A stretch of DNA of 55,765 nucleotides, taken from a virus. The first letter of the stretch is position 1. The number at the start of each line of letters is the position of its first letter. Position numbers and translations under genes: made by a program. This document shows positions 1-55,765 of this stretch, one piece after another. Location of the stretch: positions 1-55,765 of IMG/VR virus record IMGVR_UViG_3300008110_005672. The stretch is one strand, 5' to 3'. The notes beneath the pieces were generated by a model that was given only the letters and a program-made list of their open reading frames with translations, had not been told where the DNA came from and did not search any database.

Positions 1-18
1 ATACTTATATAATGTTTA

Positions 19-93
19 TGGTACACCGTAGGAGAGTCGAACTCCTCTTACCGGGATGAAAACCCGGTGTCCTAACCGATAGACGAACGGTGC
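19..93 (-). tRNA. tRNA-Glu (TTC)
   Basis: Cloverleaf readable on the minus strand. The acceptor stem GCACCGT pairs with ACGGTGT (one G-U), the anticodon stem CCGGG/CCCGG encloses loop TTTTCAT with anticodon TTC, and the T-loop is GTTCGAC. The discriminator A and the CCA end are encoded. First of four closely spaced tRNAs on this strand. Confidence 0.95.
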
Positions 94-101
94 AAATTGT
101 T

Positions 102-175
102 TGGCGTACCCCCAGGGACTCGAACCCCGACTAACGGTTTTGGAGACCGCAGTACTGCCATTATACTAGGGATAC
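102..175 (-). tRNA. tRNA-Trp (CCA)
   Basis: Minus-strand cloverleaf. Acceptor GTATCCC pairs with GGGGTAC (one T-G), anticodon loop CTCCAAA gives anticodon CCA, T-loop GTTCGAG, discriminator G, CCA encoded. Confidence 0.95.
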
Positions 176-180
176 ATAAC

Positions 181-255
181 TGGCTCCAGAGGCAGGGATC
201 GAACCTACGACCAATTGATTAACAGTCAACTGCACTACCGCTGTGCTACTCTGGA
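181..255 (-). tRNA. tRNA-Asn (GTT)
   Basis: Minus-strand cloverleaf. Acceptor TCCAGAG pairs with CTCTGGA, anticodon stem GTTGA/TCAAT with loop CTGTTAA gives anticodon GTT, T-loop GTTCGAT, discriminator G, CCA encoded. Confidence 0.95.
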
Positions 256-261
256 ATAACT

Positions 262-337
262 TGGCGCCTCGTAGGGGAGTCGAACCCCTGTATTCCGCTA
301 GACAGGCGGATATAATAGACCGTTATATGAACGAGGC
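262..337 (-). tRNA. tRNA-Asp (GTC)
   Basis: Minus-strand cloverleaf. Acceptor GCCTCGT pairs with ACGAGGC, anticodon stem TCCGC/GCGGA with loop CTGTCTA gives anticodon GTC, T-loop GTTCGAC, discriminator G, CCA encoded. Confidence 0.94.
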
Positions 338-344
338 AAAATTG

Positions 345-539
345 TTAAGCAACGCCACGGAAGGTGACACGGCACCGTTCCTGGCCACCATATTGGGCTT
401 CTGCAATACGCACAGCATCGCCTGATGACTGAGCATTTACCACAGTTTCAAATTGTCTAAGACTCTCAGTTTGGAAAGCACCACTAGTACCTTCACCTGC
501 ATAAGAACCTACTTCAACATAAACACGATACGATTGCAT
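345..539 (-). CDS. small protein of unknown function in the tRNA cluster
   Basis: 64 residues, rich in Ala, Gly and Gln, with no signal peptide or membrane segment. I chose the ATG preceded by an AAAGGA ribosome-binding site; the longer frame would start inside the promoter at 570-598. That promoter lies 30 bases upstream, so this gene and the four tRNAs behind it probably form one early transcript. Function not recognised. Confidence 0.6.
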   Translation of the reverse strand: MQSYRVYVEVGSYAGEGTSGAFQTESLRQFETVVNAQSSGDAVRIAEAQYGGQERCRVTFRGVA

Positions 540-569
540 TTGATTTCCTTTCAAGTTCACAGTATTAAT

Positions 570-598
570 AGTATAACACCGATCCAAAAAAAAGTCAA
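570..598 (-). promoter_or_regulatory. sigma70-type promoter
   Basis: On the minus strand TTGACT, a 17-base spacer (with a T run) and TATACT. Faces the small gene at 345-539 and the tRNA cluster. Confidence 0.75.
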
Positions 599-607
599 TC
601 ATTATTT

Positions 608-696
608 TGGTGGAAGCGGTAGGATTCGAACCTACAGTGTTTCTTATGTGGCGGATTTACAGTCCGTTGCCTTCAACCAATTCAGCGCACACTTCC
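608..696 (-). tRNA. tRNA-Tyr (GTA)
   Basis: Class II tRNA with a long variable arm. Acceptor GGAAGTG pairs with CGCTTCC, the anticodon loop CTGTAAA gives GTA, T-loop GTTCGAA, discriminator A, CCA encoded. It sits upstream of the promoter at 570-598, so it is probably processed from a separate transcript that also carries the structured RNA at 700-925. Confidence 0.93.
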
Positions 697-699
697 AAT

Positions 700-925
700 T
701 TGTTCACACTCTCCGCTATGCTTTTAGACACCGTTCAAAGGTGAATGGAGAATGTGTATTAAAGCATACTCAGCTTGTGGCCTTATCCCCTAAACATTCT
801 AGTTTCGGAATATGCTTTAATACGCTGTAATTTTTCACACTACAAATAGTGCTCCATCCTACAGGCCGCCCGTTCGTCTATGTTTTAAGTGCAGACTGGG
901 ACCTCGTTTCCCTTAACACTTTTGC
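700..925 (-). ncRNA. structured RNA of unknown family next to tRNA-Tyr
   Basis: No credible reading frame, but several helices on the minus strand. A perfect 13-bp stem (756-768 with 811-823) closes a 42-base loop. CACTCTCC/GGAGAATG encloses a CACC/GGTG hairpin. CACTA/TAGTG forms a hairpin inside a CTGTA/TACAG pair, and AAGTG/CACTT closes the upstream end. The 13-bp hairpin shares its conserved flanks (UCCGA on one side, AGCUGAGUAU on the other) with the intervening sequence of the tmRNA at 33318-33378. It does not look like RNase P RNA or a tRNA intron to me. Function unknown. Confidence 0.5.
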
Positions 926-927
926 TA

Positions 928-1101
928 TCAGTTTACACTAAACGTCGGTGATTTAGCTAACGCTTCGCGATATATTCTAGCACGTTCAAACTTATCTTGA
1001 ATAAGTTTTTGAAGCTGTTCTTGAGTCATTTCTCCAAAAGCAGTTTCATAAGCCTGTTCAACAATTCGTTCGTTTAATTTTTCGTAATTTATATCTGTCA
1101 T
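928..1101 (-). CDS. 57-residue protein of unknown function
   Basis: Begins MTDINYEKLNERIVEQ, ends in SPTFSVN. Mostly charged helix with many Glu, Gln and Lys; no signal or membrane segment. An AAAGGA ribosome-binding site lies 7 bases upstream of the ATG. Located between the structured RNA and a terminator. No family recognised. Confidence 0.65.
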   Translation of the reverse strand: MTDINYEKLNERIVEQAYETAFGEMTQEQLQKLIQDKFERARIYREALAKSPTFSVN

Positions 1102-1118
1102 TTTTTTCCTTTTGTAAA

Positions 1119-1150
1119 AACAAAAACCCCAGGGTGTTTAGTCCTGGGGT
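1119..1150 (-). terminator. rho-independent terminator
   Basis: On the minus strand ACCCCAGG pairs with CCTGGGGT across a 9-base loop and is followed by TTTTTG. It ends the transcript of the small gene at 1179-1322. Confidence 0.8.
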
Positions 1151-1178
1151 CCTTTGAAGTTTATGTGTGTTTTTTTGT

Positions 1179-1322
1179 TTACACGAACATCTCCACGGAC
1201 CCCGGCTCTAGCTCTGGTGTGCGATCATATGATAGACCATTAATCACGGACCAGCAAGAGGCTATAAAGCCTACCTGTTTTGGCATAGGATTAAAATGAC
1301 TATGTAATGACGCTAATTTCAT
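1179..1322 (-). CDS. 47-residue protein of unknown function
   Basis: Begins MKLASLHSHFNPMP and ends GSVEMFV. Bracketed by a consensus sigma70-type promoter (1370-1398) and a strong terminator (1119-1150), so it is a monocistronic early unit, which supports the idea that it is a real gene despite its size. An AAAGGA motif lies about 12 bases before the ATG. No homologous family recognised. Confidence 0.7.
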   Translation of the reverse strand: MKLASLHSHFNPMPKQVGFIASCWSVINGLSYDRTPELEPGSVEMFV

Positions 1323-1369
1323 TTGTTTTATTTTCCTTTTATAGACAACACCTTGCTGTCTATGTTTTA

Positions 1370-1398
1370 ATTATACAGTTATTTAGTTGTCTTGTCAA
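1370..1398 (-). promoter_or_regulatory. sigma70-consensus promoter (TTGACA-N17-TATAAT)
   Basis: Perfect -35 and -10 hexamers with a 17-base spacer on the minus strand, upstream of the 47-residue gene. Host RNA polymerase should read it at once after infection. Confidence 0.88.
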
Positions 1399-1528
1399 CT
1401 TCTATTTGTCGTTTTGGCAAAATAAATTTTTGACCTTTTCCTAACCAACTGTGTGTATTGTATTGTCTTTTTATTTATGTGTCAACAGAAATATGATCGT
1501 ATTATGTGGCTTTTTTACCACAGTTTAG

Positions 1529-1536
1529 ATTAAATA
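1529..1536 (+). promoter_or_regulatory. T4-type late promoter (ATTAAATA)
   Basis: The box ends 5 bases before the ATG at 1542, so the transcript would be leaderless or nearly so. No separate Shine-Dalgarno is visible. Confidence 0.45.
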
Positions 1537-1541
1537 GTTAT

Positions 1542-2096
1542 ATGAACTTATTTCATTATAATTTAAACATACCAGAAATTTTTCTTCCTTACAAGTTTGT
1601 AGATGACAACAAGTTTCAAGAAATTATTTTAAATCACGAGTTCATCAATCCAAAGTTTCACAAATGGTTGGAAAGTTTTGATTTAAAAATTCTGTCATGG
1701 GGTACTAGATTTTTTTCTAGTCCTCCGTACATGAAATACAACTTACATGTTGATTGGAAAGACGGACCAGTAACTAAAATTAACATTGTCTTTAATAGCA
1801 CAGACACTGTAATGAATTGGTATAAATTATTACCGGGCAAGAGTCCAATAGTTTATCGAAATCAATTAGGTCAGCCAGTCAACGGATACAACATTGACGA
1901 TTGTCAAAAAGTTTACACAGTTCAAACTAATACTCATTGTTTAATTAACGGCAACGAAATTCATGATCTCATTAACGGCTCAAACAACGGAAAAAATAGG
2001 CACTGTTATTCTATGGTTTTAGGTTATAAAAAAACTAATGAAAGACTTCCGTGGAATCAATCGGTAGAAATTTTTCGTGATTATTTAATTCTTTAA
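1542..2096 (+). CDS. putative 2OG-Fe(II) oxygenase-like protein
   Basis: 184 residues starting MNLFHYNLNIPEIFL. Carries a HxD pair (LHVDW, about residue 67) and a later His with a following Arg (EIHDLINGSNNGKNRH, about 145-160), the order expected of the metal and 2-oxoglutarate ligands in the double-stranded beta-helix oxygenases common in large phages. Similarity is by motif only. A GTG 36 bases upstream would add 12 residues, but the ATG lies just behind a late-type box. Convergent with the QueC-like gene, no gap. Could instead be another cupin-fold protein. Confidence 0.5.
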   Translation: MNLFHYNLNIPEIFLPYKFVDDNKFQEIILNHEFINPKFHKWLESFDLKILSWGTRFFSSPPYMKYNLHVDWKDGPVTKINIVFNSTDTVMNWYKLLPGKSPIVYRNQLGQPVNGYNIDDCQKVYTVQTNTHCLINGNEIHDLINGSNNGKNRHCYSMVLGYKKTNERLPWNQSVEIFRDYLIL

Positions 2097-2714
2097 CTAG
2101 ATTATTCCCGGATCTATCTTTTCAAGTTGATCAAACGCCCACTGACGTTCATTGCAACCGTTACAGGTTTTGCATCGAGTGATTTCCCAGGCTGCACAAC
2201 TATGAGTAATATAAAATAAACCTTCTTGCTGATGCTGCACACACAGATCAATAATATGACTCTTGTTAAGTTTTTTAAATGGTGCTTTAAATCGAGATGA
2301 TTCTTGATAAGGAATAGGAGTCCAATCTACCATGTGCATTGGTAACTGTTCTATCAATCCTGTGTAAGCAATATCTATGCCTTTATCAAATGCTTCATGA
2401 ACACCAGATTTAACCTGTTCAATTTCTGGAAGCGAAGGATCACCTACTATAGTAGTCTCAACGTAGTGCAAATTAAAATGCCAAATCATATGTGCTACCA
2501 CAAGTTTGGCAAAATGTTTAGATCCTTCTTTTCTAAGCACAGTGAGCGGAACAATCTTATGTATATTGCCCATTTTTTGATTCTCTAGTAACATCATATA
2601 ATAGAGAATAGCACTGTCAATACCACCACTGACAAAAATTCCAAGAGTCTTTGGTTCAGCAGGCAGTTCTACTCTCACAGATCGCCTATCGTATGCTGGG
2701 CCGCATTCAATCAA
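2097..2714 (-). CDS. QueC/ExsB-like PP-loop ATPase
   Basis: 205 residues. N-terminal PP-loop SGGIDSAI (about residue 30) for ATP binding and adenylation. C-terminal Cys cluster HSC-x8-C-x2-C-x2-C followed by RQWAF matches the zinc site of 7-cyano-7-deazaguanine (preQ0) synthase. In phages, preQ0 enzymes serve tRNA queuosine or deazaguanine DNA modification; no partner gene (queD, queE, folE, dpdA) is seen here, so the substrate is open. Starts at TTG with GGAGA eight bases upstream and overlaps the preceding gene by 8 bases. Confidence 0.75.
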   Translation of the reverse strand: MIECGPAYDRRSVRVELPAEPKTLGIFVSGGIDSAILYYMMLLENQKMGNIHKIVPLTVLRKEGSKHFAKLVVAHMIWHFNLHYVETTIVGDPSLPEIEQVKSGVHEAFDKGIDIAYTGLIEQLPMHMVDWTPIPYQESSRFKAPFKKLNKSHIIDLCVQHQQEGLFYITHSCAAWEITRCKTCNGCNERQWAFDQLEKIDPGII

Positions 2715-2961
2715 ATGTTGTTTCTCCGCTAATTAGAATGTGCTTGCCAATTTCGAATAGGCCAATACTGCCAGGCAGGTCCATTGCTGCCACGTGTATT
2801 TGGCACTCTCCGTCATTGCCAATTGAGCAGGCTACAAATTCTTTAATGCTGCCATTTTCAACTGAATCTTTTATAAAATCAATAACTTCAAGCATGGCCT
2901 TCTTTTGTTCTTCTTCTTGAATTTGTTCTTTGCGTCTAGAATTAATACTTACAATTTCCAT
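2707..2961 (-). CDS. 84-residue protein of unknown function
   Basis: Begins MEIVSINSRRKEQIQEEEQKK, a charged helix followed by a mixed alpha/beta segment that contains GECQIHVAAMD. No membrane segment. Translationally coupled to the QueC-like gene downstream (8-base overlap) and 8 bases after clpP, so part of the same operon. No family recognised. Confidence 0.65.
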   Translation of the reverse strand: MEIVSINSRRKEQIQEEEQKKAMLEVIDFIKDSVENGSIKEFVACSIGNDGECQIHVAAMDLPGSIGLFEIGKHILISGETTFD

Positions 2962-2969
2962 AATTGACC

Positions 2970-3530
2970 TTAAAGTAAATGATCAGCAACTCCTAACTCA
3001 ATCAGCTCGTCGGCTGTGAGATAAACATCGCTAGCTGGTAATAATTTTTTCTTGATTACACTCGGAGCCATACCTGTAGCTTCTTTAAGAATGTCAACCA
3101 TTTTTTGATTGCAAAGATCGTTCTCACGCATCGTGGCTTTAAGATCATGATACTTGGCATCCATGTTTTCTGTAAACTGATGACACATGAAGCTGGCATT
3201 CCTAGAAGCATATCTTTCACCTGGTGAGCCTGCGGCAAAAATTAGAAAGGCTGCACTCATGGCGGTACCAATACTGATAGTTCTAACAGGATGATGACTG
3301 GTGCGCATTACATCGATTAAAGCAAATGCATCGTATAAATTTCCACCCGTAGAATTTATATACAAGGTTAAAACTTTGGATTTTGCAGTGTCAAAATTTT
3401 CATAAACAATCCATTTAACACACTCTGCGATATTTTCTTCGGCAATTTCACCCACCAGAAAATGAACCGAATTTTCCAGTAATTTTATGCCAATCCGATC
3501 GCTGGCGTTAAACTCGTCTATCTTTTTCAC
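2970..3530 (-). CDS. clpP: ClpP-like serine protease
   Basis: Proteolytic subunit of a Clp protease; the peptidase chamber that degrades proteins delivered by a Clp ATPase. INSTGGNLYDAFALID is the ClpP strand/helix signature, the nucleophile Ser is in GTAMSAAF, the His in MCHQF, and the Asp in the C-terminal DVYLTADE. About 186 residues, normal ClpP length. I use the GTG with AAGGAG five bases upstream rather than a GTG 30 bases earlier. A phage ClpP could work with host ClpX/ClpA and links to the ClpS and tmRNA genes in this window. Confidence 0.88.
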   Translation of the reverse strand: MKKIDEFNASDRIGIKLLENSVHFLVGEIAEENIAECVKWIVYENFDTAKSKVLTLYINSTGGNLYDAFALIDVMRTSHHPVRTISIGTAMSAAFLIFAAGSPGERYASRNASFMCHQFTENMDAKYHDLKATMRENDLCNQKMVDILKEATGMAPSVIKKKLLPASDVYLTADELIELGVADHLL

Positions 3531-3562
3531 TACTGCTCCTTGGACACTATTACTTATCACAT

Positions 3563-3585
3563 TAATAATTATACTATCAGTTAAT
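3563..3585 (-). repeat. 23-bp direct repeat, copy 1 (promoter-like)
   Basis: Identical to 3840-3862. On the minus strand it contains GATAGTATAATTATTA, i.e. a consensus -10 box without a good -35. This copy lies just upstream of clpP. Confidence 0.6.
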
Positions 3586-3607
3586 GGTAAAAGAACTTAG
3601 ACAAACG

Positions 3608-3826
3608 TTATTGTTTATAATCAATGTCAAGGGTCTTTCTTAAGTGATTAATATATGCATATGCAAAAACTGGATCTTCGTTTCCTACGCTAGCATATGT
3701 GATTTCTTTGCAACATTCCCGCACAATCAACTCGGCGAACTTTTCTAAAGGTATAAATGTATCATCTGGTAATTCATCTAATTTTAGATTGGCCTGTTCA
3801 GCAAGTTCTTTAATTCTTTTGTTCAT
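3608..3826 (-). CDS. 72-residue protein of unknown function
   Basis: Begins MNKRIKELAEQANLKLDEL. Mainly helical, with a CC pair near residue 38 and no membrane segment. The start has AAGGAAAA upstream. I know similar N-termini from phage hypothetical proteins but cannot assign a role. Confidence 0.65.
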   Translation of the reverse strand: MNKRIKELAEQANLKLDELPDDTFIPLEKFAELIVRECCKEITYASVGNEDPVFAYAYINHLRKTLDIDYKQ

Positions 3827-3839
3827 AACTTTTTCCTTC

Positions 3840-3862
3840 TAATAATTATACTATCAGTTAAT
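3840..3862 (-). repeat. 23-bp direct repeat, copy 2 (promoter-like)
   Basis: Second copy of the element at 3563-3585. It overlaps the stop codon of the membrane protein gene at 3854 and sits upstream of the 72-residue gene, as copy 1 sits upstream of clpP. A duplicated promoter is likely. Confidence 0.6.
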
Positions 3863-4234
3863 AGCAACTGCACCTACAGTCCAGCCGATAATAGCAATAT
3901 AGGTAAGATAGTGTAGGGCCTGATCTAGCCCAAACCAAGTCCAAAATTTTCGATCTGCAGGGGTCAATCCTTTATTCAACTGTTGTTTTGCCCAATCCAC
4001 ATGATAGTGTACAGCCATATCAAATAGTGCGGCAAAAACTGCCATTGACCCTAAAATTGGCATGAGTATTAGCCATGTAAAAATAGCGTGGAACAGAGCA
4101 TGATCTACGCCGCCGCGGGCACCGTAGATGCCCTTCTGCTCTAGCATATAGGGAAATTGCAGTAGAAAATCACATACAAAATGCTTGATGCCGAAGAGAG
4201 CCAACAGCAGTATGATCAGCTGTATTTCAGTCAT
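3854..4234 (-). CDS. DUF3307-like membrane protein
   Basis: 126 residues with about four hydrophobic segments. Pattern KHFVCDFLLQ...K...DHALFHAIFTW...FDMAVHYHVDWAK...FWTWFGLDQALHYLTY matches the DUF3307 family of small inner-membrane proteins, of unknown biochemical role, by eye. Overlaps the upstream gene by 4 bases (ATGA). Confidence 0.65.
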   Translation of the reverse strand: MTEIQLIILLLALFGIKHFVCDFLLQFPYMLEQKGIYGARGGVDHALFHAIFTWLILMPILGSMAVFAALFDMAVHYHVDWAKQQLNKGLTPADRKFWTWFGLDQALHYLTYIAIIGWTVGAVAIN

Positions 4235-4416
4235 ACAAAATCTTTAAACATTTGTTTACGACCATCTTTGCCGATATGAAGATCAAAAATATCCTTAACT
4301 GTGGTCAACATGGCGCAGGCCAACATCAGCTGATCATGCCTATCGTCACACATCATGATCTGGCGATCAATTGGTTCCATCAGTTCTATCATTCTTTCTT
4401 TTACAGGTTTATTCAT
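4231..4416 (-). CDS. 61-residue protein of unknown function
   Basis: Begins MNKPVKERMIELMEPIDRQ; helical, charged, soluble. Overlaps both neighbours by a few bases and so belongs to the 4.9-3.9 kb operon. Not recognised. Confidence 0.6.
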   Translation of the reverse strand: MNKPVKERMIELMEPIDRQIMMCDDRHDQLMLACAMLTTVKDIFDLHIGKDGRKQMFKDFV

Positions 4417-4870
4417 GTTTTTCCTTGGTAAGTTCGCACATCAATTGAAAGTGATCATAGGCTTTTCGAACGCTGGCGTGCTTCATTAATTTATCTGCTT
4501 CTTCCTGCATGGCCTTGACACCGGCTTCCGCATGATCTCTATAACTACCATAGGTCAACGGACACAATTCATCACCGAACTCTTTGGCCAACTTTTCCCA
4601 GGCTTTCTTTTGTCCGGGAGTAATCGGAGTTCGCTGTGGCTTCATCTCGCTGGCTTTGGATATGGCTCGACAGATGGCATCTTCAGCCACACGGCCTGCC
4701 GCAATCATGGCAGCATAGTTAGGATCAATATTAAAACAGCGAGACTGCCCTCCGGGGTAAGACATAACCAAGTGAGTACCTTTTGTAAAGCTATCCAACA
4801 GGTCATTATCATACTCTGCCACAGGGACATAACGTCTTCCAAGTTTTTCATAATAGATCTTTTTAGTCAT
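4409..4870 (-). CDS. 153-residue protein of unknown function
   Basis: Begins MTKKIYYEKLGRRYVPV. The first half is beta-rich, the second half helical with PITPGQKKAWEKLAKEFG. No transmembrane segment or catalytic motif seen. Shares an 8-base overlap with the next gene. Not recognised. Confidence 0.65.
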   Translation of the reverse strand: MTKKIYYEKLGRRYVPVAEYDNDLLDSFTKGTHLVMSYPGGQSRCFNIDPNYAAMIAAGRVAEDAICRAISKASEMKPQRTPITPGQKKAWEKLAKEFGDELCPLTYGSYRDHAEAGVKAMQEEADKLMKHASVRKAYDHFQLMCELTKEKHE

Positions 4871-4876
4871 GCTGTA

Positions 4877-5098
4877 TTAGACGAAATCGTATGAACGTTC
4901 AAAGATAGGACCATCACAAATATACAGCTCGCCATCGATGCCACGCATTAGGTAGTCACCGGGCTTGCCCTGTTTGTAATTGCCTTCCAATGTGTTGACA
5001 CGGAATTCCTCATCAATTTTTTTAGCATGAACAACAATAGGACGCTTAACACAGGCACCCATGTCCGCTACTTGTTCAAATGTATCAAATGTTTTCAT
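4877..5098 (-). CDS. 73-residue protein of unknown function
   Basis: Contains a short beta segment GDYLMRGIDGELYICDG that recalls the small phage family with YxxRGxxGExYxC near the end. The family is known to me as uncharacterised phage protein. Soluble, no metal-binding cluster. Confidence 0.6.
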   Translation of the reverse strand: MKTFDTFEQVADMGACVKRPIVVHAKKIDEEFRVNTLEGNYKQGKPGDYLMRGIDGELYICDGPIFERSYDFV

Positions 5099-5100
5099 AA

Positions 5101-5268
5101 TTAATGTACCGCCTCTTTTGCATCTACTTCACATTCCACAACCCAATTATTGAATTGTGTAAATTTATTAACTTCGACTCCTAGGCCAACTGCTTCATTT
5201 ACAAAATGTTGTAAGAGTGCGTTGTAAAGTTCGTCGGGCATGGTATCTTTATCAAATCGAATCTTCAT
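5101..5268 (-). CDS. 55-residue protein of unknown function
   Basis: I start at the internal ATG (MKIRFDKDTMPDE) that has GGAAG five bases upstream; the longer frame has no ribosome-binding site and runs far into the neighbour. Overlaps the upstream gene by 17 bases. Not recognised. Confidence 0.6.
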   Translation of the reverse strand: MKIRFDKDTMPDELYNALLQHFVNEAVGLGVEVNKFTQFNNWVVECEVDAKEAVH

Positions 5269-5536
5269 ATTTCTTCCAAGAGTTAGTGTCTGTGTCCCAA
5301 TGTCTACGATCATACAAATTGAAATGTATATTATAGCCTAACAGGCCCAATGACAATTCGCATCCTGCATGATCTTGTCTAATAGTAAAGTTAAATTCAA
5401 ACTCAACTATACCGCCTGAAAGATACTGTTCTATCTCCCAGCATTTATTTTCAGTAAGCTGTCCGTTGATGTTGCCAAGATAATAGAATCTTGATCGTCG
5501 CAACGGATTGTCTATACTAAAATTTAAGTGTATCAT
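5252..5536 (-). CDS. 94-residue protein of unknown function
   Basis: Begins MIHLNFSIDNPLRRSRF. Alternating hydrophobic pattern and aromatic residues suggest an all-beta fold (VEFEFNFTIRQDHAGCELSLGLLGYNIHF). Overlaps the gene before it by 4 bases. Not recognised. Confidence 0.65.
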   Translation of the reverse strand: MIHLNFSIDNPLRRSRFYYLGNINGQLTENKCWEIEQYLSGGIVEFEFNFTIRQDHAGCELSLGLLGYNIHFNLYDRRHWDTDTNSWKKYEDSI

Positions 5537-5718
5537 TCTGGTAGTGGAGTAAATCTAGAAAGAAAACTTTCTTGATAACAACTGTATTCTCGATTTTCGT
5601 TTTCTTGCAAACTATCGTTGATATAATGAATCCACGTATGTCCTTCTATTTGTACAATCTGTATGACTCTAAATATCTTGCCTTTGCCGTCGTCCCACTT
5701 GCTACCTTGTTTAATCAT
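5533..5718 (-). CDS. 61-residue protein of unknown function
   Basis: Begins MIKQGSKWDDGKGKIFRVI and has a beta-rich pattern like a small SH3-type or DUF1653-like domain (GSKW...G..FRVI.IVQIEGHTWIHY). The resemblance is weak. Operon member. Confidence 0.55.
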   Translation of the reverse strand: MIKQGSKWDDGKGKIFRVIQIVQIEGHTWIHYINDSLQENENREYSCYQESFLSRFTPLPE

Positions 5719-5719
5719 A

Positions 5720-6127
5720 TTAAGTTCCTTTCCAATTTTCTTTTACATCTTCTGGCACCTGTACTGTCATATGTAGCATGAATCTATAGGCTTCCCATGC
5801 TGTTTTGGCTGAATGATTATTGGCCATATTGGTAGGAAACATGTCTGCCCATACAGCACCTTCGGGTATGCGGAATGCTCGAATTTCTTGTAGACGAGGT
5901 TGGAATACCTTGCCTTCTTTGAATAATCGCAGGCCTATGTCAATACACGTTTCTTCGTCTAGACCTTCTAGATAATCACGACGATAAAGATAATCTTGAA
6001 TACAGAATCTAACTGCTTCTTCATCGCGAAGTGCAGTACCCGAAATGATCCAAGCAACATCGTCGTAGCTAACTTCATCATTGACAATGTCGCGTATGCA
6101 GCGACCAAAACTGAAACCTATTTTCAT
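5720..6127 (-). CDS. 135-residue protein of unknown function
   Basis: Start at the ATG giving MKIGFSFGRCIRDIVNDEVS, which overlaps the upstream stop as ATGA; the longer frame has no support. Phage proteins that open with GFSFGRCIRDI are common in marine T4-like genomes but uncharacterised. Soluble, mixed alpha/beta. Confidence 0.7.
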   Translation of the reverse strand: MKIGFSFGRCIRDIVNDEVSYDDVAWIISGTALRDEEAVRFCIQDYLYRRDYLEGLDEETCIDIGLRLFKEGKVFQPRLQEIRAFRIPEGAVWADMFPTNMANNHSAKTAWEAYRFMLHMTVQVPEDVKENWKGT

Positions 6128-6351
6128 TTTTGTGTTCTCTGGAGTTCTTGAAGAAGTTCGTTCATCATTTTGAATTGCGATTGTATCTGTTTCTTCAATT
6201 CTTCGGGACTCTGAGTGGGCAAACACTCTGCTGAATACTGTGCTGATTTTGACATCATTGCACGTTGTTGCAGGCAAGCAGTGAGATCGTTGTAAGACAC
6301 TAAAGGTGTGATAGCACCTAGATTAGTAATTAGTACCAATTGATAAAGCAT
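6124..6351 (-). CDS. 75-residue protein of unknown function
   Basis: The N-terminus MLYQLVLITNLGAITPLVSY is moderately hydrophobic; the C-terminal half is a Gln/Glu-rich helix. AGGAG seven bases before the ATG. First gene behind the early promoter at 6380-6408. Confidence 0.65.
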   Translation of the reverse strand: MLYQLVLITNLGAITPLVSYNDLTACLQQRAMMSKSAQYSAECLPTQSPEELKKQIQSQFKMMNELLQELQRTQK

Positions 6352-6379
6352 TTCGACTCCTAGTAGTAGATGATATAAT

Positions 6380-6408
6380 ATTATAGCATTTATTGGTAAT
6401 TAAGTCAA
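6380..6408 (-). promoter_or_regulatory. sigma70-type promoter (TTGACT-N17-TATAAT)
   Basis: Consensus -10 and near-consensus -35 with a 17-base spacer on the minus strand, overlapping the stop codon of the gene at 6405. It starts a transcript through the 6.3-3.9 kb small-gene run. Confidence 0.82.
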
Positions 6409-6662
6409 GCCCACTTCATTGCAAACATAGTTGCATCCTGTTCGTTTTGAAAATACCAAGCACGACCGTTTGGATCGCTGAGATCGCGGAATTTATTTTG
6501 GCAATTTTCCAAACACCATGTGAGTTTTTCGGCAAAGTCATCATCCCGCAACACTATGGCATGATAGGTACCTAATAGTGTCATTAGCTTGTTATCTACC
6601 TTGAGATGTTCTTCTGCCCGTTGAGCCCTCATAATAGTTGGAGTTGGGTCCGGATCTACCAT
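6405..6662 (-). CDS. paralogous small protein, member 1
   Basis: 85 residues. Ends in WYFQNEQDATMFAMKWA, the C-terminal pattern (hydrophobic-x-F/L-x2-3-acidic-x-DA-x2-F-x-L/M-x-W) shared by several neighbours. Before it comes a helix with WCLENCQNKF, again shared (WL/CxxNC). Probably a small alpha/beta fold duplicated several times in tandem. Function unknown. Confidence 0.7.
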   Translation of the reverse strand: MVDPDPTPTIMRAQRAEEHLKVDNKLMTLLGTYHAIVLRDDDFAEKLTWCLENCQNKFRDLSDPNGRAWYFQNEQDATMFAMKWA

Positions 6663-7015
6663 TTACCGTTCCTTAACAACCATTCTGTTAGTCTAGCACC
6701 CTGCAGCCTGGCTCGGACCTGGTACTTGTAACCACGATCAAAATGATCTACCATTCTATGCCAGCTAGGAGTTTCAACTGCATGTTCCATTATCCATTTG
6801 CCTTGTTCGCTCTGCTGCCAGTCCCAAAGCGGTTGGGCAGCATATAGGTCTGGGTCTTCTACATCTCCCATTGTAAATGTATATACTACGATTTCTTTGG
6901 TTTCTTCTACTCGATCGTCGATTATCATATATCTATATGTATCTAGTCTAGGTCCGCGACCTATATAACCTCGAGCGGGCTCAAATTGATAGCCTTTGAT
7001 TTTTGTTATTGCCAT
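6656..7015 (-). CDS. 119-residue protein of unknown function, related to the paralog array
   Basis: Begins MAITKIKGYQFEPARGYIG. Trp- and Tyr-rich (WDWQQSEQGKWIMEHA...SWHRMVDHFDRGYKYQVRARL). Lacks the clear C-terminal DAxxFxLxW signature, but the central helix before a beta strand is similar. Coupled to its neighbours by overlaps of 7 and 10 bases. Confidence 0.6.
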   Translation of the reverse strand: MAITKIKGYQFEPARGYIGRGPRLDTYRYMIIDDRVEETKEIVVYTFTMGDVEDPDLYAAQPLWDWQQSEQGKWIMEHAVETPSWHRMVDHFDRGYKYQVRARLQGARLTEWLLRNGKW

Positions 7016-7266
7016 CTTAGGGTAAAATTTACAGCATCTATTTCAGATTCAAAGATAAAATCTGCACCTCTTCGTTCAAAGGCATGATTACAGTGTTCTG
7101 CAAGCCAATGTGTGATATCAACAGCATGATTATTATCTGTAAATCTATCCAACATGACTCTGCGCCAACCCAACGATTTGAGCATGCCCCACATGACTTC
7201 TCGATCTATTTCACTCTGCATCTTTGTGCCGAGTTCATCTAAGATTTCTTTTTCTAAATTTTTCAT
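7006..7266 (-). CDS. paralogous small protein, member 2
   Basis: 86 residues. C-terminus FIFESEIDAVNFTLRWQ and preceding ITHWLAEHCNHAF match the same family signature as the 6405-6662 protein. Overlaps the next gene by 4 bases (ATGA type). Function unknown. Confidence 0.7.
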   Translation of the reverse strand: MKNLEKEILDELGTKMQSEIDREVMWGMLKSLGWRRVMLDRFTDNNHAVDITHWLAEHCNHAFERRGADFIFESEIDAVNFTLRWQ

Positions 7267-7514
7267 ACGTTACCTCTGCCCCCAAATTTCAGCATGAACA
7301 TCACAGCATCACGTTCATCTGTAAACTGAAAATACAAGGCATGATAGTGCTCTTCACGCCATAGTTCTTTACAGTTGTTTATACACCAATCTGCCATTTC
7401 TGTAATTTGAGAAAGTTGTATTTGATCAAAGTTTACTCTGTAGGGAAACACAGCTCTAGCCCTAGTGCTGAGAACTTCATTGATTGTACCTACTCTAGTC
7501 TTGGCCATTACCAT
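7263..7514 (-). CDS. paralogous small protein, member 3
   Basis: 83 residues. Helix ADWCINNCKELW then LYFQFTDERDAVMFMLKFGG, the family signature. The Met at residue 3 is an alternative start. Function unknown. Confidence 0.7.
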   Translation of the reverse strand: MVMAKTRVGTINEVLSTRARAVFPYRVNFDQIQLSQITEMADWCINNCKELWREEHYHALYFQFTDERDAVMFMLKFGGRGNV

Positions 7515-7806
7515 ATTTTAACAAGAACATTGTGCGTTTTTGATCATCATAAAAATCCAATCGAACGGTATGCTGTGATTTTTTGCCTTCGTACCATCCT
7601 AGCTCTACCACCGGCCACCATTCGCCTCCTTGTGGAGGCCTCACATAGTCAGTATCATTTACGTATTCTCTATGATCACGTAGCGTAAAACCTAAGACAT
7701 CTTTCATCTTTGTTCGTGAAAGATACACAGAGGGTTTTTCACGCTGTTTAATACGCTCAAGCACACCTGCCCATTGACCGGGAGTCATCACAATTGGTTT
7801 ACTCAT
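7495..7806 (-). CDS. paralogous small protein, member 4 (divergent)
   Basis: 103 residues, ending VRLDFYDDQKRTMFLLKYGNGQD, a diverged version of the family C-terminus in which the usual DA is replaced. The middle is aromatic with PPQGGEWWPVVE. Overlaps neighbours by 20 and 8 bases. Function unknown. Confidence 0.65.
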   Translation of the reverse strand: MSKPIVMTPGQWAGVLERIKQREKPSVYLSRTKMKDVLGFTLRDHREYVNDTDYVRPPQGGEWWPVVELGWYEGKKSQHTVRLDFYDDQKRTMFLLKYGNGQD

Positions 7807-8029
7807 TTAACCACTTTTGTATAATGGTGTTAGCTTCTTTCGAGTCTTTGGTATTCCAAAGCCTATATTCCTCGTTCGCCCCGTGATCACCGCCATCGAG
7901 ATAGATTTTACCAATCTCTGGAAAATAATTCAAGAACGCCTGTCCAAGTCGATAGTCAGGATTACGCATGTATTCCATAATCCAATGCTGTTCAAATTCC
8001 TTGTACTGTTCTTTTGAAATCACATCCAC
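7799..8029 (-). CDS. paralogous small protein, member 5 (most divergent)
   Basis: 76 residues. Ends YRLWNTKDSKEANTIIQKWLNE, which keeps the strand, the acidic residue, the Ala and the final W but not the F positions, so membership is tentative. Contains GGDHGANEE. Function unknown. Confidence 0.55.
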   Translation of the reverse strand: MDVISKEQYKEFEQHWIMEYMRNPDYRLGQAFLNYFPEIGKIYLDGGDHGANEEYRLWNTKDSKEANTIIQKWLNE

Positions 8030-8286
8030 ATCAACTGGAACACAGTTGCCTCAATGTCGTCCTGAATGTAAACAGTCCACATGGGACTGCCACTATTAAA
8101 ACGATGACACATATCCGCCGTCGGACAGGTACGCTTCATCCATTCTTCAAACGCATGATCATCCTCGGGGTATACCCAGCAGTACCAGCCACGTGGAGGC
8201 GGATCCAATGGAAAAGGATTTCCTGGATTAGGACTGGTGTCGCCGTCTTCAAATCTCCAATGATGCACACTGGCTTTCAAGACCAA
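8020..8286 (-). CDS. paralogous small protein, member 6
   Basis: 88 residues. Pro-rich middle (SPNPGNPFPLDPPPRGWYCWVY), then helix FEEWMKRTC and the family end WTVYIQDDIEATVFQLMWM. Function unknown. Confidence 0.65.
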   Translation of the reverse strand: MVLKASVHHWRFEDGDTSPNPGNPFPLDPPPRGWYCWVYPEDDHAFEEWMKRTCPTADMCHRFNSGSPMWTVYIQDDIEATVFQLMWM

Positions 8287-8597
8287 GTCCTATGTTTTTC
8301 AGCCACCCATTCGTTGCCGTCATATTCTGCAATTTCCCATTCAACATCACCAGGCACCTCAACAATCTTTAGATTGGCGTGGGCACCGTTTGCTGCCATG
8401 CCCAAGTCTCTCACAATCTTTACAAGGTAGGGATCGTCTCTAGGAACGTCTCGATCAAACCATTTTGGATCGGTAATGCCGGCCATTTGTTTGTATTCTT
8501 TTTTAGCACGGCTGCTGAGTCCAAAACCGCCATAGCAGGTATTGATTACAATAAATTGAATACCCTTGAGAGTTTTAATCAGTTGTTCGTGTGTCAT
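8277..8597 (-). CDS. 106-residue protein of unknown function
   Basis: Starts MTHEQLIKTLKGIQFIVINT, the ATG with GGAGAG seven bases upstream. The segment FIVINTCYGGFGLSSRAKKEY and the later DPYLVKIVRDLG resemble a conserved phage family with CYGGFxxS; role unknown. Overlaps the downstream paralog gene by 10 bases. Confidence 0.7.
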   Translation of the reverse strand: MTHEQLIKTLKGIQFIVINTCYGGFGLSSRAKKEYKQMAGITDPKWFDRDVPRDDPYLVKIVRDLGMAANGAHANLKIVEVPGDVEWEIAEYDGNEWVAEKHRTWS

Positions 8598-8634
8598 AGT
8601 TTCTCTCCGCAATGTGGACACAGTGATGAGCTCA

Positions 8635-9486
8635 TTATACTTCCAATACAATATTAGGATTCCACCCGGTATCCTCAGTATAGCCATCGCTTTCATAACC
8701 TCTAGGATTACAAACTACACGAGTGCTACCTAACACATAATCAAAAGGATGATGAGTGTGACCGTGAGTCCACAGTTTGATCTGTGGATGATCAAGAATA
8801 AACTCACTTAGGTCACTGTGATAACCACCGTTCATGATATAGTCATGTGCATACTGAGGATGACAGCTCAAGTGACTGGGAGTGTGATGTCCCACTACCA
8901 CGAACTTCTGCTCCTGAGGATAACCATCCATCACAGTTTTAAAATATTGTAGAGTCTTGCGATGACGGTCTGCAATGTCAGCAGGCTTAAGAGTTCTATA
9001 ACCTGCATCATCATTGCGAATAATTCTAAAATCATTCATCATGTCCGCAAGCGCATGAAGCGTGAACGGGTCATGCTTGTTGCAGTCGGTCCAAAGTGTT
9101 GCACCCATGAACACGATATCGTTGATCACTTTGACATCATTTTCTAAAAAATAAACGTTAGGATACTTGGCACACTCTTCACGAAGGTGATCAATGCTGG
9201 CAAAAAATTTGCCATGGTAAAATTCGTGGTTGCCTGCAACATATATCACATGAGGAAATTGAAAACTGCAACGCTTTAAGAAATCACGGAATCTCTGTGA
9301 CTTGAGTTGTCTACTGCCTAACATCTCTAGCATGGCCGCAGTTCTAACATTTTCGTCCTGATGGTCGTGCAGGTCTTGAGCAACCATGATGTCGCCCGAG
9401 AGAATCAGTAGGTCATAGTCAGCATCGTTGGGGATCATTATGTCCGAGAACTCTAAATGCAGATCTGAAACCAATTTAATTTTCAT
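8635..9486 (-). CDS. calcineurin-like metallophosphoesterase
   Basis: 283 residues with the full set of metal-binding motifs: DLH (SDLHLE, near residue 8), GDI (SGDIM), GNHE (AGNHEFYHG), GHH (VVGHHTP) and GHTH (THGHTHHPF). Cytoplasmic. Substrate cannot be deduced; phage relatives include nucleotide phosphatases and phosphodiesterases. Monocistronic start from the perfect promoter at 9512-9540. Confidence 0.88.
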   Translation of the reverse strand: MKIKLVSDLHLEFSDIMIPNDADYDLLILSGDIMVAQDLHDHQDENVRTAAMLEMLGSRQLKSQRFRDFLKRCSFQFPHVIYVAGNHEFYHGKFFASIDHLREECAKYPNVYFLENDVKVINDIVFMGATLWTDCNKHDPFTLHALADMMNDFRIIRNDDAGYRTLKPADIADRHRKTLQYFKTVMDGYPQEQKFVVVGHHTPSHLSCHPQYAHDYIMNGGYHSDLSEFILDHPQIKLWTHGHTHHPFDYVLGSTRVVCNPRGYESDGYTEDTGWNPNIVLEV

Positions 9487-9511
9487 GATAATTTTCCGGT
9501 AATGTACATAT

Positions 9512-9540
9512 ATTATAGCACCAGTTTAAGAGTTTGTCAA
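9512..9540 (-). promoter_or_regulatory. sigma70-consensus promoter (TTGACA-N17-TATAAT)
   Basis: Both hexamers perfect, spacer 17 bases, minus strand; drives the metallophosphoesterase and probably the small-gene run behind it. It lies directly back-to-back with the plus-strand late promoter at 9544. Confidence 0.9.
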
Positions 9541-9543
9541 ACG

Positions 9544-9551
9544 GTTAAATA
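9544..9551 (+). promoter_or_regulatory. T4-type late promoter (GTTAAATA)
   Basis: T4-type late box followed by CTC about 30 bases upstream of the plus-strand membrane-protein island. The GGGAGCGA before the ATG at 9581 is its ribosome-binding site. Confidence 0.55.
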
Positions 9552-9580
9552 CTCATATTAACTAACCCGGGAGCGAAACG

Positions 9581-9862
9581 ATGGGCGACATATTCAAAAT
9601 CATAGGTGATCTGGGCATGCCAGTTGCCGCGGCATTGGCGGGCGGCTACTTTGTCTACCTGACTATCAAGCTGTTGCTACAGGGTGTTTTGGGCAGCATC
9701 AACGGCATGAAGGGCATTATTATTGCTCTAGACAATCGTGTTAAAACCATGAACCACGACGTTATTCGCATTGATACCATTGTGTCAAACGCATTGGGTC
9801 TACGTCCAGATGCAGATCGTATAGCTCGTGCAGACGGCAAGAACGATGCAAGGAGAGACTGA
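9581..9862 (+). CDS. holin-like small membrane protein A
   Basis: 93 residues: one N-terminal transmembrane segment (MPVAAALAGGYFVYLTIKLLL) followed by an amphipathic helix NRVKTMNHDVIRIDTIVSNALGL and a charged tail. This layout (one TM, coiled helix) is that of BhlA/UviB-type holin-like proteins. It is paralogous to the protein at 10351-10662. The lysis role is inference. Confidence 0.6.
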   Translation: MGDIFKIIGDLGMPVAAALAGGYFVYLTIKLLLQGVLGSINGMKGIIIALDNRVKTMNHDVIRIDTIVSNALGLRPDADRIARADGKNDARRD

Positions 9863-10068
9863 TGTTGTACTTTGACTATTCTTGGGACTGTAGTCCTAGC
9901 GGTATTATATTAGATCAAGAATTCAATGTGGATAAACTAGGATGGCAAGGCGGTGACTACTTTCAACTGGTTAACATTAACGGTAGGTGCTATCTCAAAA
10001 AAGTAGATCCTTTAGTAAAATTTATCAAAGACGGAGAGCGAAATGGACAAATGGATCAAATGGTATGA
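9862..10068 (+). CDS. 68-residue protein of unknown function
   Basis: Begins MLYFDYSWDCSPSGIILDQEF, beta-rich, soluble. Start overlaps the previous stop (TGATG). Homologs with W-D-x-S-P-x-G are known to me as small hypothetical proteins of T4-like phages. Function unknown. Confidence 0.6.
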   Translation: MLYFDYSWDCSPSGIILDQEFNVDKLGWQGGDYFQLVNINGRCYLKKVDPLVKFIKDGERNGQMDQMV

Positions 10069-10189
10069 CAGTTTGCCAGAACATACTAGAGAATATCTAA
10101 AACATCAACCGTTGTGGCATGACAGCGATCTTGCCAAGGCGGGACTGGTAGGATTTGTAATAGGATTGATATTGGGATTAACAGTGTAA
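10043..10189 (+). CDS. 48-residue membrane protein
   Basis: MDKWIKWYDSLPEHTREYL... with a C-terminal transmembrane helix LVGFVIGLILGLTV. Overlaps the previous gene by 26 bases. GGAGAGCGA precedes the ATG. Function unknown; belongs to the membrane-protein island. Confidence 0.65.
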   Translation: MDKWIKWYDSLPEHTREYLKHQPLWHDSDLAKAGLVGFVIGLILGLTV

Positions 10190-10209
10190 TCAACAAATAG
10201 GAGCGAACT

Positions 10210-10350
10210 ATGTTGTTTGAAGCATTTCTAGTGTTTTGGATGCTAGAAGTTTTAGTTCTAGCATCAGTGGCAGTATGGTATTATTATGAACCCATAGAAA
10301 AAGAAAAGAAAATCTGGGATCCTTGGGGAATCTGGAAGGAGGTAAAATAA
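10210..10350 (+). CDS. 46-residue membrane protein
   Basis: N-terminal transmembrane helix (AFLVFWMLEVLVLASVAVWY) and a short charged tail ending IWDPWGIWKEVK. AGGAGCGA four bases before the ATG. Ends exactly where the next gene begins. Function unknown. Confidence 0.65.
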   Translation: MLFEAFLVFWMLEVLVLASVAVWYYYEPIEKEKKIWDPWGIWKEVK

Positions 10351-10662
10351 ATGGATGTCGTAGAACTTATAAACAAATATGGATTCCCAATTGTTATGGC
10401 AGTTGGAATGGGCTTCATTATCAAGTATGTTTGGGAATGGGCCACCAAAGAAGTCAAGCCTGTTATCTCAGAAGCCAACACTGTGCTTATCGCTCTCATT
10501 GATCGTATCCGAATGTTAGACAACGATTTGATTCGACTTAACCAAAAGGTTAATACTGTATTACACCTGCGTGGTAAAACGATCGAATATGAACGTGTTG
10601 AAGCTGAAAAGAAAATCAACGAACATGCAGACGACAAAGAAGCAAAGGGCGGTAGTTCTTAA
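10351..10662 (+). CDS. holin-like small membrane protein B
   Basis: 103 residues: TM helix (FPIVMAVGMGFIIKYVWEW), then DRIRMLDNDLIRLNQKVNTVL, aligned by eye with the same region of the 9581-9862 protein (R-x4-D-x-IR-x4-V-x3-L), and a long charged tail. GGAGG precedes the start. Probably an old duplication of protein A. Convergent with the cyclase gene. Confidence 0.62.
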   Translation: MDVVELINKYGFPIVMAVGMGFIIKYVWEWATKEVKPVISEANTVLIALIDRIRMLDNDLIRLNQKVNTVLHLRGKTIEYERVEAEKKINEHADDKEAKGGSS

Positions 10663-12438
10663 TCACTTGCTTGTTGCTATAAAGATGCCATCCCAATCAG
10701 CAGGTAAGTCTTGAGTTAGTTGGAATTCGCAACGTTCAATCCACATGTCGTAGTACTTGTCCATTTTACCATCAAACTCGCCTTTTAAAGAATTACATAG
10801 TTCAATAGCACCTTTAAAATCTTGAGCACGATATAAACTGTGCATCCTGTCATGTTCAGGTTGTGTTTGCAAATATTCAGACATAGCACCTACATCTGTG
10901 TCTAGTACTGTATAGATAGCGATACCCACACTCTTGCCTTTAACTGCTAGATCATCAATCTTTAAAAAGAAAAAGTCATCTTTACAGCGTTCAACAGTTG
11001 CTCCGCCTACCAGTAATACACATCCGTATTCTTTACACTTGCTTTCGATACGTGCGGCTGTTGAAACAGCATCTCCTAAAATATCGTAGCTGTGCCTTGC
11101 ACTAGAACCCATCTCTCCAATGTAGCCTAGGCCCGTGTTGATACCTGCACCCATGGCAATAGCAGGACGACCTTCTGCTACAATTTTATCGTTAAATTTC
11201 TCTACTGCTTTCAACATGTTAAGACCTGTACGCACTGCTGTTTTTGGATGATCAGCATCGTCGATAGGAGCATTGTGTATGTGCATACTTGCATCACCAA
11301 TGTACTTGATTACCATTCCGTTTGCATCTAGAATAGGCTGTGTAATAGCATCCATGTATCCGTTCATGATACGTGTAAGTCCTTTAACGTCATCACCAAA
11401 ACTTTCACCTAATGGTGTAAAGCCTCGTAGATCACTAAAACAAATTGACACTTCACGCTTCATACCATCTTTGATGAGTGCAGGATTTTCTGCTAGCATA
11501 CGAACTACAGTGGGACTGGCATAGCCAGCAAACTGTTTCTTTATGGCCTGCTTCTGCAGGAACTCACTTACAAACTTGACACCATAAGTATGAAGAGCAA
11601 CGATAATAAGCCCAAACGCGATTGCAGTCGCATCTGATAGGATGAGCCAATTATTGAAAGCGTAGATAGTACCAGGAACGACGGCACCAACAATAACCAC
11701 AGCAGCACAAATTCCAACATAAGTCCACCTCGATAAGAAAATTAACAATATGCCGAATGCTAGTAATGCTAGGATTTCAACGCCGTCGGCATAATCGGGA
11801 CGTTGAATTACCACTCCATTAATCATAGTACCTATTGCTGCCGCTTGTACATCCTGCGGCCATACTGCACCTTTACTTGTAGGCAAAGGATTAGCAATGC
11901 CTGCGGCTGTCGGACCTACTATAACTATAGCACCATTAAAGTTTTTGGGCAAGTCCAAAAGGCTTGCCTGTTGGTTCTCTTGACTCCAATCGATCCATAC
12001 ACGACCTAGGTTATCTGTAGTAATAGGACCAAACTTAGGTATGCGCATTTTCTCAACACCGTTCTCGTTGAGCTTTACTTGGAATGTGGAGTCGCCGGCA
12101 GCAGCACGAAGTGTTTCCATAGACATACTAGGATACAATTTACCGTCAACAGATACAATCAACGGTAGTCTACGATTAACACCGTCTACTTCTGGTAGTG
12201 TGCTAACTATCCCAATGCCTGCCGCTGCATTTTCTAATTGTGGTACGTTGGCAATAAGTCCGGGATATTGTACGATTTGGTCCTGCCACTCTGGTCCTAG
12301 TACTGCTGATCCTGGATTACGTGGTGTATTTTTAGTTTTTTGTGCCGGCACGCTGCCTAGTACAACTGGATATTGTTTTAGAGCCGTTGCGAGAATACCA
12401 TCACCACCAGTGCGGTCAGGCTCATGGCCACTGGCCAT
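10663..12438 (-). CDS. CHASE2-type class III nucleotidyl cyclase, main part (frame broken)
   Basis: Makes a cyclic nucleotide (cAMP or cGMP) at the membrane in response to an extracellular signal sensed by CHASE2. This frame holds the rest of CHASE2 (EPDRTGGDGILATAL onward), three or so transmembrane helices (about residues 215-290) and a cyclase domain: first metal Asp in CFSDLRGF, second in KYIGDA, and GDAVSTAAR in place of the usual GDxVNxAAR, so the conserved Asn is Ser. The N-terminal part is in another frame at 12422-12631; about 30 residues between YGQWP and EPDR are missing. Activity therefore doubtful as sequenced. Confidence 0.8.
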   Translation of the reverse strand: MASGHEPDRTGGDGILATALKQYPVVLGSVPAQKTKNTPRNPGSAVLGPEWQDQIVQYPGLIANVPQLENAAAGIGIVSTLPEVDGVNRRLPLIVSVDGKLYPSMSMETLRAAAGDSTFQVKLNENGVEKMRIPKFGPITTDNLGRVWIDWSQENQQASLLDLPKNFNGAIVIVGPTAAGIANPLPTSKGAVWPQDVQAAAIGTMINGVVIQRPDYADGVEILALLAFGILLIFLSRWTYVGICAAVVIVGAVVPGTIYAFNNWLILSDATAIAFGLIIVALHTYGVKFVSEFLQKQAIKKQFAGYASPTVVRMLAENPALIKDGMKREVSICFSDLRGFTPLGESFGDDVKGLTRIMNGYMDAITQPILDANGMVIKYIGDASMHIHNAPIDDADHPKTAVRTGLNMLKAVEKFNDKIVAEGRPAIAMGAGINTGLGYIGEMGSSARHSYDILGDAVSTAARIESKCKEYGCVLLVGGATVERCKDDFFFLKIDDLAVKGKSVGIAIYTVLDTDVGAMSEYLQTQPEHDRMHSLYRAQDFKGAIELCNSLKGEFDGKMDKYYDMWIERCEFQLTQDLPADWDGIFIATSK

Positions 12439-12631
12439 ATTTGTCTAAGGCTGCTTCATCTATGTTGACCGTATAGATGTTATTGGCAGTTGGAGTTTTT
12501 TGTGTAATCAGTGTGTCAAAGTATCGTAGTCTTACACTTTCTACAAAGCTAGGATCGGCAATTCTTATACTTAATATAAGTGCCAATGTCAGTAGAGCGG
12601 TCCACGGACTAGTTAGTATTTTTTTCATCAT
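12422..12631 (-). pseudogene. N-terminal fragment of the CHASE2 cyclase
   Basis: Starts MMKKILTSPWTALLTLA, with a transmembrane helix, then RYFDTLI and YTVNIDEAALDKYGQWP, the typical opening of CHASE2, before stopping. Overlaps the main frame by 17 bases. In intact CHASE2 proteins YGxWPWxR is followed by about 25-30 residues before the ExDRxGGD segment, so DNA is missing at the junction. Start overlaps the upstream stop (ATGA). Confidence 0.7.
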
Positions 12632-12921
12632 ATAGGCGTGCCAAAAGTTGAAACGGAGTCGGAGCCTGTGCCCAATATGCACGTAGTGGTTGGAGTCATT
12701 TTAAGCAATGTCCAGTTTTGAGTTTTTTCATTGATCCAAAGAGAATATACAGATTTATCGTTGACGTGTAAACCTTTCCAGGATAATTTTTCTTCAAATT
12801 CTTTCTCCAGCACTGAGATAACTTTTTGAGTATCGTCACAGACGATAGGATAGTCATATCTAAATTGGGCGTTGACTAGGCTGGGTGAGCAGACGAGGAA
12901 CGCCAGTAGCAGTGAACGCAT
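12628..12921 (-). CDS. secreted protein of unknown function
   Basis: 97 residues with a clear signal peptide (MRSLLLAFLVCSPSLVNA|Q). Mature part about 79 residues with two Cys (VCDD and TTCI), which could form a disulfide in the periplasm. Coupled to the cyclase N-terminus by ATGA. A late-type box GGTAAATA (12941-12948) and AAGGAG precede it. Function unknown; it may modulate the sensor. Confidence 0.7.
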   Translation of the reverse strand: MRSLLLAFLVCSPSLVNAQFRYDYPIVCDDTQKVISVLEKEFEEKLSWKGLHVNDKSVYSLWINEKTQNWTLLKMTPTTTCILGTGSDSVSTFGTPI

Positions 12922-12950
12922 TACCGGCTCCTTAAAATAATATTTACCAG

Positions 12951-13433
12951 TTATCTCACCAACATGGCAAAGCTAAACATCACTGTAGGCACAGCTATGG
13001 CCATGAAACTTATACCTATCAACACTCTATCTATCATATCAGAATGTGCCTGTATCCTGGCATTTTTTATGTCTGCTTCTAGTTTAGCACGTTCTTTATA
13101 CATACGCACTCGTTCAGCCATCATTTGTTCCCAGACATCACCATTACCACTGTATATCAACAGTTCTTTGAGTTGTTTTTCTGCATCCCTAAGTGCCTTA
13201 CTCTGCATGGCAATTTCTATTGACATGGCCCTAATCTGTCCGTCAGTAAGAATTTTTTTGCTTGTTTGTACCGCTACGTTAGCACCGTGAATCTTGTCGC
13301 TGTTTTCAAAGAATTTGGCAAACTGTCCGTAGAGGCTATTGACATCTTTGCCTAGAGCAATGGCTTTTTTGATATAGCTCACTGACTGCTGTGCGGCGGT
13401 GAAGGCAAGACCAATTGTGATAGGATCGATCAT
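12951..13433 (-). CDS. coiled-coil protein with C-terminal membrane anchor
   Basis: 160 residues. The central region (about 70-130) is charged helix with many Glu, Lys, Arg and Ala; a hydrophobic segment GISFMAIAVPTVMFSFAML lies near the end. Tail-anchored topology. Similar proteins occur in large marine phages without known function. Coupled to the upstream 51-residue gene. Confidence 0.7.
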   Translation of the reverse strand: MIDPITIGLAFTAAQQSVSYIKKAIALGKDVNSLYGQFAKFFENSDKIHGANVAVQTSKKILTDGQIRAMSIEIAMQSKALRDAEKQLKELLIYSGNGDVWEQMMAERVRMYKERAKLEADIKNARIQAHSDMIDRVLIGISFMAIAVPTVMFSFAMLVR

Positions 13434-13585
13434 GTTTTCTTAGGATCCTTGGGTTTTGGGGGAGGTTTAGACCACTCTACACATACGACCTTGCGATTGT
13501 AGACATCACCAGTCCAAGTCCATTTTACACACCGAGGCTCATCGGGGTTGAATCCAGCCAGAAATATGCTTAGAATTAGGTCCAT
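13430..13585 (-). CDS. 51-residue protein of unknown function
   Basis: MDLILSIFLAGFNPDEPRCV... with a short hydrophobic start, two Cys (CVKW and VVCVEW) and a Pro/Lys tail PPPKPKDPKK. Stop overlaps the next start. GGAGCGAC before the ATG and a late-type box GCTAAATA at 13607-13614. Function unknown. Confidence 0.65.
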   Translation of the reverse strand: MDLILSIFLAGFNPDEPRCVKWTWTGDVYNRKVVCVEWSKPPPKPKDPKKT

Positions 13586-13618
13586 TGTCGCTCCGTACCT
13601 GTATGGTATTTAGCGGTA

Positions 13619-15268
13619 TTATTGGCCCTGCGTCACTGTGATTTTGGCACATCCGCCTGCTGTGGTGCAGTTATGTGTAATTGAGTAGTAGTTCTGTGTG
13701 CTGCCGCTTTGTGTTAGGCTTAGATCAGTGGGTGTGCCGCTGAGATTGACTTTGGCCATATGACTGGCTGAACCTTGCTGTGTAATATCAACGTTTTTGT
13801 TTCCACCACTTAGGGTAACTTCTGCATAATGACTTCCACTGTCTTTTTGTTGTACGATTAGACTGTTGTTGTTTCCGCTGACATCAGCAAATATTCCTTT
13901 AGAACCACCTGTGCTGGTCTGTTGAAGATCTACTGTATTGAAATTGCCCACTACTCTAAGATCCGTATAATTGACCTGCGTTGAGGCATTGCCCTGTTGC
14001 ACAATGTCGATGTCGTTGCTTAGGCCATTGCCGTAGTAATTAACATAGTTGTTTTGTGTGCCGGACTGTGTAACGGTAATAGTGTTTTGTGTTCCGATCT
14101 GTTCTATATGTACTTGACTGTCTGCTGTGGTTCTGTTAGTGAATGTCATAACTTTGGCTGTGTTTGCTGAGTTGGCATTAAATGCGGCAGCACTCCCGCC
14201 ACAGCACAAAGGAGGAGGAGTATATATCCCGCCACCTGCTAATGTTCCTTGTGGATCATCTACATCGTAAAGCAATCTAATCTCAGCCACTTGGAACGCA
14301 TCGCCGCCGTCTCTGGATCCGGTGAATTCTATTTTGTAATAACTGTAAGCAGTGACATTGCTTAAACTATAAACAGTACTGGCTGTAAGCCTGCCAGTAG
14401 GCAATGATATTGCTTGATGTGACACCAGCACCCAGTCAGTGCCATTAATGCTGCCCCATACTCTAAATCCTGTTGGGTCACGGTTAGATGCGTCATTGGC
14501 TGTGACAAACTGAATTTTTTGTACGGCTCTAGTTGGAGAATATGTGCCATCTGTGACAAATTGCACCACAGCCCAAGCACCTTGACTTCTAAGTCCAAAC
14601 CATTTACTGCCGTTGTTGTTGTCAAATGCTTCGTGTGCTTGTTCACTGCCAATAGGTTGACTGCCTGCTGTATATGTTTTCCATTCATAACTAGTGACTC
14701 GTGTAAAGTTCGTACCGTAAGTGGGAGGCGGAGGTGCCGCATTACTAGGAGTAGATGTGGCAGTCTGCCCTGAACTTAACGGGACTGTGGAATAAGATGC
14801 ATTAGCATAAGTGTCGGCCTGTTGTATAGTTGGATTAAGTGTACCAGTCCACGATACTCCGCTGGTATTTGACATACCCGAGCTGCCACTGAATAGCTGT
14901 CCTGTATTGTTGTCATTGCCTACAAAGAAGAAATAATCCGGACCCATGTTGACAATTTTACCTGTGCCTATGGTTCCTGCTAGTGTGCCGTTGCTGTTGT
15001 AAACTTTGCCTTCGTAGGGAAAGCTAGCATTGCCAGTTAAAGTAAACTGGACATACTGTCCAGTTTGCCACGACCATTGTCCAGCGGTCCAGGGTATTTT
15101 ATACATAATGCCTGGATTCTTACTGTAGATTTGGCAGGTTGTTGTGTTCAAACAGGCATTGACATTCCATTGGCTGTCTGCAATTTGGTATTGCCCAAAC
15201 TTTATATCGGTTAAGGCACCAAAGGCATTAGAGCAGAACAATAACATCAAAAAAATTATTCGTTTCAT
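13619..15268 (-). CDS. secreted discoidin-like and curlin-repeat fusion protein
   Basis: 549 residues. Signal peptide (MKRIIFLMLLFCSNAFG|A), an N-terminal beta region, a Pro linker, an F5/8 type C (discoidin)-like domain at about 190-335 (EAFDNNNGSKWF, VQKIQFVTAND, GFRVWGSINGTDW, YYKIEFTGSRDGGDAFQVAEIRLL), then about 170 residues of curlin-type repeats (VHIEQIGTQNTITVTQSGTQ and similar Q-x-G-x2-N units). Such a protein could be a ligand-binding cap of a curli fibre exported through the CsgG pore encoded nearby. Overlaps the FecR gene by 4 bases. Confidence 0.82.
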   Translation of the reverse strand: MKRIIFLMLLFCSNAFGALTDIKFGQYQIADSQWNVNACLNTTTCQIYSKNPGIMYKIPWTAGQWSWQTGQYVQFTLTGNASFPYEGKVYNSNGTLAGTIGTGKIVNMGPDYFFFVGNDNNTGQLFSGSSGMSNTSGVSWTGTLNPTIQQADTYANASYSTVPLSSGQTATSTPSNAAPPPPTYGTNFTRVTSYEWKTYTAGSQPIGSEQAHEAFDNNNGSKWFGLRSQGAWAVVQFVTDGTYSPTRAVQKIQFVTANDASNRDPTGFRVWGSINGTDWVLVSHQAISLPTGRLTASTVYSLSNVTAYSYYKIEFTGSRDGGDAFQVAEIRLLYDVDDPQGTLAGGGIYTPPPLCCGGSAAAFNANSANTAKVMTFTNRTTADSQVHIEQIGTQNTITVTQSGTQNNYVNYYGNGLSNDIDIVQQGNASTQVNYTDLRVVGNFNTVDLQQTSTGGSKGIFADVSGNNNSLIVQQKDSGSHYAEVTLSGGNKNVDITQQGSASHMAKVNLSGTPTDLSLTQSGSTQNYYSITHNCTTAGGCAKITVTQGQ

Positions 15269-16362
15269 GGACGTCTCAACACCCCAGTCTTCTGTACAAT
15301 GTTTACAACGTTGCCTCCCGGGTCTCCGCTGCCAATAACTGTATATGCATACTGATCATCATGACTGATGGAAACAAATGTGTTGGAATTGTAGCCCGAT
15401 GTTTTCACTTCAGCATAGTGATCAATGTTGGTACGATAAGCTATACCGCGTCCTCGACTTTCGATGTCCGGCGAATCTGACTTTTCCCAGGCCACACACA
15501 CTGCTGTGCTGGCATTACAACCTGCTCGACCTAGGGATTCTTCCAATATTAATAGTCTAGCACGTTCGATAGATTCGTCAGCTTCACGTGCTCGCTGTGC
15601 AATTTGTCGCTGTGCTTCAGCTTCAGCTTCATCGGCTTCTTGATCTCGTTTGCTGCGTGCCTGTTCTCGGATGGCCTGTGTGATTTCAGGTGGTGCCAGC
15701 AAGATCATGTTGTTGCTGATTTTGCTCTCTACAGTGTTGATCACTGTGGGTGCAGTGGGCATGTTGTTGGCACTGCCCACAAATGTAGCTTCAAATGCCT
15801 TATCTAATGTGACTGTACCTGCGTCCGTGGTGACCAAAATACTGCCCACTTTGCAACGGTTTTCCTCCAGCTCATAGGTCTTGATGTCGCGATCATCCTT
15901 GCAACTAGGCACCAACACAATTAGACTCTGGCCAGTTTCGTCCACAGTCATGGTAAAGTCAGTGCCTCGTACCGCCACTGTGGCTGTAGGAGTTTTGATG
16001 TTGACCTGTTGTGGATTGTTTTTGGCTATCTGACCTGACGCATAACGCACAGTGCCCATCCCCACCTTCATGGCCAGTTTGCCTGCGTCTGAGTTTTTTG
16101 GATCGTATACAAAATCGTCAATCACCAGTCTAGAATTTTCAGTTACCTTAACTTTGGTTTCATCACGAAATGTAATGCTGCTGGCACATGCACCAGTGGT
16201 ATAGGTGTCCATGCTTTCAATAGCTGCACCTTTGATACCAGACAATTTTTTCTTGTTACGTTCAACTTCGCAGGCAGTGCCCTTGTTTTCGCTAACCGTG
16301 CCAATGGCAGCCCATGCAGGACTCACTGCGGACAACAACAGTGCCAGCATCAGCCACCGCAC
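15265..16362 (-). CDS. FecR-domain periplasmic protein
   Basis: 365 residues. Signal peptide (MRWLMLALLLSAVSPAWA|A), a FecR domain at about 20-150 with the signature KTPTATVAVRGTDFTM, then a charged coiled-coil (AREADESIERARLL) and a short C-terminal part with repeats that end VVNIVQKTG, curlin-like. FecR domains in such architectures are periplasmic sensors or scaffolds; proteins like this often sit next to CHASE2 cyclases in proteobacteria (recalled, not checked). Position between the two curlin genes suggests joint function. Confidence 0.82.
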   Translation of the reverse strand: MRWLMLALLLSAVSPAWAAIGTVSENKGTACEVERNKKKLSGIKGAAIESMDTYTTGACASSITFRDETKVKVTENSRLVIDDFVYDPKNSDAGKLAMKVGMGTVRYASGQIAKNNPQQVNIKTPTATVAVRGTDFTMTVDETGQSLIVLVPSCKDDRDIKTYELEENRCKVGSILVTTDAGTVTLDKAFEATFVGSANNMPTAPTVINTVESKISNNMILLAPPEITQAIREQARSKRDQEADEAEAEAQRQIAQRAREADESIERARLLILEESLGRAGCNASTAVCVAWEKSDSPDIESRGRGIAYRTNIDHYAEVKTSGYNSNTFVSISHDDQYAYTVIGSGDPGGNVVNIVQKTGVLRRP

Positions 16363-16364
16363 AG

Positions 16365-17180
16365 TTATCTCGCTATGGCTGACACAGGTGCCACAATAGC
16401 TGAACTGCTGGTTCTCACAGTGACAGTGTTGTTGCTGCCTTGTGTTTGGATATTCACTGTGGTGTCATTGGTACCTTGTTGCTGAGTGGTAATGCTGTTG
16501 AAATCGCCCACTGTGGCCATGGCCAACACATGCCCATTAGCTCCGGCAGCATCAATTTGCTGTATGTTGAACACATTGCTGTCGCCTGTGATAGCGTTGG
16601 TCACTGTGCCACGGCTGCTGAGCAGGTCACTGGTGATTTGATTGCTGTTGCCAGTGATTGTGGTAGTAGTAACAATTTCGTTGCCCACTAGATTCTGTAT
16701 GATCATGTTGCTGTTACCAGTGATAGTTTCTGTGATCACATTGTCCTGGTTGGCAGCCGCATTGGCATTGCCCACGGTTAATCTAGTTTGATTGCTGTTG
16801 CCTGTCACAGTGCTGTTGTAGGTGTTGAGGTTGCCCATGATGTTGTACTGCGCGGAGTTGGCATTGCCAGTCTGCGTGATGCCTACAATGTTGTTGCTGC
16901 CTGTAATAGTGCCATAGTTGCTGGCGCTAGGTGCGTCTGGAGTCAGTGTAGTGATACCTGTGCCAGCCACTACTGTGGCAGTGGTCGTGGTCACTCCACC
17001 AACATTGTTGGTACCACCAACTTGTTCAATGGTGATAACGTTGCTGCTACCAACCTGTTCAATATAGACCTTATTGGGTCCTGTGGCAGACTGCGCCCAG
17101 ACTGTGCTGGCGCCCATGAGCATTGCCACTGCAAGTAATTTTCTCGACAACTCGCCACTGCCTGTCATTCTTTTTTTCAT
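16365..17180 (-). CDS. curlin-repeat protein (CsgA/CsgB-like)
   Basis: 271 residues. Signal sequence ending WAQS, then repeats such as VYIEQVGSSNVITIEQVGGTNN, ITGSNNIVGITQTGNANS and VTGNSNQTRLTVGNAN, with Gln and Asn at curlin spacing (S-x5-Q-x-G-x2-N-x-A-like). Longer and more Thr-rich than E. coli CsgA (151 residues). Predicted to form amyloid on the cell surface after export by CsgG. The first and fifth codons are both Met; ribosome-binding site not obvious. Leader contains two palindromes. Confidence 0.82.
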   Translation of the reverse strand: MKKRMTGSGELSRKLLAVAMLMGASTVWAQSATGPNKVYIEQVGSSNVITIEQVGGTNNVGGVTTTTATVVAGTGITTLTPDAPSASNYGTITGSNNIVGITQTGNANSAQYNIMGNLNTYNSTVTGNSNQTRLTVGNANAAANQDNVITETITGNSNMIIQNLVGNEIVTTTTITGNSNQITSDLLSSRGTVTNAITGDSNVFNIQQIDAAGANGHVLAMATVGDFNSITTQQQGTNDTTVNIQTQGSNNTVTVRTSSSAIVAPVSAIAR

Positions 17181-17221
17181 CTTGTGTCTAATGTTGGTTT
17201 ATTGTTTGCCAACAAGTCCTT

Positions 17222-17233
17222 GGTCTTAAGACC
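17222..17233. promoter_or_regulatory. palindrome GGTCTTAAGACC in the curlin leader
   Basis: Perfect 12-bp palindrome 42 bases upstream of the curlin-repeat gene. May be an operator or an mRNA hairpin. Confidence 0.35.
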
Positions 17234-17252
17234 GTTAATGTTCCTTATAATT

Positions 17253-17260
17253 TATTTAAG
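17253..17260 (-). promoter_or_regulatory. T4-type late promoter-like box (CTTAAATA)
   Basis: Lies 73 bases upstream of the curlin-repeat start, with TATAAT at about 17277-17282 as an alternative sigma70 -10 box further upstream. Confidence 0.4.
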
Positions 17261-17297
17261 TCACTGCATACAGAAATTATATACCGCTGTTAAATTG

Positions 17298-17327
17298 TTA
17301 ACATGTTAAAATTTTTACATGTTTAAA
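17298..17327. promoter_or_regulatory. two ACATGT-centred near-palindromes between csgG and the curlin gene
   Basis: TTAACATGTTAA (17298-17309) is a perfect 12-bp palindrome, and a second ACATGT-containing site follows at 17316-17327. Spacing about one and a half to two helical turns fits a regulator binding site. Regulator unknown. Confidence 0.4.
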
Positions 17328-17358
17328 TTACAACACCTTTTTGAACTGACAATTCTTC

Positions 17359-18384
17359 TTACCAACTAGGTTCAACATCATTTTTAGGTGCCTGTTTCTT
17401 TACTTCTTGCTTGATTTCTTGCTTGATTTCTGATTCGGGCTCGATAGCTTTGCCTGTTCCATTGCCTTGTCCGCCATTGGGCTGCTGTGGTGCGGGGTTA
17501 GGTGCACTTTTGGCAGGGGCGGATTCTTTGGGGGTTTGTGTTTGAACCAACTCATTCTTTTCCTCCTTGAAACTCCAATGTCCTTTACGGGCGCCTTCAT
17601 TAATAGTCTGGACCACTGCGGCCTGCACAGCCACGTCCACTGCTCTGTTGATACTTTCGTTAATGCTGCCGCCAATCTCACCTTCCACGGCATTGGCATT
17701 GGCTCCCAGGGTGGTGCCATCGCCTATGAAACGTAGCAGGGTCAATTTGTCCATGTAACTCAACACAGTTTTAGTCACGGTAACAGTTGTGAGTATTTCA
17801 CCAGTGGCCACACTGACTGCTCTTAGAGTCACTGTTACAGTGTCACTTTGATATTGTGTTGATGCACCGATACCAAAAATTCTCACTCCCGACCCGCCTG
17901 TGAGTGTATTTGAATCGTAGCCAACAATACCACCTTCCATTATGATACCAGCAAACAACATTGGCGGTAGAGGTTTGGCATCCTTGCCTTGATACTGTTC
18001 ACGCATCTGACGTATCATCTGTCGTTCTTTGATCAGATTGTCCAGGCCCCCACGTTCCAGCACAGTGAACCAACGTTGATCACCTACATCTTGTAGAGCT
18101 TTGATTAGATAGTTGTCAGCACCCTGTGTCACAGCTGAACTCAGCGATGCAATCAAGGGCTGGCTTTTACGTTGTCCTGTTAGATCACGGAATCCATAGA
18201 CAGCTACAGCCACTGGTCCGCCTTGTGGTGGGCGTAGTTTGTTTTGTTCTTGCTTTAGAAACTTGCTGGCTTCGACTCGAGGCGCATCAAATTGATTGCC
18301 GGTTATTTTTTCACGTAAGGCCGAGCTTGATGCGCAACCAGATAAGACTGCCACTACCGCTAGAGATAACAATGTGTGTTTCAT
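17359..18384 (-). CDS. csgG: CsgG-like curli secretion lipoprotein
   Basis: 341 residues. Lipobox LSGC at the end of a short signal peptide, then the CsgG body: PVAVAVYGFRDLTGQ, GDQRWFTVLERGGLDNLIKERQ, FAGIIMEGGIVGYDSN and VTVTLRAVSVATGEI, all typical of the nonameric outer-membrane pore that exports curlins. The C-terminal 80 residues are a Pro/Gln/Lys-rich tail not found in E. coli CsgG (277 residues). Four bases from csgF. No CsgE homologue is visible. Confidence 0.92.
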   Translation of the reverse strand: MKHTLLSLAVVAVLSGCASSSALREKITGNQFDAPRVEASKFLKQEQNKLRPPQGGPVAVAVYGFRDLTGQRKSQPLIASLSSAVTQGADNYLIKALQDVGDQRWFTVLERGGLDNLIKERQMIRQMREQYQGKDAKPLPPMLFAGIIMEGGIVGYDSNTLTGGSGVRIFGIGASTQYQSDTVTVTLRAVSVATGEILTTVTVTKTVLSYMDKLTLLRFIGDGTTLGANANAVEGEIGGSINESINRAVDVAVQAAVVQTINEGARKGHWSFKEEKNELVQTQTPKESAPAKSAPNPAPQQPNGGQGNGTGKAIEPESEIKQEIKQEVKKQAPKNDVEPSW

Positions 18385-18387
18385 TGC

Positions 18388-18870
18388 TTATCCCCCAAAT
18401 CCAAACGTACCACTTGGCACAGTTATTTCTGTATACTGTCTTGGATCCAAGACGTTTTCAATTCTAACAACAATATTAGTTCCCACTACTTTCCAAGTGA
18501 TGTTGTTGCCGGCTACTTCCATTTGACCGCAATTGCCTGCACTATTTGCTGAACACACCGGCACTCCGTTGACTCCAAACAGACTATCTGTGATCTGTTT
18601 TGCCAACTGTGAATAGATGCGGCTTTCCAAGTTGGCTTGAAACTTGGCTTGTGGTGTGTTTAATGCATCGCTTTCTGCTTTGGCTTTGAGTGCATCGGCA
18701 GCATTTTTGTTCTTGTCTCTGGCCTGAGTTTCTAGTTGGTGTATTGTGAGTACGTGTGAACTATAGCCAATGCCACTAAAGGATGGACTATTAAAACTGT
18801 GTTGTAATTCTGCTGCGCCGACCATTGATGCTGCAATAATCAACATGGCGGCGGCTATAGATTTAACCAT
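18388..18870 (-). CDS. csgF: CsgF-like curli assembly factor
   Basis: 160 residues. Signal peptide (...SMVGAAE), followed by the CsgF N-terminal peptide LQHSFNSPSFSGIG, which corresponds to the segment that inserts into the CsgG pore, and a C-terminal domain ending in TVPSGTFGFGG. CsgF anchors the nucleator to the pore. GGGAGCGA precedes the ATG and a late-type box (18898-18905) lies upstream, so csgF-csgG form an operon. Confidence 0.88.
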   Translation of the reverse strand: MVKSIAAAMLIIAASMVGAAELQHSFNSPSFSGIGYSSHVLTIHQLETQARDKNKNAADALKAKAESDALNTPQAKFQANLESRIYSQLAKQITDSLFGVNGVPVCSANSAGNCGQMEVAGNNITWKVVGTNIVVRIENVLDPRQYTEITVPSGTFGFGG

Positions 18871-18897
18871 CGATTCGCTCCCGGTAGTTACTGTTAG

Positions 18898-18905
18898 TAT
18901 TTACG
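18898..18905 (-). promoter_or_regulatory. T4-type late promoter (CGTAAATA)
   Basis: Box on the minus strand 27 bases upstream of csgF. Suggests that the curli export genes are expressed late, with virion genes. Confidence 0.5.
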
Positions 18906-18941
18906 TGGGGACGAACTAGAATTATGTGCTGCGAGAATTAT

Positions 18942-20378
18942 TTACGTAGTTGGGAGGCTGAAACTAAAGCCGCCTTTGATTTGTCTACCTGAGTACCAGT
19001 TGGCTTCCATCTTGGCTTTATCTTTAAAATTTGGGGGATAAACAACGTTAATTGTTTTTACTGTTGCATCATCACCCGATGCACCTACTGCACTCTTTAC
19101 CTGAACCATTGCAGAACTATTTAAAAAACTACGAATAGCTTCTCCAAAGTCGATTGCAGGATCTGAATTTACTTTGTTTGCTACTAATGCAGCCACTCTA
19201 GCAATACAAATAAATCCTACAAAGCTACCGCTTTTATAACCTCCCATGGTAAAAATACGTTGTAATATCTTGGGAACTTTTACAATGTCTTCTGGGGTGG
19301 CAGTTTTGACCACTGCCGAAGGGTTGGTTTTATCTCCTGAGAGCTGTTGTTTAGGATCTCTAGGATTAGACAACAATTGTTTAATGGCATCTGCTTCTTG
19401 TTGATCGATTAATGCAAGTTCAACTCCTAGCACTAAAGGAGCATAACGCTGATGTTCTTTGCAAACATCTAGAATTCTAGCTGCTTCCGCAAACTTTTTA
19501 ATGTATGCTTGTCCTGTAGAAGATTGTGCAGAATCTTCTTTGGCCTTGTGTATGTTGCCAATAGAGCCTTTAGCGCCTTGTTTGCCTTTTGAACTTACTG
19601 CCAGTTCAATTCCACCTTTTTGTATGTAGCTGTCAACAAGACCATTAATTAAAGATACGGGATAACTGATGGTTGCACCAGATAAATCGCCACCTTTGAA
19701 TACGTCGGCAATTGCCTCTTGCATTTGTCCACTTACCTGTGGATGACCAGAAATCATTGCGATTGGAGCAAACACTTCTCCAAAGTCATCTTGAATAGCA
19801 GGTACTATTTTTCCTGCTCCAGGAAATACAATAGGTTCACCGTTGACCGCAGCATTTAAACCAGCAACTAGCATTGCACCGTCTTTATGGGCCGATATAG
19901 TTTTAATAACAGATTGTGCTGTGCGAGATCTTGAATCTCCAATACCTACGTCTAGGGGTTTTAATGCTGATTCGGATTTAACCGCAGAACTTGTTTTCTT
20001 GTCTTTGCCACCTGCCGTTAATCCGGCAACGGTTCTAGCTTCGGTATCAGAAATTGTATTATTAGGGTTTTTACGATCGTAGAACTTGCCAATCAGGATT
20101 TCTTTTCCGTCATCTGCTTCAAATCTTGCATAGGCAAAAGATTTGCTTCTATTTTGAGGTTTGTTAATCCAGATAATTTTGCCCTTGTCACCACCGGCCT
20201 GTTCAAGTGCTGCGGCTTCCATGTCTTGCATGGTAGGATATTGTTGTTCTTCCCCGGCAGGAAATTCCCAATTCCAGTTTTGGAATTTAAATTCAATACC
20301 ATTAGGGTCTGTATAAATTTCGCCGGGAGTTCCGCCTTTTAGGCCTACTGCTTCGATTAAAAATTCAAATACTCTCAT
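18942..20378 (-). CDS. large protein with capsid-targeting-like N-terminus
   Basis: 478 residues, begins MRVFEFLIEAVGLKGG. The first ten residues resemble the T4 capsid-targeting sequence (MKTYQEFIAE) and contain a gp21-type cleavage motif (L/I-x-E: LIE|A). The body is mixed alpha/beta with Gly- and Lys-rich loops; no enzyme family recognised. Predicted to be packed in the head and injected with DNA. The late box GCTAAATA lies 6 bases upstream of the ATG (near-leaderless). Confidence 0.65.
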   Translation of the reverse strand: MRVFEFLIEAVGLKGGTPGEIYTDPNGIEFKFQNWNWEFPAGEEQQYPTMQDMEAAALEQAGGDKGKIIWINKPQNRSKSFAYARFEADDGKEILIGKFYDRKNPNNTISDTEARTVAGLTAGGKDKKTSSAVKSESALKPLDVGIGDSRSRTAQSVIKTISAHKDGAMLVAGLNAAVNGEPIVFPGAGKIVPAIQDDFGEVFAPIAMISGHPQVSGQMQEAIADVFKGGDLSGATISYPVSLINGLVDSYIQKGGIELAVSSKGKQGAKGSIGNIHKAKEDSAQSSTGQAYIKKFAEAARILDVCKEHQRYAPLVLGVELALIDQQEADAIKQLLSNPRDPKQQLSGDKTNPSAVVKTATPEDIVKVPKILQRIFTMGGYKSGSFVGFICIARVAALVANKVNSDPAIDFGEAIRSFLNSSAMVQVKSAVGASGDDATVKTINVVYPPNFKDKAKMEANWYSGRQIKGGFSFSLPTT

Positions 20379-20384
20379 AGCTAA

Positions 20385-20392
20385 TATTTAGC
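20385..20392 (-). promoter_or_regulatory. T4-type late promoter (GCTAAATA)
   Basis: Immediately upstream of the capsid-targeted protein gene and overlapping the stop codon of the bilin reductase gene. Confidence 0.5.
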
Positions 20393-21080
20393 TGATTTCT
20401 GGGAACAGGCATTCTTGAATAAACACCCTTACATCCTCTTCTGAAAGTCCTAAACTAACCATTACACGTGGTGTATGTGGGTTCTGTTTTTGATTTTCGC
20501 AGTAGAAATTCTGTGCAGATCTAGTGTCGTTTGCAGTATTGTTAGTTTCAGCTACTGTACCTAGATAATGATGTATGCCCGCTTTTGCCATGGCAATAAT
20601 CTGTGCTAATTCTTCATCATCACTAACGTTGCCTGCAGCCACCATACTTGGACTGAAAATACGTTCTGCCCAGTCGGGTAATTTGCGAGTCTTATTCCAT
20701 TCTAACTTTTGTGCTTCGTCTGCAAACCAATCCATCATGGCATGCTCTTTATCGCCTGCGGCTGAATAATCGTAGAAGCAGCCCGTAATCTTGTTCTTGC
20801 CAGCAATAACATCAAATCCAAAAATAGGAGCAGGATTATGTGTATGCGGAAAAATGCAACAGTGCATCATCCAAAGACCTTTGGTCTCACGGGCATCTAC
20901 TACGTCCACGTGAGCTCTACGATAACTGTCACTGGTCCAAACACGATTAACCCATCCGGGACTGTTAAAGCGATCCATTCCAGGTTCGAATACTTCTGTT
21001 CCTGTTTTAGTAAACTGATCTATGAATAGCGTTTGCACTTCGATCAGTGTGTCCCAAACTTTACTTGTTGATGTTTGCAA
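20388..21080 (-). CDS. pcyX: ferredoxin-dependent bilin reductase (PcyX/PcyA-like)
   Basis: 230 residues. Reduces biliverdin to a phycobilin using ferredoxin electrons. FDBR family signatures: SYRRAHVDVVDA, HCCIFPH (the active-site His of PcyA) and PIFGFDVIAGKNKITG (the catalytic Asp). Where PcyA has Glu76 this protein has Asp (AHVDV). PcyX, a PcyA-related phage enzyme that makes phycoerythrobilin, is the closest idea. Overlaps the heme oxygenase gene by 20 bases. A TTG start is used; a few residues either way are uncertain. Confidence 0.85.
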   Translation of the reverse strand: MQTSTSKVWDTLIEVQTLFIDQFTKTGTEVFEPGMDRFNSPGWVNRVWTSDSYRRAHVDVVDARETKGLWMMHCCIFPHTHNPAPIFGFDVIAGKNKITGCFYDYSAAGDKEHAMMDWFADEAQKLEWNKTRKLPDWAERIFSPSMVAAGNVSDDEELAQIIAMAKAGIHHYLGTVAETNNTANDTRSAQNFYCENQKQNPHTPRVMVSLGLSEEDVRVFIQECLFPEIS

Positions 21081-21612
21081 TTTCCATCATCTCTTTAAAA
21101 AATTGTGTAGCAAAATCAAAACAAACCTTGGCTTCGTCTGCCATACTGTCGTCGATTTTTAAACGGACTGCTGCTTTTAGGCTATCGGCATCTTCGAAAT
21201 GATAGTATTTGCCAGAACCTGGAACTTTCTTAGCAATCATCTGTCCGCCAGCAAGATCACCCATGTGTCGTACATAGATGTGTGCCATCAGCAGTTTAGG
21301 ATCATCTTTAATTTTCATGATGTGATCCATATACTGCTTTGTCACTGCACACATTTTGGGTCTATCTTCATCGTCTGATCCCCACAATTCTTCGAAGTCA
21401 GCTCTAATGGCCTTGGCCCGTAGGATTCCCGGCATGTCAGACAGTAGTCCGTGCGGCATGGCACACACTTCTAACAGCTCATACATGGGAAATTGATTGT
21501 AGAGATAGGTGGCATACAGTTTTGGATCTATAGTTCCTGAAAACAGGATTTTTACAAACTCCTGTCTTTCGGCATTGGTGTGATTGTCTTTGGTTAATTC
21601 TCGTAGGCTCAT
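21061..21612 (-). CDS. ho1: heme oxygenase
   Basis: 183 residues. Opens the heme ring to biliverdin IX-alpha, CO and iron. Proximal heme His in DNHTNAER near residue 11, and the distal-helix signature YVRHMGDLAGGQMI (family: YxRYLGDLSGGQ). Length is slightly short of cyanobacterial HO1. Directly feeds the bilin reductase encoded just downstream with overlapping frames. Heme oxygenase plus FDBR is a known phage-borne pair in cyanophages and some other marine phages. Confidence 0.93.
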   Translation of the reverse strand: MSLRELTKDNHTNAERQEFVKILFSGTIDPKLYATYLYNQFPMYELLEVCAMPHGLLSDMPGILRAKAIRADFEELWGSDDEDRPKMCAVTKQYMDHIMKIKDDPKLLMAHIYVRHMGDLAGGQMIAKKVPGSGKYYHFEDADSLKAAVRLKIDDSMADEAKVCFDFATQFFKEMMEIANINK

Positions 21613-21627
21613 TATATGGTTCCGTTA

Positions 21628-21888
21628 TTATCTGAAACGTAGTATCAGCATGACAAGATCCTGTTCACTATTGAGTTTGAGAATGTAATCGTTGACATTG
21701 AATCTTTGATACTGCCAACGTGTTCCCAGTGGACCAAAAGCTGATTCTACAAATCGTATTATACTTAGTTTGCCGGACTTGCCACTAGCCTGAGAACTGG
21801 GACGCTGATCTCTAAAGTGTACCCAGTAACCAAATCTACGTGCTCCTGTAAATTGATGTTTGATTAATCGCACATCATCAAAGGTCAT
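21628..21888 (-). CDS. paralogous small protein, distant copy
   Basis: 86 residues. Ends YILKLNSEQDLVMLILRFR, the same pattern as the C-termini of the 6.4-8.3 kb small proteins (strand, acidic, D-L-V-M-x-I-L-R-F). Arg-rich middle. Located between clpS and ho1, overlapping clpS by 4 bases. Function unknown. Confidence 0.6.
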   Translation of the reverse strand: MTFDDVRLIKHQFTGARRFGYWVHFRDQRPSSQASGKSGKLSIIRFVESAFGPLGTRWQYQRFNVNDYILKLNSEQDLVMLILRFR

Positions 21889-22187
21889 TCTTCTTGTTCT
21901 AGTGTGATACGCAACGGAAACCCATTGCTTCGTGCCAGTTGAGTTGATTCTATGCCTTTGGTCTCAGCAATTTCATGCGTGTATACTCCCGCCACAGCAC
22001 TACCAGAATTATGTATTTCTAGAGTGATATCTTTGGCTGCACTTACACTGTGTTTGAATATGTCTGTCAACAATTCTATCACAAACTCCATGGGCGTTTG
22101 TTGATCATTGAGCACGATCACTTTCCACATTTTAGGTGGCTGTAAACTTGTTACAATTTTTTCTTCTATTTGAATTTCGGTGGTCAT
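21885..22187 (-). CDS. clpS: ClpS-like N-degron adaptor
   Basis: 100 residues from the ATG with GGAGAAAC upstream. WKVIVLNDQQTPMEFVIELL, then HNSGSAVAGVYTHEIAETK are the ClpS core motifs that bind N-end-rule substrates and dock on ClpA. A phage copy next to phage ClpP and tmRNA genes may direct host or phage proteins into ClpAP. Confidence 0.92.
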   Translation of the reverse strand: MTTEIQIEEKIVTSLQPPKMWKVIVLNDQQTPMEFVIELLTDIFKHSVSAAKDITLEIHNSGSAVAGVYTHEIAETKGIESTQLARSNGFPLRITLEQEE

Positions 22188-22224
22188 TTTTGTTTCTCCA
22201 AATGGGGGATTTCTCCCCCATTGA

Positions 22225-22671
22225 TTATTTAACTTCCACAATGTCAATTACACGTGGCTTTTCAGACTCAGGAATGTTGCGGATCAATTTCACAATCAGC
22301 ATGCCATTACGAATTTCTGCACCTGCAACTTCAATGTGTTCGGCAAGTGGAAACTCACGAACAAAGTCACGGGTAGCTAGACCGCGATGTAGATAAACAA
22401 TCTCAGGCTGTTCGTGACGAACAGATTCTGCTCCCTCGCCTTTTACTGTGAGAACATTTGATTCTACAGTTACGGCAATTTCCGATTTTTCAAACCCGGT
22501 CACAGCAATTTGAATCTCGTACTGATTTTCACCAGTCTTGAGTATATTGTGTGGGGGATAGTTGTTGGACACACTGTTGGCAAATCTGCGTTCCATTTGG
22601 TCGAACACGGTGTCGAATCCAATCAGTGCTCTATTAATAGCTTCAATTCTCTGTAATGCGTTATTGTTCAT
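22225..22671 (-). CDS. hsp20: Hsp20/IbpA small heat-shock protein
   Basis: 148 residues. Alpha-crystallin domain with YEIQIAVTGFEKSEIAVTVE, NVLTVKGEG, YLHRGLATRDFVREF and NGMLIVKL. Holdase that keeps unfolding proteins soluble for DnaK; common in T4-like phages. Start at the ATG nine codons into the open frame, preceded by AAGGAGA. Shares an identical 18-base leader with dnaK. Confidence 0.93.
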   Translation of the reverse strand: MNNNALQRIEAINRALIGFDTVFDQMERRFANSVSNNYPPHNILKTGENQYEIQIAVTGFEKSEIAVTVESNVLTVKGEGAESVRHEQPEIVYLHRGLATRDFVREFPLAEHIEVAGAEIRNGMLIVKLIRNIPESEKPRVIDIVEVK

Positions 22672-22676
22672 AATAG

Positions 22677-22694
22677 TCTCCTTATAAAGTAAGA
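22677..22694 (-). repeat. 18-base leader shared with dnaK, hsp20 copy
   Basis: TCTTACTTTATAAGGAGA on the minus strand, identical to 24478-24495 upstream of dnaK. Includes the AAGGAG ribosome-binding site. Confidence 0.7.
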
Positions 22695-22695
22695 A

Positions 22696-22724
22696 CAATT
22701 GGGGCCCCTAAGGTGCCCCTATTG
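22696..22724 (-). other. hairpin between dnaK and hsp20
   Basis: CAAT-GGGGC pairs with GCCCC-ATTG with one mismatch. No U-run follows, so it may be a processing or stability hairpin rather than a terminator. Confidence 0.4.
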
Positions 22725-22728
22725 ACAA

Positions 22729-22999
22729 TTAGTTGGGTTTGGTCTCCGTGAAGGTAGCATCAACTACATTGTCATCTGCTTTGGCTTCAGGTTGAGGCTG
22801 TGCTGCTGCCTGTTCCTTGGCCTGTTTTTTATCCAACAATGTTTTCATTGCAGGATAAACCTTTTCAAGTTCAGATTTGATCTTGTCAGCATCATTTTCT
22901 TTCATAGCATCTTCTACTGCTTTAATTGCTGTTTCGATGTCTGTTTTTTCTGTGTCTGTAAGATCATCTTTGAACTCTTCAAGATCTTTCTTGGGTGCC
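22729..22999 (-). pseudogene. C-terminal fragment of DnaK in another frame
   Basis: From [19 protein letters not shown] onward this frame encodes the last ~85 residues of DnaK (lid helices and the acidic tail DDNVVDATFTETKPN). It has no own start. About 50-60 residues that normally lie between SAKDKGT and this point are missing. Confidence 0.7.
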
Positions 23000-24472
23000 T
23001 TTGTCTTTAGCACTGATATGCATGATACCGTTAGCATCGATATCGAATGTGACCTCGATCTGTGGCTGTCCGCGACGTGCTGGAGCGATACCTTCAAGGT
23101 TGAATTCTCCTAACAGTTTGTTATGTTGTACAAGCTCACGTTCACCTTGGAACACCTTAATGGTCACGGCAGGTTGATTGTCTTCTGCTGTTGAGAACAC
23201 CTGCTGTCCCTTAGTAGGAATAGTTGTATTCTTTTGAATAACCTTGGCAAACACACCTCCCATAGTTTCGATACCTAGACTCAACGGAGTCACATCTAAC
23301 AACAGAACGTCATTGCGATCACCGCCTAGAACAGCACCTTGTACTGCGGCACCAGCGGCCACTGCTTCGTCTGGGTTGACATCTTTACGAGGAGCCTTAC
23401 CAAACAACTTTTCTACAGTTTCCTGCACCTTTGGCATACGTGTCATACCACCAACAAGAATCACTTCATCAATGTCGGCAATATTAATGCCTGCGTCCTT
23501 GATAGCAGTTTTACATGGACCAACTGAACGTTGGATCAATTCATCTACCAGCTGTTCTAGTTTAGAACGACTGAGAGTAATGTTCATGTGCTTGGGACCA
23601 CTGGCGTCTGCTGTGATATAGGGCAAGTTTACAGATGTTTGGGTAGAACTAGATAATTCAATCTTGGCTTTTTCAGCAGATTCTTTTAGACGCTGGATTG
23701 CCAAAATATCCTTGGTTAGGTCGACACCCTGATCTTTCTTGAACTCTTCAACTAGGAAGTCCATGATGCGTTGGTCAAAGTCTTCACCACCTAGGAAAGT
23801 ATCTCCGTTAGTGCTTAGTACTTCGATCTGTTTATCGCCGTCGACGTTGGCTATCTCGATGATGGAAACATCGAATGTGCCGCCGCCGAGGTCGTAAACA
23901 GCAACTTTGCGATCTCGCTTATCAGCTTTATCAACGCCATAGGCAAGAGCTGCCGCAGTAGGCTCGTTGATAATACGGAGTACCTCCAAGCCTGCGATCT
24001 GGCCAGCATCCTTGGTAGCTTGTCTTTGGCTATCGTTAAAATATGCAGGAACTGTGATAACAGCTTGTGTAACTGTTGTACCAAGATAATCCTCTGCGGT
24101 CTTTTTCATCTTGCGCAGGACTTCTGCTGAAATCTGTGGAGGGGCAAGTTCTTGATCGTTGACGCGAACCCAGGCATCTCCGTTCTTGGCTTCCATGATT
24201 TCGTAGGGCATGAGGTCAATGTCTTTCTGGACAGCTTCCTCTTTGAATTTACGACCAATCAAACGCTTTGACGCATAGATTGTGTTTTTGGGGTTTGTAA
24301 CTGATTGACGCTTTGCACTTGCACCTACAAGAATTTCATCTTTGCCATAGGCCACGATTGAAGGTGTAGTTCTAGCACCTTCTGCATTTTCAATTACTTT
24401 GGCTACGCCGTTTTCAATAACGGCTACACATGAGTTTGTGGTACCTAAATCGATACCAATGATCTTAGACAT
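22979..24472 (-). CDS. dnaK: DnaK (Hsp70) chaperone, nucleotide-binding and beta substrate domains
   Basis: 497 residues. ATPase chaperone. [14 protein letters not shown] (phosphate-1), [14 protein letters not shown] (phosphate-2), [14 protein letters not shown] (adenosine), linker [14 protein letters not shown] and SBD-beta up to [16 protein letters not shown], then a stop after four aberrant residues. The C-terminal lid follows in another frame (22729-22999). Whether the phage makes a truncated DnaK, or the assembly lost about 160 bases here, cannot be decided from this sequence. Strong AAGGAGA at the start; late box at 24554-24561. Confidence 0.88.
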
Positions 24473-24477
24473 AATTA

Positions 24478-24495
24478 TCTCCTTATAAAGTAAGA
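24478..24495 (-). repeat. 18-base leader shared with hsp20, dnaK copy
   Basis: Identical to 22677-22694; contains the ribosome-binding site of dnaK. Confidence 0.7.
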
Positions 24496-24553
24496 TCTAG
24501 ATTGTGAGCACTTTGCTCTATAAACCGCCCGCTTTGGTGCAGCTTACGATTTT

Positions 24554-24561
24554 TATTTATA
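24554..24561 (-). promoter_or_regulatory. T4 late promoter, exact TATAAATA
   Basis: Perfect T4 late consensus on the minus strand, 82 bases upstream of dnaK. Confidence 0.65.
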
Positions 24562-24846
24562 TCAAATATTCTCTAAATTCTGAATATTTGACCATTTTTT
24601 AAGTTTTTCTATTTTGGCAGCCTGCGCCCGCTCGATATTAGAATATGATACAATATCCATACTTTGTAAGATATCAATCATAGCCAACATATCGCCCAGC
24701 TCTTCTTCCAGGTGTTCCCTATTAGTTTTAGGTTTTCCTGGTTTATAGTTATCCAATCCAAAGCGGCTGATTTTACTAACTGCTTGAATTACTTCTGCAC
24801 ATTCTTCTTGAAGAATGTCCATTACTTCTTTGATTTGTGTGTCCAT
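24562..24846 (-). CDS. MazG-like nucleotide pyrophosphohydrolase
   Basis: 94 residues. EECAEVIQAVSKISRFG and LEEELGDMLAMID supply the ExxE and ExxD magnesium-binding motifs of the all-alpha NTP pyrophosphatases. Phage MazG proteins clean up dNTPs or (p)ppGpp-like nucleotides. Four bases from the exonuclease gene, same operon. Confidence 0.83.
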   Translation of the reverse strand: MDTQIKEVMDILQEECAEVIQAVSKISRFGLDNYKPGKPKTNREHLEEELGDMLAMIDILQSMDIVSYSNIERAQAAKIEKLKKWSNIQNLENI

Positions 24847-24849
24847 ATA

Positions 24850-25431
24850 TTATCGTGTGCTCGCAAATGGAGCGATATAACTACCGTTGCTCATTGTGCT
24901 GGTGCGCAGAGCCTTGTAGACATTTTGTACACCTACCGCTTGATTCCAAGCGTCTTCCAGAGCGTGATGTTTTAGCACAGGAGGACGATTGGGATTGATA
25001 CCCACATCAAAAATTGTACGAGTATCTCTAACTTCCCAAAAACTCCAAGGAATAGCTTTACCAATTTTACGGAAATACCATTCTAGAATAGTAACGTCAA
25101 ATCCAGCACCGTGACTCCATACTCGTTTAGCACCCCAACAGAATTTGTATAGTTGGTCTAAAGCAATATGGATATTAATCCTATCATCGGGATTAAACGC
25201 TTCATCTTGAGCAGCCTGGCTTTGACTGGCCCACCAATCCAATGTACTTTGACTGACGGTTGCCCCTATGTGGTCACAACTGTCAATGTCTACACGGGTG
25301 TAGAATTTAACAGCAGAAGATTCATTGACTTCATCACCAAAGGGATCAAATTTAACTGCTCCAATTGACAAAATAGTTGCTGAGGGGAGTACATCAAGTG
25401 TCTCCAAGTCGATCATAATATCTGTGTTCAT
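24850..25431 (-). CDS. DEDD-family 3'-5' exonuclease (DexA/Rv2179c-like)
   Basis: 193 residues. ExoI DIMIDLET (Asp and Glu), ExoII HGAGFDVTIL (Asp), ExoIII HHALEDA (His and Asp), i.e. a complete DEDDh site, as in T4 DexA and the exoribonuclease family with Rv2179c. Degrades single-stranded DNA or RNA 3' ends. Perfect sigma70 promoter at 25438-25466 immediately upstream. Confidence 0.87.
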   Translation of the reverse strand: MNTDIMIDLETLDVLPSATILSIGAVKFDPFGDEVNESSAVKFYTRVDIDSCDHIGATVSQSTLDWWASQSQAAQDEAFNPDDRINIHIALDQLYKFCWGAKRVWSHGAGFDVTILEWYFRKIGKAIPWSFWEVRDTRTIFDVGINPNRPPVLKHHALEDAWNQAVGVQNVYKALRTSTMSNGSYIAPFASTR

Positions 25432-25437
25432 ACAGTT

Positions 25438-25466
25438 ATTATACTACCTTTCTGACAGAATGTCAA
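25438..25466 (-). promoter_or_regulatory. sigma70-consensus promoter (TTGACA-N17-TATAAT)
   Basis: Perfect hexamers and spacer, minus strand. The -10 box lies only 6 bases from the exonuclease ATG, so the transcript is nearly leaderless. Confidence 0.88.
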
Positions 25467-25470
25467 TAGA

Positions 25471-25707
25471 TTAAAACATTTTCTTGGGAAGTTGATTTTC
25501 ACGTAGTTTCTTGCGCCATCTGGCCACTGCTGCACCTTTGAGACGCTTGCGCATGGTTGTGGGTTTTTCGTAAAACTCTTTTTGTCTTAATTCATCGAGA
25601 ATACCACTTTCTTCAACTTTCTTTTTGAATCGGCGGAGAGCTTGATTGATATTTTCGTTTTCTTTAAGAACCACTGTTCTTCCTAGAGTAACTCTTGATT
25701 TATTCAT
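25471..25707 (-). CDS. rpsU: ribosomal protein bS21
   Basis: 78 residues. [25 protein letters not shown] and [23 protein letters not shown] are bS21 signatures. bS21 helps 30S subunits find the Shine-Dalgarno/anti-Shine-Dalgarno pairing; phage versions may bias initiation toward phage mRNAs. Overlaps the upstream gene by 8 bases. Confidence 0.95.
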
Positions 25708-26083
25708 AATTTTCTATGGTTAGGTTAAGTAAAGATTCACAATCTTCACTAGCATATATAGCCTTTGCATTGGCACGTGATAAATTTCTTAGTGTTCCAA
25801 AATAGTGTGAATTTTTTTGAGCGCAGATGTATCCTATGATAAGACTGTTTGCGCTATCTGCGTTGAATATGATTAGATTGCTCTTGGATTTTTTGTCCAA
25901 CAGCCAATCCGTGTCGTGATCAGATGACCAAAGATAGGTTATGATATCATGTTGAGATTTCAAATTCAACAGACTGTCTGAAATGATTTTGGTTTGTTCA
26001 GTATTGAGATCTACTAACAACAATCTAAAACCATCAATCAATACATCGTCAGGCGCAGTGACCACAACTACCTTGGCTGTCAT
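25700..26083 (-). CDS. 127-residue protein of unknown function
   Basis: Begins [26 protein letters not shown], alternating beta strands and helices that look like a small Rossmann-type fold; no nucleotide-binding motif. Encoded between bS21 and a membrane protein with overlaps on both sides. Similar neighbours are common in T4-like marine phages. Function unknown. Confidence 0.7.
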
Positions 26084-27477
26084 CCTTGTCCTTTGACTTG
26101 TTTGACCTTTTGCCAGATTGTAGATTCATTCTGCTCGGCATTTTGAACATAGCCCACTAGCTTTCCTGAATCTTGCGAATCTGTTGACCCTGTTCCCGTT
26201 CCATCCATGCTGTTATCTTTTTTTTTAGTTTCTTCAACTTGTTCCAGAGCCCATTTCGCTGCTTCTTCTGCGGCTTCGTTGTCTGTGAAGTCGGGGGCAG
26301 CTTTTAGATACTCTTCCCAAGGAAGACGATCAATAGAACCATTTTCTAAAAGACGTCTGTGTCTTTTTAAAGAATCGTTCGGATGATCGTGTTTCCAGTT
26401 TCTCTTGGCTTCTCTAATCTCAACAGTGTCATTTTCGTCGTAGTCGTCATCGTCATCATGCAGTTCCTCAGACGCCGTTATATCACCTCCTAGTGCGGTC
26501 GGCTGTGTTGTGAAAGGATCTACGACAGGTTCTGTGTGTGTTGTTTGTATATATGCGGCTGCAGGAAACGGCCATAAACTTGTGGCAGGCGATATAAAAG
26601 GTTCTGATTTCGGAGTGTCTTCTTCATCAACAGTAAGGCTATCATCTTTGCTATCTGTTGGTATGTTATTTTCTAGAGATTCTTTAGATTCTTCTTCGGC
26701 TCTGCGAAACCACTGGAAACTGTATTGGCTGGCCAGCAGCAATATCACTGCCAACGGGTCAAATACTGAGACGATAATAATAATCACCCAGGTAACTGCT
26801 TTTTCAAGAATATTGGCATCGGGATTGCTGCCATACACAAAGGCAGCTATGTATTTGATAGGACCAACTTCGGCTTCAACCTTGCGTATTTCTGCCGCGA
26901 TTGGAGCACGTTCTTCATTGAGTGTGGCTATGGCCTTTTGCGATTTAGCAATGTCTGAATTTATCTGAGCTCGTTCTTTGGCCTGACGTTGGCGCATGGC
27001 ATTGGCATTAACAGCCCCTTGATCTGTTTTACTGCGGGCGATGGTTTCGTCAATGGTGGCATCCATCTGCTTCAGGGCCTTGCGGCCTGCTTCGATGTTT
27101 TCACGTTCAGTTTTTATTTTTTCGTCATAGATAGCAATTTTACTCTGCACATCTCCAGACACCAATGTTTGATCACTGTGTGCTTTTGATAGAAAACCAA
27201 AGATGCCCATGGAAGTGATTACCATAAGGATGGCAATGGCGCCTATGAGATAGCTTCTAATATAGATAGGAGCTCTATCCCAATTAATTTTTAACCACAC
27301 AGTGGCAATTAATTTACTGACTTCCAGTACAACACCCATAACAATAATAGGGATGGCGGCTGCTGCAAAAATGCTGACAAGACCCGCCACGCTGTACCAA
27401 ATGGCCACCGCAGAAATGGTCAGCCCGCTGAGCAGGGCCAGCCAGGCAATAATTTTATCGCTGAGATTTACTTTCAT
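26080..27477 (-). CDS. large membrane coiled-coil protein
   Basis: 465 residues from the ATG (a TTG two codons earlier is less likely). Three N-terminal transmembrane helices (to about residue 100), a coiled coil (about 110-205), a fourth helix pair (TWVIIIIVSVFDPLAVILLLASQYSF), then a long acidic cytoplasmic tail with DDDDDYDEND. Known to me as a conserved uncharacterised phage membrane protein. The late box AATAAATA (27484-27491) lies 6 bases upstream. Confidence 0.72.
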   Translation of the reverse strand: MKVNLSDKIIAWLALLSGLTISAVAIWYSVAGLVSIFAAAAIPIIVMGVVLEVSKLIATVWLKINWDRAPIYIRSYLIGAIAILMVITSMGIFGFLSKAHSDQTLVSGDVQSKIAIYDEKIKTERENIEAGRKALKQMDATIDETIARSKTDQGAVNANAMRQRQAKERAQINSDIAKSQKAIATLNEERAPIAAEIRKVEAEVGPIKYIAAFVYGSNPDANILEKAVTWVIIIIVSVFDPLAVILLLASQYSFQWFRRAEEESKESLENNIPTDSKDDSLTVDEEDTPKSEPFISPATSLWPFPAAAYIQTTHTEPVVDPFTTQPTALGGDITASEELHDDDDDYDENDTVEIREAKRNWKHDHPNDSLKRHRRLLENGSIDRLPWEEYLKAAPDFTDNEAAEEAAKWALEQVEETKKKDNSMDGTGTGSTDSQDSGKLVGYVQNAEQNESTIWQKVKQVKGQG

Positions 27478-27483
27478 GTACAA

Positions 27484-27491
27484 TATTTATT
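27484..27491 (-). promoter_or_regulatory. T4-type late promoter (AATAAATA)
   Basis: Directly upstream of the membrane coiled-coil gene (ATG at 27477). Confidence 0.5.
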
Positions 27492-27918
27492 CCCTTATCC
27501 AGCGCCAATTACTGCTCGCATTTGAGAAACAGGCTGTGCTACTCAATGTTTTTTGTACACCATACGCTATGGCCTGCACATGCATCCTCCTACAATAACC
27601 CGATCCGGGGGGCCATGTCATCACAGGCACCGCAACACCGCTGGCATCTCGTTTGTACCATTCAACAGCCTCACCATTTTCTGCAAACATCACAGCATGG
27701 TACAGCGCCTGAGTGTAAGAATCTTTTTGATCATTGTCCAGCGTTTTGAACCATCCAAAAGATAATTGCGTAACTTCATTGATAAACGAACCTGAGCGAT
27801 ACTCGAAAAATCTAGGATTACTGATTTCACTAGCCAACGCTGGGCTAGTTGCGACCAGTATTAACAATTTCCCAGCTACCATCCAACTTTTGACAACTGA
27901 CGCCTTTGCGTTGAACAT
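27487..27918 (-). CDS. secreted surface-antigen-like protein
   Basis: 143 residues from the ATG with GGAGG upstream. Signal peptide ending TSPALA|S. The C-terminal half (SGVAVPVMTWPPGSGYCRR...ACF...NWRWI) has the pattern of the 17-kDa surface antigen (RT0821/Lpp0805-type) family. Its start overlaps the lipoprotein gene by 74 bases. Likely periplasmic or outer-membrane associated. Confidence 0.65.
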   Translation of the reverse strand: MFNAKASVVKSWMVAGKLLILVATSPALASEISNPRFFEYRSGSFINEVTQLSFGWFKTLDNDQKDSYTQALYHAVMFAENGEAVEWYKRDASGVAVPVMTWPPGSGYCRRMHVQAIAYGVQKTLSSTACFSNASSNWRWIRE

Positions 27919-28171
27919 CACGGCCTCCAATTTGCATCCAATAAGTAAATTCACCACAATTAGCTGACATGCCTAATCGTGCAGTGGTAATTCGTTTGAC
28001 ATCATCGTCCGTGCATTCTAACACAGTTTTACTATCAACAGTTTCTCGATTTTGAGTAGTGATAGTTTGACTGGTATAACAGTACTGCGGCTTGTTGGCT
28101 GCAACCTTAGGAGAGGAACTACAGCCAAACAACGATACCGCAAGGATCGTTAGAGCTAGAATTTTCATCAC
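27845..28171 (-). CDS. small lipoprotein
   Basis: 108 residues. Lipobox LFGC at about residue 17. The Cys-containing mature domain ends GVSCQKLDGSWEIV, reminiscent of the same surface-antigen family as the neighbour. Coupled to the upstream lipoprotein by ATGA. Outer-membrane location expected. Confidence 0.75.
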   Translation of the reverse strand: MMKILALTILAVSLFGCSSSPKVAANKPQYCYTSQTITTQNRETVDSKTVLECTDDDVKRITTARLGMSANCGEFTYWMQIGGRDVQRKGVSCQKLDGSWEIVNTGRN

Positions 28172-28647
28172 TGTGCCTTGGCCTGTTTAGCTTCAGCGAT
28201 CAATTGATCAAACACAGGCTTTGGCATTTCTAGACGCACAAAGGTATAGTGACGACCTTGCATGGTAAAATGTGCAGTCTCAGTTTTCAGATGTTCGCGA
28301 ATAGTGGTGCTCTTTACCACATATGAGATCGATGTCTTTGTAGACTTTTTGTCATTGACAAAATCAATCTTGGTTTCGCTGTTGACTTCTGAATTGATGC
28401 GTTTTGCAAAGTTATTCATTGCAATAGCATACATCTGTTCTTCAGCCGCCTGTGCATGAACGCTTTCACCACCACCGCAGGCATAGGCGAACTCTTTCTT
28501 CCACCAGAACCAACCTTTAACGCCTGCCTGTTGACATTCTTGATACCAATCCGGCTGTGCATAAGTCTTACGATCATCAATAGTCTTCATTGAAGAACAG
28601 CCAGTAATGGCCAATGCCATTAGACCAACCACAAGTGCTTTTTTCAT
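28168..28647 (-). CDS. lipoprotein (LPP20-like)
   Basis: 159 residues from the ATG preceded by AAAGG. Signal and lipobox ITGC at about residue 17. The body has WYQECQ...GVKGWFWWKKEFAYACGGGES...AEEQMYAIAMNNFAKRINSEV, which recalls the LPP20/FlgP lipoprotein fold. First gene of the three-gene surface operon, behind the promoter at 28682-28710. Confidence 0.68.
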   Translation of the reverse strand: MKKALVVGLMALAITGCSSMKTIDDRKTYAQPDWYQECQQAGVKGWFWWKKEFAYACGGGESVHAQAAEEQMYAIAMNNFAKRINSEVNSETKIDFVNDKKSTKTSISYVVKSTTIREHLKTETAHFTMQGRHYTFVRLEMPKPVFDQLIAEAKQAKAQ

Positions 28648-28681
28648 CGTGTACCTTTCTGTGTGTGTTAACGATAATACT

Positions 28682-28710
28682 AGTTTAGCACCAAGTTTAC
28701 TCAACGTCAA
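28682..28710 (-). promoter_or_regulatory. sigma70-type promoter (TTGACG-N17-TAAACT)
   Basis: Near-consensus -35 and weaker -10 with a 17-base spacer upstream of the lipoprotein operon. Confidence 0.6.
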
Positions 28711-28727
28711 CCGGGTGCCTAACCAAT

Positions 28728-29063
28728 TTACTTAAAATAGATCAAGGCCATCAGTGCGGATTGCACAATGAAACCAAATCCAATTGTGACCACATTAAGC
28801 ATGTCTTTCTGTACAGCAGCCTTGACAAACAACAGAGTCAAACCACTCCATACCAAAAGCACCAGATCCACTGCAGGCATCTTGTCAGTGAGTCCGCTCA
28901 TCACAGCCAAAAGACTGGGAATGGTAGCAGCATGTAATACAATAACTGCTAGCCAACCAAATGTTTCTGCTGATATGTGGCTAACTTTGGCAGTGGCCCA
29001 AGATTTGAATTCCTCCATGGAATCAAAATTGGGGATGGGATTGTATTTTTTGAAGTCTATCAT
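28728..29063 (-). CDS. small multi-pass membrane protein
   Basis: 111 residues from the internal ATG (MIDFKKYNPIPNFDSMEEF) with AGAGGAAAG upstream. Three hydrophobic helices (TFGWLAVIVLHAATIPSLLAV, VDLVLLVWSGLTLLFV, VVTIGFGFIVQSALMALIYF). Similar to small phage inner-membrane proteins of unknown role. Confidence 0.7.
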   Translation of the reverse strand: MIDFKKYNPIPNFDSMEEFKSWATAKVSHISAETFGWLAVIVLHAATIPSLLAVMSGLTDKMPAVDLVLLVWSGLTLLFVKAAVQKDMLNVVTIGFGFIVQSALMALIYFK

Positions 29064-29064
29064 T

Positions 29065-29610
29065 TTATTTCTTTCCTCTGTAAAAGATATGATTGCCAAT
29101 TGTTCCAATTTTTTCTAGATTCCATTGCGGATTCACATAGTTTGCATGATAATACAGGGCTTCTTTCATTACGTCAAGTCTGAAGCCTTCCAATAATACC
29201 TTTTTAGCCACTGCCATGCTTTCATTGTAGGCAGTTTGGTTAACAGGTCTTGCTTTGTGGGCAGTGTCGCAGTACCATGAGAATTGGCAAATGACTCTGT
29301 CCATGATCACAGACTTTTGATAAACCACGGCACAGATATCTTGGGGGAACGAGGGATGAGACGCCCTGTTCATGGTGACCTGTGCCACTGCTACTTTGCC
29401 TTCAAAATTTTCGTGTCCTGCTTCACGGTAAACGTTCATGGCAAGACATTCCAACTGCCGTTCTCTAGTTTTGATACTGACTACATCTTTAGACGATAAC
29501 ATCTGTCCGTCACGCAGTTTTTCCATTTTGGCAAAAGTCACATTTTGTACCAATAGGCATACTGCAATTAGGCCCATAACATAGGCTGAAAATCTAATAA
29601 ATTTTTCCAT
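29065..29610 (-). CDS. secreted cell-wall hydrolase (SleB family)
   Basis: 181 residues from the ATG behind AAAGGAGGAC. Signal peptide (AYVMGLIAVCLLVQNVTFA), then the SleB/hydrolase-2 domain: ECLAMNVYREAGHENFEGKVAVAQVTMNR with the catalytic Glu in YREA, and FSWYCDT. Cuts peptidoglycan in the periplasm; endolysin or spore-lytic-enzyme relative. The 5' leader is long and structured (29647-29906). Confidence 0.85.
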   Translation of the reverse strand: MEKFIRFSAYVMGLIAVCLLVQNVTFAKMEKLRDGQMLSSKDVVSIKTRERQLECLAMNVYREAGHENFEGKVAVAQVTMNRASHPSFPQDICAVVYQKSVIMDRVICQFSWYCDTAHKARPVNQTAYNESMAVAKKVLLEGFRLDVMKEALYYHANYVNPQWNLEKIGTIGNHIFYRGKK

Positions 29611-29646
29611 AAGTCCTCCTTTGACTTGGTGTGATACAAATTTCAT

Positions 29647-29906
29647 ATCACATTACATAAAGGGAGTTAACTTCACGAGGCTCTGAAAGAACCCTACTTT
29701 CGTGTAGTTGTCTCCATTAGCCACCACAGCTCATAATTTGTGGTACCTTTGGCGACCCTTGGCATCCCGAAAATACGGGTTTCTCATTGGCCAAGACCCG
29801 CGGAACCGTTTCTGCTTTTGACATACTTTGGTTCTACTATCTTAGTTTCTTTGCGAAACGTTTAATATATACCTTATAAATCTTAAATCTCCCGAGAAAC
29901 CGGTGA
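29647..29906 (-). ncRNA. structured leader RNA upstream of the wall hydrolase
   Basis: 260 bases without a gene. Minus-strand RNA can form at least six hairpins: GUUUC/GAAAC (29845-29859), CUUGGC/GCCAAG (29758-29763 with 29790-29795) around CCCG/CGGG, ACCACA/UGUGGU (29723-29744), CUAC/GUAG (29694-29707) and GGUUCU/AGAGCC (29679-29693). The last contains a G-U pair that works only on the minus strand. A regulatory leader or stable RNA is likely. Family not recognised. Confidence 0.5.
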
Positions 29907-30302
29907 TTATCGACGCATTTTGGAGATATCTTGTGCTTCTTCGTCCGAAAATACAGGCACGGCGTTGCTCTTGTGCATTGTAGCAATGCCTTTGACTTTG
30001 GTTCCTGTATAGATTGGACTGGCTTTTAACACAGCATTGCCACCGGTATCTACACTTTTTATATGCGCAGTGGTATTTCGACCTTCGGGGATCTTAAGCG
30101 AGTACGATTTACTCAAAGACTCTGCTGCCAGACCACGACGACGTTTCTTGTCTTCAAGTTCTACAGCCCATTTTTTCTGTAGTTCTTTCCACGATTCGTC
30201 CAATTCACGGGCCTTACGAGCATGATCTGCAGAAGCAAATTTCTTCTTGCCTTTGGGCTTGCCTGTGGTGCTAAGCCACGGACCTTCTAGGTGCATTGTC
30301 AA
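29907..30302 (-). CDS. 131-residue basic protein of unknown function
   Basis: Lys/Arg-rich (PKGKKKFASADHARKARELDESW, EDKKRRRG); soluble, probably helical and nucleic-acid binding. GGAGG sits six bases before a TTG and twelve before an ATG two codons on; either may be the start. Seen as a conserved hypothetical in T4-like phages. Driven by the promoter at 30336-30364. Confidence 0.7.
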   Translation of the reverse strand: MTMHLEGPWLSTTGKPKGKKKFASADHARKARELDESWKELQKKWAVELEDKKRRRGLAAESLSKSYSLKIPEGRNTTAHIKSVDTGGNAVLKASPIYTGTKVKGIATMHKSNAVPVFSDEEAQDISKMRR

Positions 30303-30335
30303 AAGAAACCTCCAAACTTGTTATACTATACAACT

Positions 30336-30364
30336 AGTATAGCATCTAGAGTGGAGGCTGTCAA
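30336..30364 (-). promoter_or_regulatory. sigma70-type promoter (TTGACA-N17-TATACT)
   Basis: Perfect -35 and near-perfect -10 with a 17-base spacer on the minus strand, upstream of the basic protein gene. Confidence 0.78.
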
Positions 30365-30400
30365 CTGCTTATTATTCAATTTATTGCAAGGAACAACGTC

Positions 30401-30769
30401 TTATGGAAGATACCTGCTGATGATTTCGTTCTGCTCTGCAGTCAAGGCAATTTCATATTGGTAGTCTGGATGATCAACTCCTAGATAAGGTTGTCCACCA
30501 ACTTGCCATAAACGAGCTTCATGTTGAGCCAGTCTCCAACTGACGTGATTGTCAGTTTTGTTCCTGTCTGGCATGTCTTCGGGATAATTGCCGTTGCCAG
30601 TCTGGCACCGAAGTTTTGGTCCAGTATCTACCTTGAAATAGAGCTGGTTGGCTATGTTGTCAAGCACCGGCATGGCAGTGATGCTGGCAGCGATGCCAAT
30701 TCCCATATCTCTTGCCGGCTCTTCAAATGCCAGTGTTAAATCTGGTCCTAGTTTAATTTCTATAATCAT
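30401..30769 (-). CDS. 122-residue protein of unknown function
   Basis: Begins MIIEIKLGPDLTLAFEEPAR; beta-rich start, then an Asp/Asn-rich part with WRLAQHEARLWQVGGQPY. No signal or membrane segment. Not recognised. Confidence 0.6.
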   Translation of the reverse strand: MIIEIKLGPDLTLAFEEPARDMGIGIAASITAMPVLDNIANQLYFKVDTGPKLRCQTGNGNYPEDMPDRNKTDNHVSWRLAQHEARLWQVGGQPYLGVDHPDYQYEIALTAEQNEIISRYLP

Positions 30770-30813
30770 GATGTTCCTCGTGTTTTACTTATCTGTATTA
30801 TGCTCGACAGATT

Positions 30814-31233
30814 TTATTTTATCTGCTCTGCTATTTGTTTATAACCTGCCCAACTGGGATGGATACCGTCAGGTTGCAATTTGGTAATTGGCAACACAGT
30901 ATCACCAAAGTTTTTGGCAATGATATTCACAAGATCCTGTATGTGTTTGATGTCAACACCGCTGGCCTTTAGATTTCCTGCCGGCAGTATCCAAAACACT
31001 CGTTTACCTTCAACTCGCTGCCGCGTGGCCATGAGCTCTCGGAAGGTATGCACTCCACTGTGATCATTTGAACCCAGGCTGATAATCACAGTATTGGCTG
31101 GTTGAATTTTTTCTGCGTAATTTTTATTAAACTGCCAAGTATTGATTCCGCCCTTGCCTACAAGAACACATTCTTTGGCAAACATGTGTGTACCCACTGC
31201 TATACTGTCGCCTACAATCAAACACTCTAACAT
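30814..31233 (-). CDS. SGNH/GDSL-family hydrolase
   Basis: 139 residues from the ATG behind TAGGAA. Blocks of the family: nucleophile Ser in GDSIAVG (block I), Gly in KGGINT (II), Asn in SLGSND (III), and catalytic Asp-His in DGIHPSW (V). An esterase or carbohydrate deacetylase; no signal peptide. Follows the ahpD-like gene with overlapping stop/start context. Confidence 0.83.
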   Translation of the reverse strand: MLECLIVGDSIAVGTHMFAKECVLVGKGGINTWQFNKNYAEKIQPANTVIISLGSNDHSGVHTFRELMATRQRVEGKRVFWILPAGNLKASGVDIKHIQDLVNIIAKNFGDTVLPITKLQPDGIHPSWAGYKQIAEQIK

Positions 31234-31247
31234 GATTTTTCCTATTA

Positions 31248-31754
31248 TCAACTGTTTAACACTTTGGCCACAGAATTCATAACTGCGGCAATGCGCCCAA
31301 TGTCACGTAATTGTTCTACTGTGTATCCTTCCTTCTTCAGTGTCTCATAATGTGCTTTCACACAGAAGTGGCATTTGCCCACGATACTGGCGGCAAGGCT
31401 AAACGCTTCGAAGTTTGACTTGGTAGTTCCGCCATGTGATGCAATAGCGTTCATACGTAACTGTGCTGGCAGACCTTTCATTGCTGGATCATCTGCCATT
31501 TCAACGTAAGGATACCATACATTGTTCTGTGCCATAATACTTGCGGCTGTCATTGCTGACTCTGCATGCACTGGAGCATCTGCTAATAGGGTACTTAAAA
31601 CCTTGCCGTTGCCAGTTGCGGCCAAGGCAGCTACAGCACAACCCATGGCTACGTCTGCGTCTAATGTGCTACGAAGCAATACTGCGTCCAGATTTAATTT
31701 TGTATCTTTGGCGTAGTCTGGTAACGCACTTTTTACTGTTTCGATAAAACTCAT
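31248..31754 (-). CDS. ahpD: AhpD-like carboxymuconolactone decarboxylase family protein
   Basis: 168 residues. The redox-active CxxC with downstream His, KCHFCVKAHYETL, is the AhpD catalytic signature. In mycobacteria AhpD reduces AhpC; here the AhpC gene is two genes upstream. Predicted cytoplasmic peroxidase partner. Two bases after the aldolase stop. Confidence 0.85.
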   Translation of the reverse strand: MSFIETVKSALPDYAKDTKLNLDAVLLRSTLDADVAMGCAVAALAATGNGKVLSTLLADAPVHAESAMTAASIMAQNNVWYPYVEMADDPAMKGLPAQLRMNAIASHGGTTKSNFEAFSLAASIVGKCHFCVKAHYETLKKEGYTVEQLRDIGRIAAVMNSVAKVLNS

Positions 31755-31755
31755 T

Positions 31756-32391
31756 TTAATATTTCCCTGATGCTAGAACGATTTGACAGATATGTTCTAA
31801 TCGTTCAATGTGTTCAAATGCTCGCCACGGGCTTGTGTCAATGGCCACAACACCATGACCCTTGATACCTACAATATCGTAGGCAATATTGCCTTCACTA
31901 TCTAATCGCAAGTTCTCATGACAACGATCGGCAAGTTCTTGACTGATAGGAGCCACATCACCCACGTTAGGTGCTACCTTGGTATAGCGATTAAGTTCCG
32001 GAAACTCCGCACTCACCGTACCCAAATCAATACCGGCATGCATGGCAGCGATACAATACGTGGGATGTAGATGAACCACTACCCTAACTTCATTGCGGTG
32101 CTTGCCCATAGCTCGTTGCAAGCCAAAGTGTAAGGGAATTTCTCCTGACGGTTTTAGATTAGCACTGATGTCAGTATATGACAATTCTTCCCACAAATAA
32201 CCTCTATTAGGTTCCCAAGATATTCCAATCTTCTTGAACTGGTCAGGTTGCATGGTCTGCTTACGGACGCCACTGGGTGTGATATAAAAGTGATCACGGT
32301 CGTGATGACGAATTGACACATTACCATCACGACTGGTAATCCAGTTACGTCTATATGCTTCAACGAGCGTGTCGCATATAGTTTCTAACAT
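31756..32391 (-). CDS. class II aldolase/adducin-family protein
   Basis: 211 residues. GNVSIR, PSG, KPSGEIPLH (catalytic Glu), HLHPTY (two zinc His) and KGHGVV (third zinc His) form the complete zinc site of fuculose/ribulose-phosphate aldolases and methylthioribulose dehydratases. Substrate not deducible; the location between AhpC and AhpD is unusual. Start overlaps the AhpC stop (TAATG). Confidence 0.88.
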   Translation of the reverse strand: MLETICDTLVEAYRRNWITSRDGNVSIRHHDRDHFYITPSGVRKQTMQPDQFKKIGISWEPNRGYLWEELSYTDISANLKPSGEIPLHFGLQRAMGKHRNEVRVVVHLHPTYCIAAMHAGIDLGTVSAEFPELNRYTKVAPNVGDVAPISQELADRCHENLRLDSEGNIAYDIVGIKGHGVVAIDTSPWRAFEHIERLEHICQIVLASGKY

Positions 32392-32930
32392 TACAGAGTC
32401 TCGCCGCCAACAGTACGGTTACAAGCACATAGTTCGCCAGTTTGTAGCGCATCCAACACACGAAGTGTTTCTTCTGGTGAACGACCAACGTTCAAGTTGT
32501 TTACAGTAACGTGCTGGATAACGTTCTCTGGGTCAACAATAAATGTTGCGCGAAGTGCGGCACCCGCCGGAGCATAGAACACACCCAACTGATTGATTAG
32601 ACTCAACTCACCACGCTGTGTGTCAGCAAATTGGTTGTGTGTAATCTTCTTTAGATCAGCGTGAGCCGTTTGCCATGCTGTCTTACAGAACTCGTTGTCT
32701 GTGCTACCAGTGAGCAATACTGCATCACGGTCGGCGAAGTCGCCTGCTAGTTTGTCGTAGGCCACAATCTCTGTAGGGCACACAAATGTAAAGTCTTTTG
32801 GGTAGTAAACAATTACTTTCCACTTGCCAGCAAAACTCTCGTCTGTAATTTCAAAGAACGCATCTTCTAGCTGTCCTGGCTTAACGCCTGTTACCGCAAA
32901 TTTTTCTAACTTATCGCCAACTGTTTTCAT
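32391..32930 (-). CDS. ahpC: AhpC/2-Cys peroxiredoxin
   Basis: 179 residues. Peroxidatic Cys in FTFVCPTEI, resolving Cys in the C-terminal CACN, and the conserved Arg in GAALRATFIVD. Reduces H2O2 and organic hydroperoxides. Forms an operon with aldolase, AhpD-like and SGNH genes. Promoter at 32986-33014. Confidence 0.93.
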   Translation of the reverse strand: MKTVGDKLEKFAVTGVKPGQLEDAFFEITDESFAGKWKVIVYYPKDFTFVCPTEIVAYDKLAGDFADRDAVLLTGSTDNEFCKTAWQTAHADLKKITHNQFADTQRGELSLINQLGVFYAPAGAALRATFIVDPENVIQHVTVNNLNVGRSPEETLRVLDALQTGELCACNRTVGGETL

Positions 32931-32985
32931 ATCTTCTCCTTGTGTGTGATAAAAACTAATAACTCAGTGTTTATACTGATATTAT

Positions 32986-33014
32986 ATTGTACGTTTATTT
33001 AACCTATAGGTCAA
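32986..33014 (-). promoter_or_regulatory. sigma70-type promoter (TTGACC-N17-TACAAT)
   Basis: Near-consensus promoter with 17-base spacer upstream of ahpC, followed by a leader of about 55 bases with AAGGAGA before the ATG. Confidence 0.7.
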
Positions 33015-33074
33015 GTGATTTTAATAGATTTTTCAACAATTTTTTTAATGATACATATAGAAATTTTTAATAAT

Positions 33075-33099
33075 GAAAAGAAACCCGCCGAAGCGGGTT
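33075..33099 (-). terminator. rho-independent terminator behind the tmRNA
   Basis: AACCCGC-UUCG-GCGGGUU followed by TCTTTTC on the minus strand. Ends the csp-tmRNA transcript. Confidence 0.88.
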
Positions 33100-33104
33100 C
33101 TGCT

Positions 33105-33317
33105 ATTTTGGATGACAAGGTATAACTACCTCGGACCGCTGTTTTTTAGGCAGCTAGGGCAACTTTGCTTTTGCCGGAAACAGTGTTTCCAGTGAAGCTC
33201 ATTGCGCTGAAGTCAAATGTATCTGCGTTTGCATTTACGATTTTTGCTTGATTTACGGTCATCGCCTACCGTGTTGCCGTCTCTATTATCTCACCCTGTC
33301 GAAACCATGGCAGGCCC
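33105..33317 (-). ncRNA. ssrA: permuted tmRNA, coding piece
   Basis: 5' end GGGCCUG pairs with the 3' acceptor CAGGUCC of the other piece. It is followed by the diagnostic GGUUUCGACAGG and a pseudoknot-like CGGUAGGC...GACCGU. The tag reading frame resumes at a GCA (33230-33232) and runs 28 codons to the TAA at 33146-33148, ending KVALAA, the usual ClpXP-degradation end. The 28-residue tag is much longer than the ~10 residues of most bacteria. The 3' limit of this piece is approximate. Confidence 0.88.
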
Positions 33318-33378
33318 ATTATGAAGTATACTCAGCTTTCGCTTTGCTTCCAGAATACTCGGATCGGAGTATACTTTA
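33318..33378 (-). other. tmRNA intervening sequence with kink-turn-like hairpin
   Basis: 61 bases between the CCA of the acceptor piece and the 5' end of the coding piece, removed in mature two-piece tmRNA. AAAGUAUACUCCGA pairs with AGCUGAGUAUACUU, leaving a UCC-GA/CUGA internal loop that resembles a kink-turn. The same conserved flanks occur at 756-823. Confidence 0.7.
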
Positions 33379-33440
33379 TGGTGGACCTGGCGGGAGTCGA
33401 ACCCGCGTCCAGAATGCCTTCACTTTGAAGGGATTACAAC
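33379..33440 (-). ncRNA. ssrA: permuted tmRNA, acceptor piece
   Basis: Encoded upstream of the coding piece. Contains hairpin CCUUC/GAAGG, GGACGCGGGUUCGACUCCCGCC (T-arm) and the acceptor CAGGUCC with A-CCA end. Begins directly after the cold-shock gene, so it must be cut out of a csp-tmRNA transcript. The 5' limit is approximate. Confidence 0.88.
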
Positions 33441-33447
33441 AATTCTT

Positions 33448-33651
33448 TTAGGCAGCTTGGATATTGCTAGCCTGCTCGCCTTTTTGACCCTGAGTCACTT
33501 CAAACCTTACACTTTGTCCTTCTTGTAGGCTCTTGAAGCCACTCGAATTAATCTGTGAAAAGTGAGCAAATAAGTCTGCGCCACCATCGTCCGGAGTAAT
33601 GAATCCAAAACCTTTGGCGTCGTTAAACCATTTTACTTTTCCTGTTACCAT
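33448..33651 (-). CDS. csp: cold-shock domain protein
   Basis: 67 residues from [21 protein letters not shown]1 KGFGFI and RNP2 DLFAHF are intact. Single-stranded nucleic-acid chaperone that loosens mRNA structure. Its stop codon lies a few bases before the tmRNA acceptor piece, with which it is co-transcribed. Confidence 0.94.
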
Positions 33652-33655
33652 TTTA

Positions 33656-33904
33656 CTATTTTTCCTTGTTTGTAAATTTAAGCTGTCTGTGTGTGTTTTC
33701 AACTGTTAGTTTAGTAATAGTTGCCAGCATTATTAGCTTATCATCATCAGTATACACTTCTTTGTCAAACATGTCAAGTATACTTGTGCCAATCATTTTG
33801 AATGCCTGTTCTTGCCCAACAGCAAGTTTGCCCCAATCTGCGGGATCGCCTGCTTCTACTTCCGCTGCAATTTCTACCAATTGGTCCAGGGTTATTTTTT
33901 TCAT
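33656..33904 (-). CDS. 82-residue protein of unknown function
   Basis: [27 protein letters not shown]...; all-helical, acidic, soluble. Only four bases separate it from the cold-shock gene. Conserved in T4-like marine phages as far as I can recall, without function. Confidence 0.7.
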
Positions 33905-33908
33905 AGTG

Positions 33909-34559
33909 TTACACTGTTAGGGTATTGATTACACCACCGGCTGTGCCTCGGGGGAATAGGTTAAAGGCCAAACTGTATCGTACCTTTGACGATTGATTTT
34001 CTTCAACTGAATGAGTCATCATTGAAGGGAACATGATTAAATCATTTTTGGCAGGAAATATGCCCCAAGCATCTGCATTGAAGAAATTTAATTTGGAATC
34101 ATCAGCATGGTCTTGATAATTGAAATCTACTCTCACAGTTTCAGTCCACAGATTGTAGTTGCCTTTGTCTTTATGGCAGACGAATGCCCCAGTGTCACCG
34201 TCGGTATCAATATAGTAAACACCGCTGATTAGGCTGTTACCGTGGTAATGTTGACCCGAGTAGTCTCCAGTATAGTGTCTATTGACCCAACTGTTTTCCA
34301 TTTGAAAATCCATGTTGCTCTTTACATCTAGCACTGTATAGATAAAATTATCTGCGGCTTTCATGATCTTGGTTCTTAATGGCGCTAGCTCTGGAGTATT
34401 CAAAATGTATTTGTTTACAGAATAATCGCCGTTGTCAGCAGGCATGCGTTCATATTCTTGACTTTCAATGAAGTCACGCATGCCTTTATCTAATGACCCA
34501 ATGTTGGTCTGATACAAAGGCACGCCGAACAACGGAGTGACTTTATAGGTAGGTGTCAT
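33909..34559 (-). CDS. 2OG-Fe(II) oxygenase family protein (phage type)
   Basis: 216 residues. HYHGNSLISGVYYIDTD holds the metal His and conserved SGVYY; FPSMMTHSVEENQSSKVRYSLAFNLF holds the distal His and the Arg. This is the pattern of the phage oxygenase family often annotated TIGR02466/PF13759. Substrate unknown. Coupled to the DUF454 fragment downstream by ATGA. Confidence 0.82.
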   Translation of the reverse strand: MTPTYKVTPLFGVPLYQTNIGSLDKGMRDFIESQEYERMPADNGDYSVNKYILNTPELAPLRTKIMKAADNFIYTVLDVKSNMDFQMENSWVNRHYTGDYSGQHYHGNSLISGVYYIDTDGDTGAFVCHKDKGNYNLWTETVRVDFNYQDHADDSKLNFFNADAWGIFPAKNDLIMFPSMMTHSVEENQSSKVRYSLAFNLFPRGTAGGVINTLTV

Positions 34560-34750
34560 TTAATCCATCCAATTTTTTTACCTTGTGCTTTTCTACTATC
34601 ATACTCTTCAACTGAACTGGGGAATCTCCAAGCCCATATTGCTACCAGCATCATGAACATTGCTGTGTATATTATACCACGAACCGGCACTGCTGTCAAC
34701 CACATGGTGATCAAACTGGTTGTCATCATGAACAACATGAAGTATTTCAT
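34556..34750 (-). pseudogene. DUF454/YbaN-like membrane protein, C-terminal part
   Basis: 64 residues with two transmembrane helices and the ending RFPSSVEEYDSRKAQG. Matches the C-terminal half of YbaN-type DUF454 proteins. The preceding 32-residue frame (34747-34845) fits the N-terminal part, but the middle 40 or so residues are absent. Its ATG overlaps that frame's stop as ATGA, so it could also be translated on its own. Confidence 0.55.
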
Positions 34751-34845
34751 CTTAAGATTGAGTAAGGAATACCAGGAGTAATCACACCAATGTAGGCCAT
34801 TCCCAAACTAAGGAAACCTAGTATTTTCCAAAATAATTTTTTCAT
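34747..34845 (-). pseudogene. DUF454/YbaN-like membrane protein, N-terminal part
   Basis: 32 residues, MKKLFWKILGFLSLGMAYIG and VITPGIPYSILR. The LG-x-GxxxPxxP-type start of DUF454 is recognisable. AAAGGA precedes the ATG. Followed at once by the C-terminal frame, with the central section missing. Confidence 0.5.
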
Positions 34846-34846
34846 T

Positions 34847-35812
34847 CTATTCCTTTACTGGTCTAAATATTCCAATCAAGGAATTGTCGCCGGGTGTTCG
34901 ATAGCCACTGGGCCATGATCGTGTAACTGATCCGCTTGACGGGTTATTAACATTTTTTGCCGCCGAACTTTGATTTCCGCCTACAAATGAGTAAGTTCCG
35001 CTGCTGGCAGTATAGATAAAATTCACATGACCATAACTCCATAGAGCAATGTCGCCAGGCTGTCCTTGATTCAACGGAAGTTTGGCTGCTTTATACGCAG
35101 CAGTCTTGTCTCTAATATCAAAGGCCCATGCGGTTTGCACAAATCTGTAGCCACATCTTTTTAAAACCCAATTTACATAGCCCATACACCATGCGGTTTG
35201 ATCAGTGAGCCATGCGCCTGACTGCGGATATCCAAGTTCTTTCCATATACCCGTAATTTTAGAGTTACTGGCACGGCCGCCCATACCTGTTTCTTCCCAA
35301 ATACCTTTAGCAGCTTCATCAAGGTTCTGTGAAAGTAGACTAGGAATATCACTGGCCAACACTACATCAGTGTCAATTAAACTTTCTCCGTCTGCACCTT
35401 GTGGAGTTCCAGGAAAGTTTTGTTTGACCTGGTCGTTGGATGCAACCTTATAAGCACCAGGATTAGCAACATATGCACTTGTTTGTCTATTAATGGCTGC
35501 TTGCGTTGCTGGATCAATTACTACAGGCGGAATTTTAAAAGATGCAAAGGTTCCTGAAAATACATTGGGGCTACCTGAAGCAACGTGTCCGCAAGTGGCA
35601 GTATCGCCTTGTCTACATATCAAAATATTATTAGCATATACTGTAGAACTACTACCGGACATTACTGGGCTAGAATGTGGACTGCGGCCATGACCATCAA
35701 CAGTGGCACCTTTCACAACAATTGGTTTACCGTTAACAAATACTGTAGGTGCAAGATTGCCAACTATTGTGCCGCCTGCGGCATCTGCTCCTACTCTACT
35801 TACTCCTTGCAT
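34847..35812 (-). CDS. PAAR spike-tip protein with C-terminal peptidase-like domain
   Basis: 321 residues. An N-terminal PAAR domain (about 1-95; VSRVGADAAGGTI, GSPNVFSG), which sharpens the tip of contractile-tail spikes, is joined to a C-terminal CHAP/NlpC-like domain: WCMGYVNWVLKRCGY (Cys) and GDIALWSYGHVNFI (His). It probably opens the peptidoglycan as the tail contracts. Virion protein. Confidence 0.83.
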   Translation of the reverse strand: MQGVSRVGADAAGGTIVGNLAPTVFVNGKPIVVKGATVDGHGRSPHSSPVMSGSSSTVYANNILICRQGDTATCGHVASGSPNVFSGTFASFKIPPVVIDPATQAAINRQTSAYVANPGAYKVASNDQVKQNFPGTPQGADGESLIDTDVVLASDIPSLLSQNLDEAAKGIWEETGMGGRASNSKITGIWKELGYPQSGAWLTDQTAWCMGYVNWVLKRCGYRFVQTAWAFDIRDKTAAYKAAKLPLNQGQPGDIALWSYGHVNFIYTASSGTYSFVGGNQSSAAKNVNNPSSGSVTRSWPSGYRTPGDNSLIGIFRPVKE

Positions 35813-35821
35813 ATACGTTCC

Positions 35822-36505
35822 TCAAAATGCTTTTGGTAAATCGTTTATCTTAGAAAGATAATCTGAAATTCTCTTACGAGCCTTGTCTAATTGTTTTTCA
35901 GTTAACGGCTCGGTCTCTGATGTAATCTCACCGCCTTCGATCAAATATCTATAACTAGAAATAAAATTAATAAACTCTAAAGGACTTATTGTATGAATAC
36001 CGTTGCCTTCGCTTAATTCTTTTATTTTCTTAAAGTGTGTTTCCATAGCAGTCTGTTTATCTGCTATTGTATTTGAATGTCCTGAGATAGCACCTAATGA
36101 ATTTTCAATCATACCTAAGGAATATGCAATACTAACAATACCCTGAGTGGAGTCGTTGTTGACCGCAATTTCTCTGGCAACATTAGAATTGTGCGCTGAA
36201 ATGATACTTGCAGCAGTATCTAATATATTTGCCCAAACTATAGCGGCTGAATCTTTGTCAGTACCAGTACCGCTAGAACTCCCGCCAGTTGGCGTTGCAC
36301 CACCTGTCCCGCCCGTTCCTGAAAAACTAGTTGTGCCCCCACCAAAAAATTCTTGTTCTGTTATACTAGAATTAGCTGTAATTTCCGTTGATAAATTAGT
36401 AAGTGCAGTGGCTAAAGATGTTAGACCAGCAGATGTTGCTTCAGCTGCCAACGATGTAGCCTGAATTGCTAATATTGCTCTAGTACTGGTGAAAGTAACG
36501 GCCAC
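35822..36505 (-). CDS. 237-residue-class tail-region protein of unknown function
   Basis: Ala/Thr/Ser/Gly-rich with a Gly-Thr low-complexity segment (GTGGTGGATPTGGSSSGTGT) and a helical C-terminus. I use the GTG behind AAAGG (227 residues); a GTG 30 bases earlier is possible. Lies between the PAAR gene and a small gene of the grx-nrd operon. Probably virion associated; no family recognised. Confidence 0.55.
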   Translation of the reverse strand: MAVTFTSTRAILAIQATSLAAEATSAGLTSLATALTNLSTEITANSSITEQEFFGGGTTSFSGTGGTGGATPTGGSSSGTGTDKDSAAIVWANILDTAASIISAHNSNVAREIAVNNDSTQGIVSIAYSLGMIENSLGAISGHSNTIADKQTAMETHFKKIKELSEGNGIHTISPLEFINFISSYRYLIEGGEITSETEPLTEKQLDKARKRISDYLSKINDLPKAF

Positions 36506-36509
36506 TACA

Positions 36510-36827
36510 TCAACCTTTGATAATACTACCAGCACTTACTGGCTGAATGCCTGTGGTCTGATATACATACTGTTTACCAATTTCAGCATCACTCTCTGCC
36601 ATCACTGTAATTGCCTGTGTGTTGAAGGTTAACTTTGAATCGGGATTCACAGTAACTAACACGGGTGCCATTGCTGGTCCTTTCTGTGTCATGGCCAACA
36701 TAACCGGACGATCTAAGGTAATACTACCCATAGCATCTTCGATAAACTTGCCCATGATTTCATCACCTGAAATCAATTTGATTGTGACAATATCACCTAC
36801 TGCGAATTTGTGTTTATTTAATAACAT
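36510..36827 (-). CDS. Sm-like fold small protein
   Basis: 105 residues from the ATG that overlaps the glutaredoxin stop (TAATG). The first half, VGDIVTIKLISGDEIMGKFIED...SITLDRPVML, has the strand pattern of LSm-like domains found in several T4-like phages. Could bind RNA; evidence is weak. Confidence 0.6.
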   Translation of the reverse strand: MLLNKHKFAVGDIVTIKLISGDEIMGKFIEDAMGSITLDRPVMLAMTQKGPAMAPVLVTVNPDSKLTFNTQAITVMAESDAEIGKQYVYQTTGIQPVSAGSIIKG

Positions 36828-37084
36828 TATATTGGTCCGTCTCCATATCCCTGTCCATCCCACTGTTCGAAAAGTTTTTTCAATTCTGTAAATCCGCCAA
36901 TTAATTTTCCATCTAGAAAAATTTGTGGAACTGTTCTAGCTGTCGGTACTGCTTCTAATAATTCTTCTCGAGTATACCCATCACCAATTTTCTTTTCTTC
37001 AAACTTGATACCCTTTTGCGTTAGCAATGCTTTTGCTTGATCACAATAGGGGCAATGATATTTGCTCCATACTACAGCTTTCAT
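36827..37084 (-). CDS. grx: glutaredoxin
   Basis: 85 residues. Redox motif CPYC and the glutathione-binding TVPQIF (cis-Pro) and GG. Reduces the ribonucleotide reductase encoded just upstream. AAGGAAT before the ATG; same operon as nrdA and nrdB. Confidence 0.94.
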   Translation of the reverse strand: MKAVVWSKYHCPYCDQAKALLTQKGIKFEEKKIGDGYTREELLEAVPTARTVPQIFLDGKLIGGFTELKKLFEQWDGQGYGDGPI

Positions 37085-37106
37085 TCTTATTCCTTTCTAA
37101 TATCTA

Positions 37107-38207
37107 TTATATAGCCGGCAATTCAGCATAGTCGATATTTTCGCCCATGACACCGATAACATAGTTTGTGCTTTCTGTTTCTTGTAGAGCAGATTGCTTT
37201 TTACTGGTATCTGTGTGCTTGTTGAACCACGGAATTGGTGTTGATTTTGGCGCAGGCTGCAGATACTTGATACCAATATCTTTCAATGCGGCAACGGCTG
37301 TATAGTCTACAAAATCACGTAGAATATTAGCGTTCAATCCGATAACAGGACCTAACTTAAACAAATAGGTTGCCCACTCTTTTTCTTCGCGTATGACATC
37401 CATATAAAGTTGGTAGACTTCTGCTTGACATTCGTCTCGAGCTTCGACAAATCGAGCGTCCTCTTTGACCACTTGATTGATCATATAGGCAGTCCATCCT
37501 TTGTGTAAGAGTTCATCTTGCAGGATCAAACTGATAATGTTACCATTGCCAATAAAGATTTTATTCTCTACCATGGCCAGGCTTGTGGCAAAGCTAACCA
37601 TAAAGCGGAAGGCTTCTAGAGCATAACTTGCGTGTAGGGCCAACCATACTGCTCGAACATGTTCTTTTTCTGTGACTGCTTGTCCAAGTTCTTTGCGGCA
37701 GTTGATAACGTGCAGCTTGTCATAGTAGTTCCCTACTGAACTGGCCATGTCTATAATTTCTTTAGTATCGTGAATAGTGGCAAACACATCCTTTGGCACG
37801 TTGTAGATATTGCGGATGATGTGGCTGTAGCTCTTTGAATGAATGTTGGTTTCAAAGAAACCCCAATTGTACATCAAGGCTTCTACTTCAGGGAGACTGC
37901 AAACAGGAGTGAATACCTGTGTTGGTCCGCGACCTTGTAAACTGTCTAGTGCTGTCTGACGTAGTAGGTTACTGGTAAAGATATGTTTTACAGCATCACT
38001 AGCATCTTTAAAGTCATTTGAATCTTTAGTAAGACTAATCTCTTCTGGTTGCCAAAAAAATCCACGTGCTGTGGCATCAAAGTCTGCAATCTTTTTATAT
38101 TTTACTTCTTCAAAGCGTTGGATAGTAACTGGACCTGCTGGATCCAAGAACATCTTGCGATTGAGATAATCTGTTTTTGTTGTTAGGTTGTATTGTTGTT
38201 TGCTCAT
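37107..38207 (-). CDS. nrdB: ribonucleotide reductase class Ia, small subunit
   Basis: 366 residues. Holds the diiron-tyrosyl radical cofactor. ALDSLQG (Asp ligand), FETNIHSKSYSHIIRNI (Glu and His ligands and the radical Tyr), and LILQDELLHKGWT (Glu and His ligands). Provides the radical to NrdA for making dNTPs. Overlaps nrdA by 4 bases. Confidence 0.95.
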   Translation of the reverse strand: MSKQQYNLTTKTDYLNRKMFLDPAGPVTIQRFEEVKYKKIADFDATARGFFWQPEEISLTKDSNDFKDASDAVKHIFTSNLLRQTALDSLQGRGPTQVFTPVCSLPEVEALMYNWGFFETNIHSKSYSHIIRNIYNVPKDVFATIHDTKEIIDMASSVGNYYDKLHVINCRKELGQAVTEKEHVRAVWLALHASYALEAFRFMVSFATSLAMVENKIFIGNGNIISLILQDELLHKGWTAYMINQVVKEDARFVEARDECQAEVYQLYMDVIREEKEWATYLFKLGPVIGLNANILRDFVDYTAVAALKDIGIKYLQPAPKSTPIPWFNKHTDTSKKQSALQETESTNYVIGVMGENIDYAELPAI

Positions 38208-40540
38208 AGTTTACATGCCTCGCAGTCTTCACTGTCTTCGATTAATTCTCTTTCGTTATGGAACCCGTTGTAATGTACTTCGGGGGTGGCTTCGGCCATT
38301 GCTTTACTGCCTGCTTTGTTTATTAGGCTGTAGTAGAATGTCTTCAATCCCCACACATGTGCCTGCATCAAGTTGCGAGCAATTAATGTGGTTGGTACTT
38401 TACGATCTGCCCAATGCGCTGGATTGTAGAATGTGTTGGTTGAAATTGATTGATCAACATAGGCAGCAAGGACTGCGGCTGTTTTCAAATAGCCGTCACA
38501 GTCTTTCTGTTCCCACATCATTTGATATTTGTTTTTTAGTTTATGGTACTCAGGAACCACTTGTACAAATGATCCTGCTTTGCTTTCCTTAACTGAAATA
38601 AGACTCATAGGCATTTCAATGCCATTGGTTGAGTTAATGACAACGCTTGAACTTTCTACTGGAGCAATGGCCATTAATGTGGCATTGCGTACACCGTGCT
38701 GCTTCATGTTGCCACGTAGTGTTTCCCAATCAAGTTCAGGAGCAAAGTCTGCAAGTTCATTCACACCCTTGGCACGTAGTTCCCAGGGGAATACTCCTTG
38801 ACCGTATCGTGTTTTGGCACTCTCGCTACAGGCTCCTCTTTCTTTAGCCAGTTCCACCGTGGCTTCTGTTAGATAGTAGGCTTGGTGTTCTATCCACGAC
38901 TTAACTTCTTGTAGAGCATCTTTTTCGCCATACTTGAGTCCACGCTTGGCATGCCAGTAGGCAAGATTGGTTACACCAATGCCCAATGGCTGTATCTCAT
39001 CATTTGACAACTTGCTCTGTATACTCAAGAAGTCTTGATAGTCAAGAATGTTACACAGGCTACGCTGTAGAATCCTACAGGCTCTACGCATGTCCTCTGG
39101 ATTACGGAACGATCCCCAGTTGATAGATCCCAGTGTACATAACGCTATGCGTCCACTATCGTCGTCTAATCGCTTAAATGAACGTGTGGGTAATAGGATC
39201 TCACAGCACAGGTTACTTTGATAAATCGTATGGTACTCGGGATCAAAAGGTCCTTGGTTCATGACATTATCAATGAATACGAGATATATTCGACCCGTAT
39301 CTGTGCGTTCTTTTAGTATACCACTCTTGAACACTTCCTCGGCGCTCATCGTTTTCTTACGGAGGCCTTTTTGTTTTTCGTATTTGACATAGAGCTCTTC
39401 AAATAGTACTGTGTTTTGGTAAAACGCTTCGTACAAATCCGGTACTTCGTTGGGATCAAAGAAGGTTATGTCTTCTCGGTTTCTAAATCGTCTCCAGAAG
39501 AAAGCACTAAGCACAACCCCATAATCCATATGACGGACTCGGGTTTCTTCGGTTCCTTGATTGTTTTTAAGTACAATAAGATCATCAAACTGATGATGCC
39601 AAATAGGATAGAATACAGTAGCACTTGCATTACGAATACCTCCTTGACTGCAACTACGCAGGTCACCAAACCATTTTTTCAGGAATGGTATCATGCCGGT
39701 GTGCATGATCTCACCACCTCTGATGGGACTACCTAACGGACGAAGACGTCCAATCTCTAGACCAATGCCAGCTCGCTTGCTGGCATACTTGGCCATCATC
39801 TCACCAGAAGCAAATATGCTATCCAGATCGTCGTCACTGCGGATAAGAACACAACTAGAAAACTGTTTAGTAGGAGTGCCGAGCCCAGCCAACACAGGTG
39901 TAGCAAGAGTAAACAAACCATCGGATGCCGCACCATAGTATTCTTTAATGTAACGCATTCTTGCGCTATTCGGCTCCTCTTTATGGAACACAGTTGCTGC
40001 CGCAACCATGTATCTAATTTGTGGAGTTTCATATGTCTGTTTTGTACTACGGTTCTTAACCAAGTACTTCTCAATTAACTGTTCAATAGCAGCGTATGAA
40101 TATGTTTCATCCTTTTCATGATCTAACATGTCATTCATCTTGTTCCAGTCATCCTCTGTGTACCACACAAGTAGTTCTGGAGTGTACAGACCAGTGGCCA
40201 CATTTGTCTTGACTATTTCATATAGGCTAGGAGGCGTATAACTTCCATAGACATCTTTACGCAACATGCTGACTCTTTGCTTACCTGCTACATACTGGTA
40301 ATTAGTATGACCTACATCTGGATTATTTTCTACGTCGATGAGATCAACAATGGCTCTTAGAGTAATTTCGTCTACTTCTCTAGTTGTGATGCCATCATAA
40401 AAATGTGGCTGTGCTTTGATCTCGATCATGCTTTGGCTAACATCTGCGATACCGCTACATACTTTTGCCACCTGTGCCTGCCATTTCTCAATGGTGAGTG
40501 GCTCTCGGTCACCATTTCTTTTGATTACTGTTATTTCCAT
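38204..40540 (-). CDS. nrdA: ribonucleotide reductase class Ia, large subunit
   Basis: 778 residues, normal length. ATP-cone at the N-terminus; active-site Cys in FSSCVLI, NLCCEILLPT (Asn, Cys, Glu) and RIALCTLGS; radical-transfer tyrosines in KTFYYSL; C-terminal CEACKL pair for reduction by glutaredoxin. Converts NDPs to dNDPs for phage DNA. First gene of nrdA-nrdB-grx. Confidence 0.96.
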   Translation of the reverse strand: MEITVIKRNGDREPLTIEKWQAQVAKVCSGIADVSQSMIEIKAQPHFYDGITTREVDEITLRAIVDLIDVENNPDVGHTNYQYVAGKQRVSMLRKDVYGSYTPPSLYEIVKTNVATGLYTPELLVWYTEDDWNKMNDMLDHEKDETYSYAAIEQLIEKYLVKNRSTKQTYETPQIRYMVAAATVFHKEEPNSARMRYIKEYYGAASDGLFTLATPVLAGLGTPTKQFSSCVLIRSDDDLDSIFASGEMMAKYASKRAGIGLEIGRLRPLGSPIRGGEIMHTGMIPFLKKWFGDLRSCSQGGIRNASATVFYPIWHHQFDDLIVLKNNQGTEETRVRHMDYGVVLSAFFWRRFRNREDITFFDPNEVPDLYEAFYQNTVLFEELYVKYEKQKGLRKKTMSAEEVFKSGILKERTDTGRIYLVFIDNVMNQGPFDPEYHTIYQSNLCCEILLPTRSFKRLDDDSGRIALCTLGSINWGSFRNPEDMRRACRILQRSLCNILDYQDFLSIQSKLSNDEIQPLGIGVTNLAYWHAKRGLKYGEKDALQEVKSWIEHQAYYLTEATVELAKERGACSESAKTRYGQGVFPWELRAKGVNELADFAPELDWETLRGNMKQHGVRNATLMAIAPVESSSVVINSTNGIEMPMSLISVKESKAGSFVQVVPEYHKLKNKYQMMWEQKDCDGYLKTAAVLAAYVDQSISTNTFYNPAHWADRKVPTTLIARNLMQAHVWGLKTFYYSLINKAGSKAMAEATPEVHYNGFHNERELIEDSEDCEACKL

Positions 40541-40553
40541 CTATGTCTCTAGT

Positions 40554-41081
40554 TTATTTGATATTTATTGGTAATGCCGCACTGGACCACACTATGTCGG
40601 TTTTGATTTGATGTAACACATTAAGATCATGAGCTATCCTCGGTTCGTAATTTAACACAGCATTATCTGCTACTAGAAAGAATTTCGAATCATGATCTTT
40701 GGGAAGCATAGACTTATGTATCTCACAAACGGTATCCATAAACCGCTGCGTTAATTTAATAGTATACAGCATGCCGAGACAAATAGCAAGATCATCTAGC
40801 TTGCCGTCGATAACCAAATGCCACGGGTCAGGCCAAGTGTTTGGTTGTTGGGGGTCTAAGAAAGGATTAACAAACGGAGCATGACTCCAGAGTTTAGCAA
40901 CGTCACTCCATGGGGTGGCGCTAACTTCTAAACTATCTCTGAACTGCTTCCATTTGAATAATCTTTCGTTTCCGTAAAGATCAAACACCGTACGATATCG
41001 AATATGATATCGTTCCGGTTTGACCGGAAGACAGCGGGTTTCGATATGACAGTAACAGTGTTTCAATACCACTGTCGCCAT
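40554..41081 (-). CDS. conserved phage protein of unknown function
   Basis: 175 residues with conserved RTVFDLYGNERLFKW and DPWHLVIDGKLDDLAICLGMLYTIKLTQRF, a family found in T4-like marine phages. Its first 33 codons overlap the tail fibre gene in another frame (101 bases); the sequence in that overlap looks like part of a real protein. Function unknown. Confidence 0.75.
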   Translation of the reverse strand: MATVVLKHCYCHIETRCLPVKPERYHIRYRTVFDLYGNERLFKWKQFRDSLEVSATPWSDVAKLWSHAPFVNPFLDPQQPNTWPDPWHLVIDGKLDDLAICLGMLYTIKLTQRFMDTVCEIHKSMLPKDHDSKFFLVADNAVLNYEPRIAHDLNVLHQIKTDIVWSSAALPINIK

Positions 41082-42573
41082 CGTTGTCTTTTAATTCTAC
41101 ATTAAAAACAAAATCTGTCATAAGAATCCCCTCCGGTGTAGATGAACTGGGCGATGAATACACGTAGTTGTCGGAGAATGTAAATTCGCCCACTGACTCA
41201 GTGACCATTACTACTATTTGTCCTGCTCGTGAATGATCGCCTAACTGTAAAACATAATCTATATAGGTATATCTGTTGAATGCTGCAAAAACCGACAGTG
41301 GTTTAAAACCGTCTGACAGATAGATTATTTCATAATTCATATCTATCAAACTGACCCTGGAGGCGTTTTCAACTTCTGTAATTGCTGGTCTAGTACTCAC
41401 TGCGGTGAATCCCGCTGCTTGATGCCTATTGCTGGTACTGTCAATCACAGCATTGCCATTTTTTTCTCCAAACTTCACAATGCTGGATGTTGGAGTGGCT
41501 GCGTTGTTGGTGTTGTTGCCGCAGTTAATAAATCTGGCACGTTGTATCACTGTGCCTGTGCCGTTGTCAGATATAAAGGCATGTGCGGCAATTTCTTCAA
41601 ACTCACAGTCAAAGATACGCCATAGGTTGCCTTGTCCAGGCACGCCGTTGATCACTATTGCAGTGTTGCAGACAAAAAATCTGCAGCCGTCAAATTTCAC
41701 GCTGGAATCAAAATTAGGCGGAGCACTAGAATCTATAGTAATCTGATCAGATCTCACTGCCAACGGAGTTGATTGCCACTCACAGTCTTTGAGAGTGATG
41801 TTGGTAACCTTGGTACCATCGAGACTGTTTTCCCAATACAATGATGGATTGGAATTTTCTATATCGCCAACAATGGTATCTCCTAACACGTAGTTACTGG
41901 TCCATTTTACATTGGTGAATGCACTATCCGCCACTCCGGTCAACACCGTTTGACCTTGATTGTGATTGATTGTTAAATTACTGATGTTAACATCGGTCGG
42001 TCTATTGCCGCTGGTAAATTCTGCAACTTCTTGGCCGGTAGCAGTAACAAATAAAATACTGTTGTTGCCTATCTGCAGAATAGCACCGTCTTTGGTTTCA
42101 CCTTGTATCTTTGACGTGCTAGGAATTTTTAAGTTACTGCTGAAAAAATATGTGCCGTTGGGGATCAGCAGAGTTTTTTTGAATCTAGGATCTATGTTTC
42201 TAAATAATTCATCCAAGGCATTTTGAAAAAATGGCGTACAGTCTGTGCTGCCATCCGGTATGGCTCCAAAGTCCAACACGCTGACATATTCATCCAGCTT
42301 GGTCTGAAGCGACCTAGCAACACTTTGCGCTATGGATGGTTCAGTTTCACCGAATCTATAACTGGCCGCGAGATCTAGTATGTTATCATGCTCCGTGAGC
42401 ACCTTGGTATTGCCCACATAAGGGGCACCGTCGGCCACGCTGCCGTTGCCTATAAACAGTTCCTGGGAATCTACTGCCCATGCAAATTCTGCCGCGCTCA
42501 GTTGAGGAACTCCGATTCCTGCATTCTTAAGGCCTCTTCTGACCTGGATTTTTGATATCTGGACAACAGCCAT
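40981..42573 (-). CDS. tail fibre/baseplate wedge-type protein with beta-helix
   Basis: 530 residues. The N-terminus (KIQVRRG...QLSAAEFAWAVDSQELFIGNG) is a virion-attachment domain typical of T4-like marine phages. From about residue 95 a pectate-lyase-like beta-helix begins (VLDFGAIPDGSTDCTPFFQNALD, then repeated ISNLTINHN, ITLKDCEW units). Likely binds or degrades a surface polysaccharide. Late box at 42597-42604. Confidence 0.82.
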   Translation of the reverse strand: MAVVQISKIQVRRGLKNAGIGVPQLSAAEFAWAVDSQELFIGNGSVADGAPYVGNTKVLTEHDNILDLAASYRFGETEPSIAQSVARSLQTKLDEYVSVLDFGAIPDGSTDCTPFFQNALDELFRNIDPRFKKTLLIPNGTYFFSSNLKIPSTSKIQGETKDGAILQIGNNSILFVTATGQEVAEFTSGNRPTDVNISNLTINHNQGQTVLTGVADSAFTNVKWTSNYVLGDTIVGDIENSNPSLYWENSLDGTKVTNITLKDCEWQSTPLAVRSDQITIDSSAPPNFDSSVKFDGCRFFVCNTAIVINGVPGQGNLWRIFDCEFEEIAAHAFISDNGTGTVIQRARFINCGNNTNNAATPTSSIVKFGEKNGNAVIDSTSNRHQAAGFTAVSTRPAITEVENASRVSLIDMNYEIIYLSDGFKPLSVFAAFNRYTYIDYVLQLGDHSRAGQIVVMVTESVGEFTFSDNYVYSSPSSSTPEGILMTDFVFNVELKDNDGDSGIETLLLSYRNPLSSGQTGTISYSISYGV

Positions 42574-42596
42574 AGTAGTAAATTCCCGTTATAGAG

Positions 42597-42604
42597 TATT
42601 TATC
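42597..42604 (-). promoter_or_regulatory. T4-type late promoter (GATAAATA)
   Basis: Minus strand, 24 bases upstream of the tail fibre gene; overlaps the stop codon of the nuclease gene. Confidence 0.55.
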
Positions 42605-43295
42605 TTCCTAGACTGTAGTACTCCTCTACCTTTGTGAGCCAAGCGTCCTGCCACTTGTTGAACTCTTTGGGTTCTAGTGTAAACTGTTGATACTCAAAAG
42701 CACGTGAACACATGAATATTACACCTTTTTTAATTTCTGTGCCGTAGACTTCATTATGTGCTAGTATATAGGCCATTAGCTGTAGATAGTAATCTTCAAC
42801 CCACTCTGCTTTCTTGGGCTTGTTGGTCTGCTTGTAATCCATTACAGCAGGCTCGTCCTCGTGTACGCCCACTAGGTCAGTGGTTCCCGAGAACAGGCCG
42901 GGAAAGTATAGACTCTGTTCCATGGCCCATATTTCGTTTACCTTGCTGAGACCGTTTTCAATGATGACGTCTGCCATTTTGTTGGCCTGTATGTGTACGG
43001 GATTATTTCCAGGCTGACGTTGCATGCCACATACAAAACGTTCTAGGTTGCCGTGCATGGCTGTGCCAACGCCGGCGGCTTCTGTGGTAATCTGCTGTGC
43101 CTTGGCATGTCCAATTCTATCACGCCATTCATTTAAATGGGTCATGTCTTTGGTAGCTGAAAGAATTGTAGTCACTGACGGAAGTCTTTCGCCGTCTGGA
43201 GTAAGATACACTCGCTTGCGAGTAACAGGATCATTGACCTGTTGACAGGGCTTATATTGAAATTTTTCTACAAATGGAGGTGGTAATATAGTCAT
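42600..43295 (-). CDS. PD-(D/E)XK-family nuclease
   Basis: 231 residues. GTAMHGNLERF, then GTTDLVGV (Asp), AVMDYKQTNKP (Asp-x-Lys) and a YYLQLMAY Gln/Tyr motif, i.e. the core of RecB/Cas4/MGME1-like exonucleases. Role in DNA repair or recombination. Cytoplasmic. Confidence 0.83.
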   Translation of the reverse strand: MTILPPPFVEKFQYKPCQQVNDPVTRKRVYLTPDGERLPSVTTILSATKDMTHLNEWRDRIGHAKAQQITTEAAGVGTAMHGNLERFVCGMQRQPGNNPVHIQANKMADVIIENGLSKVNEIWAMEQSLYFPGLFSGTTDLVGVHEDEPAVMDYKQTNKPKKAEWVEDYYLQLMAYILAHNEVYGTEIKKGVIFMCSRAFEYQQFTLEPKEFNKWQDAWLTKVEEYYSLGR

Positions 43296-43327
43296 ACTGT
43301 ATATATTACAGGAAAACTACAGCTATG

Positions 43328-43714
43328 TCAAGCCTGGGGAGTTGCTTGTGATTGTGCTAATTGTCCAGCTGCGGCTGAAGCTGCTGTTTGGTCTACTGCG
43401 GCTTGGCTGTCAGCAGCAGTTTGGGTGCCGTCACCTTGTGGTTCTTCGTCTGGCGCACCCGGAACATTGAGTTCAATTCCGTCAGCATTAAAATTCTTAA
43501 CCATCTGTTGAATAGACGGAATTGAGTCATACATGGCCTTGAATGTTTCATAGTCTGCCGTTAACTCAAATCCATTCATAGCTAGAACTTTATTAAGACC
43601 GTTCCAATTTAATTTAGCAGGTGCTTTTTTACTTGCGGCACGACCAATATAGTTACGGAGAACCATGACGAATCTATCGCCTTCATCATCGCCGCTGAAT
43701 TCAAAAAATCTCAT
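43328..43714 (-). CDS. possible internal head protein
   Basis: 128 residues. Starts MRFFEFSGDDEGDRFVMVLR, related to the capsid-targeting-like starts elsewhere, followed by a helical part and an Ala/Gln-rich low-complexity C-terminus (GDGTQTAADSQAAVDQTAAS). Coupled to the next gene upstream by ATGA. Virion role is inference. Confidence 0.65.
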   Translation of the reverse strand: MRFFEFSGDDEGDRFVMVLRNYIGRAASKKAPAKLNWNGLNKVLAMNGFELTADYETFKAMYDSIPSIQQMVKNFNADGIELNVPGAPDEEPQGDGTQTAADSQAAVDQTAASAAAGQLAQSQATPQA

Positions 43715-43989
43715 TTTATAGCTGCCAATTGTTTTTGTAGTTCAGCCAGTTCTTCTTGCTTTGATTTTATTTGATCTTGAATTTGTTTTTTTTGATTTAC
43801 ACGATCCAATGCCTGTTGCGCCATCATCTTTTGTTGATCCGCTGGATTCTGTGTAGGAGCAGCCGTAGGAGCTGGTCCTGCAGCCGGAGCCGCACCTAAA
43901 GGTGCGCCAGGAGTGCCTGGGGCCACTGCGGGAGCAAGTTCTCTAATTTTTAAGAAGTCACTCTCATTGGTGATATCAAAGAATTTCAT
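43711..43989 (-). CDS. possible internal head protein
   Basis: 92 residues. MKFFDITNESDFLKIRE start, a Pro/Ala/Gly-rich linker (APGTPGAPLGAAPAAGPAPT) and a C-terminal helix rich in Gln and Lys. The KIRE motif fits an I-x-E cleavage site for a gp21-like protease. Virion role is inference. Confidence 0.6.
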   Translation of the reverse strand: MKFFDITNESDFLKIRELAPAVAPGTPGAPLGAAPAAGPAPTAAPTQNPADQQKMMAQQALDRVNQKKQIQDQIKSKQEELAELQKQLAAIK

Positions 43990-45305
43990 CCAGCTAGAAC
44001 TTTTAACAAGCGGCTTTGACGATCAATACTTTCACGCTGTTCACGTCCTGCATCACCTAGCCCACCTGCTGCTGGTTCTGCTGCTGCAAAGTCATCACCT
44101 GCACCTTCGTCGCCCATATCCATTTCTGGCTCAGCATTCATAGCGTCTGGTTCTGCAGGAGCTGTCATATCAGCACCTGGTTCTGCACCTAGCATGTCTG
44201 CAGGTTGTTCGCCGCTAGCAAGACTGCGAACGCCGCTGGATAGTGTGTCACGTGTACCTTTTAGAGTTTCCAGTGCCTGTTGAATTGCAGGGGCCACAGC
44301 TTCTATAAAGGCCTTGGCCTGCTCTTGACTCATTTCGTCACGGATAGAATCGCCTAGCTGTAATAGAGTATCGTTCTCCATGCCAGAAAGCTCTTCAATC
44401 CAACGGCCAACTCTGTCAACCATTGTCTTTGCTGTGACAATCGCAGACGCTTGCTGGATTTCACCTTCTCTTAAATTACTCATATTGTCTCCTGTTTGTT
44501 CTATGCTTTCATTCTCTTTTTTGTAAATCTTATTGTCGGCTCGTTCACTGCCTTTCATACGATTCATAACTTTCTTTGCACTCTTGTCTGTGGTCATATA
44601 ATCACCGGAAGTCATTGTGTTTACAATATCTTTACCTGCTTTGTCTTGATAAGACTTTAGAGTGTTAGTGCTTAATTCTGTTTGAACATTTTCGCCTTGA
44701 TTGAAAGAGCCGTAGTCTTCATCACTACCATGTCCTGCTGATGCCATAGCATAGGCATCATCGGTTTCGCCGCCTTCGTCGTCTGAACCACGAGCGCCAT
44801 AATCAGCTTCAATGTTGTCTAACATACGATCATAAATTTGTTCAAAGTCATCGTCGCCGTGATAGCCGGTATCGATAGTGATATCGTCATACATTTCTTG
44901 TACAGCTTGTTCGATCTCTTTGCCATATTTGCCTTGTTGTGCATTGTATAGCATGTCAAACCCGTCATCACCGGATTGTGCAACTTTTGTCAAAAATTCT
45001 TCAACTTCTGGACTCTGACCTTCTAGTTGTGTATTGTCCACAATAGGCTCATCACGCTCTGCTAGTTCTGCAACAATAGCATCGTGCATGAACTGTGCCT
45101 GAGACAATGTGTCGTTGTCCACGGTTTCATTGAAATTCGAACTGCTACGTGCTGTGTAGATCTGTGTGCGCAGCTTGTTTCTGGCATCTTCCAGCTGTTC
45201 AACACTGAATGTTTCAAGGTTGATTTTACGCCCAAAAGTTTTGGCCAACGATTCGTTGAGTCTTTTAGATGATCTATTGAATGCAAAAAGGTCTGTGGTT
45301 TTCAT
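43986..45305 (-). CDS. acidic prohead core/scaffold-like protein
   Basis: 439 residues, strongly acidic, largely helical and disordered (GDDGFDMLYNAQQGKYG, DDEGGETDDAYAM, DMGDEGAGDDF). N-terminus MKTTDLFAFNRSSKRLNES. Length, acidity and neighbourhood suggest a T4-type prohead core protein; not proven. The late box AATAAATA (45332-45339) lies upstream. Confidence 0.6.
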   Translation of the reverse strand: MKTTDLFAFNRSSKRLNESLAKTFGRKINLETFSVEQLEDARNKLRTQIYTARSSSNFNETVDNDTLSQAQFMHDAIVAELAERDEPIVDNTQLEGQSPEVEEFLTKVAQSGDDGFDMLYNAQQGKYGKEIEQAVQEMYDDITIDTGYHGDDDFEQIYDRMLDNIEADYGARGSDDEGGETDDAYAMASAGHGSDEDYGSFNQGENVQTELSTNTLKSYQDKAGKDIVNTMTSGDYMTTDKSAKKVMNRMKGSERADNKIYKKENESIEQTGDNMSNLREGEIQQASAIVTAKTMVDRVGRWIEELSGMENDTLLQLGDSIRDEMSQEQAKAFIEAVAPAIQQALETLKGTRDTLSSGVRSLASGEQPADMLGAEPGADMTAPAEPDAMNAEPEMDMGDEGAGDDFAAAEPAAGGLGDAGREQRESIDRQSRLLKVLAG

Positions 45306-45331
45306 ATTAGTAAAGGTCCAGATTGATAGTA

Positions 45332-45339
45332 TATTTATT
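45332..45339 (-). promoter_or_regulatory. T4-type late promoter (AATAAATA)
   Basis: Minus strand, 27 bases upstream of the prohead-core-like gene. Confidence 0.5.
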
Positions 45340-45779
45340 CAGATAGAAGCCAATCGTTGCACAATGTTTTTGGCATTTAGAGCACGATCACGGCTTTCAC
45401 AGTATCTAGCCCATAGGGTGTCTGCTCGATCATGATCCCGGTTGTTGATGGATCGTTGATACTGTGCTCGTAGCATCTGACTGTCATGGTACCAACGGCC
45501 GTATTCTTGATCCAGTCTGTATAGGTTATCTGCTTGCGCTGATTGTTTGTTAACTGCCAGCACGTTGGCAATACGTATGGCTGCTAAGTTTAAGTGTATG
45601 TCCTTGTAGAGATACTCGTTTTGATATTTTAGATGTTTGACTGTTCCTTCACTGACTATCAAAACATCACCTACAAGGATTCCTTCCGCAACTTTAATTG
45701 GAAGAATCTGATATTTTTCAATTAATTTTTGTTGTGCAGAACTAACTACTTGCTCTAAGCGTTTAGAAATGTTAGTCAT
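45339..45779 (-). CDS. 146-residue protein of unknown function
   Basis: Begins MTNISKRLEQVVSSAQQKL. A small beta domain (IKVAEGILVGDVLIVSEGTVKHLKY) is followed by a long charged helical region. No Shine-Dalgarno is visible: the ATG directly follows the U-tract of the hairpin at 45780-45800. Probably virion associated; not recognised. Confidence 0.65.
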   Translation of the reverse strand: MTNISKRLEQVVSSAQQKLIEKYQILPIKVAEGILVGDVLIVSEGTVKHLKYQNEYLYKDIHLNLAAIRIANVLAVNKQSAQADNLYRLDQEYGRWYHDSQMLRAQYQRSINNRDHDRADTLWARYCESRDRALNAKNIVQRLASI

Positions 45780-45800
45780 AAAAAAAGGACCTATGGTCCT
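45780..45800 (-). terminator. terminator-like hairpin abutting a start codon
   Basis: AGGACC-AUA-GGUCCU followed by seven U on the minus strand, then the ATG at 45779. It probably terminates the 45819-46139 transcript. Confidence 0.7.
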
Positions 45801-45818
45801 TATTTAAGTGTGTCTAAG

Positions 45819-46139
45819 TTAAATTCCAAAGAACTTGGCAATAGTTAGAATGTTTAGTTCTCCGGTAAATCCCAGTCCTGCAATAAATGCCAGTCCCAGC
45901 ATGCCATATATCATCAATTTGTCTTTGGCCTTTTCCATTTCTTGGATCTTGGCAGATAGTGCTGAATGTTGGACACAACTTTCGTCATACATTTTGCAGA
46001 GCTGTGCTTTGAGATCTTCACCTGTGCGATCTAGACAGTCATGTACATCTCGGACGCTGACCTTGAGATCATCAATCTTTTCATCTAGGTTTGCTACCTT
46101 GGTCTCTACTACACCAAGTCGTTCTACGGTTGTGGCCAT
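45819..46139 (-). CDS. coiled-coil membrane protein
   Basis: 106 residues. A long heptad-rich N-terminal part (ERLGVVETKVANLDEKIDDLKVSVRDV) and a C-terminal transmembrane segment (LMIYGMLGLAFIAGLGF). Topology recalls the DUF1640/hemolysin-XhlA-like holin accessory proteins. Two late-type boxes upstream due to a tandem duplication. Confidence 0.65.
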   Translation of the reverse strand: MATTVERLGVVETKVANLDEKIDDLKVSVRDVHDCLDRTGEDLKAQLCKMYDESCVQHSALSAKIQEMEKAKDKLMIYGMLGLAFIAGLGFTGELNILTIAKFFGI

Positions 46140-46222
46140 TAGGCTATTATCCTTTTATGTTAAGTCAAGTGCTCGCTCCGAGCCATGTGCCTAAGTTAGA
46201 AATGCCTAATATGTTTTGCCTG

Positions 46223-46316
46223 TTAAACTGTATTTATCCCGCTTGTGTGATTTCGTATATCCAAATGTTTAAACTGTATTTATCCCGCTTGTGTGATTTC
46301 GTATATCCAAATGTTT
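46223..46316. repeat. 46-bp tandem duplication
   Basis: Positions 46223-46270 and 46269-46316 are identical (48 matching bases, period 46). Each unit contains the last codons of the gene at 46280 (WIYEITQAG) and, on the minus strand, a GATAAATA late-type box (46231-46238 and 46277-46284). Confidence 0.95.
46231..46238 (-). promoter_or_regulatory. T4-type late promoter (GATAAATA), duplicated
   Basis: Proximal copy of the duplicated box; the second is at 46277-46284. Faces the coiled-coil membrane gene. Confidence 0.5.
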
Positions 46317-46684
46317 GCACGATCGCCCTTGCTGATAAATGCTGCCGGGTCTATATCAACTGAATTATTTAGTTGACCAGTTATGGGAACCCCATTGATA
46401 TCGTCAATTAATAGTCCAACTGGATCATTGCCTTTGAGGAAAACGCTATCTCGTTCTGTGTCAAAATTCCAGGTCCAATAGGTGGCACGGCCATCTAGAT
46501 CTCGCGGTAATATTCCGTCATGGCGCTGTGGGTCTGCGATAAAAACAAAATTGCTGCGCAGTCCAATGGCCTGTTGAAGGGCATTGAAATTGGCCTGTTG
46601 TCCCAATTTTATTTTGTCAGTTTCATATCTACTAGCGTGAGTTCTAGTAATATCAACGAGTGTGATAACTTGATAGCGTGCCAT
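46280..46684 (-). CDS. 134-residue protein of unknown function
   Basis: Begins MARYQVITLVDITRTHASRYE. Contains SNFVFIADPQRHDG and TYWTWNFDTERDSVFL; soluble, mixed fold. A similar small family opening VITLVDITRT(H/N) exists in marine myoviruses. C-terminus is duplicated downstream. Function unknown. Confidence 0.7.
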   Translation of the reverse strand: MARYQVITLVDITRTHASRYETDKIKLGQQANFNALQQAIGLRSNFVFIADPQRHDGILPRDLDGRATYWTWNFDTERDSVFLKGNDPVGLLIDDINGVPITGQLNNSVDIDPAAFISKGDRANIWIYEITQAG

Positions 46685-46721
46685 AATGTGCTACTATTTA
46701 CACTCTTGATTGACCAGCCAA

Positions 46722-46745
46722 CAAAAAAGCACCCGAAGGTGCTTT
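46722..46745 (-). terminator. rho-independent terminator (UUCG loop)
   Basis: AGCACC-UUCG-GGUGCU and six U on the minus strand, directly behind the 46774-47133 gene. The same stem sequence is used at 50635-50658. Confidence 0.92.
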
Positions 46746-46773
46746 AGTGCTTCCCATCCCTGAGAAAAAACTA

Positions 46774-47133
46774 TTATAGTGCGTACAATGTTGTAGGCTC
46801 TGTAACTGTTAGTGTACCAGTTGCTGTGAATGTCCAAACACCTGTACCTGTTAAAGAACCAGCACCGATGATACGACCAGCACGGATAGCCAACGTGTTG
46901 ACGTCTAGTGCGTGTCTGTCGCCGTAAGCGATGATAGCTAGACCGTCGCTCTTAACTTGAAAAACTGAACTAGTTGTACCGATTTCGTCAGTTACTGGTG
47001 CTGCTGTAGATGCTGTTAAAGCAACTGCGCCGCCGCCGCCGCTCAATACATATTTGAATACTGTCTGTTGGAATGTACGTTGTACTGTACCTAATGCTAC
47101 TGCTGTAGGGTTAACTCTTGTTACTGCTGCCAT
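46774..47133 (-). CDS. probable abundant virion protein
   Basis: 119 residues, beta-rich, Gly/Ala/Thr-rich (VLSGGGGAVALTASTAAPVT, GTGVWTFTATGTLTVTE), no Cys. Monocistronic with an exact TATAAATA late promoter, two leader hairpins, a strong AAGGAG, and a strong terminator, so it must be very highly expressed late. A head decoration or tail component is likely. Confidence 0.72.
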   Translation of the reverse strand: MAAVTRVNPTAVALGTVQRTFQQTVFKYVLSGGGGAVALTASTAAPVTDEIGTTSSVFQVKSDGLAIIAYGDRHALDVNTLAIRAGRIIGAGSLTGTGVWTFTATGTLTVTEPTTLYAL

Positions 47134-47149
47134 GATGTTTTCTCCTTAT

Positions 47150-47198
47150 CAATGATCCCGCTCCGGGACCGGCAATATTAAGAATCTTCCTGATTCTT
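47150..47198 (-). promoter_or_regulatory. two leader stem-loops
   Basis: On the minus strand AAGAAUC/GAUUCUU and UCCCG/CGGGA near the 5' end of the virion-protein mRNA; likely stabilising. Confidence 0.5.
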
Positions 47199-47204
47199 AT
47201 ACAG

Positions 47205-47212
47205 TATTTATA
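47205..47212 (-). promoter_or_regulatory. T4 late promoter, exact TATAAATA
   Basis: Perfect T4 late consensus followed by CTG on the minus strand; drives the abundant virion protein. Confidence 0.75.
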
Positions 47213-47246
47213 TTGGATTGGAAAAATCACGCCAATACGGCTGATT

Positions 47247-48347
47247 TTAGTCGGCTCTGAAAGGAGTCCAGCGGTCTCTAGGAACCAGTTTTGATCCGCC
47301 TGCAACATAGCCTTCACCGCCTGGCTTGCCGCCTGTGGTAGCTGTGATATCGCCCTCTGCTTGATCAAGTTCACGGATCACTTCATCTTTGGCAGCCATG
47401 ATCTCACGCACCAGTTCAAACAGTTTGTCCATAACGCCAGGATGCTGTTCACTATGAGCTTGTATCTTGGCAGCTTTTGCAGGAGCCTTTTGCACAAAGG
47501 CCATAAAGGCGTCAGTGTTGATATCATCTAGCTGTTTGTCTTTTGATTTGGTATTTACAAAGGTATAAATTTCCGTTTGCAAATAGCCCATACCTGCAAC
47601 AGGTGCTAGTAAATTATTAATTGCTGATTGATTTTTAGCTAGAGCTTCAATTTTTGCAAGATTTTCAGCACCTACGGCAGGACGATGACTAACTGAAGTC
47701 AAGCCAAATACTTTGAGTTCTGGATTGCCACCAAACTGCTCAGGATCCGTAAAGTCCTCACCGCTCTTGTCTCCAAAGTAGCTGAATACTTTGTGTGCGG
47801 CTACTGCTATTTTGGCTTTAGCCAACTGACGTCCAACTTCACTGTTGCCTGTAACAGAGTAGGTTGTTTGGTTAGGAGTGAACGAAATTCTACCATCACC
47901 ACCTTTATAAGGTTTGCCTGGATGGAATAGAATATCTCCATATACATAACCACGGAACTCTGCAGGAGTTGCTTTTTCAAATACGGGCCACAGTGCTGCC
48001 ATATCACCAGCAAACTTGGCACGCCATTCTTCGCCCTTACCTCGGCTTAGAATAAATTGTTTGAGTTCCTCTGGACTAGAGCTTTTGCCTTCTTCACGTC
48101 CCCAGTTGTTCTTGCCCACCATGCGGAATGTGCCATCTTCTTCACGTCCCCAATAGACTGTGGGATTGCCGTCCCACTTGATAGTGATACTGGTATCGGG
48201 GCTGGCTAGATCTTTTAGTATCTTGATAGCCTTCACAGCACCGTTGGCTTCTGTGAATACAAGATCTTCTAGGTGGTTAAACTCTCTGCCAACTTTCTTG
48301 GGAGCAGGTGCTGCTTCAGCTTCAGTAAGGAATTCAAATGCTCTCAT
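47247..48347 (-). CDS. ligase-like (nucleotidyltransferase-fold) putative capsid-injected protein
   Basis: 366 residues from the ATG that overlaps the upstream stop (ATGA). N-terminus MRAFEFLTEAEAA is capsid-targeting-like with LTE|A cleavage motif. The body has TIKWDGNPTVYWG, resembling motif I (K-x-D-G) of ATP-dependent ligases, MVGKNNWG (motif Ia/III-like) and FRGYVYGDILFHPG (motif III/IIIa-like). Related phage proteins are annotated DUF6267, as I recall. Ligase activity not proven. Confidence 0.68.
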   Translation of the reverse strand: MRAFEFLTEAEAAPAPKKVGREFNHLEDLVFTEANGAVKAIKILKDLASPDTSITIKWDGNPTVYWGREEDGTFRMVGKNNWGREEGKSSSPEELKQFILSRGKGEEWRAKFAGDMAALWPVFEKATPAEFRGYVYGDILFHPGKPYKGGDGRISFTPNQTTYSVTGNSEVGRQLAKAKIAVAAHKVFSYFGDKSGEDFTDPEQFGGNPELKVFGLTSVSHRPAVGAENLAKIEALAKNQSAINNLLAPVAGMGYLQTEIYTFVNTKSKDKQLDDINTDAFMAFVQKAPAKAAKIQAHSEQHPGVMDKLFELVREIMAAKDEVIRELDQAEGDITATTGGKPGGEGYVAGGSKLVPRDRWTPFRAD

Positions 48348-49159
48348 TTTGTTAGGTCTATCATTCTGCGCATCCAACCTATTGTTCCAGGTTGATAGCT
48401 TTCAAAGGCTTCTTTCTTGGGGAGTTCGACGCCTTGCTTACCTAATGTTTCTCTTGCACCTGCAACTAGTTCTTCGTAGTTAGGCAGTTTTTTAATATAA
48501 TTTAGAATTGCATCAACTGACTTTATGTCTTTGACTGCGGCTGTTTGGCCCAGCAGTTGCTTGGCAATGTTATTCCAATCGTTGCCGTCGGGCAGTAGTT
48601 CATCTGTGGTAGCATTCAATAAGCCATGCTTGGGACTGTACTTCATACCGCGAGCACGAGCAATTGAACTCAATACAATATGGCGATGCTCACCGCGATA
48701 CTCGCCTTGTCCGCCAATCATGCTACCCTGTTGGAATTTGGGATTAGCCGAAAACATAAAGTCTGCCTGTACAAATCCATTAACCGGATCACCTTTAATG
48801 GGGGTTTTCCAATGTACATTGTCGCCGCTTAGTTTGACATTTTCTTTGCCAAATTGGCTAATCAACTTTTCTGCAAATGATTTCTTATCTACTTCGTTGG
48901 CATCTACAGAAAGATCTAGATCGCCGGAACTGTTTCGTTCAAATGTGCCGTCCGGATCTTCTTTGCGTCCAGTAGTGCCTAGCCATTTAACAGGTTTTTT
49001 ATCATCTAGATCTTTTTCTTTAGTAAAGTCTAGGCCTGTGATCTTTTCAATGTAAAGAATGGTTTCTTCTACATCACCCGTAGCAATACGCTGTGTTAAC
49101 GGCTGCTTGTCGGGGCCTTTGAATACATTGCCCCCTTCGAATAGATTACTCGTTGTCAT
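48344..49159 (-). CDS. Pol beta-type nucleotidyltransferase-like protein
   Basis: 271 residues. A GTTGRK segment followed by SSGDLDLSVD gives the G-x..DxD active-site pair, and VQADFMF may supply the third Asp. Near the start, NLFE|GG fits an L-x-E cleavage site. Overlaps the ligase-like gene by 4 bases, so the two are made together. Substrate unknown; RNA end repair is one idea. Confidence 0.65.
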   Translation of the reverse strand: MTTSNLFEGGNVFKGPDKQPLTQRIATGDVEETILYIEKITGLDFTKEKDLDDKKPVKWLGTTGRKEDPDGTFERNSSGDLDLSVDANEVDKKSFAEKLISQFGKENVKLSGDNVHWKTPIKGDPVNGFVQADFMFSANPKFQQGSMIGGQGEYRGEHRHIVLSSIARARGMKYSPKHGLLNATTDELLPDGNDWNNIAKQLLGQTAAVKDIKSVDAILNYIKKLPNYEELVAGARETLGKQGVELPKKEAFESYQPGTIGWMRRMIDLTK

Positions 49160-49433
49160 TGGATTCTTCTAGTTTTCTTTTGGCTTTGCGTGATTCTGCC
49201 AGTCTTCGTACACCGCGGGTAAACTTGCTGGGATCTTGTCCTTTGATAGCATTAATAAGTCTGCGCTCAAGTTCATCCGCTGATTCAGCATCATAGTGCT
49301 TGTGTATGCTTTCGAGCAGATTAATAGCAGAATTAATGATATTGGTGGCGCGACTTTCGATTAACGAATCCGTATTGCGTACTTCGGCAATTTCATTAAG
49401 TTCCTGCAGAATTGATCTGGTACGAAGTTTCAT
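49146..49433 (-). CDS. 95-residue possible head protein
   Basis: Begins MKLRTRSILQELNEIAEVRN, all-helical, basic C-terminus (RRLAESRKAKRKLEE). Overlaps the nucleotidyltransferase gene by 14 bases. IAE|V near the start would fit a gp21-type site. Not recognised. Confidence 0.6.
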   Translation of the reverse strand: MKLRTRSILQELNEIAEVRNTDSLIESRATNIINSAINLLESIHKHYDAESADELERRLINAIKGQDPSKFTRGVRRLAESRKAKRKLEESNDNE

Positions 49434-49493
49434 AAATTATTTCCTATTGTGTATTTAACTCATTTTAAACAATAATAACATTGTACTGAAAAA

Positions 49494-49641
49494 TGTGCAA
49501 TCGCACAAGAGCAGACTAAATACTCAGTAGAAACACTGAGTCTACACACGATCAATATCTAAACACCAAAGGCATTACCGATGCCGCTCAACTCGAAAAC
49601 TATGTTCGCGAGTTCAACTACTCTCACAAGGGGAATTATCT
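49494..49641 (+). ncRNA. structured leader with four hairpins
   Basis: TGTGC/GCACA (49494-49507), ACTCAGT/ACTGAGT (49522-49541), GGCAT/ATGCC (49571-49585) and AACTCG/CGAGTT (49590-49614) precede the 40-residue gene. The late-type box ACTAAATA (49515-49522) lies within it, so only the last three would be in a late transcript. Confidence 0.45.
49515..49522 (+). promoter_or_regulatory. T4-type late promoter (ACTAAATA)
   Basis: Same ACTAAATACTC-type context as the plus-strand box at 9544. Upstream of the 40-residue protein and hydrolase genes. Confidence 0.45.
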
Positions 49642-49764
49642 ATGAAAAACTTTTTAAACACATTAAGCAGTCTTTTTGAAAGCCTAGGCAAGGCTAGAGC
49701 AGCAGCACACCTGGCTCGATGTGGATTACATAAACAAGCTAGAGATCTAATGCTGACCAAATAA
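49642..49764 (+). CDS. 40-residue protein of unknown function
   Basis: MKNFLNTLSSLFESLGKARA followed by AAHLARCGLHKQARDLMLTK; one long amphipathic, basic helix. AAGGGGAA precedes the ATG. Could associate with membranes or nucleic acid. Not recognised. Confidence 0.65.
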   Translation: MKNFLNTLSSLFESLGKARAAAHLARCGLHKQARDLMLTK

Positions 49765-49782
49765 GTTCAAATAAATAATGGC

Positions 49783-50358
49783 ATGAACTTGGTGTACATT
49801 CATGGAGCTAATGCCACAAGCGAAAGCTTCAATTATATTAGAAGCAAATTAGGTAATGGTATCGATATCAATTACGACAGTCGTAATGGATTTGAAAATA
49901 ACCTAAAAGACATGCAGGCCGCACTAGACGGACATACTGATCTAGTGTTTGTTGCGCACAGTCTGGGTGGTATCTATAGCCTGCATTTGGCCAACTCAAT
50001 GCCAGAATCCGTTAAGGGTGCTGTGACTCTAAGCACACCCTATGGTGGTGCTGAAGTTGCTGACTATGCTCAATACTTCCTGCCATTCAGCAGATTGATG
50101 CGTGATATTGGGCCAAGCAGTTGGGTCATGAAGCAGGCCAGAAACATCAAGATTCGGCATCCTTGGACTAATATTGTCACGGTAAAGGGCCAAAGTCCGT
50201 TTATGCATGAACCCAACGATGGTGTTGTGACTATTGCCAGTCAGAAACATCATGAGGATATGGAATTAGTAGAGGTTGAATACAACCACTATGAAGTTGT
50301 GCTTAGTGATGAAGTGGTTGGACTTATCAAGGAACGAGTAAAAAAGTTCAAGAAATAA
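49783..50358 (+). CDS. alpha/beta hydrolase (lipase-like)
   Basis: 191 residues. YIHGANATSESF (oxyanion strand), nucleophile in AHSLGGIYS, Asp in EPNDGVVT and His in EYNHYEV: complete Ser-Asp-His triad of alpha/beta hydrolases such as lipases. No signal peptide. Nineteen bases after the small gene, probably same transcript. Confidence 0.85.
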   Translation: MNLVYIHGANATSESFNYIRSKLGNGIDINYDSRNGFENNLKDMQAALDGHTDLVFVAHSLGGIYSLHLANSMPESVKGAVTLSTPYGGAEVADYAQYFLPFSRLMRDIGPSSWVMKQARNIKIRHPWTNIVTVKGQSPFMHEPNDGVVTIASQKHHEDMELVEVEYNHYEVVLSDEVVGLIKERVKKFKK

Positions 50359-50359
50359 G

Positions 50360-50388
50360 TTGCTTTTTTGTCTTTAGGCATATATAAT
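50360..50388 (+). promoter_or_regulatory. sigma70-type promoter (TTGCTT-N17-TATAAT)
   Basis: Perfect -10 and fair -35 with 17-base spacer upstream of the 61-residue gene. Confidence 0.6.
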
Positions 50389-50412
50389 AAACTAACAGCG
50401 AAAAAGAAGTAG

Positions 50413-50598
50413 TTGTTAGCAACAGACATTAACGACTTCCATGCCAAATTCCAGGGCTGGGAAATGACTGCCACTCGTGACGAGAAGACTGGTCAAATCG
50501 TTAGTAAGGTTGAAATGCCACAGTTTCCAGGTCTAGACAAAGTACTAGAAACCGCCGAAAAGATGTATTCATTTGTTAACAGCGGCGTGAAGAAATAA
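50413..50598 (+). CDS. 61-residue protein of unknown function
   Basis: Starts TTG (MLATDINDFHAKFQGWEM) behind AGAAG; ends in FVNSGVKK. Own promoter and strong terminator make it a monocistronic early unit. Function unknown. Confidence 0.6.
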   Translation: MLATDINDFHAKFQGWEMTATRDEKTGQIVSKVEMPQFPGLDKVLETAEKMYSFVNSGVKK

Positions 50599-50634
50599 TT
50601 ACGCTCGTAGAGCAATACAATTAGTGGTAAAAGA

Positions 50635-50658
50635 AAAGCACCTTCGGGTGCTTTTTCT
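50635..50658 (+). terminator. rho-independent terminator (UUCG loop)
   Basis: AAAGCACC-UUCG-GGUGCUUU then UUC on the plus strand. Convergent to the desaturase gene, so it may work for both strands. Confidence 0.88.
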
Positions 50659-51366
50659 TTATGCGTTTCTAAGTTTTGCTAGACCTATATAGTTAAACAA
50701 TTTAAACCACATCCAACCCAAATCAAATTCAAACCAACGACGACTTAATCGAGGATTAGCAGGATCTAGGTGATGGTTGTTGTGTAGCTCTTCACCGCCA
50801 ATTAATATACCCCAAGGTACTATATTACGACTATGGTCCTTGGTTTCACCATTGCGATATCCCCACCAATGGCCTACACCGTTGATAAAACCAGCGGCCC
50901 AGAACGGTATCCATATCATTTGTACACCCCACACTAGAAATCCCCAGGACCCAAATAATACAAGATCTATGATCAACATTAAGAGAATGCCCAGGCGGCT
51001 ATGGGGTGTATAAAGTTTACGTTCAATCCAGTCTTTAGGAGTACCCATTCCATATTTCATAATCATGTCAGCATCTTTGCCGGCACGGTTATAAAACTTG
51101 ACTCCACCAAATACCAATGGCCAAATACCAAATACGTGGGGACTGTGTGGATCGCCTTCGACATCTGTGTTCTGATGATGCTTGCGATGGATGGCCACCC
51201 ACTGCTTGGTGGTCATTCCAGTTGTGAGCCATAACCAAAAACGCATAAAATGGCTTAAGATTGGGTGAAATTCAATACCTCTATGTGCTTGGCTTCTGTG
51301 TAGGTATAAGGTTACACAGACTATTGTAATGTGCGTCATTACCAACGTTGCGATTATCATATTCAT
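50659..51366 (-). CDS. membrane fatty-acid desaturase (acyl delta-9 type)
   Basis: 235 residues. The three His boxes of membrane desaturases: HRSQAHR, HRKHH and HNNHH, spaced normally, plus hydrophobic helices between them. Introduces a double bond into acyl chains in the inner membrane. Known from cyanophages. Divergent from the HAD gene. Confidence 0.93.
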   Translation of the reverse strand: MNMIIATLVMTHITIVCVTLYLHRSQAHRGIEFHPILSHFMRFWLWLTTGMTTKQWVAIHRKHHQNTDVEGDPHSPHVFGIWPLVFGGVKFYNRAGKDADMIMKYGMGTPKDWIERKLYTPHSRLGILLMLIIDLVLFGSWGFLVWGVQMIWIPFWAAGFINGVGHWWGYRNGETKDHSRNIVPWGILIGGEELHNNHHLDPANPRLSRRWFEFDLGWMWFKLFNYIGLAKLRNA

Positions 51367-51381
51367 TGTTTACTTATCCGG

Positions 51382-51410
51382 TTGACACCCTACCAAAATA
51401 ATGCTATAAT
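51382..51410 (+). promoter_or_regulatory. sigma70-consensus promoter (TTGACA-N17-TATAAT), leaderless
   Basis: Perfect hexamers and 17-base spacer. The -10 box ends five bases before the ATG at 51416, so transcription starts at or next to the start codon. Confidence 0.92.
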
Positions 51411-51415
51411 ATGGT

Positions 51416-52000
51416 ATGAAAAAGAAAATCATACTTACAGACGCAGACGGGGTGTTGTTAGATTGGGAATACGCATTTGACGTGTACATGCAACAACACG
51501 GATTTATCCAACAGGATGGCGGCAATCTAAAATATAATATCGGTAGCCGTTACGGCATCGATCCTGAACAGGGTAAAAAGCTAATCAAGATCTTTAACGA
51601 ATCAGCACACATGGGATTCCTGCCACCCTTACGTGATGCTATGTATTATGTTAAAAGGCTACACGAAGAACACGGCTATGTGTTTCATTGTATTACTTCA
51701 ATGAGTTCTGATGCTAATGCTCAAGAACTACGCAAAATGAACCTATGCAAACTGTTTGGCAAGACAGCTTTTGAAAAGTTTATTATCCTAGAAACAGGTG
51801 CTGACAAAGACGAAGCACTTGCTCCGTATAAAGGCAAAGGATATTATTGGATTGAAGATAAAATTACCAATGCTGTTGTGGGGCATGAATTAGGACTAAA
51901 GAGTCTATTAGTTGAACACGGACACAATATGGACTACGAGCATCCAGAAATTCCGCGTGTCAAGAACTGGAAAGAAATCTACGATATTATTGTAGACTAA
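51416..52000 (+). CDS. HAD-superfamily phosphatase
   Basis: 194 residues. Motif I LTDADGVLLDWE (nucleophile Asp and Asp+2), motif II Ser/Thr in CITSMSSD, a Lys in the FEKF segment, and the acidic motif IV in YYWIEDK. Substrate unknown; phage relatives hydrolyse nucleotides or sugar phosphates. Probably translated from a leaderless mRNA. Confidence 0.84.
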   Translation: MKKKIILTDADGVLLDWEYAFDVYMQQHGFIQQDGGNLKYNIGSRYGIDPEQGKKLIKIFNESAHMGFLPPLRDAMYYVKRLHEEHGYVFHCITSMSSDANAQELRKMNLCKLFGKTAFEKFIILETGADKDEALAPYKGKGYYWIEDKITNAVVGHELGLKSLLVEHGHNMDYEHPEIPRVKNWKEIYDIIVD

Positions 52001-52218
52001 AGTTTCTCGCCACAATGAGGACAAGTTTGCTTGTGTTCTTCTCTACCTTGCTTTATTACTTTTTTTAACTTCCTAGCATCACGCAAACTACTCTTTATGG
52101 TTGTCCTACATCGTTCAGATTTTGTTTTTCCTAATTCAATTTTTAAATTGTTTCTTAGTTTTTGAAGTCTACCTTCAAAAATATCCAAGAAGCCCGAAAG
52201 AGTTTTATTAGTAGACAT
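51997..52218 (-). CDS. 73-residue Lys/Arg-rich protein with CxxC-like ending
   Basis: Helical and basic (KLRNNLKIELGKTKSERCRTTIKSSL), ending TCPHCGEKL, a half zinc ribbon. May bind nucleic acid. Its stop overlaps the HAD gene's stop region (convergent). The 200 bases upstream are structured. Confidence 0.65.
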   Translation of the reverse strand: MSTNKTLSGFLDIFEGRLQKLRNNLKIELGKTKSERCRTTIKSSLRDARKLKKVIKQGREEHKQTCPHCGEKL

Positions 52219-52421
52219 CTGCTATTCCCTATTACGACAAGTTTCTATAGCAATATTTAAGTGATATTTGATTACACTAATATTACAAATTCGTTAATTT
52301 GTTAGAAAAATTAGCCAAAAAAAGTGCTCACTTAAGGATGCCCTCGGGCACGACTCCTACTATCATCCTCGCCCAGCAGCCGGGCACACCAAGTAACGCA
52401 AGCGTTCCTAAGGTAGGTGTT
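52219..52421 (-). other. structured intergenic RNA region
   Basis: Minus-strand hairpins AACG/CGUU, GCCC/GGGC and UGCC/GGCA, then AAGUGAGCACU followed by seven U, which can act as a terminator for the 52422-52961 gene. No reading frame supported. Confidence 0.4.
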
Positions 52422-52961
52422 CTATCTCTTATCACTAGGAGTACTTGCTGGCAAATGATCTCTACCATAATGCAACTTACTGCCTAAAATCTTTTCTAGT
52501 GCTACCATTAACTCCGGGCCAACTAGATGCTTACGCAACCATTTCTCCGCTAGACTATTTACAATCTTTTCATTGCGGTAGACTCCGCCTTGGGATTTGT
52601 GGTTGGCATAGGCGTGATATGCTTCGTGAACAGCAATGGCCACTGCCGCTGCTTCGTGGCTTTCTAGATCTTTAACTTCTATGCTTCCACCGGGTTCATC
52701 ATCATTGGGAGTAAAGTGCCCGTCTCTTGAACCTTCCCATACTAGATACATACCTGATTGTAATTCATCCTCATCGTCTGTGACTAGATTTTTACCTAGC
52801 ACATCTTGTATAGCATCATACACTGACCAGGGTGTGGCTGCACGACCCCTAATCTCAGTGTTAGGCATCATGGGTTTATCTTCGGGATCAAAGTCTCCGT
52901 ACCGAGCTCTTAGAGCCGCGTCAGAAGTTTTGAGTTCCGAGATAAACTCATAGGATCTCAT
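52422..52961 (-). CDS. putative capsid-targeted HExxH metallopeptidase
   Basis: 179 residues. N-terminus MRSYEFISELKT is capsid-targeting-like with ISE|L cleavage site. AVAIAVHEAYHAYANH contains HExxH of zinc peptidases; a downstream Glu (NSLAEKWL) may be the third ligand. Predicted to be packed in the head, cut by the prohead protease and injected with DNA. Substrate unknown. Confidence 0.68.
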   Translation of the reverse strand: MRSYEFISELKTSDAALRARYGDFDPEDKPMMPNTEIRGRAATPWSVYDAIQDVLGKNLVTDDEDELQSGMYLVWEGSRDGHFTPNDDEPGGSIEVKDLESHEAAAVAIAVHEAYHAYANHKSQGGVYRNEKIVNSLAEKWLRKHLVGPELMVALEKILGSKLHYGRDHLPASTPSDKR

Positions 52962-52964
52962 AGA

Positions 52965-53405
52965 TTAATTGCACCAACTTTGTTTAGCGTCACCGTAGTA
53001 TTCACGAGCCAAGCCGTTGCTAATAAGTCCTTGTCTAATGCTTTGTCCGTTTACCAAGATATCTCCCAATATACGGCCACCAAACTTATCCCATCCATAG
53101 ATAATAACCTGGTGCTTTGGGTGGGATTGTAAGGCTTGAGTTGTAAATTTACTCGCCAATTGCGCTCGCTGGTCTTCTTGTGGACATTGAGCTCGGTGTC
53201 CTTTTTCCGGTGTGTCAACTCCGTAGATTCTAACAGCCAGTTCGGGCTTGAGCGGTGCTGGTAGAAAGGGGGCGGCGATTACAATAGTATCGCCATCACT
53301 CACTCTAATGACCTGTGCATCGTAGGTCGCTGATTTTGCAGGCATCTTGCCCTGTGCTAATGCCAGTACTGGCACTAACAATAATACTGCTAACAATTTG
53401 TTCAT
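52965..53405 (-). CDS. secreted staphylococcal-nuclease-like thermonuclease
   Basis: 146 residues. Signal peptide (MNKLLAVLLLVPVLALA|Q), then VSDGDTI, RIYGVDTPE and the Arg in GGRILGDI of the SNase active site, and LISNGLAREY. Ca-dependent DNA/RNA nuclease in the periplasm, maybe against extracellular or superinfecting DNA. Late box at 53432-53439. Confidence 0.9.
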   Translation of the reverse strand: MNKLLAVLLLVPVLALAQGKMPAKSATYDAQVIRVSDGDTIVIAAPFLPAPLKPELAVRIYGVDTPEKGHRAQCPQEDQRAQLASKFTTQALQSHPKHQVIIYGWDKFGGRILGDILVNGQSIRQGLISNGLAREYYGDAKQSWCN

Positions 53406-53430
53406 TTTAGATCCTCAATATCTATGTAGT

Positions 53431-54039
53431 TTATTTATCGTGTATCCAAAATCCCAATCTGTCACCTCCGGGACTTTCATACCATTTGGTTCTAGGAGGT
53501 TGTGGTAGGGGATTGTCCCGCCATACTGGATAAATGACATCGCTGTTGTGATTACTGAAATCGTCGTTCCACCGTAGGTGTACTTCGATAATCTTGCCAT
53601 CCACGTACTCTACATTGACCCAGGGTGTTAGTCGCCATAGTTCACCTAACACTTCAGGAAACTTGTAGCGTTCTTCAATGCGTTCCCAGCGACTGAAACG
53701 ATCTAATCTGTCAGGATCATCTCTAAATCCTTCTACTGCTAGATGTTGTATGCCGTAGTGAAAGTCTACACTGGTATGCCGTCCTTCGAAACATTCGCAC
53801 CAAAAGTATCCGTCGGGTACTAGATCAGTGTCCTTGGGTGTTAGCCATTGTTTGCTAGCCCCTCTGCTCATCATGCGTATATTGGTGATAGGACGAACTA
53901 TATATTGTCCTGGTTTAGGTACAGCAATGCCAGCAGGACCAGCAATATGGTCCAACTTGCGGGCCAATATCAGTTTGTCGTAGATCCACAAGTAATCTGT
54001 AGGACAACTTGCCCATACATCTTTGTCATCGATGAACAT
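53431..54039 (-). CDS. conserved phage protein of unknown function
   Basis: 202 residues. Contains YIVRPITNIRMMSRGASK and VPDGYFWCECFEGRHTSVDFHYG, a pattern remotely like the substrate-binding part of ATP-grasp enzymes, but no nucleotide-binding site can be shown. Typical of marine T4-like phages. Operon with the next two upstream genes. Confidence 0.6.
   Translation of the reverse strand: MFIDDKDVWASCPTDYLWIYDKLILARKLDHIAGPAGIAVPKPGQYIVRPITNIRMMSRGASKQWLTPKDTDLVPDGYFWCECFEGRHTSVDFHYGIQHLAVEGFRDDPDRLDRFSRWERIEERYKFPEVLGELWRLTPWVNVEYVDGKIIEVHLRWNDDFSNHNSDVIYPVWRDNPLPQPPRTKWYESPGGDRLGFWIHDK
53432..53439 (-). promoter_or_regulatory. T4-type late promoter (GATAAATA)
   Basis: Minus strand, 27 bases upstream of the secreted nuclease gene and overlapping the preceding stop codon. 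Confidence 0.5.
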
Positions 54040-54047
54040 AGGTTAAT

Positions 54048-54680
54048 TTAGTCGTTCATTCGCCATTTGTTTTCTGGCAATCCGTAATCCCATTTAGGAT
54101 CCATCTCAACATTCCATCTAGTGGTGGCCACATGAAAGTCTGGTATCTTCATTTCTTTGGGATTACTTGCTGGTTCAAGGATAACAATGCGATTGTTTGG
54201 CTGTGCGGCAAATTGTCCATTGTCGCATTTGATAAAGTTAAAACTCTTGTGATCTTCGACATCTTCACTATGCCCACAATCTATAACATTGAAATCAGGA
54301 TGTGCAGAATCAACAGTGAAAAGATATTCACCCCCTAGCCAAGATCCATCTTTCATTTTGATTTTGCATCTCATATTGGCAATCATTGCTTTTCTAATCA
54401 CAGTGACGTCATAAGACATGCTGTTCCATAATTGTAAAAAATCTAAAGGATATGGATCACCTTCTATGGGTTTCCAACAGAATGCGTGTAATGGCAGCTT
54501 GTCATATAGCGCACCATATTGATTCAAGTATGCTTCAATGCGGAATGCCTGACTGCGTTGGCTTTTAAGTGTGATCCACCAACAGGGTTCTAATTCCCCG
54601 TGTCCTTTTTCAAAGTCGTAGAGAAATTCTTTACGAATAAAACATTTTACTGGTGGCAAGTTTGCAACTAGAAAACTCAT
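54048..54680 (-). CDS. conserved phage protein of unknown function
   Basis: 210 residues beginning MSFLVANLPPVKCFIRKEFL, followed by KSQRSQAFRIEAYLNQYGALYDKLPLHAFCW. A family frequent in T4-like marine phages next to the 53431-54039 type protein. Beta-rich. Start overlaps the Cys-rich gene's stop (TGATG). Function unknown. Confidence 0.7.
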   Translation of the reverse strand: MSFLVANLPPVKCFIRKEFLYDFEKGHGELEPCWWITLKSQRSQAFRIEAYLNQYGALYDKLPLHAFCWKPIEGDPYPLDFLQLWNSMSYDVTVIRKAMIANMRCKIKMKDGSWLGGEYLFTVDSAHPDFNVIDCGHSEDVEDHKSFNFIKCDNGQFAAQPNNRIVILEPASNPKEMKIPDFHVATTRWNVEMDPKWDYGLPENKWRMND

Positions 54681-54838
54681 CAGTTATAGACTCGTTGAAT
54701 ACCTTTGTCTACACAATCTGCACATTCACAGTCTGGGCAATCGCAGTCGTCTGTCATACAGCTGAATCCACAGTGTGCGGTACACCAGCAGATGCATTTG
54801 GGTTTTAATCTTTGATATGTTGTGTCATTGTCTTCCAT
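54680..54838 (-). CDS. Cys-rich metallothionein-like small protein
   Basis: 52 residues with ten Cys and one His: CICWCTAHCGFSC, then CDCPDCECADC. Cys spacing (C-x-C and C-x2-C) is that of metal-thiolate clusters, and no disulfide-type signal peptide is present, so it should bind Zn, Cd or Cu in the cytoplasm. Overlaps the next gene by one base. Sequence family not recognised. Confidence 0.7.
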   Translation of the reverse strand: MEDNDTTYQRLKPKCICWCTAHCGFSCMTDDCDCPDCECADCVDKGIQRVYN

Positions 54839-54876
54839 TGTTCGCCTCTACAATGTTGATATATTTTCTGTACATC

Positions 54877-55593
54877 TTAATTCTCTATTAATAATAAATC
54901 AAAGGCTGCGGTATATCTACCGTTGTTGGTTCTGCCTGATACTCGCACATCAATATCCGACTTTTCTGGAATGGGTGGCGGAAATGTAAATTCATAAAGA
55001 TACTGTCCACCGGCTCCACTGACTTCAAAGGTATGCTGTGTTCTAAAACTTTCTTCGCCAAAGTATCTCACAAACATATTGCCTGTGGCATCAGAAGTAC
55101 TCTGCGCTGAAGCAGTACCTTTGTAAAGATAACCAGTGTATCCAGCAGGTACTGTGTACACAGCCATCAGTGTCTGTCCTTTGGTAGCAGTGATACGAGC
55201 CACTGTGGTTGAATTTCGTTGTATGTCAATGTTGCCTACATTTGTAGTGCCGTCTGCTACGAACGCTCTAAACACTCGCTTGAACACCACAGTACCAGTG
55301 TTGTTGCTGGCTGCGGTCAGTGTGATAGATTCTTGTGTTTGATTGTAGTCAGCATCTAGCCCTATTACTGTGACGACCTTGTCAGCATCATCGGTACTGG
55401 CTCTATCTAGATTAACAACTCCTGCTGTGTCAAACGCTGACCAAGGATACACAGTGTCGTTGACGTCCCATACACTGCCTGTGCTGTTTGTGCTCATTGC
55501 TGGCACAGCACCAAACTTGTGTACAAAGGAATGATCAGTGATGTTGCCTTCGGCAACCATTTGATTAAAAGGATGTTGTTTGCGATTGGCCAT
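54877..55593 (-). CDS. probable virion structural protein
   Basis: 238 residues, beta-rich, Thr/Ser/Asn-rich, no Cys (NRKQHPFNQMVAEGNITDHS...; SITLTAASNNTGTVVFKRVF). Reminiscent of structural or tail proteins of T4-like marine phages (tail fibre or neck decoration). No enzymatic motif. Next to a partial virion-like gene. Confidence 0.65.
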   Translation of the reverse strand: MANRKQHPFNQMVAEGNITDHSFVHKFGAVPAMSTNSTGSVWDVNDTVYPWSAFDTAGVVNLDRASTDDADKVVTVIGLDADYNQTQESITLTAASNNTGTVVFKRVFRAFVADGTTNVGNIDIQRNSTTVARITATKGQTLMAVYTVPAGYTGYLYKGTASAQSTSDATGNMFVRYFGEESFRTQHTFEVSGAGGQYLYEFTFPPPIPEKSDIDVRVSGRTNNGRYTAAFDLLLIEN

Positions 55594-55595
55594 AT

Positions 55596-55765
55596 ATTAG
55601 AATCCGTTAGTGGCTGAGTTATGGAATATTCTACCCGTCCATGTGGATGTTTTGGTAATAGTAGGTGTAGAGTAACTCACAACCATTGTGCCAGGTCCAG
55701 TGTTATTACCGAACATGATCCTAATTGGATAATAGATATTTTGTGTTAGGCTGATAGTGCCACTT
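55596..55765 (-). CDS. partial gene, C-terminus of a probable adhesion/virion protein
   Basis: About 56 codons to the TAA; the start is outside the window. Reads ...YYPIRIMFGNNTGPG...WTGRIFHNSATNGF, a strand-rich end like that of PA14-type or virion beta-sandwich domains (PIRIxF). Direct neighbour of the 54877 gene. Confidence 0.6.

Follow-up and report, generated by a model that had tools for sequence, protein, structure and literature searches.

Why a phage should carry genes for curli has been a question since 2020, with hypotheses of a pore and of a fibre maintained in parallel. CsgF and CsgG have already been published in pelagimyophages (PMC7029224, 2020) and in phage Melnitz (PMC9004378, 2022), and podo- and myophages of SAR11 have been described with the order CsgF-CsgG-CsgA/B-FecR-CsgA/B-adenylate cyclase, in a type VIII secretion (T8SS) cluster from which CsgE, CsgC and CsgD are missing (PMC9599517, 2022). 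The initial annotation of the DNA analyzed here had warned that such clusters might already be known, and in this it was right, FecR and cyclase included. The window (the whole stretch of 55,765 nucleotides, IMG/VR record IMGVR_UViG_3300008110_005672) contains the following features, the six genes from csgF to the cyclase all being on the minus strand:

18388..18870, minus strand: csgF, secreted partner of CsgG, first gene of the operon
17359..18384, minus strand: csgG, outer-membrane lipoprotein pore with lipobox Cys17
16365..17180, minus strand: curlin 1 (CsgA/B-like), with Sec signal and strand-turn-strand repeats
15265..16362, minus strand: FecR-domain protein
13619..15268, minus strand: curlin 2, with N-terminal module (residues 20-195), F5/8C discoidin head (about 196-345) and C-terminal curlin domain (372-549)
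12422..12682, minus strand: N-terminal piece of the CHASE2 cyclase, with TM1 and the beginning of CHASE2
10663..12438, minus strand: remainder of the CHASE2 cyclase
10351..10662, plus strand: small membrane protein of 103 aa
9581..9862, plus strand: small single-TM protein of 93 aa

Origin and conservation of the curli cassette

Because the window is collinear with records of 280-353 kb that carry the gp23 capsid gene (79% of its bases with one record of 353 kb), the curli block is, on the sequence evidence, phage DNA, and its carrier a jumbo (giant) T4-like phage. The cassette recurs in the same setting in 80 viral contigs and in the cultured phages HTVC008M and Melnitz. The initial annotation had named host DNA joined in by mis-assembly as one finding that would overturn its reading, and CsgG and the cyclase do belong to bacterial families; nevertheless, the collinear gp23 record, the viral contigs and the two cultured phages refute this explanation, to which we give practically no credence. 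A comparison with complete T4-like phages had been proposed to see whether the block is conserved. Among 38 relatives with full flanks, csgF, csgG, curlin 1 and FecR were each present in 38, curlin 2 in 37 and the cyclase in 36. The first four genes are, judging from dN/dS values of 0.04-0.12 against the closest relatives, under purifying selection.

The SAR11-phage T8SS cluster (PMC9599517) and the window share the gene order, and both have small genes before csgF. However, the former belongs to podo- and myophages of SAR11, and the CsgG of the window groups in a separate clade. The presence of the cassette in jumbo T4-like phages appears to be new. Orthologous cassettes correspond to gp011-gp019 of HTVC008M and gp97-gp104 of Melnitz, phages with genomes of 141-147 kb whose CsgG is 47% identical to that of the window. 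The tmRNA of the window is of the beta type and that of Melnitz of the alpha type; the type of tmRNA hints at the host.

Export genes and curlins

The homologues of CsgG and CsgF that had been proposed were both recovered. CsgG matches PF03783 (E 9.4e-47) and, as a profile, the E. coli CsgG structures in PDB (E 5.5e-67); its lipobox is found in 60/61 relatives, and Cys17 is invariant in the alignment (A2 columns). CsgF passes the cut-off for PF10614 (E 1e-8), matches phrog_35372 (1.5e-31) and has a PxFSG-type N-terminal motif in 57 of 62 relatives, while a single-sequence search of PDB gave no match for it. The pore lipoprotein and the partner that define type VIII secretion (curli) are thus both present. 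With respect to E. coli curli, the window has homologous CsgG, CsgF and curlin and adds FecR, cyclase, a headed curlin and a pair of small membrane proteins, but lacks CsgE and CsgC, and its pore constriction is altered, the Tyr-Asn-Phe residues of E. coli not being conserved. The absence of csgE and csgC, already pointed out in the initial annotation, was upheld by profile searches (PF10627, PF10610) of the window, four jumbo relatives, Melnitz and HTVC008M, in which the E. coli positive control was detected. Alphaproteobacterial systems are likewise described as missing both proteins (PMC9599517).

As for the fibre subunits, the profile of curlin 1 (A6) matches the solved curli subunit 8c50 (E 4.7e-9), the protein has an invariant N/Q/G/N ladder and its predicted model consists of beta-strand repeats (pLDDT 75). 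This agrees with the CsgA/B-like repeat protein annotated initially, though the Pfam curlin repeat (PF07012) is weak in the window (0.027, under the cut-off) and a Foldseek search of PDB with the model yielded no significant fold match. Curlin-repeat substrates, also expected of type VIII secretion, are therefore found through family profiles, with single-sequence Pfam matches under the cut-off. The proposed discoidin-curlin fusion also held, since the curlin 2 profile (A5) matches 8c50 (E 2.5e-21) and a fold comparison with the predicted structure of its head recovers CBM32/F5-8C folds (E of about 1e-5 to 1e-4). The F5/8 type C match of Pfam is under the cut-off in the window (0.0028) and reaches 8.8e-13 in relatives. 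The modelled head thus has a discoidin fold (F5/8 type C, CBM32), with putative sugar binding.

Heads differ among phages. In 46 relatives, F5/8C was detected in 17, PA14 in 5, GLEYA in 2 and curlin repeats in 27; HTVC008M has a PA14 head in place of the discoidin of the window. Between the window and one relative (L007), curlin 2 is 86% identical in the N-terminal module, 34% in the discoidin and 88% in the curlin domain, with sharp breakpoints in the DNA. Curlin 2 consists of a C-terminal curlin domain that stays constant and of heads at the N-terminal side that are exchanged between phages (discoidin, PA14 or GLEYA, or no head at all), an arrangement that appears to be new: discoidin, PA14 or lectin are not mentioned in PMC9599517, where swappable heads are not described.

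FecR and the CHASE2 cyclase

The FecR protein identified initially was verified (PF04773, E 2.2e-10; phrog_37870, 3.4e-71), and its gene overlaps curlin 2 by 4 nt. Hydropathy indicates a signal peptide at its N-terminus and no TM segment beyond that, and it looks exported, unlike the FecR regulator, which is an inner-membrane protein. The attributes of a FecR sigma regulator (cytoplasmic N-terminus, one TM, periplasmic domain and a fecI neighbour) were not found, fecI being absent from the neighbouring genes examined. A C-terminal curlin half-repeat was considered, since the pattern occurs in 56/56 relatives, and was rejected because with curlin profiles it does not outscore shuffled sequences. 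These data bear on the proposal (PMC9599517, PMC7029224) that the cassette serves nutrient or iron uptake, with CsgG as an open pore and FecR and the cyclase as regulators. A pore open without CsgE would fit it; however, the seemingly exported FecR and the lack of FecI or FecA homologues among the window genes scanned speak against it, and it leaves curlins and heads unexplained, so we consider it very improbable.

The CHASE2 nucleotidyl cyclase was correctly recognized in terms of domains (PF05226, 1.9e-19; Guanylate_cyc PF00211, 2.9e-15), but in this record the gene is broken, while it is intact in relatives. Compared with a 99.7% identical sequence (L002) and other relatives, 82 nt are missing, so that the frame is lost and the gene is split into two ORFs; the N-terminal fragment matches CHASE2 positions 3-51 (E 6e-4) and positions 1-70 of phrog_35576. 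Of the residues expected of a class III adenylate cyclase (two metal Asp, a Lys/Asp base pair and a transition-state Asn/Arg), the catalytic Asp, Lys, Asp and Arg sites are kept, also in relatives, and the base-site residue is Asp or Thr/Ser. The transition-state Asn is replaced by Ser in 32/46, which makes cyclase activity unsure.

Late-type promoter and small membrane proteins

Late-type boxes upstream of the block had been noted initially, and the counts bear this out. TAAATA is located 8-60 nt upstream of 14 of the 99 called genes in the window (1.7 expected), including csgF at 33 nt. Of the relatives, 75/83 have it in the 80 nt that precede csgF, against an expectation of about 0.04 per gene. 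It was not found upstream of csgG (0/83) or FecR (0/75), which points to one unit starting at csgF; this box on csgF and its absence from csgG appear to be a new observation. The canonical T4 TATAAATA box occurs only twice in the window, never upstream of called genes, TAAATA being the enriched form.

Three small genes within the block (12628-12921, 12951-13433 and 13430-13585), initially counted among its members, are phage genes present in just 10-13 of 83 loci, where their position varies, and were discarded as constant parts. The small genes that do form part of the block are a pair beyond the limits first drawn, on the plus strand at 9581-10662. The 103-aa and 93-aa proteins are paralogues (phrog_18771, E 1.8e-29 and 1.4e-30, respectively), and the former has a weak 19-aa match to a holin (phrog_4898, 0.0011) and is encoded in 30 of 38 full-flank curli loci. 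The gene of the latter adjoins the cyclase in 41/42 full-flank loci and, in INPHARED, is found only in curli phages. Their membership of the cassette appears to be a new observation. Since at least 583 viral stretches encode the 93-aa protein, the cassette seems widespread, extending to jumbo phages. PMC9599517 lists histidine kinases at the small-gene position before csgF; from position we infer that these small genes were meant, and neither those of HTVC008M and Melnitz nor the window homologues, which have no kinase domain, match HisKA/HATPase at E 10.

These elements could instead serve lysis timing, an extension of the proposal made for Melnitz (PMC9004378): a gated CsgG/CsgF pore and the small membrane proteins would depolarise or permeabilise the cell when infection ends, with the fibre genes as passengers. 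The late-type promoter, the small TM pair with its holin-like stretch and a pore that may leak, given the missing CsgE and the altered constriction, are in line with this. Yet purifying selection on the curlins is strong, and they are present in all (curlin 1) or all but one (curlin 2) of the full-flank relatives. A lysis pore would have no use for swapped heads, and Melnitz, claimed to lack CsgA/B, has two curlin-repeat genes in its own record. We regard this role as unlikely.

A proposed adhesive fibre displayed late in infection

The evidence tips slightly towards an operon that, late in infection, makes the cell secrete curli with a lectin-like head for attachment. The operon would be transcribed late, the host Sec pathway would deliver the curlins to the periplasm, and CsgG, an outer-membrane lipoprotein pore, would export both with CsgF. 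Curlin 1 would build the fibre; curlin 2, a minor subunit, would bear a head of carbohydrate-binding type on its curlin tail and thereby present a lectin-like adhesin. The infected, soon lysing cell would stick to neighbours or particles, where progeny meet hosts. The cyclase, in the inner membrane with a periplasmic sensor and a cytoplasmic class III adenylate cyclase, might convert the state of envelope or assembly into cAMP; the FecR protein would be a secreted accessory, and the two small membrane proteins further cassette members.

That infected cells build fibres for adhesion had been suggested initially, and a late-type cassette for export and fibre could indeed make such cells sticky; given the lectin-like head, adhesion is better supported than a bare pore. 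Aggregation and the exclusion of other phages or of grazers, the further roles suggested, would look alike in sequence. Against the attachment reading count the absent CsgE gate, the lost constriction residues, the cyclase broken in this record, the Ser in place of the transition-state Asn of the cyclase in 32/46, the sub-threshold Pfam curlin repeat and the curlin 1 model without significant PDB fold, as well as the lack of clumping observed in Melnitz cultures (PMC9004378). Alternatively, fibres or lectin heads could mask receptors of the infected cell to exclude superinfection, head diversity tracking competitor phages, an idea also present in PMC9599517. A secreted surface fibre with diversifying heads would suit such a function. 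However, late expression would be late for this purpose, T4-like phages usually exclude superinfection early, and we find this scarcely convincing. Swappable heads, a promoter of the late type and curlins kept by purifying selection favour fibre display. More tentatively, and with some doubt, the amyloid fibre may display a lectin-like head that is module-swapped like a tail-fibre tip and chooses the partners of the dying cell.

A related operon in marine Hyphomonas

csgF, csgG, curlin, fecR and a CHASE2 cyclase are also together on a 705 kb contig of the marine Hyphomonas sp. TMED17 (L096), where metabolic genes flank the operon; this appears to be new. In contrast to the phage cassette, it has one long curlin, with neither the headed second curlin nor the small membrane pair. 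The operon was considered as a donor; its CsgG groups with those of phages, but the branch that bears it is very long (2.95), and the CsgG tree thus gives no direction of transfer. A cyclase of the phage-cassette type was found in 1 of the 105 genomes of the Hyphomonas family searched, and among 385 genomes of the class the Hyphomonas genome gave by far the best match to the phage-type FecR.

Identity and expression of the curli genes

The initial annotation, which placed CsgG, CsgF, a curlin, a discoidin-curlin, a FecR protein and a CHASE2 cyclase in one block, was right in its observation: over the entire virus record (55,765 bases) these genes were identified by Pfam and family profiles. 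In transcription order they are:

18388-18870 (-), csgF
17359-18384 (-), csgG, matching E. coli CsgG structures (profile E 5.5e-67)
16365-17180 (-), curlin 1, 271 aa
15265-16362 (-), FecR-domain protein
13619-15268 (-), curlin 2, 549 aa, discoidin (F5/8C) domain plus curlin repeats
between curlin 2 and the cyclase (-), three small phage genes
10663-12682 (-), CHASE2 cyclase, split into two pieces

Pfam alone was weak for both curlin-type proteins, and their identity was settled because the family profiles matched the solved curli subunit structure 8c50 (E 4.7e-9 for curlin 1, 2.5e-21 for curlin 2). The head of the predicted curlin 2 model matched CBM32/F5-8C structures in fold comparison. As annotated, neither CsgE nor CsgC was found in the window, and the same held for four jumbo relatives, HTVC008M and Melnitz. 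The late-type boxes noticed upstream were borne out: 75 of 83 loci have a TAAATA no more than 80 nt before csgF (expected, 0.04), but none was seen before csgG (0/83) or FecR (0/75), a pattern that fits a single late unit beginning at csgF. For pelagimyophages, a previous study (PMC7029224) had been unable to identify late promoters. Two small genes at 12951-13585 (-), encoding 51 aa and 160 aa (the latter with a C-terminal TM), form a pair whose position around the block differs among relatives.

Phage setting and conservation of the cassette

Host sequence joined by mis-assembly, the case named beforehand as refuting the block, was contradicted by collinear alignments running through it with records of 353 kb (79% of window bases) and 280 kb (53%). 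T4-type gp23 capsid genes are present in both records and in relatives of 285 and 372 kb. The block is phage DNA, from a jumbo phage; no mention of jumbo phages with curli was found in the literature searched. The genomes of HTVC008M and Melnitz measure 147 and 141 kb, and their CsgGs fall outside a group with full support that unites the window with 59 sequences from viral contigs in the CsgG tree. The window encodes a permuted two-piece tmRNA (33055-33471, -) whose best Rfam match is the betaproteobacterial model, whereas that of Melnitz, adjoined by a glutamine riboswitch, best matches the alphaproteobacterial one, a hint that the two lineages infect different hosts.

Among 38 relatives with sufficient flank, csgF, csgG, curlin 1 and FecR were never missing; 37 had curlin 2, 36 had the cyclase and 30 had a paralogous pair of small membrane proteins:

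9581-9862, small membrane protein 1, phrog_18771
10351-10662, small membrane protein 2, phrog_18771

A scan seeded with one of them returned at least 583 encoding stretches, with a cyclase within 10 kb in 41 of 42 full-flank loci; the exception, L208, has curli genes. In INPHARED the pair is confined to HTVC008M and Melnitz, both curli phages. PMC9599517 gives one or two histidine kinases at this position in the SAR11-phage cluster. Pfam (E 10) detected no kinase domain in the small membrane proteins located there, and we infer that they are the genes so named.

The cyclase is a single ORF of about 680 aa in relatives. It retains its catalytic residues except the transition-state Asn (Ser in 32/46), and two types, separable by catalytic motifs, alternate among otherwise similar cassettes. 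The window cyclase lacks, at 12424-12426, 82 nt present in the related record L002 (99.7% identical over 15.6 kb), in which a 4-nt indel at 14465 truncates curlin 2. Each of these near-identical records thus breaks one cassette gene that is intact in the other; the lesions may be real minority deletions or assembly errors.

Heme oxygenase and ferredoxin-dependent bilin reductase (phrog_7278) genes overlap at 20388-21612 (-), just upstream of the curli operon, and both are present in 23 of the 38 relatives. Class II aldolase, 2OG-Fe(II) oxygenase and fatty acid desaturase genes (31756-32391, 33909-34559 and 50659-51366, -) are likely further auxiliary genes.

A modular second curlin and its possible role

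Judged from the sequences of 46 members, curlin 2 is modular, with heads swapped and the curlin tail kept. Almost every member has a complete C-terminal curlin domain, which for most of the viral-contig set is 53-90% identical to that of the window (lower in a few short forms), while the N-terminal part ranges from almost nothing (proteins of 140-207 aa) to about 590 aa. Heads matched F5/8C in 17 members, F5/8C_2 in 16, PA14 in five and GLEYA in two.

Curlin 2 identity (%) for N module, discoidin and curlin
Window and L007: 86, 34, 88
L030 and L039: 36, 88, 82
L014 and L031: 40, 85, 75

Between the window and L007, DNA identity shifts sharply in successive 90-nt steps (87 to 41% and 56 to 79%). 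Profiles built on the two head modules matched no ORF in the 80 genome-derived CsgG loci, and term searches of the phage-curli papers PMC7029224, PMC9004378 and PMC9599517 gave no mention of such heads.

The dN/dS values of csgF, csgG, curlin 1 and FecR against closest relatives (0.04-0.12) denote purifying selection and argue that these parts are in use. Carbohydrate-binding-type heads that are swapped over a constant curlin tail match what is expected of a displayed adhesin; fibre formation, sugar binding and a benefit to the phage are inferred. With its constriction residues altered and CsgE missing, the CsgG pore may or may not be gated. The cassette could instead serve as a lysis or uptake pore, but swapped heads of this type would be needless for such a pore, and the Melnitz record, stated to lack CsgA/B (PMC9004378), holds two curlin-repeat genes, which weakens a pore-only reading. 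The earlier proposal that infected cells are made to build fibres is supported in part, in that swapped heads and selection fit adhesin display, and was largely anticipated in print; the modular head, late unit, small membrane pair, jumbo-phage setting and a bacterial counter-example are added here.

Bacterial counterparts

Among the matches listed, the closest bacterial CsgGs are almost all alphaproteobacterial (40-51% identity). FecR and cyclase are said in PMC9599517 not to lie within bacterial T8SS operons. One of 75 bacterial loci, on the Hyphomonas sp. TMED17 contig (L096), has both beside csgFG and provides a counter-example, though a rare one:

L096 9477-15500, contiguous csgF, csgG, 504-aa curlin, FecR and CHASE2 cyclase

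Its CsgG sits on a long branch in the tree, and transfer between phage and Hyphomonas may have gone in either direction. Five short contigs with all or part of the phage-type cassette (L090, L091, L093, L116, L145), binned in Rhodobacteraceae, Flavobacteriaceae, Pirellulales and Pelagibacter MAGs, are probably phage contigs placed in bacterial bins.
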